NCBI RefSeq assembly: GCF_025999835.1
Contig: NZ_AP025628.1
Location: forward strand, 1,674,001 to 1,738,000
Source: Caldinitratiruptor microaerophilus
Lineage (GTDB): Bacteria; Bacillota; Sulfobacillia; Symbiobacteriales; ZC4RG38
Direction of reading: 5' to 3'
Length of the DNA: 64,000 bases
The position numbers and the translations under genes are program-made. The notes beneath the pieces were generated by a model. The model did not search any database and was not told the origin of the DNA. It worked only from the letters and a program-made list of their open reading frames with translations. Numbering within the stretch: the stretch's first letter is position 1; every line of letters begins with the position of its first letter. Shown in pieces: positions 1-64,000 of the stretch.

Positions 1-1604
1 AAGCTTCGGTAGGTGACCCGACAAGGCCCGAATTTTTTGGTTCGTTATGCACTCCGCGGCAGCGCCCTCACAAGCTCACGTAGCACGTACTTGACCCACG
101 GCGAGCCGGCAGCTGGTCCGCTGAGCGCCGGCAGGTTCACCCGCAGCCATGCCTCCGGATCATTCAGTTCCCCGGGCTGCACCCGAATCGCCGTCGAGCC
201 GGTTGCCTGGCGCAACACCTCCGACTGCATCGGCCAGGCCTGCCGCCCCATCACCGCCAATTCCCCGTTCGCCCGGGCCGCCAGCAGCCGCACCAGATGG
301 TCCGCTCCCCTGTCACTCCACTGCGCTCCATGGCGCTTCATCCGTCGGGCGACATGGTGGAACACCTGCCCCTCAATGGTGCCCAAACTGTCTGCGGCCC
401 CGGAACGGCAGATGCCGTCCCAGTTCTCCTGCAGGTACTTCCGCAGCCCTGCCACACGCTTGCGCTGCGCCCCACGACTGGCCCGCTCGGCCGTCGCCAG
501 CACCTGCTCCACCTGGCTCCAGTCCTTGACCTTCAGGGCCTCCACCGCCTTCCGGTAGGCCTCCTCGTCATGCGACAGACCCTCCAGCAGCGCCCGGCGG
601 AGGTGGAACGGGTCCAGCTGGTACCTCGCTCCGGCAAACGTCCCCGCCCACTGCTTCACCCACGGGGCACCGTCGCCGCCCACCACCACGTCCTGTACCG
701 CACTCAGATCCCACTTGCTGCCGAAATCCGCATACGTCTGCTCCGAGAAGACCTCCGCACTGGCCAAGCCTGCGGTCACCCGGCGCTCTACCAGTTGCCA
801 CCGGTTTTGCCCGACTTGCTCTTTGCCCTCATAGCCGACCGCCAGCTTCAGCCCCAGGTGCCTGTGGGCTCCCCGGGGACCACGGCCTTGGACCACCACC
901 TCGTCCACCTCAATCCGCAACCGCTCGGTCCGCCGCTGCCCCGCCGGCACCTCGCCACGGTCGAACACTGCACGGCGCTGCGCTTCGGCTTGCTCCACCC
1001 GTACAGCGCCCACCTCCTGGACCTCACGCCAGACGCTCATCGCTCGGACATCCATGCCCCCCAGCGTGAGCTTCGCCAGCACCGCCGCCGCCCGGTGGTA
1101 CGGCATCTCCGCGGCCATCGCCACCGCCAGTTCTGTGGCCCACGGCGACAGCCGCTGGCGGGCTGTCCACCCCAGCGCCTCGTCCAGCAGGAAATGGCCT
1201 TCCCCGCTCTGACGGTCCCGGTAGTACCGCCGCCGCACCTGCACCTTCCCAAACGGCGTCACGATCGTCCGCGGCTTGCTGTGCACCAACTCATATCGCG
1301 CCGCGTCCCGCCGGCGCATCAGCTCGTCGTCCAGCCGGTGCAACGCCAGCACCAGCGCCCGTCGCGCCACCTCCTGCACCAGCCGGAAGATCCCCTTCTC
1401 CAGTTCCATGAAGTCGTGGCGGGTCCGCAGCAACTCCGAGATCCCATGCACCAGCAGCAGGATTAGGTCCATGATCTCACGAACTAGCCACATCGAGACC
1501 TCACCCATTACCAGGCCTTGTCGGGATGGTTGCTACCGCAACCTACCAGGTGAGGTCTCATTCTTTGTTGTCCCCACCATCTCCTCCCGAAATGTTATCC
1601 GGCC
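1..1604 (-). mobile_element. ISLre2-family insertion sequence, copy A (left 9 bp off the window)
   Basis: This copy matches the element at 12224-13833 base for base apart from three substitutions that I found (260, 529 and 1560) and a 3-bp insertion near 1583. The window starts 9 bp inside the element, judging from copy B. The right end reads CCGAAATGTTATCCGGCC at 1587-1604. Its reverse complement matches the left end seen in copy B at 12 of 18 positions, so it is an imperfect terminal inverted repeat. The expected 9-bp target duplication would be AACTGTCGC at 1605-1613, but its partner lies outside the window. The only gene is the transposase. Confidence 0.9.
45..1508 (-). CDS. ISLre2 family (UPF0236) transposase, copy A
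   Basis: Full-length 487-residue transposase that moves its element by DDE chemistry. It is recognised by overall similarity to the ISLre2/UPF0236 family. The N-terminal third contains the family-typical KVQVRRRYYRD region. Candidate acidic residues are in EVDEVVVQGRG (about 200-210), VGGDGAPWV (about 276-284), LDPFHL (about 298-303) and TIEGQVFHH (about 383-391). The reading frame is intact, so the copy may be active. It differs from copy B at one residue seen by eye, Val in place of Ala in EALKVKDW, caused by the base at 529. It lies antisense to the neighbouring plus-strand reading frames, which are shadows. Confidence 0.93.
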   Translation of the reverse strand: MGEVSMWLVREIMDLILLLVHGISELLRTRHDFMELEKGIFRLVQEVARRALVLALHRLDDELMRRRDAARYELVHSKPRTIVTPFGKVQVRRRYYRDRQSGEGHFLLDEALGWTARQRLSPWATELAVAMAAEMPYHRAAAVLAKLTLGGMDVRAMSVWREVQEVGAVRVEQAEAQRRAVFDRGEVPAGQRRTERLRIEVDEVVVQGRGPRGAHRHLGLKLAVGYEGKEQVGQNRWQLVERRVTAGLASAEVFSEQTYADFGSKWDLSAVQDVVVGGDGAPWVKQWAGTFAGARYQLDPFHLRRALLEGLSHDEEAYRKAVEALKVKDWSQVEQVLATAERASRGAQRKRVAGLRKYLQENWDGICRSGAADSLGTIEGQVFHHVARRMKRHGAQWSDRGADHLVRLLAARANGELAVMGRQAWPMQSEVLRQATGSTAIRVQPGELNDPEAWLRVNLPALSGPAAGSPWVKYVLRELVRALPRSA

Positions 1605-1684
1605 AACTGTCGCATCGGAAGCCCTGCGCTTACAGCGAGGCTGTCTGCGGGCCGGCCGGTCCGCCACGGCCCGCAGGCCCGTGC

Positions 1685-2245
1685 CTATTCCGTGATCCAG
1701 CTGGTCTTCTCCTGCCAGGGTGTCCGAGGGGTGTCCCGGACCTCCGCCGGCAGCCCCACGTAGATCTGGCCGATGATCTCCGCATCGGCGGGCACGCCCA
1801 GGAATTCCCGCAGGGGCTCATAGTGGATGAACTGGCCGGTCCGCCAGATCGCCCCCAGGCCCTCTTCGTGCGCCACCAGGAGCATGTTCATGATCGCCGC
1901 GGCGGTCGCCAGCCGGTTCTCGTGGGTCTCCTGCTCCGACTTGCCCCGTCGCGCGCTGACGAAGATGAGTGCAGGGATCGTCCGGATCTCCACCGTGTGG
2001 CGGGAGATGCGGTCCGGATCCGTCTGTCCGGACTCCCGCATCTGGCGGGCACGGAGCTCGGCCACGCGCTCTCGCCCCGTCCCCATCACGACGTAGAAGT
2101 GCCACGGCTCCGTCAGCCAGTGGTTCGGAGCCCGCACCGCCGCCTCCAGCATGCGTTCGATCGAATCCCGCCGGATGGGGTCGGGCAAGAAACGCTTGGC
2201 CGAACGGCGGGTAAGGATGGCCGTGCGTACATCCACGCGGGTCAC
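1685..2245 (-). CDS. nitroreductase family protein
   Basis: A 186-residue FMN-dependent NAD(P)H oxidoreductase of the nitroreductase superfamily. The N-terminal RRSAKRF motif followed by ERMLEAAVRAPNHW is the usual FMN-phosphate-binding start. The C-terminal half has the GLGAIWRTG segment and ends with IYVGLPAE, the GxP region near the flavin. The true substrate cannot be told from the sequence. It lies 33 bp downstream of the FAH-family gene on the same strand and is probably cotranscribed with it. The right end of the insertion sequence is only 80 bp past its stop codon. Confidence 0.85.
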   Translation of the reverse strand: MTRVDVRTAILTRRSAKRFLPDPIRRDSIERMLEAAVRAPNHWLTEPWHFYVVMGTGRERVAELRARQMRESGQTDPDRISRHTVEIRTIPALIFVSARRGKSEQETHENRLATAAAIMNMLLVAHEEGLGAIWRTGQFIHYEPLREFLGVPADAEIIGQIYVGLPAEVRDTPRTPWQEKTSWITE

Positions 2246-2278
2246 CCCCTGCGCTGTACCGGATCCGCACCGACGCCG

Positions 2279-3163
2279 TCAGGCACGGCGGAACCGGTTG
2301 ACCAGGCGGCCGAGCCGGCCGATCTCGATGGCGACCTCGTCCCCGTCCTGGAGCCACACGGGCGGCTTGCGGGACATCCCCACGCCGAACGGGGTTCCGG
2401 TGGCGATGACGTCTCCCGGTTCCAGGGTGATCCCCTGAGAAATGTACGATACGATCTCACGGACCGGAAAGATCATCTCCGCCGTGCTCGAATCCTGCAT
2501 GACCTGCCCGTTGAGCAGGAGGCGGATCGGAAGGTCCTGGACGTCGGGCACCTCGTCCTTCGTGACGAAGTACGGGCCCAGCGGGGCGAACCCGTCCTGG
2601 CTCTTGGCCCGGACCCACTGCCCGTCCGAGAACTGAAAGTCACGGGCGCTCACGTCGTTCATGATCGTATACCCGGCGACGTAGTCCAGCGCCGCCTCGG
2701 GAGACACGCCCTTGCAGCGCCGCCCGATGATGACGGCGAGTTCCGCCTCGTAGTCCACCTGGCTACTTGCCGCCGGCAGCGTGATGGTCTCGCCGGAGGC
2801 CGCCAGCGCGTTGTTCCACTTCGCGAAGAGCACGGGAGCCTTCGGGGGCTCCATCCCGGTCTCACGGCAGTGATCCAGGTAGTTGAGGCCAACGCAGATC
2901 AGCTTGCCGGGTTGCGGCACGGCCGGGGCCAGGGTCAGGCCTGCCTCGTCGACCCACTCGACCTCGCCCGATTCGAGAACTCGTTCCACGAACGCCTGGA
3001 GGCTGCGAAGGGCACGTTCTCCGCCCTCCAGGATCTCGGTGATCGATTGCGGCACGTTTCGCACGCCTAGCCTTCGCCTCGCGGCATCGACGTCCAGAAC
3101 GCCGCGTTCGGTCCGCACGCCGAGACGCAGCCCCGTCTCGTCGCGGAACGTCAGGAGATACAT
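2279..3163 (-). CDS. fumarylacetoacetate hydrolase family protein
   Basis: A 294-residue FAH-superfamily enzyme; members cleave or isomerise beta-diketo acids in aromatic or sugar-acid breakdown. The C-terminal catalytic domain starts near residue 85 (ICVGLNYLDHC). The metal ligands are expected in DYEAELAVIIG, and VAGYTIMNDVSARDFQ and TGTPFGVG are classic family blocks. The N-terminal domain, MYLLTFRDE to about residue 80, is the shorter companion domain. I chose the ATG at 3163, which has a G-rich ribosome-binding stretch upstream, over a longer frame that lacks similarity. The exact substrate is unknown. The nitroreductase follows. Confidence 0.88.
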   Translation of the reverse strand: MYLLTFRDETGLRLGVRTERGVLDVDAARRRLGVRNVPQSITEILEGGERALRSLQAFVERVLESGEVEWVDEAGLTLAPAVPQPGKLICVGLNYLDHCRETGMEPPKAPVLFAKWNNALAASGETITLPAASSQVDYEAELAVIIGRRCKGVSPEAALDYVAGYTIMNDVSARDFQFSDGQWVRAKSQDGFAPLGPYFVTKDEVPDVQDLPIRLLLNGQVMQDSSTAEMIFPVREIVSYISQGITLEPGDVIATGTPFGVGMSRKPPVWLQDGDEVAIEIGRLGRLVNRFRRA

Positions 3164-3383
3164 CGCCGCTCTACCCCCCGTTCGAAGTGCGCCGGCCGGC
3201 CTCCCCGCGCCTGCCGGCCATGAATGCGTTCTTCTCCGGGGCCTGCTTCTCCTCCGGCACGTGGGCACAAAGGGCCGGTCCCCCGACCCAACCCGAACGG
3301 GGCCCCTCCACGGGCGCTTGGCACCGGGCTCCGGGACGTGCTCGGTCGGGCGCGCCCCGCTTCCTCCCGGGCGGGGGAGGTTC

Positions 3384-3650
3384 TCAGGCGACGCGCACGT
3401 CGACCGGGTGAACCTGGCCGTCCACGATACGATATCCCCGCAGGTCCGGCTCGTCCCCCGCAAGCGAGAGGATCAGGTAGACCGAGTCCGGGTGGTGCGC
3501 GTTCTGGATGTCCGTGGGGGAGGGGCAGGCCCGGGTGGCCGGATGCGGGTTGAAGATCGCCACCAGCTCGAGCCCATCCCGGTCCAGTTCCCGCATCACG
3601 CGCAGGATCTCCAGAGGCGGGATCGCGCCGGACCCGACGGTCGGGTGGAA
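3384..3650 (-). pseudogene. remnant of an M67/JAMM (Mov34-MPN) metallopeptidase
   Basis: The last 88 codons match the C-terminal half of bacterial JAMM peptidases, including ELVAIFNPHPATRACPSPTD and the closing YRIVDGQVHPVDV. The zinc motif is normally HSHP followed about ten residues later by SxxD. Here it reads NPHP, so the first histidine is lost. The N-terminal half, which carries the catalytic glutamate, is absent. The frame stays open to an ATG at 3746, but that portion has no family similarity and overlaps the start of the flavin reductase gene. I read this as a decaying fragment. A short expressed protein is possible but could not have normal JAMM activity. Confidence 0.55.
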
Positions 3651-3744
3651 GGACCGGGCCGGCACGCGCCGAATTCCGATCAAGCCGGCCACCGCCGGCT
3701 TCCCCAGAGACGGGGGATCACGACGAACGGGAGGGGATTCGCCC

Positions 3745-4221
3745 ATGGACCCCGCTACCAAGAAGCGCGCGTTGCGCGATATCACGTATGGCCTGTACGT
3801 GGTGGGAACCCGTGACGGCGACGAAGTGAACGCCTTCACCGCGAACTGGCTGACCCAGGCGTCCTTCGACCCGCCACTCGTCGTCCTGGCAGCGAAGAAG
3901 GGCAGCACGTCGACGGCGATGATCGAGTCCAGCGGCGTGTTCAGCGTGAACACCCTGGAGACGGGGCAGAAGGACCTGGCGGCCGAGTTCTTCAAGCCGG
4001 TCCACCGCGTGGGGAACAAGTTCGGCAACGTCGCCTTCCGACTCGGGGAGACGGGCTGCCCGATCCTCGAGGAGGCGCTCTCGTTCTTCGAGTGCCGGGT
4101 CGTCGACCGGGTGGACCGCGGCGATCACCTCATTTTCGTCGGGGAGGTCATCAACGCCGGCTTCCATCGGGAAGGCACGCCCCTCACGCTCCGGGAGACG
4201 GGCTGGCATTACGGCGGTTGA
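3745..4221 (+). CDS. flavin reductase family protein (FMN-binding split barrel)
   Basis: A 158-residue protein of the flavin reductase/split-barrel family, which uses NAD(P)H to reduce FMN or acts as the reductase of two-component oxygenases. The opening TYGLYVVGTRDGDEVNAFTA and the VNTL and GHLI-like segments (HLIFVGEV) are typical. The ATG at 3745 follows GGGAGGGG at a good distance. It is transcribed alone on the plus strand, with a strong hairpin immediately after the stop. Neighbouring hydrolase genes suggest a small catabolic island, but no oxygenase partner is present. Confidence 0.85.
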   Translation: MDPATKKRALRDITYGLYVVGTRDGDEVNAFTANWLTQASFDPPLVVLAAKKGSTSTAMIESSGVFSVNTLETGQKDLAAEFFKPVHRVGNKFGNVAFRLGETGCPILEEALSFFECRVVDRVDRGDHLIFVGEVINAGFHREGTPLTLRETGWHYGG

Positions 4222-4242
4222 CCCCCGGGCGCAGCCCGGGGG
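4222..4242 (+). terminator. GC-rich hairpin after the flavin reductase
   Basis: A perfect 9-bp stem (CCCCCGGGC / GCCCGGGGG) with a three-base loop starts right after the stop codon. There is no T tract, so termination strength is uncertain. Confidence 0.5.
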
Positions 4243-4392
4243 CCAACCGGGTCGGCGAGAAGGCTTGCGATCACGGAACGCTCGGGGACTTTCCCTCGGA
4301 CACCGGCAGGATGTGTCACGAATTCGTGGAATCCCTATGTTACTTCTCACTTCCCGGACGGCAAGACCAGGGGGATCTCAAGGGGGGTTCAC

Positions 4393-5334
4393 ATGGCGCG
4401 CACACACTATTTCCCTTCCGACAAGGTGCACTTCACCTGGGATGTGGGCCATGAGCCCGTGCTGGCGATCGACAGCGGCGATACGGTCATCGTCGAAACC
4501 CGCGACGTGAGCGACAACCAGATCACGCCGTCGTCGGATGCGAGTGTGATCACCACCCTGAACTGGGACCGGGTGTATCCCCTCGCCGGCCCGATTCACG
4601 TGAACGGGGCAGAGCCGGGTGACACCCTGGCCGTCGAGATCCTCGACATCCACACCCGGGGGTGGGGCTGGACGGCGATCATCCCGGGGTTCGGGCTTCT
4701 GGCCGAGGACTTCAAGGAGCCGTACCTTCGCATCTTCGACCTGAGCCAGGGTGACGTGACCTACCTCCGGGAGGACATCGCCATCCCGATCGAGCCGTTC
4801 TTCGGGACCATGGGGGTGTGCCCGGCCGGGGCCAGGGCCCAGCCCGTCATGCCGCCCGGCACGTTCGGCGGGAACATGGACACCCGGCAGCTCACCCGGG
4901 GCGCCACCCTGTACCTGCCGGTACAGGTGCCGGGGGCGCTCTTCAGCTGCGGCGACGCCCATGCCGCTCAGGGAGACGGCGAGGTCTGCGTCACCGGCAT
5001 CGAGGCACCGATGTACGCGGCCCTGCGGTTCACGCTGCACAAGGGACGGCGGATCCCGTCGCCCCAGTTCGTCACCGGCGGCCCGCTGACGCCGCGGGTG
5101 AACCACGCGGGCTGGTACGGCACCACCGGCGTCGGGCCGGACCTCATGCAGGCCGCCAAGGACGCGGTGCGTTCGATGGTCGTCCACCTGACGGAGACCT
5201 ACGGCCTGTCCGCCGAGGATGCCTACGTGCTCTCCAGCCTGGTAGTGGACCTCAAGATCTCGGAGATCGTCGACGCCGGTCAGTACATCGTGAGCGCCCT
5301 GCTGCCCCTGGCCATCTTCCGGCAGGCGAAGTAG
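4393..5334 (+). CDS. acetamidase/formamidase family protein
   Basis: A 313-residue member of the FmdA/AmdA family, zinc enzymes that hydrolyse formamide or acetamide to ammonia and the acid. Recognisable blocks are DSASVITTLNW-like (SDASVITTLNWDR), GPIHVNGAEPGDTL, PGFGLL and the FGGNMDTRQL and LFSCGDAHAAQGDGEVC segments that hold the metal and catalytic residues. The ATG is preceded by AAGGGGGG. It is a single-gene unit, separated from the flavin reductase by 171 bp and followed by a strong inverted repeat. The choice between formamide and acetamide as substrate cannot be made from sequence. Confidence 0.9.
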   Translation: MARTHYFPSDKVHFTWDVGHEPVLAIDSGDTVIVETRDVSDNQITPSSDASVITTLNWDRVYPLAGPIHVNGAEPGDTLAVEILDIHTRGWGWTAIIPGFGLLAEDFKEPYLRIFDLSQGDVTYLREDIAIPIEPFFGTMGVCPAGARAQPVMPPGTFGGNMDTRQLTRGATLYLPVQVPGALFSCGDAHAAQGDGEVCVTGIEAPMYAALRFTLHKGRRIPSPQFVTGGPLTPRVNHAGWYGTTGVGPDLMQAAKDAVRSMVVHLTETYGLSAEDAYVLSSLVVDLKISEIVDAGQYIVSALLPLAIFRQAK

Positions 5335-5362
5335 GCGCCCGCACCCCGCGGGAAGACGCGCA

Positions 5363-5401
5363 GAAGGCCAGCAGGACGGATGGTCCGTCCTGCTGGCCTT
5401 C
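5363..5401. terminator. bidirectional terminator between the formamidase gene and the rrn operon
   Basis: A perfect 18-bp inverted repeat, GAAGGCCAGCAGGACGGA / TCCGTCCTGCTGGCCTTC, with a 3-base loop. It lies between the end of the plus-strand formamidase gene and the 3' end of the minus-strand 5S gene, so it can serve both converging transcripts. No long T run is present. Confidence 0.75.
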
Positions 5402-5410
5402 AAGATCGCT

Positions 5411-5524
5411 CGGGCGCCGACCTACTCTCCCGGGGGCTAGGGCCCCCAGTACCCTCGGCCCTGGCGGGCTTAACGACCGGGTTCGGAATGGAGCCGGGTG
5501 TGGCCCCGCCGGTATGGGCACCCG
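5411..5524 (-). rRNA. rrf: 5S ribosomal RNA
   Basis: The minus strand carries the conserved 5S regions, including CCGAACCCGG and GGGAGAGTAGGTCGGCGCC at the 3' end. The two ends, CGGGTGCCC and GGCGCCCG, pair as helix I and set the boundaries. It is the last gene of the rRNA operon, with a 61-bp spacer after 23S and no tRNA. Confidence 0.93.
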
Positions 5525-5585
5525 AATTCGTGCACAGAGGCGTTGGGTCTGCGACCCAGGTGGAACCGCACGCCGCCTTTGGCCG

Positions 5586-10326
<4,741 letters not shown>

Positions 10327-10410
10327 AAAGCTTCCGCTTTCCCCCGGAAAGCCGATCCCGTCGTCCGGAATCCTCCCGGTTTCCGTCCGCAGGCTCCTTC
10401 CTGCCCACAC

Positions 10411-10427
10411 TGTTCAGTTCTCAAGGA
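10411..10427 (-). promoter_or_regulatory. boxA-like antitermination element in the rrn leader
   Basis: The minus strand reads CCTTGAGAACTGAACA, close to the TTTGAAAACTGAACA element of Firmicute rrn leaders, about 85 nt before 16S. A related sequence recurs in the 16S-23S spacer. Confidence 0.55.
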
Positions 10428-10486
10428 CCGGGCCGCCGGCCTTCCGGCCGGCGGGCGGCGCCCGACGGCGCCGCCGCAGGATCGTC

Positions 10487-10515
10487 ATCTTATCACGGCC
10501 CGCTACCGTCTGCAA
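10487..10515 (-). promoter_or_regulatory. candidate rrn promoter P2
   Basis: The minus strand carries TTGCAG (10510-10515), a 17-base spacer and TAAGAT (10487-10492). It lies between P1 and the 16S gene, which fits the tandem-promoter arrangement usual for rRNA operons. Confidence 0.5.
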
Positions 10516-10567
10516 CCGGTAATTGTTGCTATGCCGTGATCGACGCCCTGCTCTCTGGCGAGTGTTG

Positions 10568-10596
10568 ATTATAGCAGCGCCCCTGGCCGGTGTCAA
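10568..10596 (-). promoter_or_regulatory. rrn promoter P1 (perfect sigma-A consensus)
   Basis: The minus strand carries TTGACA (10591-10596), a 17-base spacer and TATAAT (10568-10573), both hexamers exact. Nothing native remains upstream beyond 7 bp: the 9-bp target duplication of the ISLre2 element starts at 10604 and the IS4-like element at 10614. Any original UP element has been moved more than 3 kb away. Confidence 0.85.
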
Positions 10597-10603
10597 CGTG
10601 GCC

Positions 10604-10612
10604 CGCTTCCCG
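10604..10612. repeat. target-site duplication of ISLre2 copy B, left copy
   Basis: CGCTTCCCG here is identical to 13834-13842, which directly abuts the right end of ISLre2 copy B. The two halves are separated by the ISLre2 plus the IS4-like element that later inserted at its left junction. The preceding GGCC also matches, by chance or because it resembles the element end. Confidence 0.8.
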
Positions 10613-10613
10613 G
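10605..10613. repeat. target-site duplication of the IS4-like element, left copy
   Basis: GCTTCCCGG here is identical to 12216-12224, so the element at 10614-12215 is flanked by a perfect 9-bp direct repeat. Its last base is the first base of the ISLre2 element it interrupted. Confidence 0.88.
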
Positions 10614-12215
10614 CAGGAGCTACGCAACTCCTCCTGCTGTGCCGCACCGCAGTGACAATTCGCGGCCTTTCCCTTGAGCGGCAAAATTCGCGGTCCGGAA
10701 GGAATTTGTTGGTAAGGCGCGAAGAAGAATCCCGGCCCACCCATCCTCTCCCAAACGGGTGGCCGGGGAGGTCGAGAATGAAACTGCTCAAGCAGTTCCT
10801 TCGCTACGTCTCCAACACGTTCCTGCTCCCCCAGCACCTCCGGCGCGTTCACGCCCGCCGCCATCCCACCCGGGTTCAGATCCCCACCGACTCCGCCCTT
10901 TTGGCCTGGATCCTCGGTTTCGCCGCCCGCGTTCACAGCCGCGAGGAACTCGGCCGCCTCCTCGACCGTCGTTCCCTCCACCGCCTCACCCGCCGCCACA
11001 TCAGCGCCGACTCCCTCGCCCGGATCGCCGCTCAGCTCGACCGCGACTGCCTTCGCGCCCAACTTCTCGTCCCGCTCATTCGCCGCATGCGCCGCAACAA
11101 ACTCTGGTCCCCCGGCTCCATCGGCCCCTTCGTCATGGTCGCCATCGACGGCACCGAACCCATCCGCTCGGACCACCGCCACTGTACCCACTGTGCCACC
11201 CGCACCCGAGCCGACGGCCAGGTCGAGTACTACCACCGCGTCGTCGTCGCCTCTACCGTCGGCACCCACCCCCGCATCCTCCTCGACCTGGAACCCGTCC
11301 TTCCGGGCGAGTCCGAAGTGGCCGCGGCCAGTCGCCTGCTCGAACGGCTTGCCAACACCTTTCCCTGGCTCCATGTCTTCCTCCTCGACGCCGGCTTCGC
11401 CAACGGACCCTTCCTGGCCCAGATCCACCGGTTTGGCCGCGGCTTCATCGTCCGGGTCAAAGACCACGAGCGCCGCCACCTGCTCCGCGACGCCCAGGCC
11501 CTGGCCGCCCGCTCCCAAGCCGACCGGTGGGAGGCCGCCTGGGGCCACCACCGCCTCCGCGTCCATGCCTGGGATGAGGACGGGTTCACTTCGTGGGATT
11601 CCTACCCTGGTACCCTCCGGGTCTTGATCGTGGACGAGGAGGAACTCCCCGAACCCGCCACCCGCCGTCGACGCATGCCCTCCCCCGGCAGGCTCTGCCC
11701 CCGGGCCTTCTACGTCACCAACCTCTCCCCGGGGCAGCTCCCTACCCGGGCTCTGTGGGAAGCGGCTCATCACCGCTGGAACCTGGAAAACACCGGCTTT
11801 CATCAGCTCAAGCACGAGTTCCACTGGAACCATGCCTTCGCCCACCAGAGTCCCGGGGCACTCTTCAACACCTGGCTGCTCCTGGCGGTGGCCTTCAACC
11901 TCTTCCTCACCTTCGTCTACCGCCGGCTTCGTGCAGGCAGGCAGGGCAACAAGCCGCTTCGCTGGCTCGCCCAGGAACTGTATGCCGCCCTACGGGTCGC
12001 GCCTGCTGAGCAACTGCCTTACCTGGCCGCCGGCTGACGGCATCCGCGCACGAACGGGTGGGGAGACGCAGGAACGAAGTGCAACATCCATCTACTGGCA
12101 GCAACAGAGCCCTCGCTCTGTACGTTCTCCTTTTCACTCTCTTCCCCGGTCCCCACGCAGACCTGCTCCAACCCACCTTTTCGGCCTCTCAGAAACCGGA
12201 GTTGCGTAACTCCTG
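10614..12215 (+). mobile_element. IS4-like insertion sequence, 1602 bp
   Basis: Terminal inverted repeats of 18 bp, CAGGAGCTACGCAACTCC at 10614-10631 and its near-perfect inverse (one mismatch) at 12198-12215, flank a single transposase gene. A perfect 9-bp target duplication surrounds the element. The target lay across the junction between the rrn upstream region and the left end of ISLre2 copy B, so this insertion is the younger of the two. Confidence 0.9.
10778..12037 (+). CDS. IS4-like DDE transposase
   Basis: A 419-residue transposase. The catalytic triad is expected at the Asp of VAIDGTEPI (about 130), the Asp of FLLDAGFANG (about 205) and the Glu of RWNLENTGFHQLK (about 335), which resembles the Y-R-E-K signature of IS4 relatives. 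A basic N-terminus (MKLLKQFLRYV) probably contributes to DNA binding. The ATG at 10778 has GGGGAGG upstream; the frame stays open further upstream but without similarity. The gene fills most of the element, looks intact and reads away from the rrn operon. The exact IS subgroup is not certain. Confidence 0.87.
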   Translation: MKLLKQFLRYVSNTFLLPQHLRRVHARRHPTRVQIPTDSALLAWILGFAARVHSREELGRLLDRRSLHRLTRRHISADSLARIAAQLDRDCLRAQLLVPLIRRMRRNKLWSPGSIGPFVMVAIDGTEPIRSDHRHCTHCATRTRADGQVEYYHRVVVASTVGTHPRILLDLEPVLPGESEVAAASRLLERLANTFPWLHVFLLDAGFANGPFLAQIHRFGRGFIVRVKDHERRHLLRDAQALAARSQADRWEAAWGHHRLRVHAWDEDGFTSWDSYPGTLRVLIVDEEELPEPATRRRRMPSPGRLCPRAFYVTNLSPGQLPTRALWEAAHHRWNLENTGFHQLKHEFHWNHAFAHQSPGALFNTWLLLAVAFNLFLTFVYRRLRAGRQGNKPLRWLAQELYAALRVAPAEQLPYLAAG

Positions 12216-12224
12216 GCTTCCCGG
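12216..12224. repeat. target-site duplication of the IS4-like element, right copy
   Basis: GCTTCCCGG, identical to 10605-10613. The next bases, GCCGTGTCAAGCTTCGG, continue the left inverted repeat of ISLre2 copy B. Confidence 0.88.
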
Positions 12225-13833
12225 GCCGTGTCAAGCTTCGGTAGGTGACCCGACAAGGCCCGAATTTTTTGGTTCGTTATGCACTCCGCGGCAGCGCCCT
12301 CACAAGCTCACGTAGCACGTACTTGACCCACGGCGAGCCGGCAGCTGGTCCGCTGAGCGCCGGCAGGTTCACCCGCAGCCATGCCTCCGGATCATTCAGT
12401 TCCCCGGGCTGCACCCGAATCGCCGTCGAGCCGGTTGCCTGGCGCAACACCTCCGACTGCATCGGCCAGGCCTGCCGCCCCATCACCGCCAGTTCCCCGT
12501 TCGCCCGGGCCGCCAGCAGCCGCACCAGATGGTCCGCTCCCCTGTCACTCCACTGCGCTCCATGGCGCTTCATCCGTCGGGCGACATGGTGGAACACCTG
12601 CCCCTCAATGGTGCCCAAACTGTCTGCGGCCCCGGAACGGCAGATGCCGTCCCAGTTCTCCTGCAGGTACTTCCGCAGCCCTGCCACACGCTTGCGCTGC
12701 GCCCCACGACTGGCCCGCTCGGCCGTCGCCAGCACCTGCTCCACCTGGCTCCAGTCCTTGGCCTTCAGGGCCTCCACCGCCTTCCGGTAGGCCTCCTCGT
12801 CATGCGACAGACCCTCCAGCAGCGCCCGGCGGAGGTGGAACGGGTCCAGCTGGTACCTCGCTCCGGCAAACGTCCCCGCCCACTGCTTCACCCACGGGGC
12901 ACCGTCGCCGCCCACCACCACGTCCTGTACCGCACTCAGATCCCACTTGCTGCCGAAATCCGCATACGTCTGCTCCGAGAAGACCTCCGCACTGGCCAAG
13001 CCTGCGGTCACCCGGCGCTCTACCAGTTGCCACCGGTTTTGCCCGACTTGCTCTTTGCCCTCATAGCCGACCGCCAGCTTCAGCCCCAGGTGCCTGTGGG
13101 CTCCCCGGGGACCACGGCCTTGGACCACCACCTCGTCCACCTCAATCCGCAACCGCTCGGTCCGCCGCTGCCCCGCCGGCACCTCGCCACGGTCGAACAC
13201 TGCACGGCGCTGCGCTTCGGCTTGCTCCACCCGTACAGCGCCCACCTCCTGGACCTCACGCCAGACGCTCATCGCTCGGACATCCATGCCCCCCAGCGTG
13301 AGCTTCGCCAGCACCGCCGCCGCCCGGTGGTACGGCATCTCCGCGGCCATCGCCACCGCCAGTTCTGTGGCCCACGGCGACAGCCGCTGGCGGGCTGTCC
13401 ACCCCAGCGCCTCGTCCAGCAGGAAATGGCCTTCCCCGCTCTGACGGTCCCGGTAGTACCGCCGCCGCACCTGCACCTTCCCAAACGGCGTCACGATCGT
13501 CCGCGGCTTGCTGTGCACCAACTCATATCGCGCCGCGTCCCGCCGGCGCATCAGCTCGTCGTCCAGCCGGTGCAACGCCAGCACCAGCGCCCGTCGCGCC
13601 ACCTCCTGCACCAGCCGGAAGATCCCCTTCTCCAGTTCCATGAAGTCGTGGCGGGTCCGCAGCAACTCCGAGATCCCATGCACCAGCAGCAGGATTAGGT
13701 CCATGATCTCACGAACTAGCCACATCGAGACCTCACCCATTACCAGGCCTTGTCGGGATGGTTGCTACCGCAACCTACCAGGTGAGGTCTCGTTCTTTGT
13801 TGTCCCCACCATCTCCCGAAATGTTATCCGGCC
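12224..13833 (-). mobile_element. ISLre2-family insertion sequence, copy B (complete, 1610 bp)
   Basis: The element runs from GGCCGTGTCAAGCTTCGG at its left to CCGAAATGTTATCCGGCC at its right. These ends form an 18-bp imperfect inverted repeat (12 matches) beginning with GGCC. The right flank CGCTTCCCG (13834-13842) pairs with 10604-10612, giving the 9-bp duplication known for this family. The left partner is displaced because the IS4-like element inserted at the junction. It is almost identical to copy A, so both are recent arrivals. Confidence 0.92.
12277..13740 (-). CDS. ISLre2 family (UPF0236) transposase, copy B
   Basis: An intact 487-residue transposase, identical to copy A except for Ala in EALKAKDW where copy A has Val. 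The same acidic-residue-bearing blocks are present (VGGDGAPWV, LDPFHL, TIEGQVFHH). The coding frame starts 93 bp inside the right end of the element and stops 53 bp before its left end. It reads toward the IS4-like element and the rrn operon. Transcription from this gene could in principle run on towards the rrn promoters in the same direction. Confidence 0.93.
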   Translation of the reverse strand: MGEVSMWLVREIMDLILLLVHGISELLRTRHDFMELEKGIFRLVQEVARRALVLALHRLDDELMRRRDAARYELVHSKPRTIVTPFGKVQVRRRYYRDRQSGEGHFLLDEALGWTARQRLSPWATELAVAMAAEMPYHRAAAVLAKLTLGGMDVRAMSVWREVQEVGAVRVEQAEAQRRAVFDRGEVPAGQRRTERLRIEVDEVVVQGRGPRGAHRHLGLKLAVGYEGKEQVGQNRWQLVERRVTAGLASAEVFSEQTYADFGSKWDLSAVQDVVVGGDGAPWVKQWAGTFAGARYQLDPFHLRRALLEGLSHDEEAYRKAVEALKAKDWSQVEQVLATAERASRGAQRKRVAGLRKYLQENWDGICRSGAADSLGTIEGQVFHHVARRMKRHGAQWSDRGADHLVRLLAARANGELAVMGRQAWPMQSEVLRQATGSTAIRVQPGELNDPEAWLRVNLPALSGPAAGSPWVKYVLRELVRALPRSA

Positions 13834-13842
13834 CGCTTCCCG
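13834..13842. repeat. target-site duplication of ISLre2 copy B, right copy
   Basis: CGCTTCCCG, identical to 10604-10612. Beyond it lies the original sequence that stood upstream of the rrn promoter before both insertions. Confidence 0.8.
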
Positions 13843-14084
13843 ACCAGGACCTCTTCTGCGCCGGCTCGGTCGCCCCGTTCGCCCTGACCGCGCCGCAGGA
13901 GCCGCGGCCCGAGGCCCGGGCCCACCGCAAGGCCGAAGCAAACGTAGAGACGCCGCGCGGCCCTGAGCGTCCGGATGGCAGCCTCCGCGGGCTGCAAGAG
14001 GTTGGCAACGCTTTGCCGGCGGCGTTCTCACGGGAGACTTCGCCGCCGGTGGCCGCACTCCTGCCCCGGGCCGGGGCCACAGGC
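13843..14084. other. displaced original upstream region of the rrn operon; no gene seen
   Basis: GC-rich non-coding sequence. The one structure I see is an inverted repeat, CCGGCGGCG at 14016-14024 and CGCCGCCGG at 14041-14049, which may terminate the permease gene to its right. I see no consensus promoter and no A-tract UP-type element. Confidence 0.5.
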
Positions 14085-15149
14085 TCACGCCCGGTTCCCG
14101 CCGCCCTCCGGCGGCGACCCCGGGGGCGAGCTGAGGCCGCGCACGGCGAACCCCCACACCACCCGCAAGATGCCCGCCACCGGCACGGCGAGGAGCATGC
14201 CCCACACTCCGGCAAGGTAGCCGCCAGCGAGAATGGCGAACAGCACGGTCAGCGGGTGCAGCCCCACGGAGGCGCCCATGACGTGGGGGCCGAGCACCGC
14301 GCTCTCCAGCTGCTGGATGACGGCGAAGGCCAGCGCGACCTGTAGCGCCCGCACGGGGGATATCGACAGGGCGAGGAGGGTGGCAGGCGCGGCGCCGGCC
14401 ACGGGCCCCACGTACGGCACCAGCTCGCACAGGGCTGCCCAGGCACCCAGGAGGAGGCTGTACGGGAGGCGCAGGAGCCAGGTGGCGAGGGCGGCCAGGG
14501 CGCCCACGGCCAGCGCCAGCAGGAGCTCGCCGCGGATGAACCCGGCCAGCACGCGGTCGAGCTCGTGCAGGAGCTGCACGGCGTGCGGCCGCCAGCGGCG
14601 GGGCACGGCATGCACGGCTGCCCGGTGAAACTGCGGCAGGTCCCGCAGCAGGTAATAGGCGAGAACGGGCGCCAGGGCCAGGTACAGGAGCCACTCGGCC
14701 AGCCCGGCGATGCCGGCGGCCGTCGCCCCCACGAGTCGGTCGGCGCGGGCCTCGAGCTCCGCCAGGAAGCCGAGGGCGCCCTGCCGCACGCCGTCTGGCA
14801 CACCCGGCTGGCGGAGCCGGGCCTCCAGGGCGTCCAGGTGGCCGCGCAGGGCGCCCACCCCGTCAGGGACGCCGCGCAGCAGCTGCTGCAGCTCCCGTGA
14901 GGCTGCCGGGGCGGCCCACATGGCCACCGCGGTCCCGGCCGCCGCCAGTGCCGCGTAGACGCTCATGATGGCGCAGGACCGGCTCATGCCCCGGGCCTGG
15001 AGGACCGCGACCGCCGGAGCCAGCAGGTAGGCCAGGACCAGCGCCAGGGCAAAGGGCACGAGCACCGGCCGGACCGCCAGCACGAGCCACGCCACGCCCA
15101 GCCCGGCCCCGAGCAGAAGGGCTGCCCCCCACGTGCGCCGCGACGCCAT
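14085..15149 (-). CDS. AI-2E family (UPF0118) membrane transporter
   Basis: A 354-residue integral membrane protein of the AI-2E/UPF0118 permease family. Two hydrophobic segments near the N-terminus (about 8-50) and another near 65-85 precede a soluble region of about 90 residues. A second hydrophobic block follows, with LAPVLAYYLLRDLP, LCELVPYVGPVAG and the C-terminal LLAVPVAGIL. The start at 15149 has GGGAGGG upstream; a longer frame to 15176 lacks this. It is the last gene of the mnmA-linked minus-strand group. In many clostridia alaS follows this gene, but here the rRNA locus does. The transported substrate is unknown. Confidence 0.85.
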   Translation of the reverse strand: MASRRTWGAALLLGAGLGVAWLVLAVRPVLVPFALALVLAYLLAPAVAVLQARGMSRSCAIMSVYAALAAAGTAVAMWAAPAASRELQQLLRGVPDGVGALRGHLDALEARLRQPGVPDGVRQGALGFLAELEARADRLVGATAAGIAGLAEWLLYLALAPVLAYYLLRDLPQFHRAAVHAVPRRWRPHAVQLLHELDRVLAGFIRGELLLALAVGALAALATWLLRLPYSLLLGAWAALCELVPYVGPVAGAAPATLLALSISPVRALQVALAFAVIQQLESAVLGPHVMGASVGLHPLTVLFAILAGGYLAGVWGMLLAVPVAGILRVVWGFAVRGLSSPPGSPPEGGGNRA

Positions 15150-15279
15150 GGCCCTCCCGGACAGGCGCAACCCCACATCGCCTCCGCGTGGCCGGCCCCG
15201 GTCCGGCAGCGGGCAGCGCCGCGGCGCGCCCGGCCGGAAACGATGGGGGCGGGCCGAAACCCGCCCCGTGGTCCTGCTG

Positions 15280-15465
15280 TCAGTCCCTGGCCATCATGTC
15301 CCGCGCCATGCGCCGGCCCCGGAACCACATCCGGCTCATCCGGCGCCCGGCGCTGTCGGCGAGCTCGGCCCGGGTGAGGGGGACCATCCACATGAGGAGC
15401 GCGGCCCCCAGGATCGCCCCGGTCACGAGACCGCCGAGAAACCCCCGGGTTCGCACCGCGTTCAC
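15280..15465 (-). CDS. small YtxH-like membrane protein
   Basis: A 61-residue protein with a single hydrophobic segment (FLGGLVTGAILGAALLMWMV, about 9-28) and a basic, methionine- and arginine-rich C-terminus. This layout is typical of YtxH-like envelope proteins. I chose a GTG start at 15465; upstream codons in this frame look non-coding. No function can be assigned. It sits between the zinc-ribbon gene and the permease gene in one apparent operon. Confidence 0.55.
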   Translation of the reverse strand: MNAVRTRGFLGGLVTGAILGAALLMWMVPLTRAELADSAGRRMSRMWFRGRRMARDMMARD

Positions 15466-15502
15466 CCCCGTGCGCCGGAGCCGGAGGTGACGGCACCCGG
15501 CG

Positions 15503-15706
15503 TCAGGCCGGCCCCGGCCTCGGGGTCGGCTCTGCCGGCCCGGGCACGTTCTCCGGCCCGGCGGCGATGAGCTCGCCCTCGGCGTCCAGGTGGAAAATGC
15601 GAACGCCGCTACCGGCCACGTTGAACTCGACGCAGCAGTCCCAGCAGTAGTATTGCTCGGTCCCGACCCGACCGATACTCGCACTCCCGCAGTTCGGGCA
15701 GCGCAC
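15503..15706 (-). CDS. small zinc-ribbon protein
   Basis: A 67-residue protein with two CxxC pairs, MRCPNCGS at the start and YYCWDCCVEF near residues 20-28. Together they make a treble-clef or ribbon zinc site. The proline-rich tail is probably disordered. It lies 7 bp after the PRC-barrel gene and is probably cotranscribed with it. Small ribbons of this kind recur beside PRC-barrel and AI-2E genes in related bacteria. Its role is unknown. Confidence 0.7.
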   Translation of the reverse strand: MRCPNCGSASIGRVGTEQYYCWDCCVEFNVAGSGVRIFHLDAEGELIAAGPENVPGPAEPTPRPGPA

Positions 15707-15713
15707 GCGCCAC

Positions 15714-16229
15714 TCACTCCCCGGCGCCCGTCGCCCACGGCGGGCGTGTGAGATCGGACCCGGCCCCCAGGATCAGGGCCTCCGGCCCCGCCACCAGGGA
15801 CGCGGGCCCCGGCAGAACCGTCTGACCGGAGAGGAGGTCGTCGACGAGGCCGGCCGAAACCTGATACCCGGTGATGGTGCCGGAGGTCGGGTCGACCCAG
15901 GCGTCCGCCAGGTGCCCCAGGTCCGCGCCCCCGGCGCTGTAGAGCGGGCGGCCCGCCACCTGCTGCCAGGCCGGCCCCGTGCCGGCCTCGGCCGGAACCA
16001 GGGGACGGGGGGCGGAGGCCACCACCACGGCCCCGTCGCCCACGGCGACCACCGCCGGCCAGTCGACCGCCCGACCGGGGCGGAGCCAGCCGCCGGGCTC
16101 CAGCACGAGGGCGACCACGCGCCCGCCGTCGGCCGAGAGGAGCACGTCGCGCACCCGGCCGAGGCGGCGGCCGCCGCCATCGAGGACCGGAAGGCCCAGC
16201 AGGCTTGTCAGCCTCCGCACGGCGCTCAC
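15714..16229 (-). CDS. PRC-barrel domain protein
   Basis: A 171-residue protein made of two PRC-barrel repeats. The first covers about 5-75 (TSLLGLPVLDGGGRRLGRVRDVLLS) and the second about 90-160 (VAGRPLYSAGGADLGHLADAWVDP). PRC barrels act as small adaptor domains, for example in RimM and photosynthetic reaction centres. The GTG at 16229 has GGGAGA upstream. The gene follows mnmA by 50 bp. A photosynthetic role is unlikely; the family is common as a stand-alone protein in thermophilic Firmicutes. Confidence 0.72.
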   Translation of the reverse strand: MSAVRRLTSLLGLPVLDGGGRRLGRVRDVLLSADGGRVVALVLEPGGWLRPGRAVDWPAVVAVGDGAVVVASAPRPLVPAEAGTGPAWQQVAGRPLYSAGGADLGHLADAWVDPTSGTITGYQVSAGLVDDLLSGQTVLPGPASLVAGPEALILGAGSDLTRPPWATGAGE

Positions 16230-16279
16230 CGCCGGTTCCGATTCTCCCGTGGGACCAGTTTGCCCACCCGCCTGCCGGG

Positions 16280-17416
16280 TTACTCCCGTACCGCCGCCGC
16301 GGGGCGGGGCGCGCCGGCCGGCGCCGGGACGGACTCGATGGTTCCGCCGCCGAGAACCCACTCGCCCTGGTAGAACACCACCGCCTGGCCGGGGGTGAGC
16401 GCCCGCTGGGGCTCGTCGAAGACGACGCGCACGCGGTCCGGCCCTTCCGGCACCACCGTGCACGGGGCCTCGGGCGCCATGCGGCGGATCTTCGCCGTGG
16501 CCCGTGCGGGGCCCGTCAGTTCGGCGACCCGGATCCAGTTGAGGTCGGCCGCGATGAGCTCGCGCCGGTACACCTCCTCGTCACGGCCCACGATGAGCGT
16601 GTTCGTGTCCGGGTCCAGGTCCACCACGTAGATGGGTTCGCCCATGGCGGGCAGTCCCTTCCGCTGGCCGATCGTGTACAGGGGCAGCCCCTTGTGGGTG
16701 CCGATCACGCGGCCGTCCGTGGTGACGATGGGACCGGGGCGAATCGCCTCCGGGATCTTCTCGGACAGGAAGCGGCCATAGTCGTTGTCGTACACGAAGC
16801 AGATCTCCTGGCTGTCCGGCTTGTCGTGGACGGGCAGGCCGACCTCCTTCGCCTTGCGCCGCACGTCGGGCTTCAGCCAGTCCCCGAGCGGGAACAGGGT
16901 GCGGCTCAGGGCCTCCTGGGTCATGTTGTGCAGCACGTACGTCTGGTCCTTGCGGGTATCCCGCGCCTTGCCCAGGAGCCACCGCCCTGTCTCCGGGTCC
17001 CGTCCCACCCGGGCGTAGTGGCCGGTGGCGATGAGGTCGCAGCCAAGCTGGCGAGCCCGGTACAGGAGCGCCGAGAACTTCACGTAGCGGTTGCAGGCGA
17101 TGCACGGGTTCGGCGTGCGGCCCCGGGCGTACTCCCGGATGAAGTAGTCGATGACCGTCTCGGAGAACTTGCCCTGGAAGTTGAAGACGTAGTAGGGGAT
17201 CCCCAGGATGTCCGCGACCCGGCGGGCATCCTCAACGGCCGCGAGGGAGCAGCAGCCGGAGTGCTCGTTCAGGCGGACGTCCGCCGGGATGTCGTCCGTC
17301 CACGTGTTCATCGTCACCCCGATGACCTCGTAGCCCTGCTCGACAAGCAGGGCCGCGGTGACCGAGCTGTCCACCCCGCCGGACATGGCCACCAGCACCC
17401 GCTTCCTCTCTGCCAC
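16280..17416 (-). CDS. mnmA: tRNA-specific 2-thiouridylase MnmA
   Basis: A 378-residue enzyme that makes the 2-thio group of U34 in tRNAs for Lys, Glu and Gln. The PP-loop SGGVDSS near residue 13 binds ATP. The catalytic cysteine pair is expected in NPCIACN (about 105) and SQEICFV (about 203). The central PIYVVDLDP region and the C-terminal beta barrel complete the usual length. The GTG start has GGGGGGAG upstream. It follows the cysteine desulfurase gene, which supplies the sulfur, by 59 bp with a hairpin in between. This pairing is common in Firmicutes. Confidence 0.95.
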   Translation of the reverse strand: MAERKRVLVAMSGGVDSSVTAALLVEQGYEVIGVTMNTWTDDIPADVRLNEHSGCCSLAAVEDARRVADILGIPYYVFNFQGKFSETVIDYFIREYARGRTPNPCIACNRYVKFSALLYRARQLGCDLIATGHYARVGRDPETGRWLLGKARDTRKDQTYVLHNMTQEALSRTLFPLGDWLKPDVRRKAKEVGLPVHDKPDSQEICFVYDNDYGRFLSEKIPEAIRPGPIVTTDGRVIGTHKGLPLYTIGQRKGLPAMGEPIYVVDLDPDTNTLIVGRDEEVYRRELIAADLNWIRVAELTGPARATAKIRRMAPEAPCTVVPEGPDRVRVVFDEPQRALTPGQAVVFYQGEWVLGGGTIESVPAPAGAPRPAAAVRE

Positions 17417-17444
17417 CGTGCTCCCCCCTCTTCTGTACGTGTGA

Positions 17445-17467
17445 CGCCCCGGCCGGAGGCCGGGGCG
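17445..17467. terminator. hairpin between the cysteine desulfurase gene and mnmA
   Basis: A perfect 10-bp inverted repeat, CGCCCCGGCC / GGCCGGGGCG, with a 3-base loop. Without a T tract it may act only as a partial terminator or an RNA processing/stability element. Confidence 0.4.
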
Positions 17468-17475
17468 CCCGGCGG

Positions 17476-18654
17476 TCACTCGGCCACCGGGATGCCGCGG
17501 ATCGCCTCCACCACTCTGTCGAGGACCTCCAGCATGTAGTCGACGTCTTCTTGCGTGTTATCTTGCCCGAAGCTGAAGCGGAGCGTGCCGGCAGCCCGCG
17601 CGCGGGGCAGGCCGATCGCCTTCAGGACGTGCGACGGCTCCACGGACCCGGCGGTGCACGCCGACCCCGCGCTGCAGGCGATGCCTTCCATGTCGAGCCG
17701 CATGAGGAGCGTCTCCGCCTCCACGCCCTCGAAGCTCAGGCTCGCGTTGCCGGGGGTCCGGCGCGCCGCGTGGGTGGCCGGGTCCGGCCCGTTGACGTAC
17801 GTGCCCGGGATCCGCTCGAGGACGCCCGCCACGAAGCGGTCCCGCAGCTGCCGGGCGTGCTCCGCCCGGGCCTCGAGCTCCAGCCGCGCCAGTTCGGCCG
17901 CCTTCCCGAACCCGGCGATGCCCGCCGCGTTCTCCGTCCCGGGGCGGTGGCCCCGCTCCTGCCCGCCGCCGTACAGCATCGGGCTGAACGGGACGCCCTT
18001 GCGGACGTAGAGCGCCCCGACCCCCTTCGGGCCGTAGATCTTGTGGGCGGAGAGGCTCAGGAGGTCGACGCCCAGCGCGCCGACGTCCACGGGGATCTGG
18101 CCGGCGGCCTGCACGGCGTCGGTGTGGAACACCACGTCCGGGCGCCTCGCCTTGACCGCCGCCACCAACCCGGCGATGTCCTGGATGGTGCCGATCTCGT
18201 TGTTCGCCAGCATCACGGACACCAGGACGGTGTCCGGCCGCAGGGCGGAGACGAGGTCTTCCGCCCGCACGAAGCCCGTCACGGGCTCGACGGGCAGGAC
18301 GGTCACCTCCCACCCCTCCCGCTCGAGCTGCCGGGCGCAGTCCAGGACCGCGTGGTGCTCGATCGCGGTGGTGATCAGATGGCGCCCGCGGCCGCGCGCC
18401 GCCTCCATCGCCCCCCGCAGCGCCCAGTTGTCCGCCTCGGTGCCGCCGCTGGTGAAGAAGATCTCGGAGGGTCGGGCGCCGATGAGGCGCGCGACCTGCT
18501 CCCGCGCCCACTCGACGTGCTTGCGGGCCGTCCGGCCGAACCCGTGCACGCTGGAAGGGTTGCCGAAGTCCTCGGTGAGGACGCGGGCCATCACCTCGGC
18601 CACCGCCGGGTGCACGCGGGTGGTGGCGGCGTGATCGGCGTACACCTTGCGCAC
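17476..18654 (-). CDS. cysteine desulfurase (IscS/NifS type)
   Basis: A 392-residue PLP enzyme that turns cysteine into alanine and passes the persulfide sulfur to acceptors. Visible landmarks are YADHAATT at the N-terminus, TSGGTEADN, HTDAVQAAGQ, the PLP lysine in SLSAHKIYGPKG, and the persulfide cysteine in SAGSACTAGS. I chose the GTG at 18654, which follows a run of six G; another GTG 24 bp upstream is possible. It is preceded by a Rrf2 regulator and followed by mnmA, so a tRNA thiolation role is likely and Fe-S supply is possible. Confidence 0.93.
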   Translation of the reverse strand: MRKVYADHAATTRVHPAVAEVMARVLTEDFGNPSSVHGFGRTARKHVEWAREQVARLIGARPSEIFFTSGGTEADNWALRGAMEAARGRGRHLITTAIEHHAVLDCARQLEREGWEVTVLPVEPVTGFVRAEDLVSALRPDTVLVSVMLANNEIGTIQDIAGLVAAVKARRPDVVFHTDAVQAAGQIPVDVGALGVDLLSLSAHKIYGPKGVGALYVRKGVPFSPMLYGGGQERGHRPGTENAAGIAGFGKAAELARLELEARAEHARQLRDRFVAGVLERIPGTYVNGPDPATHAARRTPGNASLSFEGVEAETLLMRLDMEGIACSAGSACTAGSVEPSHVLKAIGLPRARAAGTLRFSFGQDNTQEDVDYMLEVLDRVVEAIRGIPVAE

Positions 18655-18708
18655 GGACGTGACCCCCCGCCGGCTCACAGCTCAGAACTCACAACTCACA
18701 ACTGACAA

Positions 18709-19122
18709 CTAGATTTCGTACACGAGGTTGCGGCGCGCCAGTTCCTCCTTCTCCTCCTCGACCAGGTGCAGGAGCGTCATGGAGTCGAGGAGCTTCCCGA
18801 CGCGTTCGATCACGCGGCGCCAGGCGCCCGATCCCACCTGGTCGCCCTCCTCCTCCAGCTCCAGCGGGCCCTCCAGGGCCCGGAGGATCTCCCCGACGGT
18901 GATGGTCTCCGGCGGGCGTCCCAGCGTGTACCCTCCCTGGGCGCCGCGCACGCTCGTCACCAGGCCGGCGCGCCGGAGGGGGGCGGCGATCTGCTCCAGG
19001 TAATGCTCGGAAAGCCCCTGCCGGTCGGCGATCTCCTTCAGGGAGAGCGGTCCGGATCCGTAGTGGTATGCGAGCTCGAAGAGCGCCTTCACGCCGTACC
19101 GTCCCTTGGTCGACAGCCGCAT
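18709..19122 (-). CDS. Rrf2 family transcriptional regulator (CymR-like)
   Basis: A 137-residue winged-helix repressor of the Rrf2 family. MRLSTKGRYGVKALFELA and the recognition helix region LSEHYLEQIAAPLRRAGLV, followed by SVRGAQGGYTLGRP, are highly characteristic. The protein has no cysteine at all, so it cannot bind an Fe-S cluster as IscR does. It is better compared with CymR, which responds to cysteine metabolism through partner enzymes. It stands directly upstream of the cysteine desulfurase gene and probably regulates it. The ATG at 19122 is the family start. Confidence 0.9.
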   Translation of the reverse strand: MRLSTKGRYGVKALFELAYHYGSGPLSLKEIADRQGLSEHYLEQIAAPLRRAGLVTSVRGAQGGYTLGRPPETITVGEILRALEGPLELEEEGDQVGSGAWRRVIERVGKLLDSMTLLHLVEEEKEELARRNLVYEI

Positions 19123-19201
19123 CGGTGAATCCCCCAATCCCGGGTACGCCCTGCGGAATTCCCCGTGCCCATTGTAGCACGGCCGGAAAGGGCTTCCCGT
19201 T

Positions 19202-20017
19202 CTAGCTCCCGTAGCCCGTGGCCCCGGCGTCGCGCAGGAGCCGGAGCAGGTCGTCGTGGATGGGGCCGCACGTGGCCACGATGTGCCGGGTTGCCGCGGT
19301 GTACGGACGGCCCAGCGTGTCCGTCACCCGGCCGCCCGCCTCCCGGACCAGCAGGGCGCCGGCGGCCATGTCCCACGGGCTCAGGTTCACTTCCCAGAAC
19401 CCGCTCAGCCGCCCGGCGGCCACGTACGCCAGGTGCGTGGCCGCCGAGCCGAAGTTGCGCAGGTTGCGGATCACCGGGACGAGGGCCCGCACCCCGTCGA
19501 CGGCCACCTGCCGGTACGCCGGCTGGGAGGGGAACCCGGTCGCCAGCATGGCGTCGGCCAGGCGTCCGCACGGCCCCACCCGCAGCCGCTGGTCGCCGAG
19601 CCAGGCGCCCTCGCCGGCGCGTGCCGTGAACAGCTCGTCGCGGTACGGGTCGTACACGACCCCCACCACCGGCTCCCCGTCCCGCACCAGGGCGATGCTC
19701 ACCGCCGACGCCGCCAGCCCGTGGACGAAGTTCGCCGTGCCGTCCAGGGGGTCGACCAGCCAGAGCTCGGGGCCCCGCCGGAGCTCCTCGTCCAGGTCGC
19801 GGCCGAACGCCCACTCCTCGCCCACGACCGGGACGTCCGGGAACGCCTCCCGGAGCCGCCTGCGGATGAGGTCCTCCGAGGCGCGGTCAACCTCGGTGAC
19901 CAGGTCGGAGGGGCCCGACTTCGTGTCGTACGCGTCGATCCGGCCGAGCGCGCGCCGGATCAGGTCCCCGGCCGCGCGGGCGGCCTCCACCGCCGCCTGC
20001 AGGTGTGCTGCCAGCAT
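19202..20017 (-). CDS. inositol monophosphatase family protein
   Basis: A 271-residue Mg-dependent sugar phosphatase of the IMPase/SuhB family. The metal ligands are visible in VVGEEW (about 67-72), DPLDGTANFVHG (about 88-99) and SPWDMAAGALLVREAGG (about 205-221). The substrate could be inositol phosphate, fructose bisphosphate or a nucleotide phosphate; the sequence does not decide. The ATG at 20017 gives the usual N-terminus and has GGGAGG upstream. A frame 13 codons longer to 20056 is possible but has no ribosome-binding site. It is divergent from the amidohydrolase gene. Confidence 0.88.
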   Translation of the reverse strand: MLAAHLQAAVEAARAAGDLIRRALGRIDAYDTKSGPSDLVTEVDRASEDLIRRRLREAFPDVPVVGEEWAFGRDLDEELRRGPELWLVDPLDGTANFVHGLAASAVSIALVRDGEPVVGVVYDPYRDELFTARAGEGAWLGDQRLRVGPCGRLADAMLATGFPSQPAYRQVAVDGVRALVPVIRNLRNFGSAATHLAYVAAGRLSGFWEVNLSPWDMAAGALLVREAGGRVTDTLGRPYTAATRHIVATCGPIHDDLLRLLRDAGATGYGS

Positions 20018-20169
20018 CCTTCGACGCTCAGCCTCCCGCCCCTCATGATGCCTCATTTTCGCGGGGACGGCTACTGCCGGCCGTGACCCGGACCCCGGTC
20101 ATCCCGGCACGAGAGGAATTCGTTGATTCCCTACGGAATCGAAAGAAACCGTCGAGGTGATGGGCGAGC

Positions 20170-21114
20170 ATGGTCAAGATCGGCAACGTCCGCGTGATCG
20201 ACTTCCACGTCCACTTCCCCGCCGCGCCCCCGCACTTCCGGGGGCGGCAGGTGCACCCCCTGATCGCCGAGTACGGCCGCCGGCGGGACGCCCGCATGGC
20301 GGCCGAATGGGACTTCGAGACCCCCAGCGAGCCGTGGGCCACCGACCCGGCCCAGGAGCCCGCCCTCGCCGACCGGTGGGCGGCGGAGGTGGAGAAGTAC
20401 AACCTGGAGCGGGTCGTCTTCGTGATGGGCTCGTCCAACGAGAACCTGGCGAAGGTGGTCGCGCGCCACCCGGACCGTTTCGCCGCCCTCGTCTTCCTGC
20501 CCGACCCCCTGGCCCCCGGAGCGCTGGACGAGCTGCGCCGGGGCGTCGAGGAGTGGGGCATGCGCGGGCTCAAGCTCCTGGGGCCGCGCATCGACGCCCC
20601 GCTCGACGACCCCCGCCTCCTGCCGATCTGGCAGTACGTGGCGCAGAAGCGGCTGCCCGTCCTGATCCACTTCGGGCCGCTCGGCAAGGCGGGGGGCGTC
20701 GTGTGGCATCCGAACATCTCCCCGCTGGCCCTGTTCCCGGTGGCACAGCGGTTCCCGGAGATCCCCTTCGTCGTCCCCCACTTCGGCTGCGGCTACCCCC
20801 AGGACCTGCTGTGGCTCATGTGGTCGCTGCCGAACATCTACGTGGACACCTCGGGCTCCAACCAGTGGATGCGCTGGATGGTCCAGCCGCTCGACCTGGA
20901 GACGCTGTTCCGCCGCTTCTACGAAACGGTGGGCCCGAAGCGGATCGTGTTCGGCACGGACTCCTCCTCGTTCCCGCGCGGGTTCTCGTACCGGTACCTG
21001 CAGGACCAGGTCCGCGCCTGCCGGCACCTCAACTTCCGGGAAGAGGACCTCGAGGACATCTTTCACCACAACGCCGCCCGGCTCCTGGGCTACATGCCGC
21101 GGGAGGACGAGTAG
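20170..21114 (+). CDS. amidohydrolase family protein (amidohydrolase-2 type)
   Basis: A 314-residue TIM-barrel metal-dependent hydrolase or decarboxylase (PF04909 type). The N-terminal metal site is DFHVHFP. Further ligands are expected in PVLIHFGPLG (about 158-167), VVPHFGCGYP (about 195-204) and the closing FGTDSSSFPRG (about 265). Family members include decarboxylases of aromatic acids and lactonases. The substrate is not evident here. It begins a short plus-strand group but is 74 bp from rarA, so it may be transcribed on its own. Confidence 0.82.
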   Translation: MVKIGNVRVIDFHVHFPAAPPHFRGRQVHPLIAEYGRRRDARMAAEWDFETPSEPWATDPAQEPALADRWAAEVEKYNLERVVFVMGSSNENLAKVVARHPDRFAALVFLPDPLAPGALDELRRGVEEWGMRGLKLLGPRIDAPLDDPRLLPIWQYVAQKRLPVLIHFGPLGKAGGVVWHPNISPLALFPVAQRFPEIPFVVPHFGCGYPQDLLWLMWSLPNIYVDTSGSNQWMRWMVQPLDLETLFRRFYETVGPKRIVFGTDSSSFPRGFSYRYLQDQVRACRHLNFREEDLEDIFHHNAARLLGYMPREDE

Positions 21115-21188
21115 GGCCCGTCTCGCCACGGCCTCTCGCTGCCGCCGGCCCCGCGAAAGGTTAAAATGAGGGGGACGGAGGTGACGGG

Positions 21189-22526
21189 GTGGACCTCTTC
21201 GAGTGGTCCCGCCGGCAGGAGGCGGCCCGGTCGGCGCCCCTGGCGGACCGGATGCGCCCCCGCACGCTGGACGAGGTCGTGGGCCAGGAGCACATCGTCG
21301 GCCCCGGGCGGCTCCTGCGGCGCGCCATCGAGGCGGACCGGCTGTCCTCCCTCATCCTGTGGGGGCCGCCCGGCAGCGGCAAGACGACCCTTGCCCGCAT
21401 CATCGCCGCCACCACCCGGGCGCACTTCGAGCAGCTGAACGCCGTGACTGCCGGGGTCTCGGACATCCGCCGCATCATGCAGGAGGCGCGGGATCGCCTG
21501 GGCCAGCACGGCCAGCGGACCGTGGTGTTCGTCGACGAGATCCACCGCTGGTCCAGGTCCCAGCAGGACGCCCTCCTCCCCTACGTGGAAGACGGGACGA
21601 TCATCCTGATCGGGGCGACCACGGAGAACCCCTCGTTCGAGGTGATCCCGCCGCTCCTCTCCCGGGCCCGCCTCTTCCGGCTCGAGCCGCTCACGGACGA
21701 GCAGGTCCGCACGGTGGTGGAACGGGCCCTCACCGACCCGGAGCGGGGGCTCGGCCGGGAGGCGGTGCGGGTCGACCCCGAGGCGCTGGACCACATCGTG
21801 CGCATGGCGAACGGGGACGCCCGCAGCGCCCTGAACGCGCTGGAGCTGGCCGTCCTCACCACCCCGCCGGGACCGGACGGCGTGCGCCACGTCACCCTCG
21901 CCGTGGCGGAGGAGTCCATCCAGCGGCGCGTCCTGCGCTACGACCGGGAGGGCGACCAGCACTACGACGTCGTCAGCGCCTTCATCAAGTCGATGCGCGG
22001 CTCGGACCCCGACGCCGCGCTCTACTGGCTCGCCCGGATGATCGAGGCCGGCGAGGACCCCCTCTTCATCGCCCGCCGGGTGGTCATCCACGCCAGCGAG
22101 GACGTGGGGATGGCGGACCCCATGGCGCTGGTGGTCGCCGTCGCGGCGATGCAGGCGGTGCACATGGTCGGCTGGCCGGAAGCCCGCCTGGCGCTGGCGC
22201 AGGCGGTGGTGCACGTGGCCACGGCGCCCAAGTCGAACGCCGTGTACGTGGCCATCGGGGAGGCCATGAAGGACGTGCAGGAGAAGCGGGCGGGTGAGGT
22301 GCCCGTGCACCTGCGGGACGCCAGCTACAAGGGCGCGGCGCGCCTCGGCCACGGCGCCGGATACAAGTACCCGCACGACTTCCCGGGCGCCCACGTCGCC
22401 CAGGTCTACGTGCCACCCGAGGTCCTCGGCCGGGTGTACTACCGCCCGTCGGACCGGGGGTTCGAGGCGGAGATCCGCCGCCGGCTCGAGGCCTGGCGGT
22501 CGGGCGGCGCCGGCCCGCAGCCGTGA
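21189..22526 (+). CDS. rarA: replication-associated recombination protein A (RarA/MgsA)
   Basis: A 445-residue AAA+ ATPase that acts at stalled replication forks. Walker A is GPPGSGKTT (about 59-67), Walker B is VVFVDEIHR (about 116-124), and sensor 1 is GATTENPSFE. The C-terminal half contains the tetramerisation region with SAFIKSMRGSDPDAALYWLARM and the end motif YKYPHDFPG. The GTG start follows GGAGGTGACGGG. It is full length and conventional. The gph-like gene follows by 24 bp. Confidence 0.95.
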   Translation: MDLFEWSRRQEAARSAPLADRMRPRTLDEVVGQEHIVGPGRLLRRAIEADRLSSLILWGPPGSGKTTLARIIAATTRAHFEQLNAVTAGVSDIRRIMQEARDRLGQHGQRTVVFVDEIHRWSRSQQDALLPYVEDGTIILIGATTENPSFEVIPPLLSRARLFRLEPLTDEQVRTVVERALTDPERGLGREAVRVDPEALDHIVRMANGDARSALNALELAVLTTPPGPDGVRHVTLAVAEESIQRRVLRYDREGDQHYDVVSAFIKSMRGSDPDAALYWLARMIEAGEDPLFIARRVVIHASEDVGMADPMALVVAVAAMQAVHMVGWPEARLALAQAVVHVATAPKSNAVYVAIGEAMKDVQEKRAGEVPVHLRDASYKGAARLGHGAGYKYPHDFPGAHVAQVYVPPEVLGRVYYRPSDRGFEAEIRRRLEAWRSGGAGPQP

Positions 22527-22550
22527 CTCTCGCTTCAGGACGGTGCAGGC

Positions 22551-23246
22551 ATGTTCTCCGGAATCCGCGTCGTGCTGTTCGACCTGGACGGCACCCTGAT
22601 CGACTCGAAGGACGACCTGGCGAAGGCCGCCAACCTCACCCTGGCCGACCTCGGCCTGCCCTCGCTCCCCCCTGCGCAGATCCACCGGTTCATCGGCAAC
22701 GGGACCCGGGTGCTGGTCCAGCGGACCCTGGCCGCCGCGCGCGAGCGGGACGGCCGGGGAGATCCCGCCGCGCTGTGCCCGGAGGACGTGGACGGCGCCC
22801 TGGCGATCTTCCGCCGCCACTACCGGGAGCATTGCCTCGACCAGACGCGGCTCTACCCCGGCGCCGGGCGCACCCTGGCCGGGCTCCGCGACGCCGGGGT
22901 CCACCGCGCCGTGGTGACCAACAAGGACGGCGAGCTGAGCCGGACGATCCTCGCCGGGCTCGGCGTCCTCGACCTGGTCGAGGTGCTCCTGGGGCCGGAG
23001 GACGTGATCCACCGGAAGCCGCACCCCGAACCCGTCTTCCGCGCGCTGGACGCCTTCGGGGCCCGGCCCTCCGAGGCCCTTCTCGTGGGCGACAGCCCCG
23101 TGGACGCCGAGACGGCCCGCGCCGCGGGCGTGCCGCTCTGCGCGGTCACGTACGGCTACGGCCTCGACAATCCCGAGGCGCTGGCCCGCGCCGGGGCAGC
23201 GGCCGTCCTGGACCGCCTGGACGACCTCCTGGACCTCCTCCGGTAG
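22551..23246 (+). CDS. gph: HAD family phosphatase, phosphoglycolate phosphatase type
   Basis: A 231-residue HAD-superfamily hydrolase. Motif I is LFDLDGTLIDS (catalytic Asp pair, about 9-19), motif II is VVTNKD (about 121-126), the lysine of motif III lies in HRKPHPEP, and motif IV is LLVGDSPVDAETARAAG. The four-helix cap domain between motifs I and II is typical of Gph, which salvages 2-phosphoglycolate formed during DNA repair. PpaX pyrophosphatases have the same layout, so substrate is inferred. The stop codon is 8 bp from the converging yraN. Confidence 0.85.
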   Translation: MFSGIRVVLFDLDGTLIDSKDDLAKAANLTLADLGLPSLPPAQIHRFIGNGTRVLVQRTLAAARERDGRGDPAALCPEDVDGALAIFRRHYREHCLDQTRLYPGAGRTLAGLRDAGVHRAVVTNKDGELSRTILAGLGVLDLVEVLLGPEDVIHRKPHPEPVFRALDAFGARPSEALLVGDSPVDAETARAAGVPLCAVTYGYGLDNPEALARAGAAAVLDRLDDLLDLLR

Positions 23247-23254
23247 CCCGCCGT

Positions 23255-23641
23255 TCACGGGCCGAAGGCCCCCGGGATCCACGTCACGCGCCAGCCGCCC
23301 CGCCCGTCGGGGGCGACCTCGGTCACGTCGAACCGGCACGGCCGGTCCGGACGGGGATGGTCGCGGAGGAAGGCGGCGGCCAGACGGCGGAGGCGCATCT
23401 GCTTCGCCGGACCCACCGCCTCGGCGCCGGTGCCGAACCGCGCGGACCTGCGGGTCTTCACCTCCACGAACACGAGCGCCGGCCCGTCCTCGAGGACCAG
23501 GTCGATTTCCCCCAGCCGGCAACGCCAGTTGCGCGCGACGAGGGACAGCCCCTGCGCCAGGAGGTGCGCGAGCGCGGCCTCCTCGCCGGCGCGCGCGACT
23601 GCCCCGGTCTGGCGCTTCGCCCCCGGCCGTGGCTCAGGCAT
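23255..23641 (-). CDS. yraN: YraN family protein (UPF0102)
   Basis: A 128-residue protein with the endonuclease-like fold of UPF0102. The core [28 protein letters not shown], with the D, E-x-K arrangement of the PD-(D/E)XK fold, is clear at about residues 34-62. Its cellular role is not established. It overlaps the end of rnhB by 8 bp, the common arrangement in Firmicutes, and ends the long minus-strand block. Confidence 0.9.
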
Positions 23642-24452
23642 CCCCGTGCGGCGGCCGGGCCGGGGCGGCGGACAGCGCTTCCCGCGGCTGCCCGAGACGG
23701 CGGTGGATCGGACACGGGCCGTACTTCTCCAGCGCCGCGCGGTGCTCGGCCGTCCCGTATCCCTTGTGATGGGCGAACCCGTACTGCGGGTAGAGCCTGT
23801 CCATCTCCATCATGTACCGGTCCCGGGTCACCTTGGCGACGACGGCGGCGGCGGCGACCGAGGCCGAGGCGCCCTCCCCTCCGGCGACCAGCGTCTGAGG
23901 CGGGCCGGGGTGGGGCAGGTGCAGGGAGGCCAGCAGGAGGTGGTCCGGAGGGACGGTGAGGCCCCGGACCGCCCTGGACATGGCCTCGTAGGTGGCGAGG
24001 AGGACGCTCGTCTCGTCGATCCCCGCGGGGTCGGCCATGCCGACCCCGACGGAGACGGCCACCCGGCGGATCTCGTCGTAGAGCGCCTCCCGGCGGCGCT
24101 CGGTCAGGCGGCGGATGTTCTCGAGCCCGGGGAGGAACACTTCGCCGGGGAGCACCACGGCCGCCGCGACCACCGGCCCGGCGAGTGGCCCCCGCCCCAC
24201 CTCGTCCACGCCCGCGACGTAGCGTGCACCCTGACTCCACAGCCGCCGCTCGTGCGCGTACATCCGGGTCAGCAGGGACTTCTGCCGCTCCCACTCCTCC
24301 AGCCGCTCGCGACAGTACCGCACGAGCCGCTGCGCCCCGCCCCGGGGATCCCCCGCCAGCGCGGCGATGACCTCGGGGTAGCTTTCCGGTCCCCTCGCCT
24401 GCACGTACTGGTGGAGCTGGCGCAGGCTCATCTTGCGAAGGCTCACCCGCAC
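23634..24452 (-). CDS. rnhB: ribonuclease HII-like protein with altered active site
   Basis: A 272-residue RNase HII homologue with the usual N-terminal extension. RNase HII nicks DNA at single ribonucleotides. [13 protein letters not shown] (83-95) is intact, giving the first two acidic residues, and the C-terminal KVTRDR and GYGTAEH blocks are conserved. However, the block LLVDA of known enzymes reads LLLAS here (Ala175 for the catalytic Asp). IKGDAKS reads VAGGEGAS (190-196), so the last Asp is at best a Glu. DSKKL reads NIRRL (112-116). The start GTG follows GGGGGG. Position between rbgA and yraN is normal. Activity is doubtful. Confidence 0.85.
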
Positions 24453-24563
24453 GCGCTCATGCCCCCCGTCTGCCCAGATGAACCGAGGCCCCGCGCCGAG
24501 CCGGAGGGCACTCGACTCGATGGCACACGTCTCGATGACGGAGGGATGTTCGGCGCTTTTTTC

Positions 24564-25454
24564 TCAAAATCCTCCCGGCCCCGAGCAGCCGTCGGGACCG
24601 GGGAGCGGCTCGGGCGGCTGCTCCAGCGTCAGCCGGCCGAGGCGGCCCTCGCGGAGCTCGCGCAGGATCAGGGCCGCGGCCCGGTCCGCGTCCGGAAGGC
24701 CGCCGGGACGGAGGAGCCCCCGGAAGCGGGCCACCTGCGCGAGCGCGGCCTCCGGATCGGCCGGCGGACCCTCCAGCCCGAACCGCTCCCGGACCGCTCC
24801 AGGAGCCAGCGCCTGCAGGTCGGGCAGGAGCGCGGCGGCCACCCGGGGGATGTCCACCACCTCCTCGCGCACGATCCCCAGGGCGACCAGGAGGTACCCC
24901 GTCCTGGGGTCCACGAAGCGCGGCACGAGGATGCCGGGCACGTCGAGGAGTTCGAGGTCGCCGACCCGGACCCACTGGAGGCCCCGCGTGACCCCGGGCT
25001 TCTCGCCCACACGGGCTCGCCGGCCGCCGGCCATGCGGTTGAGCAGCGACGACTTGCCCACGTTGGGCATCCCGACCACCATCACCCGCGCCGGGCGGGG
25101 CAGCCGCCCGCGCGCGCCGAGGGAGGCGACCACCGGCTCGTAGAGGCGGCGGACCTCCACCAGCACCTCCCGGACCCCCGTGCCCCGCGCGGCGTCCACC
25201 GCCACGGCCGTCAGCCCCTGCGCCGACAGGTGGCGGAGCCAGGCGCCGGTGGCGGCCGGGTCGGCCAGATCCGCGTGCGCCAGCGCGACCACCCGCGGCC
25301 TTCGCCCCGCGAGCTGCGCCAGGTCCGGGTTCGCGCTGGCCGCCGGCGCCCGCGCGTCCCGCACCTCCACCACCACGTCGACCAGGCGCAGGGCCTCCGC
25401 AACCTGCCGCCGCGCCCGGACCATGTGTCCGGGGAACCAGGAGATGCTGCCCAC
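24564..25454 (-). CDS. rbgA: ribosome biogenesis GTPase RbgA/YlqF, degenerate G4 motif
   Basis: A 296-residue circularly permuted GTPase that helps assemble the large ribosomal subunit. WFPGHM at the N-terminus is the family signature. Motif order is permuted: G4, then G1 (GMPNVGKSS, 128-136), then G3 (DVPGI). The G4 motif, normally NKAD, reads AHAD at 59-62, so the Asn and Lys that recognise guanine and support the P-loop are missing while the Asp is kept. The C-terminal ANTAR-like region is present, with a disordered end (PGPDGCSGPGGF). It lies between lepB and rnhB as usual. Confidence 0.88.
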   Translation of the reverse strand: MGSISWFPGHMVRARRQVAEALRLVDVVVEVRDARAPAASANPDLAQLAGRRPRVVALAHADLADPAATGAWLRHLSAQGLTAVAVDAARGTGVREVLVEVRRLYEPVVASLGARGRLPRPARVMVVGMPNVGKSSLLNRMAGGRRARVGEKPGVTRGLQWVRVGDLELLDVPGILVPRFVDPRTGYLLVALGIVREEVVDIPRVAAALLPDLQALAPGAVRERFGLEGPPADPEAALAQVARFRGLLRPGGLPDADRAAALILRELREGRLGRLTLEQPPEPLPGPDGCSGPGGF

Positions 25455-25477
25455 GGCCCGCTCCTCCTGCCGGGCAG

Positions 25478-26134
25478 CTACTGGCCCGCCATCGGCGTGG
25501 AGGGCGCGGTTGCCCGCGGGCCGGCCGCCACCCGCCCGGAGAGGAGGTCCCAGCGGTCCAGCGGCCAGAACCGCAGGAACGCTTTCCCCTTGACGTACTG
25601 GAGGGAGATCTCGCCGAAGGCGCGGCTGTCCTCGCTGTTGTCCCGGTTGTCGCCCATGACCCAGATCGTCCCGGGCGGTACGACGCGCGCCTTGAACGTG
25701 CCGGTGTGGCGGAACCGCAGGTAGGGCTCGTCCAGCGGCTGGCCGTTGACGTACACGACGTCGCCCCGGGCCTCGATGCGGTCGCCGGCCACCGCGATCA
25801 CGCGCTTGATGAAGTCACGCCGGCCGGGACCGTACGGATAGCGAAAGACGACGATGTCCCCGCGTTCGGGGGGGTGGAAGCGGTAGATGAACTTGTTCAC
25901 CAGGAGGCGTTCGCCGTCGCGGAGGGTGGGCTCCATCGAGTGGCCGTCGACCACGAACACCTCCACCACGTAGTGCCGGATGGCCAGGGCGATGAGGAGG
26001 GCGATGACCACCGTCTCCACGACCTCGCGCAGGGCGCTCTTCCCCTTTGTCCCGCGCGGCGGGGAGCGGTGGGTCCCGGCGTCCACCGGTGCGCTCTCTT
26101 CCGTTACCGGGTATCCTTCCGGGGGCTGCGGCAC
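25478..26134 (-). CDS. lepB: signal peptidase I
   Basis: A 218-residue type I signal peptidase that releases exported proteins from their signal peptides. One membrane segment (VVETVVIALLIALAIRHYVV) follows a charged cytoplasmic N-terminus. The catalytic serine is in DGHSMEPTL and the general-base lysine in DFIKRVIAVAGD. GDNRDNSEDSR is the family box E. I chose the GTG at 26134, which has GGGAG ten bases upstream; starts up to 26179 are possible. The C-terminal 20 residues beyond the fold are alanine/proline-rich. It follows rplS and precedes rbgA. Confidence 0.92.
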   Translation of the reverse strand: MPQPPEGYPVTEESAPVDAGTHRSPPRGTKGKSALREVVETVVIALLIALAIRHYVVEVFVVDGHSMEPTLRDGERLLVNKFIYRFHPPERGDIVVFRYPYGPGRRDFIKRVIAVAGDRIEARGDVVYVNGQPLDEPYLRFRHTGTFKARVVPPGTIWVMGDNRDNSEDSRAFGEISLQYVKGKAFLRFWPLDRWDLLSGRVAAGPRATAPSTPMAGQ

Positions 26135-26195
26135 GCGGCGATCCACTCCCTTCGCCGGTGCGGCGCCACCCCGGGGCACCGCCCGGCCGCAGAAG

Positions 26196-26220
26196 GGCGC
26201 CGGGCCATGTGCCCGGCGCC
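26196..26220 (-). terminator. hairpin after rplS
   Basis: A perfect 10-bp stem, GGCGCCGGGC / GCCCGGCGCC, with a 5-base loop, directly behind the rplS stop codon. On the minus strand it is followed by CCTTCTG rather than a clean T tract, so some read-through into lepB is likely. Confidence 0.55.
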
Positions 26221-26221
26221 G

Positions 26222-26572
26222 TCACCGATCCCGCTTTTCCTTGATCCGGGCCGCCTTGCCGGTCAGCCGGCGCAGGTAGTACAGCTTGGCCCGGCGGACG
26301 TCACCCCGCCGCACGACCTCGATCTTCTCGATCTGCGGCGAGTGCACCGGGAACGTCCGCTCGACGCCCACGCCGTACGACACGCGCCGCACGGTGAACG
26401 TCTCGCGCACCCCGCCCCGCTGGCGCTTGATGCACACGCCCTCGAAAGCCTGGACGCGCTCCCGGTTGCCCTCCACCACCTTGACGTGCACCCGCAGGGT
26501 GTCGCCGGGGCGGAAGTCCGGGATGTCCTTGCGCATCTGCTCCTGCTCGAGCAGGTCGATCACGTTGGCCAC
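26222..26572 (-). CDS. rplS: 50S ribosomal protein L19
   Basis: A 116-residue ribosomal protein L19, normal length. [19 protein letters not shown] and [17 protein letters not shown] are signature segments. It follows trmD by 78 bp in the standard rpsP-rimM-trmD-rplS order. Confidence 0.98.
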
Positions 26573-26650
26573 TTCGATCCCCCTTTCGCCACGGCGTTCA
26601 CACCCGGCACCGGGCCGGGTGGTGGATCGCCCCCAGGATCAACGAGACGA

Positions 26651-27469
26651 TTATAGCAGACTCGACCGCGGACCTGCCAGGCCCAGCTCGCGGCGCAGCT
26701 CTGCCAGCATGCGGCGGTCGTCGTCGTCCAGCCGCGCCCGCTCCAGGAGGTCGGGCCGCTGCAGGAGGGTGCGGCGGAGCGCCTCCCGGCGCCGCCACCG
26801 CGCCACGGCGGCATGGTCCCCGCTCCGAAGCACCGCCGGGACCTCCATCCCCCGGAAGGAGGCGGGCCGCGTGTACTGGGGCCCCTCGAGGAGGCCGGTC
26901 GCGTACGAGTCGTCGGCGGCGGAGCGCTCATCCCCCAGGACGCCGGGAACCAGGCGGCACACGGCGTCGATCATCACCAGGGCCGGCAGCTCGCCACCGG
27001 TCAGGACGAAGTCGCCCAGGGAGACCTCGTCGGTGACGATCCGCCGCACCCGTTCGTCGAAGCCCTCGTACCGGCCGGCAACGAAGATCAGGTGCGGCTC
27101 GCCGGCGAGCTCCCGGGCCATCTCCTGGGAGAACCGGCGCCCCCCCGGGTCCATGAGCAGGATCCGGGGCCGGCGCCCCGCCGGCGGGGCCGTGAGGCCG
27201 CCGGCCGGCACCGCCTCGGGAAAGGGGCCCTGACGGATCGCGTGCTCGACCGCCGCGTAGACCGGCCCGGGCTTCAGCACCAGACCCTGGCCGCCCCCGT
27301 AGGGGTAGTCGTCCGTGACCTGGTGGGGCCCCTCGCCGAACGCGCGCAGGTTCACCACGCGCACGTCGATCAGGCCCTTCTCCCGTGCCCGGCCGAGGAT
27401 GGATTCCTCCAGCGGCCCGTAGCACAGGTCGGGGTGCAGGGTGACGAGGTGAATGAGCATCGGCGTCAC
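26651..27469 (-). CDS. trmD: tRNA (guanine-N1)-methyltransferase TrmD
   Basis: A 272-residue SPOUT methyltransferase that forms m1G37 in tRNAs and prevents frameshifting. The knotted SAM site is visible in [15 protein letters not shown] and [31 protein letters not shown] is the N-terminal signature. The start is a GTG whose bases overlap the TGA of rimM (GTGA), implying coupled translation. An ATG three codons later (27460) would also fit. Length is slightly above the family norm because of a proline- and glycine-rich insert near residues 85-95. Confidence 0.95.
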
Positions 27470-27978
27470 GGCTCCAGGAGGCCCGGGATCGGCCGGATGA
27501 CGACCCGCCCGGCGGCCGGATCCACCCGCTCGACGAACTGGCGCACGAACGGCACCCGGGCCCGGTGTCCGGCCTCGAGCCGGATCACCAGCACGTCGGC
27601 GGCCGGGGCGGGTTCGACCGCCTCCACCCGGCCCAGGCGTGTCCCCTCCGGGTCCTCGGCGACCATCCCCACCAGCTGGAACACGTAGAACGTGTCCTCC
27701 GGCAGGGGGTGAAGCGCGGCGGCGTCCACTCGCAGCTCTCGCCCCCGGAGGGTCTCCGCCGCCGAGCGGTCGTGCACGCCCTCCAGCTCGAGGACCGGCA
27801 TCCCGGCCCGGACGAAGCCCACGAAGCGGCAGCGTCGCGGCCGGGGCTCGTCCCCCACGTAGACTTCCCGGAGCGCGGGCCAGCGCTCGGGGAAATCTGT
27901 CAGGGGATACACCCGGACCGCCCCGCGCAGGCCCTGCGGGGCCACGATCTGCCCGATGGTCACCCGGGACCCGGTCAT
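27466..27978 (-). CDS. rimM: ribosome maturation factor RimM
   Basis: A 170-residue 16S processing factor that binds S19. The N-terminal RimM domain starts with [27 protein letters not shown]. The C-terminal PRC-barrel domain ([16 protein letters not shown] to the end) is complete. It overlaps ylqD upstream and trmD downstream by 4 bp each, a strongly coupled arrangement. Confidence 0.95.
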
Positions 27979-28382
27979 GTGCGGCGGATCGCGACCACGC
28001 GGCCGTCCTCCACCAACACCTCCGTGGCGAAGAGGCCGTCCCAGTCGTCCCCGACCCCGACCTCCGCCACCGCCTGCACGGTGCCGGTGACCACCTCGCT
28101 CCCCAGGGGCAGGCCGGCCACCTCCGTCACCCGCCGCATCAGCTCCTGCTTCTCGGCCTGGCGCTTCTCCTTCTCGAGCTCGACCGCCTGCCGGAGCGCG
28201 AGCTGCTGCTGGGCGGTGAGGGTCGGGCTCAGGGCGGCGCGCTTGACCTGGCTGTCCAGCTCGTCGATCTCGGCCTCCACCTGGCGGATGGCCGCCTGCA
28301 GCTCCGCCACGAGCCGGCTCTTGAGCTTCTCCGTGACCCGGGCCTTCACCGTCAGCGGACGCACGATCTGGATCTTGTTCAC
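27975..28382 (-). CDS. ylqD: YlqD family protein
   Basis: A 135-residue protein of the YlqD family, found in this exact operon position in many Firmicutes. Residues about 10-75 form a long charged helix likely to be a coiled coil. The C-terminal third ([17 protein letters not shown]) is a small beta domain. The GTG start overlaps the TGA of khpA. Its function is unknown; a link to ribosome maturation is inferred only from its neighbours. Confidence 0.85.
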
Positions 28383-28609
28383 TGCGCGAACTCCACGTGA
28401 ACCCGCCGGCCATCCCGGACGGCTGCCGACTTCACCACGGTGCGGATCGCCCGGGCCACCCGGCCCTGCCGGCCTATGACCTTGCCCAGGTCGTCCGGGG
28501 CGACGTGCACCGTCAGGGTGACGCTGCGGGCCGTCTCCTCCTGCTCGACCACCACCTGGTCGGGGTGATCCACCAGTGATCTTACGAGAATCTCCACCAG
28601 TTGTTTCAC
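28379..28609 (-). CDS. khpA: KH-domain RNA-binding protein KhpA
   Basis: A 76-residue single KH domain protein. The nucleic-acid-binding loop DLGKVIGRQGRVARAIRTVV (about 40-59) has the GxxG core GRQG. KhpA pairs with KhpB/EloR to bind RNA and influences cell length and division in Firmicutes. The position after rpsP is conserved. It overlaps ylqD by 4 bp. Confidence 0.93.
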   Translation of the reverse strand: MKQLVEILVRSLVDHPDQVVVEQEETARSVTLTVHVAPDDLGKVIGRQGRVARAIRTVVKSAAVRDGRRVHVEFAQ

Positions 28610-28670
28610 CGCAGAGTACCCCCGTCACGCCGCCCCGGCAGCGGGGCCCGGGCCGGCCCGGGCCGCCCCG

Positions 28671-28952
28671 CTACCCGTTCGCCGGCTGCGCGGTGCCCCC
28701 GCGCAGGGCCTGGAAGACGCCGGCCCGCTTCAGCAGGGCCCGGGCGGTGTCCGTCGGCTGCGCTCCCCGGCGGAGCCAGAGGACGGCCTTTTCCTGATCG
28801 ATCTGGACCACCGGCGGCTGGCGGGTCGGATTGTAGTAGCCGATCTCCTCGACGAAGCGCCCGTCGCGCGGGGAGCTCTCCTCCGCGACCACCAGGCGGT
28901 AGAACGGCTGCTTCTTCGCACCCATGCGGCGCAGGCGGATCTTCAGCGCCAC
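28671..28952 (-). CDS. rpsP: 30S ribosomal protein S16
   Basis: A 93-residue ribosomal protein S16. [22 protein letters not shown] is diagnostic, and the [10 protein letters not shown] block follows. The ATG has a GGGGGTG stretch upstream. It follows ffh by 45 bp. Confidence 0.98.
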
Positions 28953-28997
28953 CCGATGTCACCCCCTTTCGTGGCCGGCGCGGCCGCCGCCTTCCGG

Positions 28998-30392
28998 CTA
29001 GCGGCGCCCCGGCGGAAAGCCCGGGGGGAGCCCGGGCCCAAGGCCCGGCAGGCGCGGCCCCTTGCCGCCACGCCGTGCCAGGGTCCTTTCCATGCTGCTC
29101 ATCTGCTTCATGAGGCGCCGGGTATCCTCGAACTGGCGCAGGAGCCGGTTGACGTCGGCCACCCGGGTACCCGACCCGGCGGCGATGCGCCGGCGCCGGC
29201 TGCCGTCGATGATCTCCGGGTGGCGCCGCTCCTGCACGGTCATCGAGTTGATGATGGCCTCCACCCGGGCCAGCTCCTTCTCGTCGACCTTCAGGTCCTG
29301 GAGCTCGCGCAGCCGGCCCAGACCCGGGATCATCGACAGGATCTGCTCCAGCGGGCCCAGCCGCCGCATCTGCCGGAGCTGGTCCCGGAAGTCCTCCAGG
29401 GTGTACTGGTCCTTCGCCAGCTTCTTCGCCAGGGCCATGGCCTTCTCGGCGTCCACCGCCTCCTGGGCCTTCTCGATGAGGGTGAGGACATCCCCCATGC
29501 CCAGGATGCGGGAGGCCATGCGCTCCGGGTGGAAGGGCTCCAGGGCGTCCAGCTTCTCCCCCGTGCCGGCGAACTTGATGGGCCGGCCGGTCACGGCCCG
29601 GACGCTGAGCGCCGCCCCGCCCCGCTGGTCGCCGTCGAGCTTGGTGAGGATGATCCCGTCGATGCCCAGCCGGCGGTGGAACTCCTCCGCCACGTTGACG
29701 GCGTCCTGGCCGGCCATCGCGTCGACCACCAGGAGGACCTCGTGCGGGGAGACGGCGGCCTTGATGCGCTCGAGTTCGCCCATGAGCTCGTCGTCGACGT
29801 GCAGCCGCCCGGCGGTGTCCACGATCACCGTGTCGAGGCCGGTGCTGCGGGCGTGCTCCACCCCGGCCCGGGCGATGGCCACGGGGTCCTGCTGCCCCAT
29901 CTGGAAGACCGGTACGCCGGCCTTCTCCCCCAGCACCTGCAGCTGGCGGACGGCGGCGGGCCGGTACACGTCGGCCGCCACCAGGAGCGGCCTGCGGCCC
30001 TGCTTCCTGAGGTGGACGGCGAGCTTTCCGGCGTGGGTGGTCTTGCCCGACCCCTGAAGCCCCACCAGGAGGATCACGGTGGGCGGCTTCGGGGCCACCG
30101 ACAGCTTGGCGTGCTCGCCGCCCATGAGGGCGGTGAGCTCCTCGTAGACGATCTTGATGACCTGCTGCGCGGGCGTGAGGCTCTCGAGCACCTCGGCGCC
30201 GACCGCCCGCTCCCGGACCCGGGCGATGAAGTCCTTCACCACCCGGAAGTTCACGTCGGCAGCCAGGAGGGCAGTCCGGACCTCCCGGAGGGCGTCGTTC
30301 ACGTCGGCCTCCGTCAGCTTGCCCTTGCCCCTCAGCCGGCGGAAGACCTCCTGCAGCCGGCCGGACAGGCTCTCGAAGACCGCCACGGTCAT
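28998..30392 (-). CDS. ffh: signal recognition particle protein Ffh
   Basis: A 464-residue SRP54 GTPase that binds signal sequences at the ribosome and delivers them to FtsY. It has an N domain (1-90), a G domain with GLQGSGKTTHAGKLA, DTAGRLHVD and TKLDGDQRGG, and a methionine-rich M domain that includes SGTRVADVNRLLRQF. The C-terminus is a glycine/proline-rich tail. The ATG overlaps the stop of the upstream MazG-YlxM gene (ATGA) and has GAGGGGGG before it. Confidence 0.97.
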   Translation of the reverse strand: MTVAVFESLSGRLQEVFRRLRGKGKLTEADVNDALREVRTALLAADVNFRVVKDFIARVRERAVGAEVLESLTPAQQVIKIVYEELTALMGGEHAKLSVAPKPPTVILLVGLQGSGKTTHAGKLAVHLRKQGRRPLLVAADVYRPAAVRQLQVLGEKAGVPVFQMGQQDPVAIARAGVEHARSTGLDTVIVDTAGRLHVDDELMGELERIKAAVSPHEVLLVVDAMAGQDAVNVAEEFHRRLGIDGIILTKLDGDQRGGAALSVRAVTGRPIKFAGTGEKLDALEPFHPERMASRILGMGDVLTLIEKAQEAVDAEKAMALAKKLAKDQYTLEDFRDQLRQMRRLGPLEQILSMIPGLGRLRELQDLKVDEKELARVEAIINSMTVQERRHPEIIDGSRRRRIAAGSGTRVADVNRLLRQFEDTRRLMKQMSSMERTLARRGGKGPRLPGLGPGLPPGFPPGRR

Positions 30393-31165
30393 CCCCCCTC
30401 GGCCCGGTCGGCCCGCATCAGCTCCTGCAGGCTTCGCCACGCCCCCTCCACGGAGGCGGCGGCCGGGTCCTCCGGCGCCACCTGCCTGCGGAGCCGGGAC
30501 AGGTGCCCCGCCAGCGCCTCCAGGGCGGCCTGACGGCGAAGGAACTCCGCCACGAGGCCGAGGCGCTCCTCGTAGCGCTCCAGCGCCTCCAGCGCGCGGC
30601 GCAGCTGCTCGTGGACGGCCTGCCTGGAGACACGCTGCGTGCCGGCGATCTCCCCCAGGCTGAGGTCCTCCAGGTAGTACGCCCGGACGAGCTCCTGCTG
30701 GCGGTCCGTGAGGAGCGGGCCGTAGAAGTCGTACAGGAGAGCGGCCCGCTCGCGGGCCTGTACCAGCGACTCCCCGTGGGAGTCCGCGGGGTGGCCTCCC
30801 GATTCTACCCCGCCGGGGGACGGGGTGTCAACCCGATGTTCTTGACGCGTCTCGGCCGGCGCCCAACGTGCGGCGTCGCGGGCCTCGTACTTGGCCAGGA
30901 CGCCCCGGAAGGCGTCCTCCAGCGAAATCCCGAGCTGGTTGGCCAGGGCGCCGACCACGAACAGGATGTCGCCCAGCTCCTCAGCCACGTCCCCGGGGGG
31001 CTCGCTCGCCTTCTTCGCCTTGGGCCCGAAGCGGTCGCCCAGCTCCCGGGCCAGCTCGCCGACCTCCTCGGTGAGCCGCGCCAGGTTGGCGAGGGGCGGC
31101 CAGTACCCGTCCCGGAACCGGCTGATCCAGGCGTGGATGGCGTCCTGGACCTCGTCGAGCCTCAT
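30389..31165 (-). CDS. MazG-like pyrophosphohydrolase fused to YlxM-like HTH protein
   Basis: A continuous 258-codon frame between ftsY and ffh. Residues 1-105 are a MazG-type NTP pyrophosphohydrolase: LTEEVGELAREL (31-42) and AEELGDILFVVG (61-72) carry the EExxE and ExxD metal ligands. Residues 106-135 form a polar linker. Residues from about 136 match YlxM/p13, a sigma-70 region-4-like helix-turn-helix protein of the SRP locus (LYDFYGPLLTDRQQELVRAYYLEDLSLGEIA, then VSRQAVHEQLRRAL). YlxM is normally its own gene here. The frame overlaps ftsY and ffh by 4 bp each. A promoter-like sequence lies in the linker DNA. Confidence 0.8.
   Translation of the reverse strand: MRLDEVQDAIHAWISRFRDGYWPPLANLARLTEEVGELARELGDRFGPKAKKASEPPGDVAEELGDILFVVGALANQLGISLEDAFRGVLAKYEARDAARWAPAETRQEHRVDTPSPGGVESGGHPADSHGESLVQARERAALLYDFYGPLLTDRQQELVRAYYLEDLSLGEIAGTQRVSRQAVHEQLRRALEALERYEERLGLVAEFLRRQAALEALAGHLSRLRRQVAPEDPAAASVEGAWRSLQELMRADRAEGG
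30802..30831 (-). promoter_or_regulatory. promoter-like sequence inside the MazG-YlxM linker
   Basis: The minus strand has TTGACA (30826-30831), an 18-base spacer and TAGAAT (30802-30807). It is followed by GGGAGG, but the only in-frame candidate start before the YlxM part is CTG at 30766. If active, it would drive ylxM-ffh-rpsP and downstream genes. Confidence 0.5.
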
Positions 31166-32088
31166 GGTGCCGTCTCCCGGGTCTCGAAGAGGGCGTCCAC
31201 GAAGGCATCCGGGTCGAAGGGCTGGAGGTCCTCCATCCCCTCTCCCACCCCGACCCACTTCACCGGCAGGCCCACCTCCCGGCGGATGGCCACCACGACC
31301 CCGCCCCGGGCGGTGCCGTCGAGCTTGGTCAGCGCCACGCCGGTGACGCCCGCCACCTCCGTGAAGAGGCGCGCCTGCTGCAGCGCGTTCTGCCCGGTCG
31401 TGGCGTCCAGCACCAGGAGCACCTCGTGCGGGGCGCCCGGCAACTGCTGGCCGACCACCCGGCGGATCTTGCGCAGCTCCTCCATGAGGTTCGCCTTGTT
31501 CTGCAGGCGGCCCGCGGTGTCGATGAGGACCACGTCCGCCTGCCGGCTCTTCGCCGCCTGCACGGTGTCGTAGGCAACCGCGGCCGGGTCAGAGCCCTCC
31601 GACTGGCGGATCACGTCGGCCCCGGCCCGCTGCCCCCAGACCACCAGCTGGTCGATGGCCGCGGCCCGGAAGGTGTCGGCCGCCCCCAGGAGGACCTTCT
31701 TGCCCTGCCGCCGGTAGTACCCGGCGAGCTTGCCGATCGTGGTGGTCTTCCCCGCGCCGTTCACCCCGACGACCAGGATGACGGTGGGTCCGTCCGGGTT
31801 CTCCGCCATGGGCACCGGCTCGCCGAGGAGCTCCCGCACCCGCTCCTTGAGCGCGCCGATGAGGCGCGACGGGTCCTCCAGCCGGCGCTCGCGCGCCACC
31901 CGCCTGAGGTGCTCGATCAGGGCCTCGGTGGTCTCCACCCCCACGTCGGCCTGGAGCAGCACCGCCTCCAGTTCCTCGAAGAGCGTCTCGTCGATGCGGC
32001 GAAGCCGTGCGGTGACCGCCTGGAGCCGCTCCACCAGGGCTCCGCGGGTCTTCGCCAGGCCCGCCCGCAGGCGGTCGATGAAGCCCAC
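31162..32088 (-). CDS. ftsY: signal recognition particle receptor FtsY
   Basis: A 308-residue SRP receptor GTPase at the inner face of the membrane. The NG core is complete: [15 protein letters not shown] (about 109-123), [25 protein letters not shown] and [10 protein letters not shown]. The acidic A domain seen in Escherichia coli is absent, which is normal for Firmicutes; a basic amphipathic N-terminus ([18 protein letters not shown]) probably contacts lipid. It overlaps the MazG-YlxM gene by 4 bp and follows smc by 13 bp. Confidence 0.97.
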
Positions 32089-32101
32089 GATCCGTTCCCT
32101 C

Positions 32102-35100
32102 CTAGCCCGCCAGCCGGCGGTCGGCGTCCTGCAGGCGCACCGAGACGACCCGCGAGACGCCGTTTCCCTCCATGGTGACCCCGTAGAGGGCGTCCGCTAC
32201 GGCCATGGTGCCCCGCTGGTGGGTGATGCAGATCACCTGGGTGGTCTTGCTCAGCTCGGACAGGTAGCGGCCGAACCGGGCCACGTTGGCCTCGTCGAGG
32301 GCCGCGTCCACCTCGTCGAGCACGACGAACGGGCTCGGCCGTACCCGCAGGAGCGCGAAGAGGAGCGCCGCGGCCGTGAGGGCTCGCTCGCCACCCGACA
32401 GCGCCGCCAGGGGAGTCTCCTTCTTGCCGGGCGGCTGGACGACGATCTCCACCCCGGTCTCCAGCAGGTTCGACTCGTCCAGCAGCACCAGGTCGGCCTG
32501 CCCGCCCTCGAACAGGCCCCGGTACACGTCCCGGAACTCCCGCCGGATGCGCTCGAAGGCGGACCGGAACTGGGACTCGATCCGCCGGTCCAGCTCGTCG
32601 ATGGCCCGGTACAGGGACTCCCGGGCCTCCTCCAGGTCGCGCGCCTGCGCGGTCAGGAACGCGTGCCGCTCCGTGGCCTGGCGGTGTTCCTCCACCGCGG
32701 CGAGGTTCACGGGTCCCAGGGCGAGGATCGCCTCCCGCAGTTCGGCGAGGCGCTGCCGGGCCTCCTGCGCCTCCTCGGGGGCCAGCGCCTCCGCCGTCAG
32801 GCGGGCCGGGTCCGCGCCGAACTGCTCGCGGGCCCGGGCCCGGAGCCCCTCGAGCTCGCCCTCCAGCCGCGCCGCCTCCGCCCGGGCCCCGGCCACCAGC
32901 GACTGCAGCTCCTGCGTCGTGCGACGCAGCTGGCGGGCCTGACGCTCCAGCCCCGCGATCTGCCCCTGCACCTCCAGGAGCCGCCGGTCCAGCGCCGCCT
33001 TCCGCCCGGCGGCCTCCTCCCGTTCGGCCGCCCGCGCCTGCTCCTCCTCCCGCGCGATGGCCAGATCCGCCCGTGCCTGCTCTTCCCGCCGGCGGGCGGC
33101 GGCCAGCCGCTCTTGCCGGTCCTCGAGCTCCTGCCGGAGGCGGCCGCGCTCGCGGGCCACCCGGTCCTCCTGCGCCGCCAGGGCCCGCTCCTCCTGCGCC
33201 AGCTCCGCCAGGCGCACCCGGAGCGCGGTCACGTCCCGACCGGCTGCCTCCGCCTCCCGGCCCAGGGCCTCGGCCCGGGCGAGGGCCGCCTCGAGCGCGG
33301 CCGCCGCGGCGGCCTGCTCGGCCTCCAGGGCCTCTGCCTCCCGCAGGAGCCGCTCACGGACCTCCTCCCCGCCCGACCGCTCGGCCTGCAGGGCGGCGGC
33401 CTCCCGCGCGAGCGCGTCCCGCTCGCGCCCGAGGCGATCGGCCTCGGCGGCCCAGCGCGCCGCCTCCGCCTGCAGGGCGGCAGCCTCCACTTCGACCCGG
33501 CGCAGCGCCTCTCCGGCCTCGGCCCCCTCGCGCGCCGCCTCCCCGGCCCTGCGCCGGGCCTCCTCCAGGGCGGCGCTCGCCTGCCGGATCGCCTGCTCGA
33601 GCGCCTGCCGCTCGGCCGCCAGCTCCGCTCGCTCGCGCTCCCGGGCGAGCAGCCCGCCGCCGCGGCCCGTCTCCGCGCCGCCCGTGATGGCGCCGCCGGG
33701 GCTCACGAGCTCGCCGTCCAGAGTCACGATCCGCAGCCGGAGGTCCGTCCGCCGGCCCATGGCGATGGCGGCCTCCAGGTCCCGGGCCACCGCCACGCGC
33801 CCCAGCAGGTGGCGGATCGCCGGCGCCACCCGCTCGTCGAAGCGGCACAGGTCAGCGGCCACCCCGACGAAGCCGGGTACGGCCGCCAGCTGCGCCCGCT
33901 CGGCGGCGGACAGCCCGGACGGCCGCACGAGGTCGAGGGGCAGGAAGGTCGCCCGCCCGCCGCCGCTGCGCTTCAGCTCCTCGATGCAGGCCCGGGCGAC
34001 CCGCTCGCTCTCCACCACGACGTCGTTCACCGCTCCGCCCAGGGCCACCTCGAGGGCCCGCTCGTAGGCGGCGTCGGCGCGCACCAGCTCGGCCACGGCC
34101 CCGACCACGCCCCGCGCCCACGGCTTTCCCTCCTCCCGGCCGCGCAGCACGGTCCGGGTGCCGCGGCCGAAGCCCTCGAACCCGGCGCGCAGCTCCTCGA
34201 GGAGGGCCAGGCGAGACGCCACCGCTCCCTGGCGGGCACGCAGGCGCTCCAGTTTCGCGGCGTGCGCCTTCGCCTCGGCCTCGGCCTGCCGGGACGCCGC
34301 CCCGGCGGCCTCCAGGCAGCGCGACAGCTCCGCCCGCCGTCCGGCCAGGTGCTCGAGACGGGCGGCGACCTCCCGTGTGCGCTCCCGGGCAGCGCGCTCC
34401 TCCTTTTCGAGCGCGCGCTGCCGCTCCCCGAGCTGCGCCAGGCGCCGGTCCGCCTCGGCGCCCGCCCGCTCCTCGGCCTGCGCCCGGTTCCGCCGCTCGG
34501 CCGCCGCCTCCGCGGCGGCGAAGGCCCGCGCCCGCTCGGACTCCGCCTGGTCCCGGGCTTCCTCCTGGGCCTGGCGGAGGTCGCCCAGGCGCGCCTCGGC
34601 GCCGGCGAGCCGGGCCTCGGCCTCCGCCCGCTCGGCGGCGACCTGGGCCGCCCGGGCCGCCGTGGCCCCCGCCTCCTCCTCGACCTCGCGCAGGCGGGTA
34701 GCCGATGTGGCGATCTCCGACTCGAGGCGGACAGCCTCCTCCGCGGCCCGGCGCGCCTCCTGCTCCGCAAGCCGGGCCCGCCCGCGGGCCTGCTCGAGCC
34801 GCGCGGCCAGGTCGGCGAGAGTGGCCTGGAGCGCCGCCCCCTCCTCCTGCAGGGCCGCCGCCAGCGCCCGGGCCGTGCCCAGCGCGGCTTCCGCCTTCTC
34901 CAGCTCGCGCTCCGCTTCGCCCATGCGGCCGGCCGCCGACGCCTCACGGGCACGCTGCCCTTCCAGGGCGCGCTCGGTCCGGACCAGCGCGAGGGCCAGG
35001 AGCCCTCGCTCGAGGCGGTCGACCTCGGCGGTCAGCCCCTGGTGGCGGCGCGCGGTCTCCGCCTGGACCGCGAGGTCGGCCAGGCGGGCCGAGACCTCCT

Positions 35101-35686
35101 GGATCAGGTCACCGAGCCGCAGCAGGTTCTGCTCGGTCTCGGCCAGCCGGCGGGCCGCCTCCCGGCGGCGCACCCGGTAGCGGGCGATCCCTGCGGCTTC
35201 CTCGAAGACCCCCCGGCGGTCCTCCGGGCGCGCGGAGAGGACCTGGTCGATCCGCCCCTGCCCGATGACCGAATAGCTGTCCCGCCCGAGCCCGGTGTCC
35301 AGGAACAGGTCATGTACGTCCTTCAAGCGGCAGGGCGACCCGTTGAGGAGGTACTCGACCTCTCCGCCCCGATCGACGCGCCGGGTGACCACCACCTCCG
35401 TGAACGCCACCGGCAGGCCGCCGTCGGAGTTGTCCAGGGTGAGGCTCACCTCGGCAAAGCCGAGGGGCCGCCTCTTCTCGGCCCCTGCGAAGATGACGTC
35501 TTCCACCCGGGACCCCCGCAGCTCCCGGATGCTGGGCTCGCCGAGCACCCAGCGCAGCGCGTCGGCGATGTTCGACTTGCCGCTGCCGTTGGGCCCCACC
35601 ACCGCCGTGATTCCGGGCCCGAACTCGAGGACGGTCTTCTCCGCGAAGCTCTTGAAGCCGATGAGTTCCAGCCGTTTCAGGTACAT
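32102..35686 (-). CDS. smc: chromosome segregation protein SMC
   Basis: A 1194-residue SMC ATPase that organises and segregates the chromosome together with ScpA and ScpB. Walker A is GPNGSGKSN (about 32-40) in the N-terminal head. Long alanine-, glutamate- and arginine-rich coiled coils flank a hinge near residues 510-660 (GRGTRTVLRGREEGKPWARGVVG begins it). The C-terminal head has the ABC signature LSGGERALTA and Walker B PSPFVVLDEVDAALDEAN. The ATG at 35686 gives the family start MYLKRLELIGFKSF. Length and layout are normal. Confidence 0.97.
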   Translation of the reverse strand: MYLKRLELIGFKSFAEKTVLEFGPGITAVVGPNGSGKSNIADALRWVLGEPSIRELRGSRVEDVIFAGAEKRRPLGFAEVSLTLDNSDGGLPVAFTEVVVTRRVDRGGEVEYLLNGSPCRLKDVHDLFLDTGLGRDSYSVIGQGRIDQVLSARPEDRRGVFEEAAGIARYRVRRREAARRLAETEQNLLRLGDLIQEVSARLADLAVQAETARRHQGLTAEVDRLERGLLALALVRTERALEGQRAREASAAGRMGEAERELEKAEAALGTARALAAALQEEGAALQATLADLAARLEQARGRARLAEQEARRAAEEAVRLESEIATSATRLREVEEEAGATAARAAQVAAERAEAEARLAGAEARLGDLRQAQEEARDQAESERARAFAAAEAAAERRNRAQAEERAGAEADRRLAQLGERQRALEKEERAARERTREVAARLEHLAGRRAELSRCLEAAGAASRQAEAEAKAHAAKLERLRARQGAVASRLALLEELRAGFEGFGRGTRTVLRGREEGKPWARGVVGAVAELVRADAAYERALEVALGGAVNDVVVESERVARACIEELKRSGGGRATFLPLDLVRPSGLSAAERAQLAAVPGFVGVAADLCRFDERVAPAIRHLLGRVAVARDLEAAIAMGRRTDLRLRIVTLDGELVSPGGAITGGAETGRGGGLLARERERAELAAERQALEQAIRQASAALEEARRRAGEAAREGAEAGEALRRVEVEAAALQAEAARWAAEADRLGRERDALAREAAALQAERSGGEEVRERLLREAEALEAEQAAAAAALEAALARAEALGREAEAAGRDVTALRVRLAELAQEERALAAQEDRVARERGRLRQELEDRQERLAAARRREEQARADLAIAREEEQARAAEREEAAGRKAALDRRLLEVQGQIAGLERQARQLRRTTQELQSLVAGARAEAARLEGELEGLRARAREQFGADPARLTAEALAPEEAQEARQRLAELREAILALGPVNLAAVEEHRQATERHAFLTAQARDLEEARESLYRAIDELDRRIESQFRSAFERIRREFRDVYRGLFEGGQADLVLLDESNLLETGVEIVVQPPGKKETPLAALSGGERALTAAALLFALLRVRPSPFVVLDEVDAALDEANVARFGRYLSELSKTTQVICITHQRGTMAVADALYGVTMEGNGVSRVVSVRLQDADRRLAG

Positions 35687-35753
35687 GGGTACGCTTTTCG
35701 GCGACCGGCCGCCCCGCACCTTCCCGCCGGGGAGCCCGCCAGCAAACAAGAAA

Positions 35754-35774
35754 CCAGCCGGGGTGTCCGGCTGG
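35754..35774 (-). terminator. intrinsic terminator after spoVS
   Basis: An 8-bp stem, CCAGCCGG / CCGGCTGG, with a 5-base loop, followed on the minus strand by TTTCTTGTTTGC. It lies between the spoVS stop codon and smc. Confidence 0.65.
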
Positions 35775-35792
35775 CGGAGATCCGGCATCCGG

Positions 35793-36053
35793 TCAGCGGG
35801 GTTCGACGATGAACCGGATGGCCGTGCGTTCCTCCCCCTCGATGTCGATCTCGGCGAACGCCGGGACCGCCACCAGGTCCATGCCGTTCGGCGCAACGTA
35901 CCCGCGAGCGATGGCAATCGCCTTGACAGCCTGGTTCACCGCGCCGGCGCCGACCGCCTGCACCTCGGCGCTGCCGCGCTCCCGGAGGACGGCGGCGAGG
36001 GCTCCGGCAACCGACTTGGGCTTCGACTGAGCGGAAACTTTTAGTACCTCCAC
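35793..36053 (-). CDS. spoVS: stage V sporulation protein S
   Basis: An 86-residue SpoVS protein, identical in length to its homologues. VLKVSAQSKPKSVAGALA and AVNQAVKAIAIARGYVAPNG are diagnostic. SpoVS is a small Alba-fold nucleic-acid-binding protein needed for late sporulation in Bacillus subtilis, where it also affects septation. The GTG start at 36053 follows GGGGAGG. The gene has its own promoter and terminator, although it lies between rnc and smc, genes of growth and division. The organism therefore very probably makes spores. Confidence 0.95.
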   Translation of the reverse strand: MEVLKVSAQSKPKSVAGALAAVLRERGSAEVQAVGAGAVNQAVKAIAIARGYVAPNGMDLVAVPAFAEIDIEGEERTAIRFIVEPR

Positions 36054-36153
36054 TTCCTCGATCCTCCCCGTCCGTATCTTCGATGCACCCCGCTGATCTT
36101 GCCCCTTCGATTTGACAAAAGCTCTCTTGCAACTTGGGGGCATTTTCTTTTCT

Positions 36154-36180
36154 ATTCCTCATCGGCCCCGGAACTCCTCT
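36154..36180 (-). promoter_or_regulatory. candidate sigma-H promoter of spoVS
   Basis: The minus strand reads AGAGGAGTT (36172-36180), 11 bases, then GAGGAAT (36154-36160). This fits the sigma-H consensus RnAGGAwWW-N11-12-RnnGAAT with one mismatch. Known Bacillus spoVS is sigma-H dependent. The predicted start is about 95 nt before the spoVS GTG, in an unusually AT-rich stretch. Confidence 0.65.
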
Positions 36181-36196
36181 TGCACCATTCATCGTT

Positions 36197-36928
36197 TCAT
36201 AAGTTCTCATCGGAACGCGGCTCCGCCCCGTCCGACCGGCCCCGCAACCGGAGCAGCGCCTCGCGGGCGGCCTCCTGTTCGGCCGCCCGCTTCGAGCTCC
36301 CCTCGCCCTCCCCCGCCGCCTGTCCGCCCACGAACACGCGCACCCGGAACCGCCGCGCGTGGGTGGGGCCTTCCTCCGCCACCACCTGGTAGTGCGGCGG
36401 GCGCCCCGTGCGGCGCTGCGCCCACTCCAGCAGCTGCGCCTTGTGGTTGGGGTGCAGGCGCCCGGTGCGGGCCGCCTCCACCTGCGGTGCGAGTTGCGCC
36501 ACGACGAGATCGGCGGCCGCCTGCAGGCCGCCGTCCACGTACACGGCCGCCACCAGGGCCTCGAGGGCATCCGCCAGGTTCGACTCGCGGTCGCGGCCCC
36601 CCATCCGCTCCTCGCCCTTGCCCAGCTGCAGCACTTGCCCGACCCCCAGGGCGCGCGCGGACGCCGCCAGGGTGGGCGCCGACACGAGGGCCGCCCGCAC
36701 CCGGCTCAGCGTCCCCTCCGGCCAGTCGGGGTACCGCTCGTAGAGGTAGCGGCTGATGACCAGGGAGAGCACCGCGTCTCCCAGGAACTCGAGCCGCTGG
36801 TTCGAGGGGCCCCCCACCTCGTACGCGTAGGTGGGGTGGGTGAGCGCCTCGACCAGCAGTTCCGGCTGCCGGAACCGGTGGCCCAGCACCCGCTCCGCCC
36901 ACTCGACGAGCTCCGCTTCGTCCGCCAT
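36197..36928 (-). CDS. rnc: ribonuclease III
   Basis: A 243-residue double-strand-specific endoribonuclease that processes rRNA and mRNAs. The RNase III signature NQRLEFLGDAVLSL (about 43-56) and the downstream ADALEALVAAVYVDGG carry the metal ligands. The C-terminal double-stranded RNA-binding domain begins near HKAQLLEWAQ and ends with the GSSKRAAEQEAAREAL block. The ATG at 36928 has GAGGTGA upstream. It follows fabF by 5 bp. Confidence 0.96.
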   Translation of the reverse strand: MADEAELVEWAERVLGHRFRQPELLVEALTHPTYAYEVGGPSNQRLEFLGDAVLSLVISRYLYERYPDWPEGTLSRVRAALVSAPTLAASARALGVGQVLQLGKGEERMGGRDRESNLADALEALVAAVYVDGGLQAAADLVVAQLAPQVEAARTGRLHPNHKAQLLEWAQRRTGRPPHYQVVAEEGPTHARRFRVRVFVGGQAAGEGEGSSKRAAEQEAAREALLRLRGRSDGAEPRSDENL

Positions 36929-36933
36929 GGACG

Positions 36934-38196
36934 TCACCTCGGCGGGTCCGCCGCACCCTCCCGGAAACGGCCCACGATCACGGTCGCGTTCTGGCCGCCG
37001 AAGCCGAAGGAGTTCGAGAGCGCCACGTCCACCCTGCCCGGGCGGGCCCGGTTGGGCACGTAGTCCAGGTCGCACTCGGGATCCGGCTCCTCCTGGTTGA
37101 TGGTCGGAGGAAGGACCTGATCCCGGATGGCCAGGACGCAGGCGATGAGTTCGACCGCGCCGGCCGCTCCCAGGAGGTGGCCGTGCATCGACTTCGTGGA
37201 CGAGACCGCCAGCCGCCGGGCGTGCTCGCCGAACACGGACTTGATCGCCCGGGTCTCCGCGACGTCGCCCTGGGGCGTGGAGGTGCCGTGCGCGTTGATG
37301 TAGTCGACCTGCTCCGGCACAAGCCCCGCGTCCTCCAGGGCCAGGCGCATGGACCGGGCGCCGCCCTCGCCGCTGTCCGGCGGCTGGACGATGTGATGGG
37401 CGTCCGCCGAGGTCCCGTACCCCAGCACCTCGGCCAGGATGCGGGCCCCCCGGCGCTGGGCGTGGTCGAGGGTCTCGAGGACCAGGATCCCCGCACCCTC
37501 ACCCATCACGAAGCCGTCCCGGAGGCGGTCGAAGGGCCGGGAGGCGCGCTCGGGCTCGTCGTTGCGGGTCGAGAGCGCCTTCATCGAGGAGAACCCGGCG
37601 AGCGCGATGGGCACGAACGCCGCCTCGCTGCCCCCGGCCAGCATCACGTCGGCCTTGCCTTCCCGCAGGGCATGGAACGCCTCGCCGATCGCGTGGTTGG
37701 AGGACGAGCAGGCCGTCACCGTGGTCATGTTGGGACCCCGGAGGCCGAACTGGATGGCCAGTTGCCCGGCCGCCATGTTGGCGATCATCATGGGGATGAG
37801 GAAGGGACTGACGCGCCCGGGGCCCTTCTCGAAGAGCACCGCGAACTGCTCGGAGAGCGTCTCCATGCCGCCGATCCCGCTGCCCATGTACACTCCGGCG
37901 CGGTCGCGGTCGACGTGGTCCAGGTCGAGCCCGGCGTCCGCCAGCGCCATCTGCGCCGCGGCGATCGCGAACTGGACGAAGCGGTCCATCCGCCGGGCCT
38001 CCTTGCGGTCGATGAAGTCGAGAGGGTTGAAATCCCGCACCTCGGCGCCGATGCGGGTCTCCAGGCCCGACGCGTCGAAGCGGGTGATCGGGCCCACGCC
38101 GCTCCGTCCGGAGAAGAGACCCTCACGGAAGGCTTCCACACCGGTTCCCAGCGGGGTCACCGCACCCATCCCGGTGATGACCACACGGTTTCGCAT
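36934..38196 (-). CDS. fabF: beta-ketoacyl-ACP synthase II (FabF)
   Basis: A 420-residue condensing enzyme that elongates fatty acids with malonyl-ACP. The catalytic cysteine is in VTACSSSNHAIG (about 163), the two histidines in INAHGTSTPQGD and KSMHGHLLGAAG. The ATG at 38196 has AGGAGGATC upstream. It follows acpP, from which it is separated by an intrinsic terminator; the FapR-controlled operon may therefore express fabF less than acpP. Confidence 0.96.
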   Translation of the reverse strand: MRNRVVITGMGAVTPLGTGVEAFREGLFSGRSGVGPITRFDASGLETRIGAEVRDFNPLDFIDRKEARRMDRFVQFAIAAAQMALADAGLDLDHVDRDRAGVYMGSGIGGMETLSEQFAVLFEKGPGRVSPFLIPMMIANMAAGQLAIQFGLRGPNMTTVTACSSSNHAIGEAFHALREGKADVMLAGGSEAAFVPIALAGFSSMKALSTRNDEPERASRPFDRLRDGFVMGEGAGILVLETLDHAQRRGARILAEVLGYGTSADAHHIVQPPDSGEGGARSMRLALEDAGLVPEQVDYINAHGTSTPQGDVAETRAIKSVFGEHARRLAVSSTKSMHGHLLGAAGAVELIACVLAIRDQVLPPTINQEEPDPECDLDYVPNRARPGRVDVALSNSFGFGGQNATVIVGRFREGAADPPR

Positions 38197-38247
38197 TCCA
38201 CGATCCTCCTGCCTGCGGCTGCTGGCCCCCGGCCGCCGTCCCATGTG

Positions 38248-38284
38248 AAAAGTCCCGTAGGGCGCCGGCGGCGCCCTGCGGGAC
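38248..38284 (-). terminator. intrinsic terminator between acpP and fabF
   Basis: A 15-bp stem, GTCCCGTAGGGCGCC / GGCGCCCTGCGGGAC (one wobble), with a 3-base loop. On the minus strand it is followed by TTTT. It would end most acpP transcripts and let only part continue into fabF-rnc. Confidence 0.75.
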
Positions 38285-38330
38285 GGGGCATCACGACGTA
38301 CCGGACGGTTTCGGGGAGGCAGCCCCGCGC

Positions 38331-38573
38331 TTAGGAGTTCGAGCGGATGTACTCGACAGCGTCATTGACCGTCGCGATCTTCTCGGCTTCTTCGTCGGGG
38401 ATCTCCAGGCCGAATTCCTCTTCCAGGGCCATGATGAGCTCTACGATGTCCAGCGAGTCCGCACCGAGATCGTCGATGAAGTGGGCCTCCGGCGTGACCT
38501 CGGATTCCTCCACGCCGAGCTGGTCCACGATGATTGCCTTTACTTTCTTGAAAATATCGTCCTTGCTGGCCAT
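38331..38573 (-). CDS. acpP: acyl carrier protein
   Basis: An 80-residue acyl carrier protein. The phosphopantetheine serine is in [23 protein letters not shown] (Ser about 40). The highly acidic composition and length are typical. It carries intermediates among the Fab enzymes encoded around it. The gene lies between fabG and fabF, with a terminator after it. Confidence 0.97.
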
Positions 38574-38620
38574 GACGCGCTCGCCTCCTCCAGGAATGGG
38601 ACCAACCACCGCTGGCTTTC

Positions 38621-39367
38621 CTAATGCATGGTCATGCCGCCATCCACAGCCAGCGTCTGGCCGGTGATGTAGTCTGCCCCCTCCGAGGCCAGGAATACGA
38701 CCGCGGCCGCCACCTCTTCCGGCCGCCCGAGGCGGCCCAGGGGGATCTGTTCCACCATGGCCCGTCGCTGATCCTCGCTGAGCTGCATGAGCATGCCGGC
38801 CTCGATGGCCCCGGGGGCGACCGCGTTGCAGGTGATGTTCCGGCTTGCCAGCTCGCGGGCGACCGACTTGGTGAATCCGATGAGACCCGCCTTGGCGGCT
38901 GCGTAGTTGGCCTGGCCGGCGTTGCCCACCAGGCCGACGGCGGACGTGATGTTGATGATGCGCCCCCACCGCTGCTTGAGCATGGGCCGGATCGCGGCCT
39001 TGGTGAGGAGGAACACCCCCTTCAGGTTCGTGGCCAGAACCGTGTCCCAATCCGACTCGTCCATGCGAAGGAGGAGGCTGTCCCGGGTGACCCCGGCGTT
39101 GTTCACCAGGATGTCCAGGCGGCCGAACCGTTCCAGCGCCGCCTTCACCAGGGCCTCCGCCCCCGCGGCCGTGGACACGTCCGCCTGGACCGGCAGGGCC
39201 TCTCCCCCCGCCGCCTCGATCTCCGCCGCGAGGGACCGGGCCGCTTCCCCGGCATGTATGAAACCTAAAACAACCCGAGCGCCCTGCCCAGCGAGCGCCC
39301 GGCTGATCGCCTGTCCCAGGCCGCCTGTGGCGCCGCTGACAACGGCCACCCGGTTGGCTAGAGACAT
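38621..39367 (-). CDS. fabG: 3-oxoacyl-ACP reductase FabG
   Basis: A 248-residue NADPH-dependent short-chain reductase of fatty acid elongation. The nucleotide loop is [11 protein letters not shown] (about 11-21), NNAGVTRD follows, and the catalytic Ser-Tyr-Lys lies in [23 protein letters not shown]. The ATG at 39367 is one base past the fabD stop, and the ribosome-binding site lies inside fabD. Conventional in all respects. Confidence 0.96.
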
Positions 39368-39368
39368 A

Positions 39369-40310
39369 TTACCAGACCCTCCCCAGCGAATCAAGCGCTC
39401 CAGCCAGCGTTTGGGGGTCTTCTACATTGAATACCTTCAACCTCCGGTCGATCCGCTTGATGAATCCGGAAAGCGCCCGGCCCGGCCCCACCTCCACGAA
39501 CGTGTCCACCCCGTCCGCGACCATGCGGCGCACCGACTGCTCCCAGCGCACCGGCGAGGCCACCTGGCGGATCAGCAGCGTGCGGATCTCCTCCGGGTCC
39601 TGGACCGGCTCCGCGGTGACGTTCGCCACCACCGGGATCCGGGCGGGCCGGATCGGGACGGCGGCGAGGACCTCCGCCAAGCGATCGGCCGCAGGGGCCA
39701 GCATCCGGGTGTGAAACGGTGCGCTGACCGCGAGCTTCACCGCCCGCGCCGCGCCTGCCTCCTTCGCGAGCTGCACGGCCCGGTCCACGGCGGCGACCTC
39801 GCCGGCCACGACGACCTGGCCCGGGCAATTGTAGTTGGCCGGCTCGACCCACCCCACCCCGCGCGCCTGCTCGCAGATGGCCTCCACGACCACCGTGTCG
39901 AGCCCCAGGATGGCGGCCATCCCGCCCACCCCGAGCGGGACGGCGTCCTGCATGAACCGGCCCCGCTGCCGCACGACCTGCACGGCGGTGGCGAACTCCA
40001 GCGCACCGGCCGCCACCAGGGCCGAGTACTCGCCCAGGCTGAGTCCGGCCGCCACCTCCGGCTCCAGGCCCTCCTGCCTCAGCACCTCGAGGCAGGCGAC
40101 CGAGACCGCCAGGATGGCCGGCTGCGTGTTCTCCGTCTCCGCGAGCGCGTCTTCCGGCCCCTCGAACAGGAGCCGCATGAGGTCCATCCCCAAGGCCTCG
40201 CCGGCCTCCTCGAGGCGGCGGCGGGCGGCAGGGTACGCCTCCGCGAGCGCCTGGCCCATGCCCACGTACTGCGACCCCTGGCCGGGGAACACGAACGCGA
40301 TCTTGCCCAC
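39369..40310 (-). CDS. fabD: malonyl-CoA:ACP transacylase FabD
   Basis: A 313-residue acyltransferase that loads malonate onto ACP. FPGQGSQYVGMG opens the protein, the nucleophile serine is in AGLSLGEYSAL (about 93), the arginine in RQRGRFMQ, and the histidine in SAPFHTRML. It lies between degV and fabG. Confidence 0.96.
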   Translation of the reverse strand: MGKIAFVFPGQGSQYVGMGQALAEAYPAARRRLEEAGEALGMDLMRLLFEGPEDALAETENTQPAILAVSVACLEVLRQEGLEPEVAAGLSLGEYSALVAAGALEFATAVQVVRQRGRFMQDAVPLGVGGMAAILGLDTVVVEAICEQARGVGWVEPANYNCPGQVVVAGEVAAVDRAVQLAKEAGAARAVKLAVSAPFHTRMLAPAADRLAEVLAAVPIRPARIPVVANVTAEPVQDPEEIRTLLIRQVASPVRWEQSVRRMVADGVDTFVEVGPGRALSGFIKRIDRRLKVFNVEDPQTLAGALDSLGRVW

Positions 40311-40336
40311 GCGGGACTCGCCTCCCGACGCCGGTG

Positions 40337-41179
40337 TCAGTCGAAGATCTCCTGCAGGACGATGCCCACGGTGCCGGGCCCCACGTGCACGGCCACCACC
40401 GGGCCCACCGGCCCCACGTGCACCTCCTCGGCCCGGTATTCCCGGCGGAACGCCTCGAGCCAGCGCGCGGCCTCGTCCGGCGCCTGCACGTGCAGGACCG
40501 CCATCCGCACGCGGGAGCCGGGGCGAACGCGCTCCGCCATGCGCTCGAGACAGCGGGGCAGCACCTTGCTGCGGCCCCGCACCTTGTCGGCCGCGCTCAC
40601 GACCCCGTCCTGGATCTGGAGCACGGGCTTGAGGTCGAGGAGCGTGCCCAGGAGGGCCGCTGCGCGGCCGATCCGCCCGTTGCGGACCAGGTACTCCAGG
40701 GTGTCAACCCCGAAGAGGATGTGGGTCCGCCGGGACGCTTCCCGGGCGTACGCCTCGATCTCGGCCAGAGTCGCGCCGCCGCGGGCGCGCCGCGCCGCCT
40801 CCAGGACGATGAGCCCCAGTCCCAGTGAGACGCTGCGGCTGTCGACCAGGGTGATGCCCTCCCCGCCGACCGACTCCCGCGCCAGCGCCGCCGACCCCAG
40901 CGTTCCGGACAGGTCGCTCGAGATGTGGATCGACACGACCTCCGCGCCCTCCGCCCGCAGCCGCCGGTACGTGGCCTCGAAGTCGCCAGGCGGGGGCTGG
41001 GAAGTGCGCGGGTGGGCGCCGCTTCCCCGGACTTCCCGCCAGAGCCCGTCGGGGTCGATCTCGACCCCGTCCTTGAACGCCCGGTCGCCGACGTGCACCG
41101 TGAGCGGCACCATCTCGATGCCGTGCTCGGCCCGGAGGGCGGCGTCGAGGTCGGCGGTGGAGTCGGTCACGATTCGCAC
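40337..41179 (-). CDS. DegV family fatty-acid-binding protein
   Basis: A 280-residue DegV/FakB-type protein that binds one fatty acid chain. MRIVTDSTADLD at the start, ISSDLSGTLGSA (about 97-108) and the RVRGRSK block are typical. In known systems FakB presents fatty acids to the FakA kinase for use by PlsX/PlsY. No fakA is seen in the window. The gene lies inside the lipid operon between fabH and fabD, which supports a role in fatty acid uptake or recycling. The start is GTG. Confidence 0.88.
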   Translation of the reverse strand: MRIVTDSTADLDAALRAEHGIEMVPLTVHVGDRAFKDGVEIDPDGLWREVRGSGAHPRTSQPPPGDFEATYRRLRAEGAEVVSIHISSDLSGTLGSAALARESVGGEGITLVDSRSVSLGLGLIVLEAARRARGGATLAEIEAYAREASRRTHILFGVDTLEYLVRNGRIGRAAALLGTLLDLKPVLQIQDGVVSAADKVRGRSKVLPRCLERMAERVRPGSRVRMAVLHVQAPDEAARWLEAFRREYRAEEVHVGPVGPVVAVHVGPGTVGIVLQEIFD

Positions 41180-41206
41180 GGTGGGCAGCTCAGGCCCCTC
41201 CTTTCC

Positions 41207-42208
41207 CTACCGGCCCCAGCGCAGCGCCGTCGCGCCCCAGACCAGGCCCGCCCCGAAGGAGACGAGCACCAGGAGGTCGCCGTCGCGGATGCGGCCGGCC
41301 TGGAGCGCCTCGTACAGTGCGACCGGGATGGTCGCCGTGGAGGTGTTGCCGTACCGGTCCAGGTTGACCACGACCTTCTCCCACGGGATGCCCAGCCGCT
41401 CCACGGCGGCCTCGATGATGCGGATGTTCGCCTGGTGGGGAACCAGGAGGTCGAGGTCCGCCACCGTGTGGCCCGCTTCCTCCAGCACCTGCACCGTGGA
41501 CTCGTTCATCACCCGGACGGCGAACTTGAAGACCTCCTTGCCGTTCATCCGGATGTAGTGCATCCGCTTGTCCACGGTCTCGTGGCTGGCGGGGTGGCGT
41601 GACCCGCCGCCGGGCAGGTACAGGTGCTCGGCGCCGGAACCGTCGGAACCGAGGATGCTGGCCAGGAGCCCGTACCCCTCGCGCACGGGCTGCAGCACCG
41701 CCGCCCCGGCGGCATCCCCGAACAGGACGCAGGTGTTGCGGTCCTGGTAGTCGGTGATGCGGCTCAGGGTCTCGGCCCCCACCACGAGCACGGTGCGGTA
41801 GAGCCCGCTGGCGATGGTCTGCCCGGCCAGCGTGATGCCGTACACGAAGCCGGGGCAGGCCGCCGAGATGTCGACGGCCGCCGCCCGGCTCGCCCCCAGG
41901 GCCTCCTGCAGGAGCGCCGCGGTGGAGGGGAAGATCATGTCCGGCGTCACGGTGCCGACGACGATCAGGTCGATCTCCTCCGGGCGGACCCCGGCCATCT
42001 CCAGGGCCTGCCGGCTCGCTGCCAGCGCCATGGTGAACGTGGACTCCTCCGGTCCGGCGATCCGGCGCTCCCGGATGCCGGTCCGGGTGACGATCCACTC
42101 GTCCGAGGTGTCGACGATTCTCTCGAGGTCCTGGTTCGTGAGCACCCGCTCCGGTACGTACATGCCGATGCCGGTGATGCCCACGGGCCGTCCCTGCTGC
42201 CTCGCCAT
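41207..42208 (-). CDS. fabH: beta-ketoacyl-ACP synthase III (FabH)
   Basis: A 333-residue initiating condensing enzyme; in Gram-positive bacteria it often prefers branched primers. The catalytic triad is Cys in ISAACPGFVYG (about 114), His in VPHQANIRI (about 248) and Asn in YGNTSTATIPVAL (about 278). The ATG at 42208 follows a GGGGGACAGG stretch. It lies just after plsX in the FapR-controlled operon. Confidence 0.96.
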   Translation of the reverse strand: MARQQGRPVGITGIGMYVPERVLTNQDLERIVDTSDEWIVTRTGIRERRIAGPEESTFTMALAASRQALEMAGVRPEEIDLIVVGTVTPDMIFPSTAALLQEALGASRAAAVDISAACPGFVYGITLAGQTIASGLYRTVLVVGAETLSRITDYQDRNTCVLFGDAAGAAVLQPVREGYGLLASILGSDGSGAEHLYLPGGGSRHPASHETVDKRMHYIRMNGKEVFKFAVRVMNESTVQVLEEAGHTVADLDLLVPHQANIRIIEAAVERLGIPWEKVVVNLDRYGNTSTATIPVALYEALQAGRIRDGDLLVLVSFGAGLVWGATALRWGR

Positions 42209-42227
42209 CTCGGAATCCTGTCCCCCT

Positions 42228-43232
42228 TCAGTTGCGGGGCGCCGCGGAGAGGCGCGCCCGCATCCGCTCGACGGCCCCGCGGGACACGAACTCGTGCACC
42301 ACCCGGAGCCCGCTGGCCACGGCCCGTGCCCGGGACGCCCCGTGGCACTTGATGACCGGCGCCGCAACACCCAGGAGCGGTGCCCCGCCCACCTCTTCCC
42401 AGTCCAGCCGGCGCCTGAGGCTCACGAGCGCCGGCCGGGCGAGGAGCGCGCCGAGACGTGCCCGGAACGTCGAGGTGAGCGCGTCGCGCACCATGCCGAA
42501 GAGCGTGAGGCCCAGACCCTCGTACAGCTTCAGCACCACGTTGCCGACGAAGCCGTCGCACACGACGACGTCGACCTGCCCCTCCGGCAGGTCCCGGGCC
42601 TCGATGTACCCCCGGAAGTTGACCTCCGGGGCCTGGCTCAGGCCCTGGTAGGCCGCCCGGGTGACGGCGTTGCCCTTCTCCGCCTCCGTGCCGTTCGCCA
42701 GGAGGGCGACGGAGGGGCGGGGGCGGCCGAGGACCGCCTCCGCGTAGACGGAGCCCATGATGCCGAACTGCACGAGGTGCTCGGGCCGGTTGTCCACGTT
42801 GGCTCCCACGTCCAGGACGAGCACCGGCCGGCCACTTCGGGTCGGCAGCAGCGTGCCGTAGGCCGGCCTGTCGACACCCTCCAGGCGGCCCAGGACGAAG
42901 ATCCCTGCCGCCAGCAGGGCTCCGGTCGGGCCGGCCGACAGGAAGGCGTCGGCACGCCCCTCCCGGACGAGCCGCATGCCGACGACCAGGGAACTGTCCC
43001 GCTTCTGCCGCACGGCCTGGACGGGCGGGTCGTGCGGCGAGATGACCTCGGCGGCCGGGGCGACCTCCACCCCCGGCGGTCGGGGACGGCGCCGGCGAAG
43101 CTCCGCCTCCACCACCTCCGGCGGGCCGACCAGGATCACCTCCACGCCGAGCTCCCGCGCGGCGTCCAGCGCCCCCTGGACCACCTCGCCCGGGGCGTGG
43201 TCCCCGCCCATGGCGTCAACGGCCACCTTCAA
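42228..43232 (-). CDS. plsX: phosphate acyltransferase PlsX
   Basis: A 334-residue enzyme that converts acyl-ACP to acyl-phosphate for phosphatidic acid synthesis. The opening MKVAVDAMGGDHAPGEVV and internal FLSAGPTGALLAAG, DVGANVD and VVCDGFVGNVVLK are diagnostic. It overlaps the 3' end of fapR by 17 bp, the usual Bacillus-type arrangement. Confidence 0.97.
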   Translation of the reverse strand: MKVAVDAMGGDHAPGEVVQGALDAARELGVEVILVGPPEVVEAELRRRRPRPPGVEVAPAAEVISPHDPPVQAVRQKRDSSLVVGMRLVREGRADAFLSAGPTGALLAAGIFVLGRLEGVDRPAYGTLLPTRSGRPVLVLDVGANVDNRPEHLVQFGIMGSVYAEAVLGRPRPSVALLANGTEAEKGNAVTRAAYQGLSQAPEVNFRGYIEARDLPEGQVDVVVCDGFVGNVVLKLYEGLGLTLFGMVRDALTSTFRARLGALLARPALVSLRRRLDWEEVGGAPLLGVAAPVIKCHGASRARAVASGLRVVHEFVSRGAVERMRARLSAAPRN

Positions 43233-43824
43233 GCCGGTCGCCTCCTGCCACGCGCCCCGGATCGACGGCGAAGACCACGAACTTCCCGCGGAACACCTTC
43301 TCCGGTCCCACGAACGTCTCCACGAGGACCACCGAGTGGTCCCCCTTCCGGCGGATCACCTCGCCCTTGGCAACCAGCTTCTCGCCCAGGAACACCGGCC
43401 GCTTGAACTTCACGTTGGCGAGGCCGGTGAGCACCACCTCGGCGTCGATCAGGGCGATGGCGAGGGAGTCGGCCTGGGCGAAGATGTACTGGCCCCGGAC
43501 CACGCGGGTGCGTTCGAACACCATGCTGCTCGTGGTCTCGAGGATGGAGATGCCCCGCTGCCCAAGCGTGATGTCGATGAGCTCGCCCACGATCTCCTTG
43601 GAGCCCAGCGACTTCACGATCCCGTACGTGCGCTCGGCCACGGACTTGGTCCGCTCCCGGAGCTCCGGGATGCCCAGGGCCAGCCGGTCCAGCCGGATCG
43701 TCTGGATGCTCACGCCGAAGATGCGGGCCAGCTCCTCGTCGCTCAGGAACGGGTTCTCGCGCAGCCGCTCCCGCAGCTGCGCCTGCCGGTCCTGCTTCCT
43801 CAGTCCGCTGGGCATCCGGGCCAC
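43216..43824 (-). CDS. fapR: transcriptional repressor of lipid synthesis FapR
   Basis: A 202-residue repressor that senses malonyl-CoA. Residues about 15-60 form a DeoR-type helix-turn-helix (LSDEELARIFGVSIQTIRLDRLALGIPELRER). The rest is a hot-dog domain (from about 85) that binds malonyl-CoA, with AQADSLAIALID and GEKLVAKGEV. It is the first gene of the operon and overlaps plsX. Palindromes over its own transcription start suggest autoregulation. Confidence 0.94.
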   Translation of the reverse strand: MARMPSGLRKQDRQAQLRERLRENPFLSDEELARIFGVSIQTIRLDRLALGIPELRERTKSVAERTYGIVKSLGSKEIVGELIDITLGQRGISILETTSSMVFERTRVVRGQYIFAQADSLAIALIDAEVVLTGLANVKFKRPVFLGEKLVAKGEVIRRKGDHSVVLVETFVGPEKVFRGKFVVFAVDPGRVAGGDRLEGGR

Positions 43825-43866
43825 CGGGATCCGCCGCCCCCTCCCGCGGCCTGCGGGGGCCGCCCT

Positions 43867-43897
43867 CTAGTACTAGCACTATCTAATAGCACCTAGT
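43867..43897. promoter_or_regulatory. candidate FapR operator
   Basis: Two palindromes lie side by side: CTAGTACTAG at 43867-43876 and CTATCTAATAG at 43879-43889. They are followed by CACCTAGTG. The half-site TAGTAC/GTACTA is that of the known FapR box TTAGTACCT(A/G)NTACTAA, with one base fewer in the spacer. The block covers the predicted transcription start of fapR. Confidence 0.6.
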
Positions 43898-43903
43898 GTG
43901 AGG

Positions 43904-43933
43904 ATTATACTCCCAGGGCCTGTGCGGTGGCAA
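43904..43933 (-). promoter_or_regulatory. fapR operon promoter
   Basis: The minus strand has TTGCCA (43928-43933), an 18-base spacer and a perfect TATAAT (43904-43909). The predicted start, near 43897, falls at the edge of the palindromic operator. Confidence 0.75.
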
Positions 43934-43968
43934 TAGGCGGCGCGGAAGGCAGCGCGCACCCCGGACGC

Positions 43969-44009
43969 GGCGGGGCGGGAAGGCAGGGCTGCTGCCTTCC
44001 CGCCCCGCC
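43969..44009 (-). terminator. intrinsic terminator after rpmF
   Basis: A perfect 18-bp inverted repeat starting GGCGGGGCGGGAAGGCAG, with a 5-base loop. It separates rpmF from the fapR promoter and ends the coaD-rpmF transcript. Confidence 0.75.
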
Positions 44010-44021
44010 GCGCGGGCACGC

Positions 44022-44213
44022 CTACTCCGTCCCGGCCCCGGCGACCTTCAGGACCTGGCGCCCATCGTAGTGGCCGCAGGTGGGGCACACGTGATGGGGC
44101 CGCTTCATGCTCCGGCAACGGGGGCACTCCACCAGGGTGGGTGCCGTCAGCTTCCAGTGCGCCCGGCGCTGCGCCTGCTTGCGATGGGACTTCTTCTTCT
44201 TCGGTACCGCCAT
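44022..44213 (-). CDS. rpmF: 50S ribosomal protein L32
   Basis: A 63-residue L32 with MAVPKKKKSHRKQAQRRAHW at its start. Two CxxC pairs (ECPRCRS and VCPTCGHY) form the zinc-binding version of the protein. It follows yceD, as in most bacteria. Confidence 0.97.
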   Translation of the reverse strand: MAVPKKKKSHRKQAQRRAHWKLTAPTLVECPRCRSMKRPHHVCPTCGHYDGRQVLKVAGAGTE

Positions 44214-44233
44214 GACGTCCTATCTCCTTCCGC

Positions 44234-44812
44234 CTAGACCTGACCGTCCCCGGGTCCGCCGGGGCTCAGCTGCCGCAGCGGGGCCCAGCGCGGGTCCTCT
44301 TCCTCCGACCCGCAGGTGCACGGGCCCTCGTTGAGGTTCTTGCCGCAGCGGGGGCACAGCCCCAGGCAATCCGCCCGGCACAGGGGCTTCATGGGAAGCG
44401 CCAGCAGCACGTGCTGGCGGATCACCTCGTCCAGCTCGATGCTCTTGCCATCGTAGGTCACGTACGGGACCTCGTCTTCCCCGCCCTGCAGCGCCGCCGG
44501 CTCGACCCCCGGCGGTCCGGGCCGGAAGTGTTCGGCGAACGACAGGCGGAGCGGGTACCCAAAGGACTGCAGGCACCGCGCGCAGCGGAGAAGCGCCTCG
44601 CCGGTGAGGGTGACGTGCACGGTGACGCCGTCCTTCGTGGCGACGGCTTCCGCTTCCCCCCGGAGCGGCGAGGGGAACGCCACCACATCGCCGCCCGCCT
44701 CCGCCGCGTCCAGGCAGACGGTGAGCGGCACCCGGCGCAGGCCGCCCTCCCGCTCCAGCTCGGCCACATCGAGCCGCACCGGCCCCACCTCACTGGCGAC
44801 ACACGGGGACAT
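44234..44812 (-). CDS. yceD: YceD/DUF177 family protein
   Basis: A 192-residue DUF177 protein. The central CARCLQSF block (about 77-84) and the C-terminal CRADCLGLCPRCGKNLNEGPCTC region, with several CxxC pairs, are typical and may bind zinc. Plant and bacterial relatives are linked to 23S rRNA accumulation. Its position directly upstream of rpmF is nearly universal. The start has no strong ribosome-binding site in the short gap upstream. Confidence 0.9.
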   Translation of the reverse strand: MSPCVASEVGPVRLDVAELEREGGLRRVPLTVCLDAAEAGGDVVAFPSPLRGEAEAVATKDGVTVHVTLTGEALLRCARCLQSFGYPLRLSFAEHFRPGPPGVEPAALQGGEDEVPYVTYDGKSIELDEVIRQHVLLALPMKPLCRADCLGLCPRCGKNLNEGPCTCGSEEEDPRWAPLRQLSPGGPGDGQV

Positions 44813-44863
44813 TATAGGGTCCGGGCGCCGCGGCCGTCAACGCCGGTCCCGTGGCCGCGCCCC

Positions 44864-45307
44864 TCACTCCTTCTCCAGGGCCTCCCGCCCCTGACGCACC
44901 GCCTCGCACGCCTTCTCCAGGTTCTGCTCGACCCGCGCCAGCACGTCGCGGGCGTACTCCAGGGCCCCGGCGCGGATCTCGCGGGCGACCCGCTTCGCCT
45001 GCTCGATCGTCTCCTCCGCCCGCGCCCGCGCCTCCCGGGCCACGGCGGTCTCGTCCGTGAGCTGGGCGGCGAAGTTCTTCGCCTCCTGGACGAGGGACTC
45101 GGCCTCCGCCCGGGCGGCCTCGAGGATCCGCTCCCGCTCGCCGGCGAGCCGGCTGGCCGCCCGGATCTCCTCCGGCAGGGACGCCCGCAGTTCGTCGACG
45201 AGCGCGAGGATCTCCTCCGGGTCCACCATCACCTTGCCGGTGAGCGGCACCCGGGTCGCACTGTGTACGGTCTCCTCGAGGCGGTCCAGCAGCGCGAAGA
45301 TGTCCAA
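44864..45307 (-). CDS. predicted coiled-coil protein downstream of coaD
   Basis: A 147-residue, mostly helical protein. After a short N-terminal domain (MDIFALLDRLEETVHSATRVPLTGKVMVD) the region from about 48 to 140 is rich in Ala, Glu and Arg with heptad spacing, resembling the stalk subunits of ATP synthases or DivIVA relatives. Similar genes stand beside coaD in clostridia and are often labelled ATPase. I see no nucleotide-binding motif here. Its function is unknown. Confidence 0.75.
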   Translation of the reverse strand: MDIFALLDRLEETVHSATRVPLTGKVMVDPEEILALVDELRASLPEEIRAASRLAGERERILEAARAEAESLVQEAKNFAAQLTDETAVAREARARAEETIEQAKRVAREIRAGALEYARDVLARVEQNLEKACEAVRQGREALEKE

Positions 45308-45341
45308 GTCCGACCCCTCCGACCGGCAGCCGGCCTACCCG

Positions 45342-45827
45342 TCAGCGCACCGCGTACCGGTCCCGCAGGCGCTCCGCCACCACCGGCGGGACCAGGCCGT
45401 CCAGGTCGCCCCCGTGCCGGGCCACGTCCTTCACGAGCGTGGAACTGATGAACATGTACTTGAAGTCCGACATGAGGAACATAGTCTCGACGTCGGGGGC
45501 GAGCTTGCGGTTCATCATGCCCATCTGGAACTCGTAGTCGAAGTCCTGGACCGCGCGCATCCCGCGGACGATCACCCGGCACCCGTGTGCCCGGGCGGCC
45601 TCGATGGTGAGCCCGTGAATCGGGATCACCGACACGTTGTCCAGGTGCGCCGTGATGGTCCGGAGCATGTCCAGGCGTTCCTCGAGGGAAAACAGCGGCA
45701 CCTTGGTCGAGTTCACGGGGACGCCCACCAGGACCTCCGAGAAGATCCTGGACGCCCGCTCGATGATGTCCAGGTGGCCGCAGGTGGGCGGATCGTAGCT
45801 CCCCGGGCAGATCGCCTTCACCGTCAC
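45342..45827 (-). CDS. coaD: phosphopantetheine adenylyltransferase
   Basis: A 161-residue nucleotidyltransferase of coenzyme A synthesis. The T/HxGH site appears as CPGSYDPPTCGHLDII (about 7-22). RGMRAVQDFDYE and the ISSTLVKDVA region are conserved. It overlaps the end of rsmD by 4 bp, a frequent pairing. Confidence 0.96.
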   Translation of the reverse strand: MTVKAICPGSYDPPTCGHLDIIERASRIFSEVLVGVPVNSTKVPLFSLEERLDMLRTITAHLDNVSVIPIHGLTIEAARAHGCRVIVRGMRAVQDFDYEFQMGMMNRKLAPDVETMFLMSDFKYMFISSTLVKDVARHGGDLDGLVPPVVAERLRDRYAVR

Positions 45828-46429
45828 TCTGCCAAGCCCTCCCCTGCGTTTCCGGCATGGGCTCCGTCCGGGCGCCCACCCTGCTCCTCTCTGCGGTAGA
45901 ACGACAGGACGGTCTCTCCCACTGTGGTTTCTCGCACCCGCCGGAGGCTCCCTGCCGCCTCCGGGACCCGGTCGCGCCGGTGGTGCTCCGCCACCGCGAG
46001 CCCTCCGGGCTCGACCACGGGAACGAGGGCCGGCAGCGTGGCGGGAACCAGGTCCCGGCCGTACGGCGGGTCCAGGAAGGCGACGTCGAAGTGCCGCCCC
46101 TGCCGGGCCAGATCGGCCAGGGCGTCCGACACCTCACGCCGCCACACCTCGGCCCGCTCCCTGAGCCCGGTCGCCCCGAGGTTGGCCACGAGGACCCGGA
46201 CCTGCCCCGGGTGGCGCTCGACGAACAGCGCCTGCCGGGCACCCCGGCTGAGCGCCTCGATCCCGACGGCCCCCGAGCCGGCGTAGAGGTCGAGGAACGT
46301 GGCGTCCGGCAACACCGGCTGGAGGATGGCGAAGAGCGTCTCGCGCACGCGGTCGGACGTGGGCCTGGCCCCCAGCCCCCGCACCGTCCGCAGCCGGATG
46401 CCCCGGGCCGTACCCGCGATCACCCGCAC
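45824..46429 (-). CDS. rsmD: 16S rRNA (guanine966-N2)-methyltransferase RsmD
   Basis: A 201-residue SAM-dependent methyltransferase. MRVIAGTARGIRL opens it, motif I is FLDLYAGSGAVGIEALSRGA (about 44-63) and the catalytic motif is VAFLDPPYG (about 115-123). The last 20 residues are a variable, glycine-rich tail. It follows an unrecognised gene by 6 bp and overlaps coaD. Confidence 0.95.
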   Translation of the reverse strand: MRVIAGTARGIRLRTVRGLGARPTSDRVRETLFAILQPVLPDATFLDLYAGSGAVGIEALSRGARQALFVERHPGQVRVLVANLGATGLRERAEVWRREVSDALADLARQGRHFDVAFLDPPYGRDLVPATLPALVPVVEPGGLAVAEHHRRDRVPEAAGSLRRVRETTVGETVLSFYRREEQGGRPDGAHAGNAGEGLAE

Positions 46430-46435
46430 CGCCGG

Positions 46436-46960
46436 CTACTCGCGCTCCTCGGCCAGGGCGAGCAGGCCGGCGATTCCCTGGGCGAGGCTGGCCAGGGCCG
46501 CGTCGAAGTTCTCCCAGTCCTCGTCCGTGGCCTCTCCCTCGACCGGGACCTCCATCTCGAGCCAGTAGTCGATGATGAAGTGCGACTCCAGATGGATGTG
46601 GACCGTCTTCCCCGACTCGCCCCGGAAGTACCGCTGGATGCCGCTGATACCCACCTCGACCCCGGCGATCTCCTTCGCCCGGCTCCACAGCTGCGCGGGC
46701 TGCAGGTGGGCGACGGTGTGGGCGGGCAGCGTGACCTCGACCTCGATCTCGCAGACCTGGTCGCGCACGGGGTAAATATAAACATCGGCGACGGGCCCCG
46801 CCTCGTTCTGCTGGTCCCGGCCGATGCTCAGGATGACCTCGACGTGGGGAGTGACAGCCCCTTCCCAGTACTCCGTCACCGTGCGGATGGCAGCCGGGTA
46901 GCCCGTATCGTCCACGGCGTCCTTGAGCGTTTGCGCCAGGTTTTCCAGTGCCTGTAGCAC
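46436..46960 (-). CDS. hypothetical protein upstream of rsmD
   Basis: A 174-residue soluble protein that I do not recognise. Features are an N-terminal helix (VLQALENLAQTLKDAVDD), alternating strands in the middle (VADVYIYPVRDQVCEIEVEVTLP, KTVHIHLESHFIIDYWLEMEV) and an acidic C-terminal helix. There is no signal peptide or membrane segment. The GTG start has GGAGGGG at 7 bases, which decides it against a longer frame. It lies 6 bp before rsmD and is probably cotranscribed with it. Confidence 0.75.
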   Translation of the reverse strand: MLQALENLAQTLKDAVDDTGYPAAIRTVTEYWEGAVTPHVEVILSIGRDQQNEAGPVADVYIYPVRDQVCEIEVEVTLPAHTVAHLQPAQLWSRAKEIAGVEVGISGIQRYFRGESGKTVHIHLESHFIIDYWLEMEVPVEGEATDEDWENFDAALASLAQGIAGLLALAEERE

Positions 46961-46999
46961 GGGTGTGTCCCCTCCGGCCTGATCGGAACAGCAGACTTC

Positions 47000-47005
47000 A
47001 TTATA
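47000..47005 (-). promoter_or_regulatory. possible -10 box for the hypothetical gene-rsmD-coaD group
   Basis: The minus strand reads TATAAT, 40 bases before the GTG start of the hypothetical gene. No convincing -35 element is seen at the right spacing. Confidence 0.35.
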
Positions 47006-47027
47006 ACACTCGCGCGCAGGGCCGCTC

Positions 47028-48083
47028 TCAGCCGTCCAGGAGGTACACCCGCACCGGGCGCAGGCCGAACCGGTACCTCGCCTCGTGCACGTCGGACGTG
47101 TAGAGGTCGATCCGGTTCCCCCTGATCGCCCCGCCGGTGTCCGCCGCAACCCCGTACCCGTAGCCCTCGACGTAAAGGCGGCTCCCGAGCGGGATCACCC
47201 GGGGATCGACGGCGACGATCCCCTCCCGTACCCGGACGCCGGTGGCCGTCACCGTGCCGACACCCGGCTCGCCTGCGGAGTACTTGGAGGCGATCATGTC
47301 CATCGCCCGGCGGTAGCGGATCGGGAATCCGTCGACCTCCTCCACCCGGACGGGTCCGGCTCGGCTCGCCGCAAGGCGGTAGAAGAGGAGAGCAGCCTGC
47401 CCCCGGGTGAGGGGCTCGCCGGGATCCAGCCGTCCGTCCCGGCCGCCGACGATTCCCTGGCGGACCAACCAGGCCACCGCCCCCCGGAAGCTCGCACCCA
47501 CCGCCTCCCCGTCTGCGAAGGCGGCGAGCGTCCGGCCCACGGCCTGCGGGTCGAGGGCCCGGGCCTCCCCCACCCGGCCGGCCAGCCGGACGGCGAGCGC
47601 CATCCCCTCTTCCCGGCTCAGCAGGGTGTGCGGGTCGAACCCTCCGGGGCCACCGTCGACCACGAGAAGCCGGTAGGCGGTCTCTGCGGCGGGCCGGTAC
47701 CACGCCTCGCAAGGCGTGTCCGCGAAGACCCGCGCGCACAGCCCGCCCGGCACGATGCCCATGGCCCGGAGGCCCATCGCCACGGCCTCCGCGCGGGTGA
47801 CGGGCTGTTCGGGGCGGAAGAGGCCGGTGCCGTCCCCGCGCACCGCCCCGAGGAGGTAGAGCCCGCCGACCGCCTCTGCCGCCCAGTGCCCCGGCGGGAC
47901 GTCCTCGAAGACGGCCTCTGCCGTGGGTGGTGCCGCCGGCGCCGGATGCCCTGGCTCGCTGGCCGCCTCCGGCACCGGGGCGGGTGCCCCGGATGCCGGG
48001 GCGAGCGTCGGGCCCGGCGCCCCAGCCGTGCCCGCCAGCACGAGGGCGATCGCCGCCAACCCCTGCCGCCACGCGGTGCGCAC
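47028..48083 (-). CDS. SLH-domain protein with C-terminal 3D domain
   Basis: A 351-residue exported protein. The first ~28 residues look like a signal peptide, followed by an Ala/Pro-rich linker. Three SLH-like repeats follow (FEDVPPGHWAAEAV near 59, FADTPCEAWYRPA near 120, and a third near 188 ending at PGEPLTRGQAALLFYRLA), which would anchor it to cell-wall polymers. The C-terminal 3D domain, with the conserved Asp triad, spans VTATGVRVREGIVAVDPRVIP to the end (AADTGGAIRGNRIDLY). 3D domains occur in Rpf-like and MltA-like wall enzymes and in YabE, YuiC and YorM proteins of spore formers. The start is GTG, 3 bp after the HD-GYP stop. Confidence 0.88.
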   Translation of the reverse strand: MRTAWRQGLAAIALVLAGTAGAPGPTLAPASGAPAPVPEAASEPGHPAPAAPPTAEAVFEDVPPGHWAAEAVGGLYLLGAVRGDGTGLFRPEQPVTRAEAVAMGLRAMGIVPGGLCARVFADTPCEAWYRPAAETAYRLLVVDGGPGGFDPHTLLSREEGMALAVRLAGRVGEARALDPQAVGRTLAAFADGEAVGASFRGAVAWLVRQGIVGGRDGRLDPGEPLTRGQAALLFYRLAASRAGPVRVEEVDGFPIRYRRAMDMIASKYSAGEPGVGTVTATGVRVREGIVAVDPRVIPLGSRLYVEGYGYGVAADTGGAIRGNRIDLYTSDVHEARYRFGLRPVRVYLLDG

Positions 48084-48086
48084 GGA

Positions 48087-49235
48087 TCACGCCCCTCCCG
48101 GAGATGCCTGCTGCCCGGCGTCCGCCTGGTTCTCCACGTCCCGGAGCGACCGCACGATGGCAAGGCCGGGGTACCGCTCCAGGTCCAGCTCCCGGGGCCG
48201 CTCCGGGCGCCGCCCCGAGGCGTCCTCGACGATGCGCACCCGGGGGCGTTCTGCGGCCCCCTTGCGCACCGACACCACGACCGCCACCTCCCCCGTGTTC
48301 AGCTCCACCAGGGAGCCCACCGGGTACACGGCGATGTTGTCCACCAGCGCCTGCAGCATGCGTGGCTCGAACCAGTCCGAGACGACCTCCCGGAGGTTAC
48401 GAAGGGCGCGCTCCGGGCTGTAGCCCTTGCGGTAGACCCGGTCAGCCGTCATCGCGTCGTAGACGTCCGCCACCGCCACCACGCGGGCGAACTCCAGGAT
48501 CTCCTCGCCCCGCAGCCCGCGCGGGTAGCCGCCGCCGGACCAGCGCTCGTGGTGCTGGTAGGCGACGTGGGCGGCGGGCAGGCTGATCCCCTCGCTCTGG
48601 CGCAGGATCTCGAACCCCCGCACCGTGTGCTGCCGCATCTCCGCGGTCTCTTCCTCCGTGAGGGGGCCGGGCTTCTTCAGGATGCTCTCCGGGATCGTGA
48701 CCTTGCCGATGTCGTGCAGCACAGCGCCCATGGCCAGTTCCCGCAGGCGGGCCACGTCGTAGCCCAGGCTTGTCCCCATGAGGGTCGAGAGGATGCACAC
48801 GTCGACCGAGTGTCCCCAGGTGTACTCGTCGTGCAGGCGGATCTCCTGCATGTGGAGAAGGGCCTGCGGGTTGCTGACGATCTCGTCCACCACGGCCGCC
48901 ACCGCCGACCGGAGGGGCCCGAGAGACCGATCCGCCCAGCGCCGCAGGCTGCGGGCCCCGGTTCTGTTCAGCTCCTGCCGCAGGTCCTCCCCGAGGTTCC
49001 GGATCTCGGCGGTCAGCGCCATCCGCGTCTGCGGCGAGACCACGTCCGGCGGCACCACGTCCGGCGCCAGGTCGTCCAGGATGTCGACCGCCGCGATGCC
49101 TCGCTGCCGCAGGTACTGGATGTACCTCGGCTTGAGGACCGTTCCGGCCGTGAGGAGCACGCGCCCGGCCGCGTCGACGATGGACCTCCCCACCCGCATT
49201 CCGGGCCTCAGATCGTCCACGAACACCCGCCGCAC
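48087..49235 (-). CDS. HD-GYP domain protein
   Basis: A 382-residue protein with an N-terminal domain of the kind found before many HD-GYP domains (VDDLRPGMRVGRSIVDAAGRVLLTAGT) and an HD-GYP domain from about 140. The metal site is HDIGK (about 174) and HTVRGFEIL. The GYP motif reads HHERWSGGGYPRGL, with Ser where most active enzymes have Asp. HD-GYP proteins hydrolyse cyclic di-GMP or related signals. The last ~70 residues form an extra beta-rich domain (GSLVELNTGEVAVVVSV). It lies after the methyltransferase pair. Confidence 0.88.
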   Translation of the reverse strand: MRRVFVDDLRPGMRVGRSIVDAAGRVLLTAGTVLKPRYIQYLRQRGIAAVDILDDLAPDVVPPDVVSPQTRMALTAEIRNLGEDLRQELNRTGARSLRRWADRSLGPLRSAVAAVVDEIVSNPQALLHMQEIRLHDEYTWGHSVDVCILSTLMGTSLGYDVARLRELAMGAVLHDIGKVTIPESILKKPGPLTEEETAEMRQHTVRGFEILRQSEGISLPAAHVAYQHHERWSGGGYPRGLRGEEILEFARVVAVADVYDAMTADRVYRKGYSPERALRNLREVVSDWFEPRMLQALVDNIAVYPVGSLVELNTGEVAVVVSVRKGAAERPRVRIVEDASGRRPERPRELDLERYPGLAIVRSLRDVENQADAGQQASPGGA

Positions 49236-49280
49236 CGCTCCGACCTCCCCCCGGGGCCGCCCGCTCTCGGCTCCGTCTCT

Positions 49281-50363
49281 TTACGGGCGCGTCACCCGGC
49301 AATAATAGAGACGCTCGAGCACGGGTCGCCGCCGCGACCGCCCCGCGCCGTTCCCGAACACCGTGTACTTTCGGGTGTACACGGCGACATCCCCGCGAGT
49401 TTCGAGGATCCGCACGAGCGTCTCGTGCGGGAGGATGCCCTCCGCGGAGTAACTGAGGAGGATGTGCCGGCAGCGGGCGTCCCGGACCAGTTCGGCCAGC
49501 GCCCGGGCTGCCTCCCCCCGGCGGGAGTACCGGCTCTTGTGTGCCTCCCGCCGGAACTTGCGGGTCTTGCCGTAGAGGGGGGGCCGCTCCCAGCGAGCGA
49601 TGTTCTCCAGGACGTGGTAGTTGTCGATGTACTGGCGCGTGTTGTAGGGCGGATCGAGGTAAAGGAGGTCGACCTCAACCCGACGGACCAGCTCGTTGGC
49701 GTCGCCCAGGAGGACCCGGTGGCGGTGTCCGCCGGGTGCCGGTACCGGCATCCCCAGCGTCAGGGGGCGGTACACCGACGCGTCCACGAGGTGGGTGCCG
49801 TCGGGGGAGTAGGCCTCCCGCCCCAGGTGCTTCAGGTAGGCGTCGTATTGCCCGCAGGTGTTCGCCACCTTGTCGGCGGCGTACAGGAGGCTGGTGAGGA
49901 GCATGGCCTCCTCGGCGGCGTCCACCACTCCCCCGGCGGCCCAGGCGGCGATCTGCTCGCGGATGGCGTCGATGCGCGCGGCGTTTTCTTCCGTGAAGTA
50001 TCGACCGCCGTAGTTCTCCCAGACATAGCCCCGCTTGCCGGGGAGGGCGGAGAGGGTCCGGAGCAGCTCGGCCACCCGGCCGGCCCGGGTCTCCGCTCCG
50101 CCGGTCAGGAAGGCGCGCAGCGGCACGTAGCAGCTGTAGAGGTTGTCCGCCGCCACGACCGCCAGGCCCCGGGCCGCCAGGGCGTACGCCACCACCCCGG
50201 TGCCGGCGAAGAGGTCGGCCGCCGTGCGGGCGTCCGGGCAGCAGCGGTCGACGACTTCCGTGATGAAGGGCAGCAGCGAGAACTTCGAACCGATGAACTT
50301 CCGGTTGTGGACGTGGACGGCCGGCAGCGCCGGCGCCTCGGCGACCGTCTCGATGGGGCTCAC
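49281..50363 (-). CDS. DNA adenine methylase (D12 class, COG3392-like)
   Basis: A 360-residue adenine-N6 methyltransferase. The N-terminal NRKFIGSKFSLLPFI corresponds to motif X, ADLFAGTGVVAYAL (about 49-62) is the SAM motif I, and LLYLDPPYNTRQYIDNYH is the catalytic motif IV (DPPY). The target-recognition region lies between motif I and motif IV. The GTG start overlaps the TGA of the upstream methyltransferase by 4 bp, so the two are coupled. No restriction endonuclease is recognisable in the flanks. Confidence 0.87.
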   Translation of the reverse strand: MSPIETVAEAPALPAVHVHNRKFIGSKFSLLPFITEVVDRCCPDARTAADLFAGTGVVAYALAARGLAVVAADNLYSCYVPLRAFLTGGAETRAGRVAELLRTLSALPGKRGYVWENYGGRYFTEENAARIDAIREQIAAWAAGGVVDAAEEAMLLTSLLYAADKVANTCGQYDAYLKHLGREAYSPDGTHLVDASVYRPLTLGMPVPAPGGHRHRVLLGDANELVRRVEVDLLYLDPPYNTRQYIDNYHVLENIARWERPPLYGKTRKFRREAHKSRYSRRGEAARALAELVRDARCRHILLSYSAEGILPHETLVRILETRGDVAVYTRKYTVFGNGAGRSRRRPVLERLYYCRVTRP

Positions 50364-51259
50364 GCGCCCGACCGCCTCGCGGACCCGCCCGGCTCGTGCC
50401 GGAAGATCAGGATGTTCTGGTGGATCATGCTCGGGATGAACTCGTACCGGTAGCCGTAGATGTGCAGGCTCTTCGACACGTCGTACCAGATCAGATTCCC
50501 CTTCATCACGTACCCCAGCCGGTCGAGCACCGCCGCCACCTCGTGCGAGAGCGGGTGAAACCGTCCGCTGTGGTACATGTCGCCGATGAAGACCGCCAGG
50601 TACGCCCGGGGGCGCAGGAGCGGTCGGGCCGCAGCGAACACGTCCTCCAGGAGGCGCAGCCACTCCTCGCGGTTGCGCGGTCCGTCGCCGAACGCCTGGA
50701 GCTTCGAGGGCCGGCGCGGGCGGGCCGCCTCACCCGCACGCTTGAACTTGCCGGCCGAGCGCCGGCGGCGGTCCATGTCCCAGTATGGCACGTCCGTCAG
50801 CAGGAAGTCGAAGGGGCCCTCGAGCGTGGGAAGCACCTGCCGGCTGTCCCCGACGATGGCGGTCTGGGGGGCAAGCCCCTCCCGCCGGCACACCTCGTGG
50901 TAGATGTCGACCCAGCGCGGGCTGATCTCGATCCCCACGGCTTCCCGGCCGCTCAGGGACGCCCCGAGGAGCGTCCCGCCCACCCCCATGAACGGGTCCA
51001 GGACCCGCTGCCCCGACTTGGTGAAGATGCGGATCAGGTACGCGCACAGTTCCGGCGGCTTCTGGCCCCCGTGCTGGCTCCGCAGCTCGAACTGGCACGA
51101 GGGGGGAAACGGCATGCTGATCACCGAGCGGGTGCTGAACAGCCACTCCTTGCCGGTGAGGTCATTCAGGCGGTTGCCCCGGTGGTACACCCCCCGGGGC
51201 CCGAGGTCCACGTGCGGCCCGCCGCCGCCCGCCGGCTCGCCCGCCACGTCGCGTCTCAC
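50360..51259 (-). CDS. DNA methyltransferase (N4/N6 class)
   Basis: A 299-residue methyltransferase. LDPFMGVGGTLLGA (about 87-100) is the SAM motif I and LLTDVPYWDM (about 152-161) the catalytic motif IV, of the TD(V/P)PY type. The N-terminal region with LTGKEWLFSTRS and HGGQKPPELCAYLIR is typical of a group of orphan bacterial methylases. I chose the GTG at 51259, which has GGGAGG upstream; a GTG at 51277 is possible. A TATACT -10 box lies at 51288-51293. It is the first gene of a minus-strand group and is divergent from gpr. Confidence 0.82.
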   Translation of the reverse strand: MRRDVAGEPAGGGGPHVDLGPRGVYHRGNRLNDLTGKEWLFSTRSVISMPFPPSCQFELRSQHGGQKPPELCAYLIRIFTKSGQRVLDPFMGVGGTLLGASLSGREAVGIEISPRWVDIYHEVCRREGLAPQTAIVGDSRQVLPTLEGPFDFLLTDVPYWDMDRRRRSAGKFKRAGEAARPRRPSKLQAFGDGPRNREEWLRLLEDVFAAARPLLRPRAYLAVFIGDMYHSGRFHPLSHEVAAVLDRLGYVMKGNLIWYDVSKSLHIYGYRYEFIPSMIHQNILIFRHEPGGSARRSGA

Positions 51260-51417
51260 CCCCGCCTCCCGGACCACCTTCGTTAACAGTATATCAAACG
51301 GAACTCGCTGCCAAGCCGCGCCCCCACCTCCGGAGGGCCTACGTTCCCCGGGGGACGCCGGGGGCCCGTATGGCTCCGCGGATCCACGACCAACCTACCG
51401 ACGGAGGGAAGGGCAGA

Positions 51418-52395
51418 GTGGCGATCTCGCAGGGGCAGTGGCATCCCTACACCGACCTGGCCTCCGAGGCCGCGGGCGCGGTCCAGGGCGCCGCCCGTCA
51501 GCAGCTTCCCGGCGTCACGGTCCAGGAGGAGCAGGGCGACGGGTTCACCGTCACCCGGGTCCACGTGCACGGTCCGGAGGGCGAGCAGGCCATCGGCAAG
51601 GCGCCCGGCCGTTACGTCACCATCGAGGCGCCGGGGCTGCGCGAGCGGAACCTCGACCTGCAGGAGCGGATCAGCCAGGCCCTCGCCCGGGAGATCGAGG
51701 CGCTCCTCGGACTGCCTGCGGACGCCCCGGTACTGGTCGTGGGGCTCGGCAACGCCCGGGCCACCCCGGACGCGCTGGGCCCCCGGGTGGTGGAGAAGAT
51801 CCTGGTGAGCCGCCACCTGCGCGACGTGGTCCCGGCCGAGCTGCGGGGGGACCTCCGGCCCGTGGCCGCCCTCGCGCCCGGCGTGCTCGGCACCACCGGC
51901 GTCGAGACGGGGGAGGTAATCCAGGGCGTGGTCGAGCGCATCCGCCCCCGGGCGGTCATCGCGGTCGACGCCCTGGCTGCCCGGAGCGTGGAGCGCATCG
52001 GCACCGCCGTGCAGCTGGCCGACACCGGAATCCGGCCCGGCAGCGGCCTCCAGGGCCGGCGGGTGGCACTGGACGCCGAATCGCTCGGGGTGCCCGTGAT
52101 CGCCATCGGCGTCCCCACGGTGGTCCACGCGGCCACCATCGCCTACGACACGTTCCAGCTGCTCGCCACCCGCCTCAAGGGGCGCAACGCCTTCTTCGAC
52201 CTCTACGCGCAGTTCGGCCCGGAGGAGGTCCGCCGCCTGATCGACGAGGTGCTCACCCCTGCGGTGGGTAGCCTCGTGGTGACCCCGAAGGGCGTCGACG
52301 AGATGGTGGAGGACATGGCCCGGCTCATCGCCGGCGCCCTCAACGCCGCTCTCCACAAGGGCGTCACGGCGAAGGAACTCATGCGCTACGTCTGA
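51418..52395 (+). CDS. gpr: germination protease GPR
   Basis: A 325-residue GPR endopeptidase that degrades small acid-soluble spore proteins during germination. The TDLASEAAGA segment near residue 12 is the processing region at which the proenzyme is matured. VVGLGNARATPDALGP (about 104-119) and AVDALAARSVERIGTAVQLADTGIRPGSG are the most conserved blocks. The GTG at 51418 follows GGAGGGAAGGG, which decides it against an ATG at 51370. It stands alone on the plus strand, divergent from the methyltransferases and 9 bp from the converging aroA end. Confidence 0.96.
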   Translation: MAISQGQWHPYTDLASEAAGAVQGAARQQLPGVTVQEEQGDGFTVTRVHVHGPEGEQAIGKAPGRYVTIEAPGLRERNLDLQERISQALAREIEALLGLPADAPVLVVGLGNARATPDALGPRVVEKILVSRHLRDVVPAELRGDLRPVAALAPGVLGTTGVETGEVIQGVVERIRPRAVIAVDALAARSVERIGTAVQLADTGIRPGSGLQGRRVALDAESLGVPVIAIGVPTVVHAATIAYDTFQLLATRLKGRNAFFDLYAQFGPEEVRRLIDEVLTPAVGSLVVTPKGVDEMVEDMARLIAGALNAALHKGVTAKELMRYV

Positions 52396-52404
52396 CCGCG
52401 GCCG

Positions 52405-53685
52405 TCAGCGCACCAGGCCGGCGAGGACGTCCCAGAACCCGGGGAAGCTCACGTCCACCGACTCGGCGCCCTCCACCTCCACCCCCTCCGGAGCGACGAG
52501 GCCCGCCACCCCGAGCGCCATCGCCAGGCGGTGGTCGCCGTGGGCCTGCGCCCGGCCGCCCCGGAGCCCGCCGCCGTGGATCACGAGCCCGTCAGGGCGC
52601 TCCTCCACCCGGGCCCCGAGGCGGCCGAGCTCGGTGGCCAGCGCCGCGAGCCGGTCGCTCTCCTTCACCCGCAGCTCCGCGGCGTCCCGGATCACGGTGG
52701 TGCCCTCCGCCGCGCAGGCGGCGACGGCCAGCACCGGGATCTCGTCGATCAGGCGGGGGATGAGCTCGCCGCCGATCTCGGCCCCGCGCAGGCCGGGCGC
52801 CGAGCGCACGTAAAGGTCGGCGACGGGCTCGCCGGCCGCCTCGCGCGGGTTCTGGAGCTCCACCGCCGCCCCCATGGCCGCGAGCACGTCCAGGATGCCG
52901 GTCCGGGTGGGGTTGACCCCCACCCCCTCGATCACGACCTCCGAGCCCGGCACCAGGGCCGCCGCCACGAGGAGGAAGGCCGCGGAGGAGATGTCCCCGG
53001 GCACGTCCACCCGCTGTCCCTCCAGGTCCGGCCGGCCCTCGACCGCCGCGGTGAGCCCCTGGCGGCGCACCCGGGCCCCGAAGCCGGCGAGCATCCGCTC
53101 GGTGTGGTCCCGGCTGGGCGCCGGCTCGGTCACGGCGGTCTCTCCCTCGCACGTGAGCCCGGCCAGGAGCACGGCCGACTTCACCTGGGCGCTGGCGACC
53201 GGGGAGCGGTAGTGCACCGGGCGGAGCGCCCGCCCCTGTACGGCCAGGGGCGCCCGCTCGCCCCCCTGCCGGCCCCGGATCTCCGCGCCCATCTCGGTGA
53301 GGGGACGCACCACCCGGCCCATCGGCCGCCGGCGAATGGAGGCGTCTCCGGTCAGCACGCTGAAGAACCGCTGCCCGGCCAGGAGACCGGTCAGCAGGCG
53401 GATGGTCGTACCGGAGTTGCCGACGTCCAGGACGTCCTCCGGCTCCCGGAGCCCGTCCAGGCCCCGGCCCCGGACCCGGAGGTGGGTCGGCGACCGCCGC
53501 TCGACCTCCGCCCCCAGCGCCTCCATGCAGGCCACCGTACGCAGGCAGTCCCCGCCGGGCAGGAAGTTCGTGATCTCGGTGGTCCCCCGGGCGATCGCCC
53601 CCAGGATGACGGCCCTGTGGGAGATGGACTTGTCCCCCGGCACGGTCAGGCGGCCGCGCAGGGGGCCGGACGGGGTCAAACGCAT
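52405..53685 (-). CDS. aroA: 3-phosphoshikimate 1-carboxyvinyltransferase (EPSP synthase)
   Basis: A 426-residue enzyme of the shikimate pathway. [21 protein letters not shown] (about 17-37) binds shikimate-3-phosphate, [16 protein letters not shown] (about 85-100) is the phosphoenolpyruvate region, and [15 protein letters not shown] lies near the C-terminus. The ATG at 53685 has GAGGAGGG upstream. It is the third gene of the tyrosine T-box operon. Confidence 0.95.
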
Positions 53686-53714
53686 CGGCGTCGCCCTCCT
53701 CGCAGGCCGGCTCC

Positions 53715-54599
53715 CTACAGGGCGAGCCGGCTTCTCGCCTCGTGGGCCCGGGAGAACCAGCGGGCGATGCCCTCGGGGTCTCCCGCCCGCACCGCCGCCT
53801 CGAGCCCGTCGAGCGCCTCCCGGAAGTCGGCCAGGGCAGCCAGCACGGGGTCCCGGTTGGTGAGCAGGATGTCCTGCCACAGGTAGACGGGGCTGGCGGC
53901 GACCCGGGTGGTGTCACGGAACCCGCCCGCCGCCAGGCTCATCACCCAGCCCACGGCCTCGTCGCCCTTCTGCGCCGCGGCGGCGGTGGCGGTGGCGACG
54001 ATCTGCGGCAGGTGGCTCACGTAGGCCACCCGGCGGTCGTGGAGGTCCGGCGGCATCCACAGCACCCGCGCCCCCACCGCCTCGGCGACCCGGGCCACCA
54101 GGGCCGCCGCCCAGGGCGGGGTCGCCGGGGTGGGGGTGATCACCCAGCGGGCGCCCCGGTAGAGGTCGGGCCGGGCAGCCCGGACCCCGGCCCGCTCCGA
54201 CCCGGCCATCGGGTGGGAGCCGACGAAGGCCGCGCCGGGGGCGATGTGCGCCTCCCACGCGGCGACGACCTCGGCCTTCGTGCTGCCGAGGTCGGTCACC
54301 ACGCAGCCCTCGGGCACCCTCGGTCCCCACTCCGCCGCCTGGTCCCGGATCACGCGCACGGGGGCGCCCAGCACCAGGAGTTGCGCCCCCGCCATGCCTG
54401 CCTCCGGATCGGTCTCCCAGCGGTCGACGGCACCGAGCTCCTGTGCCACCCGCAGGGTCCGGCGGTCGCGCCCGATCCCGACGACCTCCCGGGCCGCGCC
54501 CGCCCACCGGAGGGCCATCCCGAGGGAGCCTCCCATCAGGCCGACGCCCCAGATGGCCACCCGGTCCAGCGGCAGCTCCGGTGCGGGCACCTCAGTCAC
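53715..54599 (-). CDS. tyrA: prephenate dehydrogenase
   Basis: A 294-residue NAD-dependent enzyme that commits prephenate to tyrosine. The Rossmann loop is [15 protein letters not shown] (about 15-29), [12 protein letters not shown] and [13 protein letters not shown] (about 127-139) are the substrate and catalytic blocks, and the helical C-terminal domain carries [12 protein letters not shown]. There is no ACT domain, so feedback would have to come from the T-box. It overlaps the end of aroF by 8 bp. Confidence 0.93.
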
Positions 54600-55680
54600 C
54601 CACCGGCGCCACCGGGGCTCCGGCCGCGGGCCGCGTGTGAGCGGTGGGCAGCGGGACCCGCCGCCCCAGGACCGCCGCGATGGCGGCGATCTCGTCCATC
54701 ATCTGCCGGAACGCCTCGGGGCTCAGCGCCTGGGCGGCGTCGGAGACCGACTCGTCCGGACGGGGGTGCACCTCCACCTCCAGGCCGTCGGCGCCGGCCG
54801 CCACGGCCGCCCGGGCCAGGGCGGCCACCCACTGGCGCTTGCCGGCCGCGTGGCTGGGGTCGACCACCACGGGCAGGTGCGTCAGCTGGCGCACCACCGG
54901 GACCGCGGCCACGTCGAGGGTGAAGCGCGTGGCGGTCTCGAAGGTGCGGATCCCGCGCTCGCAGAGGATCACCTGGCTGTTGCCGCCCGCCAGGATGTAC
55001 TCGGCGGCGCTCAGCCACTCCTCGATGGTCGTGCCGAACCCGCGCTTGAGGAGAACCGGGCGGTCGATCTGCCCCAGGGCACGCAAAAGCGGGTAGTTCT
55101 GGGCGTTGCGGGCGCCGACCTGGAGGATGTCCGCGTACCGGGCCACCAGCGGCACGGACTCCGGGTCCATGACCTCCGTGCAGACCGGCAGGCCGGTGCG
55201 CTCGCGAGCCTCAGCGAGGATCTCGAGCCCTTCCTCGCCGAGCCCCTGGAAGGTGTAGGGCGAGCTGCGCGGCTTGTAGGCCCCGCCCCGGAGGACCGTG
55301 GCGCCGGCCTCCCGGGCCGCGAACGCCGCCTCCAGGTACAGCTCCCGGCCCTCGACCGCGCAGGGCCCGGCAATCACGGGCACCTCGCCGCCGCCGAAGC
55401 GGACCCCGCCCACCTCGACCACCGTGTCCTCGGGGTGGAACTCCCGGCTCACAAGCTTGTAGGGCTTGGTCACCCGCATGGTGCGAGCCACCCCCGGGTG
55501 GCCTTCGAGGCTGGAACCCAGTGCCTCCAGCGAGGCCCGGTCGCCGCCGATGACGCCGACGATCGTGCTCTCCTCGCCGCGGGAGAGGTGCACCCCGAAC
55601 CCGGCGCGCTCGACCCGCTCGACGACATCGGCGATCTCTTCCTCCGTGGCTCCCTTGCGCATGACGATGATCATCGGCAT
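54592..55680 (-). CDS. aroF: 3-deoxy-7-phosphoheptulonate synthase (type I-beta, with N-terminal regulatory domain)
   Basis: A 362-residue DAHP synthase. Residues 1-70 ([16 protein letters not shown]...) form the ferredoxin-like regulatory domain seen in Thermotoga enzymes. The TIM barrel follows, with [50 protein letters not shown] and [10 protein letters not shown]. It makes the first intermediate of the shikimate pathway. It is the first gene behind a tyrosine-specific T-box, so supply of aromatic precursors follows the charging of tRNA-Tyr. Confidence 0.94.
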
Positions 55681-55715
55681 CTCGACCCCCGCTCGTTCGT
55701 TGCCTGCGCCACTCA

Positions 55716-55998
55716 GAAAAAGGCTTCCGTCCCCGCCAAGGGACGGAAGCCTGCCTTCCGCGGTACCACCCTCGTTGGCCCGGCTCGGATCCGGGCCCCC
55801 TCTGCCGGAGCACCACCATGCTCCCCTCCGGGTAACGGCGGAGGTGCCGTCAGCGGCTACTGGGCTGCTGGCCGTTCGCCCTGCGCTCCCGGGTGTATTC
55901 GGCGGGGTCCGTGCGCCGCTTCGCACCGACCAGCGGCTCTCTGGGGCTCCGGCGCACCCGCTTACTTCTCCCGGTCATCGCTTTCGCGTCGCGGTGTT
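55716..55998 (-). promoter_or_regulatory. T-box leader, tyrosine specifier (UAC), upstream of aroF
   Basis: On the minus strand the leader has the AGTA element (GAGAAGTAAG) and the AGAGAG...GGTGCGAAG apical elements of stem I. The specifier loop GAATACACC carries the Tyr codon TAC at 55895-55897. The T-box GAGGGTGGTACCGCGG follows near 55759-55775. The terminator has a 13-bp stem (AGGCTTCCGTCCC at 55721-55733 with its complement at 55740-55752) followed by a T run. Uncharged tRNA-Tyr would stabilise the antiterminator and turn on aroF-tyrA-aroA. Confidence 0.92.
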
Positions 55999-56004
55999 GA
56001 CAGG

Positions 56005-56033
56005 AGTATAGCACCCGGCTTCCGGGGGGTCAA
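56005..56033 (-). promoter_or_regulatory. promoter of the aroF-tyrA-aroA operon
   Basis: The minus strand has TTGACC (56028-56033), a 17-base spacer and TATACT (56005-56010), just upstream of the T-box leader. Confidence 0.8.
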
Positions 56034-56121
56034 GCCCCGGCCGGCCGCCTTCCGCTCTTCCCCTGGACGTCGGAATCTTTCACTCTTGCAGGTGGAGCAC
56101 CTGCCCGGCCCCGGGACCCGG

Positions 56122-56937
56122 TCAGGCACCCAGCGCCTCCCGGAGCCCCCGCACGAACTCGCCCACCCGCCGGAGCCGAAGGGCCGGGTCTGCCGTCTCC
56201 CCGCACAGGCGGACCACCGCGCTGCCCACGATCACGGCGTCGGCCACCTCGGCGACCGCCCGGGCCTGCTCCGCGTCGCGGATGCCGAACCCGACCGCCA
56301 CCGGCAGGTCCGTGTAGCGCCGGGTCCGCTCGACCAGCGGCGCGAAGCGGTCGGAGAGCGATTCCCGGGCCCCCGTGACCCCGAGGAGGGACACGCAGTA
56401 GACGAAGCCGCTCGCCTCCCGGACGATGGCTGCCACCCGCTCGGCGGGCGTGGTGGGGGCGACCAGCGGGATGAGGTCGACCCCGGCCTCGCGGAGGTGG
56501 CCGCGCAGGGGCCCGGCCTCCTCGTGGGGCAGGTCGGGAACGATCACCCCGTCGACCCCCGCCTCCGCGGCCGCCCGGGCGAACGCGGCGTAGCCCTGGC
56601 GCAGCACCGGGTTCGTGTAGGTCATGAGGGCGATCGGCACCTCCACCCCGCGGGCCCGCAGCCGGCGCACCAGGTCCAGCACCCCCGCGGGCGTCATCCC
56701 CGCCCGCAGGGCACGCTGCCCTGCCGCCTGGATCACCGGGCCGTCGGCGAGGGGGTCGGAGAAGGGGACGCCGAGCTCGATCACGTCGGCCCCCGCCCCA
56801 GCCACGGTCTCGACGAGGTCCAGCGAGGCCTCCGGGTCCGGGTCGCCCGCCATCAGGTACACGATCAGGGCCTTGCGGCCTTCCCGGCGCAGCTGGCCCA
56901 GCCGCCGCCCGATCCGGTTCTCGGGCGCCGCCGTCAT
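56122..56937 (-). CDS. trpA: tryptophan synthase alpha subunit
   Basis: A 271-residue TIM-barrel enzyme that cleaves indole-glycerol phosphate. The catalytic Glu lies in [21 protein letters not shown] (about 50-70), [14 protein letters not shown] carries the Asp, and [11 protein letters not shown] binds phosphate. It overlaps trpB by 4 bp (ATGA) and is the last gene of the trp operon. About 90 bp separate it from the aro promoter. Confidence 0.97.
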
Positions 56938-58163
56938 CGCGCCGCCTCCCCCTCTCGGCCGGCCTGCCCGAGCAGGCGCATCACGTGGTAGATGTCCTTG
57001 TCCCCGCGGCCGGACAGGTTGACGACCACGATGGCATCCGGCGGCAGCTGCGGGGCGATCCTCGCCGCATACGCCACGGCGTGGCTCGACTCCAGCGCCG
57101 GGATGATCCCCTCCGTGCGGGCCAGCAGCTGGAAGGCCGCCAGCGCCTCGTCGTCCGTGACGGCCACGTACTCGGCCCGCCCCGTGTCCCGGAACCACGC
57201 GTGCTCCGGGCCGACCCCGGGGTAGTCGAGCCCCGCCGAGACGGAGTACGCCTCCCGGACCTGGCCGTGCTCGTCCTGAAGGAGGTACGAGAGCGCCCCG
57301 TGCAGCACGCCGGGCTCCCCCGCACCCAGGGAGGCGGCGTGGTGGCCCGTCCCGAGCCCCCGGCCGGCGGCCTCCACCCCGACCAGCCGCACCTCCGGGT
57401 AGGCGGAGAGCGGGTGGAACAGACCCATGGCGTTGGAGCCACCGCCCACGCAGGCGATGGCCACGTCGGGCAGGCGCCCCTCGGCGGCCCGGATCTGCTC
57501 GATCGTCTCCCTGCCGATCACGGCCTGGAAGTCCCGCACCATCGCCGGGTAGGGGTGGGGACCGACGACCGACCCTATGACATAATAGGTGTCCTCCACG
57601 TTCGTGACCCAGGCGCGCAGGGCCTCGCTGGTCGCATCCTTCAGCGTGGCGCTGCCGGTGGTCACGGGCACCACCTCCGCCCCCAGGAGGCGCATGCGGA
57701 AGACGTTGGGCTCCTGGCGGCGGACGTCCTCGGCCCCCATGTAGACCGTGCACTTCATCCCGAAGCGCGCGGCCACGGTGGCGGCCGCCACCCCGTGCTG
57801 GCCGGCTCCGGTCTCGGCGATGATGCGCCGCTTGCCCATCCGCCGCGCCAGCAGGGCCTGGCCGAGGCAGTTGTTGATCTTGTGGGCCCCGGTGTGGTTC
57901 AGGTCCTCGCGCTTGAGGTAGATGCGGGCCCCGCCCAGCTCCCGGGTGAGGCGCTCGGCGAAGTAGAGGGGCGTGGGCCGGCCCGCGTACTGGCGGTAGT
58001 AGTAATCCAGCTCCGACCAGAAGGCCGGGTCGCTGCGGGCTTCCCGGTACGCCGCCTCCAGCTCCAGGAGGGCCGGCATCACGGTCTCCGGCACGTAGCG
58101 CCCGCCGTAAGGGCCGAAGCGGCCCTGCGCGTCGGGCTCGGTGAGCTCTCTGAGCCCTGTCAC
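56934..58163 (-). CDS. trpB: tryptophan synthase beta subunit
   Basis: A 409-residue PLP enzyme that joins indole and serine. The PLP lysine is in [14 protein letters not shown] (about 86-99), the phosphate loop in [10 protein letters not shown] (about 233-242), and the AETGAGQHG block is intact. Length is that of the main TrpB1 type. Overlaps of 4 bp with trpF and with trpA suggest coupled, balanced synthesis. Confidence 0.97.
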
Positions 58164-58795
58164 GGTCGAGTTCCCTCCCGGGCGCTCCGGACGAACGCCC
58201 TGATCTTGTCCGGGTCCTTCTGCCCGCCGGTCTCGACGCCGCTGGAGACGTCGACCCCGTCCGGACCCACGGCCCGCACCGCCTCCGCCACCGTGTCCGG
58301 GTCGAGCCCCCCGGCCAGGATGAACTTCCCTGTGTACCCGTGCCGGCGGAGGAGGTCTCGGGCCTCCCGGCCGAGCACCCGGTCGAGCGCCACCCCCGTG
58401 CCGCCGGCCTGACCGCTGACCCGCGGCTCGACGAGGATTCCCCAGGCACGGGTGTACTCGAGCAGGCGGGACAGGTCGTCCCGACCGGCGAGCCGCACCC
58501 CCTTGATCACCGGCAGGGGCAGCGCCTCCAGGACCTCGGGCGGCTCGTCCCCGTGCAGCTGCACGTGGGTGAGCCCGGCGGCGCGGGCGACCGCCACGAC
58601 TTGCGCCACCGGCAGGTCCACGAACACCCCGACCCGGGCGACGCCGGGCGGCAGATGCCCGCCCAGGCGCCGGGCCTCCTCCGGGGCGACCTGGCGGCGG
58701 CTCGGGGCGAACACGAAGCCGACGGCGTCCGCTCCCGCCTCAGCGGCCGCCCGCGCGGCTTCCGGCGTGCGGATCCCGCAGATCTTCACCCACAC
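58160..58795 (-). CDS. trpF: phosphoribosylanthranilate isomerase
   Basis: A 211-residue TIM-barrel isomerase. [15 protein letters not shown] (with the catalytic Cys) and [17 protein letters not shown] are diagnostic, and the Asp is in GVFVDLP. It overlaps the 3' end of trpC by 56 bp in another frame, a long overlap, and trpB by 4 bp. Confidence 0.96.
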
Positions 58796-59594
58796 CGCCG
58801 GCCTCCCCCTCTCCCGCCAGCCAGCTCCGCAGCGCCGCGCCGGGGTCGGGCTCGCGCACGAGGTGCTCGCCCACCAGGACCGCGTGCACGCCGGCCTCCG
58901 CCAGCCGGCGGCAGTCCGCCGGACCCCGGATGCCGCTCTCGCTCACCAGGGTGACGTCCGGCGGCACGGCCGGCGCCAGGTTCAGGGTGACCTCCAGCCG
59001 GGTCTCGAAGGTCCGGAGGTCCCGGTTGTTGATCCCCACCACCCGGGCCCCCGCCGCCAGGGCCAGCTCCAGCTCGGCCGCCGTGTGCACCTCCACCAGG
59101 GCGGCCATGCCCAGCCCGGCGGCCACCGCCTGCATCTCCCGCAGCCAGCCGGCGTCCGGCCGGGCGGCCACGATGAGGAGCACCGCGTCGGCCCCGGCCG
59201 CCCGGGCCTCGTACACCTGGTAGGGCTCGAGGAGGAAGTCCTTGCGCAGGAGCGGCACCCCCACGGCCTGCCGCACGGCCCGCAGGTGGTCCAGGCTCCC
59301 CTGGAAGAAGGGTCCGTCCGTCAGGACGGAGACGGCGGCGGCGCCGCCGGCCTGGTACCCCCGGGCGATCGCCACGGGGTCGAAGTCCGCCCGCAGCACC
59401 CCCCGGGACGGGCTCGCCTTCTTCACCTCGGCGATGACGGCCACGGGGAGCGACGCACGGGGCCGGAGCGCACCGGCGAAGTCCCGCGGCGGCGGGGCGG
59501 CGCGGGCGGCCTCCTCCACCGCGGACAGCGGCCGGCGGGCCCGGGCGGCCGCCACCTCCTCGGCCTTGGCGGCCAGGATGCGGTCGAGGATCAT
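58740..59594 (-). CDS. trpC: indole-3-glycerol phosphate synthase
   Basis: A 284-residue TIM-barrel enzyme. VAVIAEVKKASPSRGVL (about 52-68), LLRKDFLLEPYQVYEARAAGADAVLLI and VGINNRDLRTF are the conserved active-site segments. The last ~25 residues (from about [12 protein letters not shown]) go beyond the family core and lie in the overlap with trpF. It follows trpD by 12 bp. Confidence 0.96.
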   Translation of the reverse strand: MILDRILAAKAEEVAAARARRPLSAVEEAARAAPPPRDFAGALRPRASLPVAVIAEVKKASPSRGVLRADFDPVAIARGYQAGGAAAVSVLTDGPFFQGSLDHLRAVRQAVGVPLLRKDFLLEPYQVYEARAAGADAVLLIVAARPDAGWLREMQAVAAGLGMAALVEVHTAAELELALAAGARVVGINNRDLRTFETRLEVTLNLAPAVPPDVTLVSESGIRGPADCRRLAEAGVHAVLVGEHLVREPDPGAALRSWLAGEGEAGGVGEDLRDPHAGSRAGGR

Positions 59595-59606
59595 CGCCCG
59601 CCCTCC

Positions 59607-60650
<1,044 letters not shown>

Positions 60651-60697
60651 CGGGATACCTCCTCTGTACGCGTTCGGTTCGCTCGCCGCCCTCGCCG

Positions 60698-61293
60698 TCA
60701 GGTGACCGGCGCCGCCGCCCGCCGGTGGCGGGCCGCCAGGTCGAGGAAGTTCCGGAGGAGCCGGTGACCGCCTTCGGTCAGGATCGACTCCGGATGGAAC
60801 TGGACGCCCCACACCGGGTGCTCCCGGTGCCGGAGGCCCATGATCAGCCCGTCGGCGGTCTCGGCGGTGACCTCCAGGCTACCGGGCAGGGAGTCCCGAT
60901 CGACGATGAGCGAGTGGTAGCGGGTCGCCGTGAACGGCGACGGCAGGCCGGCGAAGAGCGGATCGCCCCGGTGGTGGATCGGCGAGGTCTTGCCGTGCAT
61001 CAGGTATGGCGCCCGCACCACCCGCCCGCCGTACGCCTGGCCGATCGCCTGGTGCCCGAGGCACACGCCCAGGATGGGCGTGGTGGCGCCCAGCTCCCGC
61101 ACCACGTCCAGCGTCACCCCGGCCTCGTCGGGCGTGCAGGGGCCGGGCGAGAGCACGATGCCCTCCGGGGCCAGGGCCCGGATCTCCGGCACGGTGATGC
61201 GGTCGTTGCGGTAGACCTCCATCCGGGCGCCCAGCTCGCCCAGGTACTGGACGAGGTTGTACGTGAACGAGTCGTAGTTGTCGATCACCAGGA

Positions 61294-61297
<4 letters not shown>
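60698..61297 (-). CDS. trpG: anthranilate synthase component II (glutamine amidotransferase)
   Basis: A 199-residue class I amidotransferase. The nucleophile is in [11 protein letters not shown] (Cys about 79), the His-Glu pair in [26 protein letters not shown] near the start is typical. In many Firmicutes this subunit also serves folate synthesis (PabA). The GTG overlaps the trpE stop by 4 bp and has GGGGGGAAGG upstream. Confidence 0.95.
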
Positions 61298-62805
<1,508 letters not shown>

Positions 62806-62859
62806 GGACGGGACCTCCTCGAGGGGGACGGTGTGGCGACGGGCGGGGGCAGGTGTACG

Positions 62860-63206
62860 CAAAAAGGCGCTCCGTCCCGATTCCGGGACGGAGCGCCTGT
62901 CGACGTCTCCGCGGTGCCACCCCGCTTGGGCTCCGGCAAGAGCCGGGCCCCACTCCTTCGCAGGTACGGCCGCATGGCGGCGTATACCCTCTACCCGGTA
63001 ACGGCGGAAGTCCCCGGCTGAGCCTACTTGCACGCCCACCCTGACACGGGCGGCGTTCGGTCAGCGGCTCGTGGGCCCATTCGCCAGGCGGTTCCGCACC
63101 GGACCTCGCACCCCGGCACCGGCTTCCGCCGGTGCCCGCCGGCTCGCTGCAGCGGCCCCGCCTGGGTACTCTTCCCACTCATCGCCTCTGGCGGCGGTGT
63201 CGTTTG
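62860..63206 (-). promoter_or_regulatory. T-box leader, tryptophan specifier (UGG), upstream of trpE
   Basis: The minus strand has GATGAGTGGGAAGAGTACC at the start of stem I. Further on is the specifier region GGCGAATGGGCCC, with TGG at 63077-63079. The T-box AGCGGGGTGGCACCGCGG lies near 62909-62925. The terminator has a 15-bp stem (62865-62879 with 62884-62898) followed by TTTTT. The stem between is longer than in the tyrosine leader, with an extra GC hairpin. Uncharged tRNA-Trp would switch on the trp operon. Confidence 0.92.
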
Positions 63207-63212
63207 GCTATG

Positions 63213-63241
63213 ACGGTACCACCTGGGGGCCGGGGTGTCAA
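63213..63241 (-). promoter_or_regulatory. promoter of the trp operon
   Basis: The minus strand has a perfect TTGACA (63236-63241), a 17-base spacer and TACCGT (63213-63218), a weak -10 box. It lies just before the T-box leader. Confidence 0.6.
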
Positions 63242-63261
63242 GAGCCCAGCCGGCCTTCCGC

Positions 63262-63822
63262 TCAGAACCGGATGTGCAGCGGTTTCGCCTCCTCCGCCCG
63301 GGCGCGTTCGAACACCAGCTCCAGAACCCCGTTCTGGTATGTGCTGCCCACCCCCGTGTCCTTCACCGGCACGGGCAAGTCGATCACCCGGGAGAACCGG
63401 CCGGTCGCCCGCTCCTGCTGCACCACCGCTTCGGGCTGGCTGGCCAGCGGGTGCGGCGGGATGGTGCCCTCGACGCGCAGGCGGGAGTCGCCGACGAGGC
63501 TCGCCCGCAGGTCGCCCGGGTCCCGGAGCCCGGGCAGCGAGATGCAGACGATGACGTTCCGGGGGGTGAGGAAGAGGTCGACGGGCGGACCGGCGGCGAC
63601 CGGGCGCTCCGCCTGCGCCTGCATCGGGGCGCCCCCTCCTCCGGCCGGCGGTGCTGGAAAAACGTTCTGGCCGGGGGGGAAGAGTCCGGCCAGCTGCTGC
63701 ATCTGTTTCCAGAAACCCTCGTCCAGCGGTCCGGAGCCGTTCATCATGCTGCTCCAAAAGTCCGGCCCGAACAGTTCCTCGACCTTGCGCAATTTTTCGA
63801 TGGCATCCCGCAGGGGGTTCAC
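63262..63822 (-). CDS. Hsp20/alpha-crystallin family protein
   Basis: A 186-residue small heat-shock protein. The N-terminal ~80 residues (NPLRDAIEKLRKVEELFGPDFW, then a methionine/glutamine- and proline-rich part) are the variable region. The alpha-crystallin-like domain runs from about 90 (PPVDLFLTPRNVIVCISLPGLRDPGDLRASL) through FSRVIDLPVPV to YQNGVLELVFER; GVLEL is the usual GxL motif. Such proteins hold unfolded proteins, and some spore formers place relatives in the spore coat. I chose the GTG at 63822, which has GGAGGTGG upstream. Confidence 0.82.
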   Translation of the reverse strand: MNPLRDAIEKLRKVEELFGPDFWSSMMNGSGPLDEGFWKQMQQLAGLFPPGQNVFPAPPAGGGGAPMQAQAERPVAAGPPVDLFLTPRNVIVCISLPGLRDPGDLRASLVGDSRLRVEGTIPPHPLASQPEAVVQQERATGRFSRVIDLPVPVKDTGVGSTYQNGVLELVFERARAEEAKPLHIRF

Positions 63823-64000
63823 GGGGTCCACCTCCGGACCGGTCCGCGAGCCTACCCATGAGTATGCAGGTTCTGGAGGGATTCCGTCCCCGCCCGGCGC
63901 GGACGGGCTGCTGCATGGCGGCGACGCGCCGCTCATACGATGCGGCAGTCCGGATCCCGTGGCAGGCGCAAGTGGGCAGGCCGTGGGGGGTGGCGACCGC
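63823..64000. other. right edge; no gene seen
   Basis: The upstream region of the Hsp20-family gene. I find no supported reading frame and no convincing sigma-A promoter in these 178 bp. Confidence 0.4.

Follow-up and report, generated by a model that had tools for sequence, protein, structure and literature searches.

The catalytic mechanism of RNase HII has been described for the Thermotoga maritima RNase H2, in which D18, E19 and D107 hold metal ion B and K47 of the DSK motif touches the scissile phosphate (PMC3025331). The D107N mutant of this enzyme is inactive, yet its crystals show it bound to a single-ribonucleotide duplex; archaeal mutants at the equivalent position are also inactive, and mutants of homologues at the position of D124 lose part of their activity (PMC3025331). 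For yeast RNase H2A, however, mutants equivalent to D107 and D124 are described as retaining cleavage at RNA-DNA junctions (Jeong et al., 2004, as summarised in PMC3025331). Structures of bacterial RNase HII are available from T. maritima (3o3f and 3o3g), Staphylococcus aureus (5y9p) and Escherichia coli, the last in complex with RNA polymerase (7uwe). Two RNase HII genes were present in only one of 220 bacterial species surveyed in 2007 (Kochiwa et al., 2007; PMC1950709). A natural inactive homologue that sits beside active RNases H is known in the Bacillus subtilis-type inactive RNase HI (Group A; PMC1950709), although this is a type 1 RNase H and belongs to another gene family. In the open-access literature we found no paper on inactive paralogues of RNase HII and none on the enzyme in Symbiobacterium.

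The locus considered here lies within a window of 64,000 nucleotides from the genome of the hot-spring bacterium Caldinitratiruptor microaerophilus (order Symbiobacteriales), a single contig of 3,599,694 bp. It carries the ribosomal-operon copy of rnhB, hereafter the window copy, whose features are collected in Table 1. As had been stated in the original prediction, the frame is intact, encoding 272 amino acids from a GTG start. The product passes the cut-offs of both the Pfam RNase_HII model (PF01351, 104.6 bits against 25.8) and the NCBIfam model for ribonuclease HII (NF000594, 257.8 bits against 243), and assignment to RNase HIII (RnhC) was rejected at 22.8 bits against a cut-off of 161.2 (TIGR00716). 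The AlphaFold2 model has a mean pLDDT of 91.8 and superimposes on T. maritima RNase H2 (3o3f) with a Z score of 25.5 and an rmsd of 2.0 over 193 residues, so that the RNase HII fold, for which this superposition had been suggested as a check, is beyond doubt. Matches to 5y9p (Z 28.1) and 3o3g (Z 25.8) are similar, with rmsd values ranging from 2.0 to 2.9. The gene lies between neighbours that we take, from sequence knowledge, to be ylqF/rbgA-type and yraN-type genes, the start of the latter overlapping the rnhB stop by 8 bases. By tblastn, the order ylqF-rnhB-yraN is conserved in all eight genomes of the order, as are lepB, rplS and trmD wherever the contig reaches, and orthology of the window copy is assigned by this position. 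An N-terminal helical extension is kept in 8/8 ribosomal-operon copies and is absent from the canonical paralogues discussed below.

Table 1. Features of the window copy of rnhB and its neighbours (positions within the window; Tm, T. maritima RNase H2).
Feature	Position	Strand	Basis
Divergent RNase HII paralogue (window copy)	23634..24452	-	PF01351, NF000594, AlphaFold2 model, structure alignment
N-terminal helical extension, residues 1-73	24234..24452	-	Alignment; predicted helices 10-31, 38-64, 66-73
Presumed ylqF/rbgA-type GTPase gene, upstream neighbour	24564..25454	-	tblastn synteny
Presumed yraN-type gene, downstream neighbour	23255..23641	-	ORF list, synteny
D83-E84, first two catalytic carboxylates (Tm D18, E19), intact	24201..24206	-	Alignments
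GRG 2'-OH-sensing motif, G86-R87-G88, intact	24189..24197	-	Alignments
N112-I113-R114, replacing the DSK motif (Tm D45-S46-K47)	24111..24119	-	Alignment
A175, codon GCC, replacing the metal-B aspartate (Tm D107)	23928..23930	-	Alignments, codon
E193, codon GAG, replacing the fourth carboxylate (Tm D124), conservative change	23874..23876	-	Alignments, codon
Y232, junction-sensing tyrosine (Tm Y163), intact	23757..23759	-	Alignments

With residue equivalences taken from alignment to the T. maritima enzyme, the window copy shares with the bacterial RNases HII of known structure the fold, the GRG motif, the junction tyrosine and the D18/E19 equivalents, as well as its gene position in a ribosomal cluster and, with S. 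aureus, N-terminal helices. Unlike them, it carries Ala at the position of the metal-B Asp, N-I-R at the DSK motif, a fourth Asp exchanged for Glu and HRRLG in place of HRRSF, and it coexists with a canonical copy. The original prediction, that DEVGRG is intact while LLVDA has become LLLAS and DSKKL has become NIRRL, agrees with the alignments on all three motifs. A single-base substitution (GAC to GCC) is enough for D175A, and in NIRRL the Lys that contacts the scissile phosphate is replaced by Arg. A carboxylate had also been taken as lost from KGDAKS; this motif is indeed altered, but the residue in question is changed from Asp to Glu and is still acidic. The DEDD set therefore reads D83, E84, A175 and E193, with three of the four acidic positions filled rather than two, and the earlier count of lost carboxylates was one too high. 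It had been proposed that the idea of a disabled site would fall if an alignment showed nearby residues supplying the missing acids, and here the outcome is divided. The fourth carboxylate is present, whereas no substitute near A175 was seen in the sequence or the alignment. As the orthologues share the only acid nearby (D170), and E193 sits where the fourth carboxylate normally is, nothing has obviously taken the place of D175.

A search of the genome for a second rnhB or an rnhC, also suggested at the outset, located a second rnhB (G000:C1:2140914-2141450) with every active-site motif present (DSKRL, LLVDG, GGDRK and HRRSF); an rnhC gene was not found in this genome. An RNase HI gene is also present, and the possibility that the window copy is the sole RNase HII of its host is ruled out by the canonical copy, which makes a loss of activity in the window copy affordable. 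Both copies occur in seven of the eight genomes of the order, the second copy of one of them (G006) being represented by two partial matches. In the eighth (G007) a single RNase HII was detected, but this assembly is 77% complete and its canonical copy may simply be missing from it. Among 149 genomes sampled evenly across the phylum, none besides C. microaerophilus has two RNase HII copies, the other 148 having one or none. One contig scan, composed mostly of Clostridia with no recognisable genome of the order, was used for the base rate and the structure alignment only. In the tree, the ribosomal-operon copies group together (support 100/100), as do the canonical copies (100/96), and the two clades are sisters (97/83). 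This suggests that the two copies arose by duplication rather than by a horizontal origin of the canonical copy, although long branches could mislead. The flanks of the canonical copy are not conserved between C. microaerophilus and the other genera.

The changes at the active site fall into two layers. Across the order, the DSK serine is replaced in 8/8 ribosomal-operon copies (by I, H, H, C, V, A, V and A), as is the Phe of HRRSF, while the canonical copies of the same order keep both. The replacements at the DSK serine and at F254 show no new consensus, a pattern more in keeping with relaxed constraint than with a shared new function. With the extension in one copy and the canonical motifs in the other, the pair looks like complementary loss after duplication. 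The metal-B aspartate, on the other hand, is kept in 7/8 ribosomal-operon copies and was lost only in C. microaerophilus. D112N is likewise confined to this species, whereas D193E is shared with the G003 orthologue. Since the DED core is intact in all seven orthologues (with Glu at the fourth position in one of them), the ribosomal-operon family may still cut, with C. microaerophilus alone differing. The least changed of the ribosomal-operon copies is that of G007 (L043 / L024), with DDVKRL, LLIDA, GGDGQS and HRKSY.

How unusual these changes are can be gauged from 144 RNase HII proteins outside the order, comprising 104 in a first alignment and 40 further Bacillota proteins drawn across the phylum with the lowest-scoring ones included. 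Asp occupies position 175 in 104/104 and 40/40 of these, and judged against them the loss of D175 exceeds chance. The DSK serine is kept in 143/144 (103/104 and 40/40). Position 193 is Asp in 104/104 and 39/40, the remaining protein (L177, from genome G160) having Glu as its fourth acid in the motif KGEDKS. No second RNase HII was found in G160, and with Glu also present in the G003 orthologue, the D193E change is evidently tolerated.

The window copy is not a visibly decaying gene and shows no excess of sequence change. Its identity to the G001 orthologue (0.694) is slightly above that of the canonical rnhB (0.676) and exceeds those of ylqF (0.638), yraN (0.565) and lepB (0.522). The branch leading to C. 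microaerophilus in the tree is 0.46 for the window copy and 0.50 for the canonical copy. In a three-way comparison, changes on its own lineage and on the G001 lineage number 34:10 for the window copy and 27:9 for the canonical copy, and the C. microaerophilus lineage is therefore fast for both copies alike. Of 45 sites that all seven orthologues keep and that are conserved in 90% or more of the family, only D175 is changed, which indicates a change aimed at the active site and not one spread across the protein. Since this lineage split from that of G001, a fully neutral phase would have occupied no more than some 5-8% of it, a rough figure to be read as an order of magnitude because the synonymous distance is near saturation. 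The earlier argument against simple decay is thus supported by rates and conserved sites alike, but neither would yet reveal a loss of function that is very recent.

Taken together, we somewhat favor a reading in which the window copy goes back to an old RNase HII duplication specific to the order, has a relaxed active site and has become, in C. microaerophilus, a probable pseudoenzyme that keeps its junction-binding residues. The copy in the trmD-rplS-lepB-ylqF-rnhB-yraN cluster would occupy the ancestral place, and the short copy elsewhere would have kept all active-site motifs, presumably still excising ribonucleotides and removing primers in the ordinary way. The ribosomal-operon copy would have retained the N-terminal helical extension, the fold and the residues that read the junction (GRG and Tyr) while its mobile DSK loop and some active-site neighbors drifted order-wide. 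The aspartate that holds metal ion B would then have been lost in C. microaerophilus alone. The T. maritima D107N mutant, which lacks the same catalytic position, offers the nearest analogy, although it is a laboratory mutant with Asn, whereas the window copy is natural, has Ala and is also changed in DSK. By this analogy the window copy should bind an RNA-DNA junction but hold metal B poorly, and on that account would cut slowly or not at all. We infer that it no longer cuts efficiently and was probably retained for binding RNA-DNA junctions or a protein partner. The suggestion made originally, that cleavage was lost and binding kept, fits the behavior of D107N together with the retained GRG motif and junction Tyr. 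Guesses at what it binds include RNA-DNA junctions, RNA polymerase (as for E. coli in 7uwe) and the canonical copy. A stronger version holds that selection has kept a natural non-cutting RNase HII, either to read or shield RNA-DNA junctions or to partner RNA polymerase or the canonical RNase HII; an order-wide division of labor, with extension and binding in one copy and catalysis in the other, would here have reached its end point. This we regard as a tentative possibility.

Other explanations have to be weighed against that of a binding pseudoenzyme. Recent non-functionalization, in which activity has just been lost in C. microaerophilus, perhaps in the sequenced strain alone, a pseudogene is beginning and the intact frame and high identity reflect inertia, is encouraged by the good canonical paralogue, by the two or three active-site positions altered in this species only (D175A and D112N, with D193E also in G003) and by the lack of a new consensus in the order-wide DSK serine and F254 changes. 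That only 1/45 conserved sites is changed, that any neutral phase is approximately as short as estimated above and that changes are in no excess over the canonical copy nevertheless leave it doubtful. It is less probable again, and in our view unlikely, that the window copy still cuts, perhaps slowly, with Mn2+ or only at junctions, by means of D83, E84 and E193. Three acidic positions do remain, Glu occurs at the fourth in the Bacillota genome G160, where a second RNase HII was not found, and the seven orthologues lacking the DSK serine still keep the metal-B aspartate. A changed or residual activity is a real rival because the yeast RNase H2A mutants kept junction cleavage, so that some activity could survive without D175 (Jeong et al., 2004, as cited in PMC3025331). 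Against this, D107N of the close bacterial homologue and its archaeal equivalents are inactive (PMC3025331), the Lys touching the scissile phosphate is replaced as well and the sequence near 175 offers no acid except the orthologue-shared D170.

That the key codons were wrongly sequenced or assembled is highly improbable. Several separate active-site positions are changed, the DSK loop is changed in all seven orthologues too and the frame is intact, while PacBio errors are mostly indels. Nonetheless, D175A needs a single base, and PacBio reads were the only data behind the assembly of the C. microaerophilus JCM16183 genome (PMC9933637).

A genome nearly always carries RNase HII in a single copy, and the metal-B aspartate is invariant in all comparisons made here except in the window copy. 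A stable double set in which one copy is losing catalysis offers a natural test of the roles of RNase HII besides cutting, and also of the idea that redundant RNases H are not inherited together (PMC1950709). It carries a warning as well: annotation pipelines would label the window copy a functional 'ribonuclease HII', considering that it passes the NCBIfam cut-off.

Elsewhere in the window, a complete 16S-23S-5S rRNA operon was identified with Rfam at 5409-10326 (-), with a spurious ORF at 7484-8323 inside the 23S gene. Two near-identical ORFs of 487 amino acids, at 45-1508 (-) and 12277-13740 (-), flank this operon on either side; from sequence knowledge we take them, and a third ORF at 10523-12037 (+), to be transposase-like. 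Together, the rRNA operon and these ORFs are the probable reason why the first 16 kb of the window are lower in G+C.
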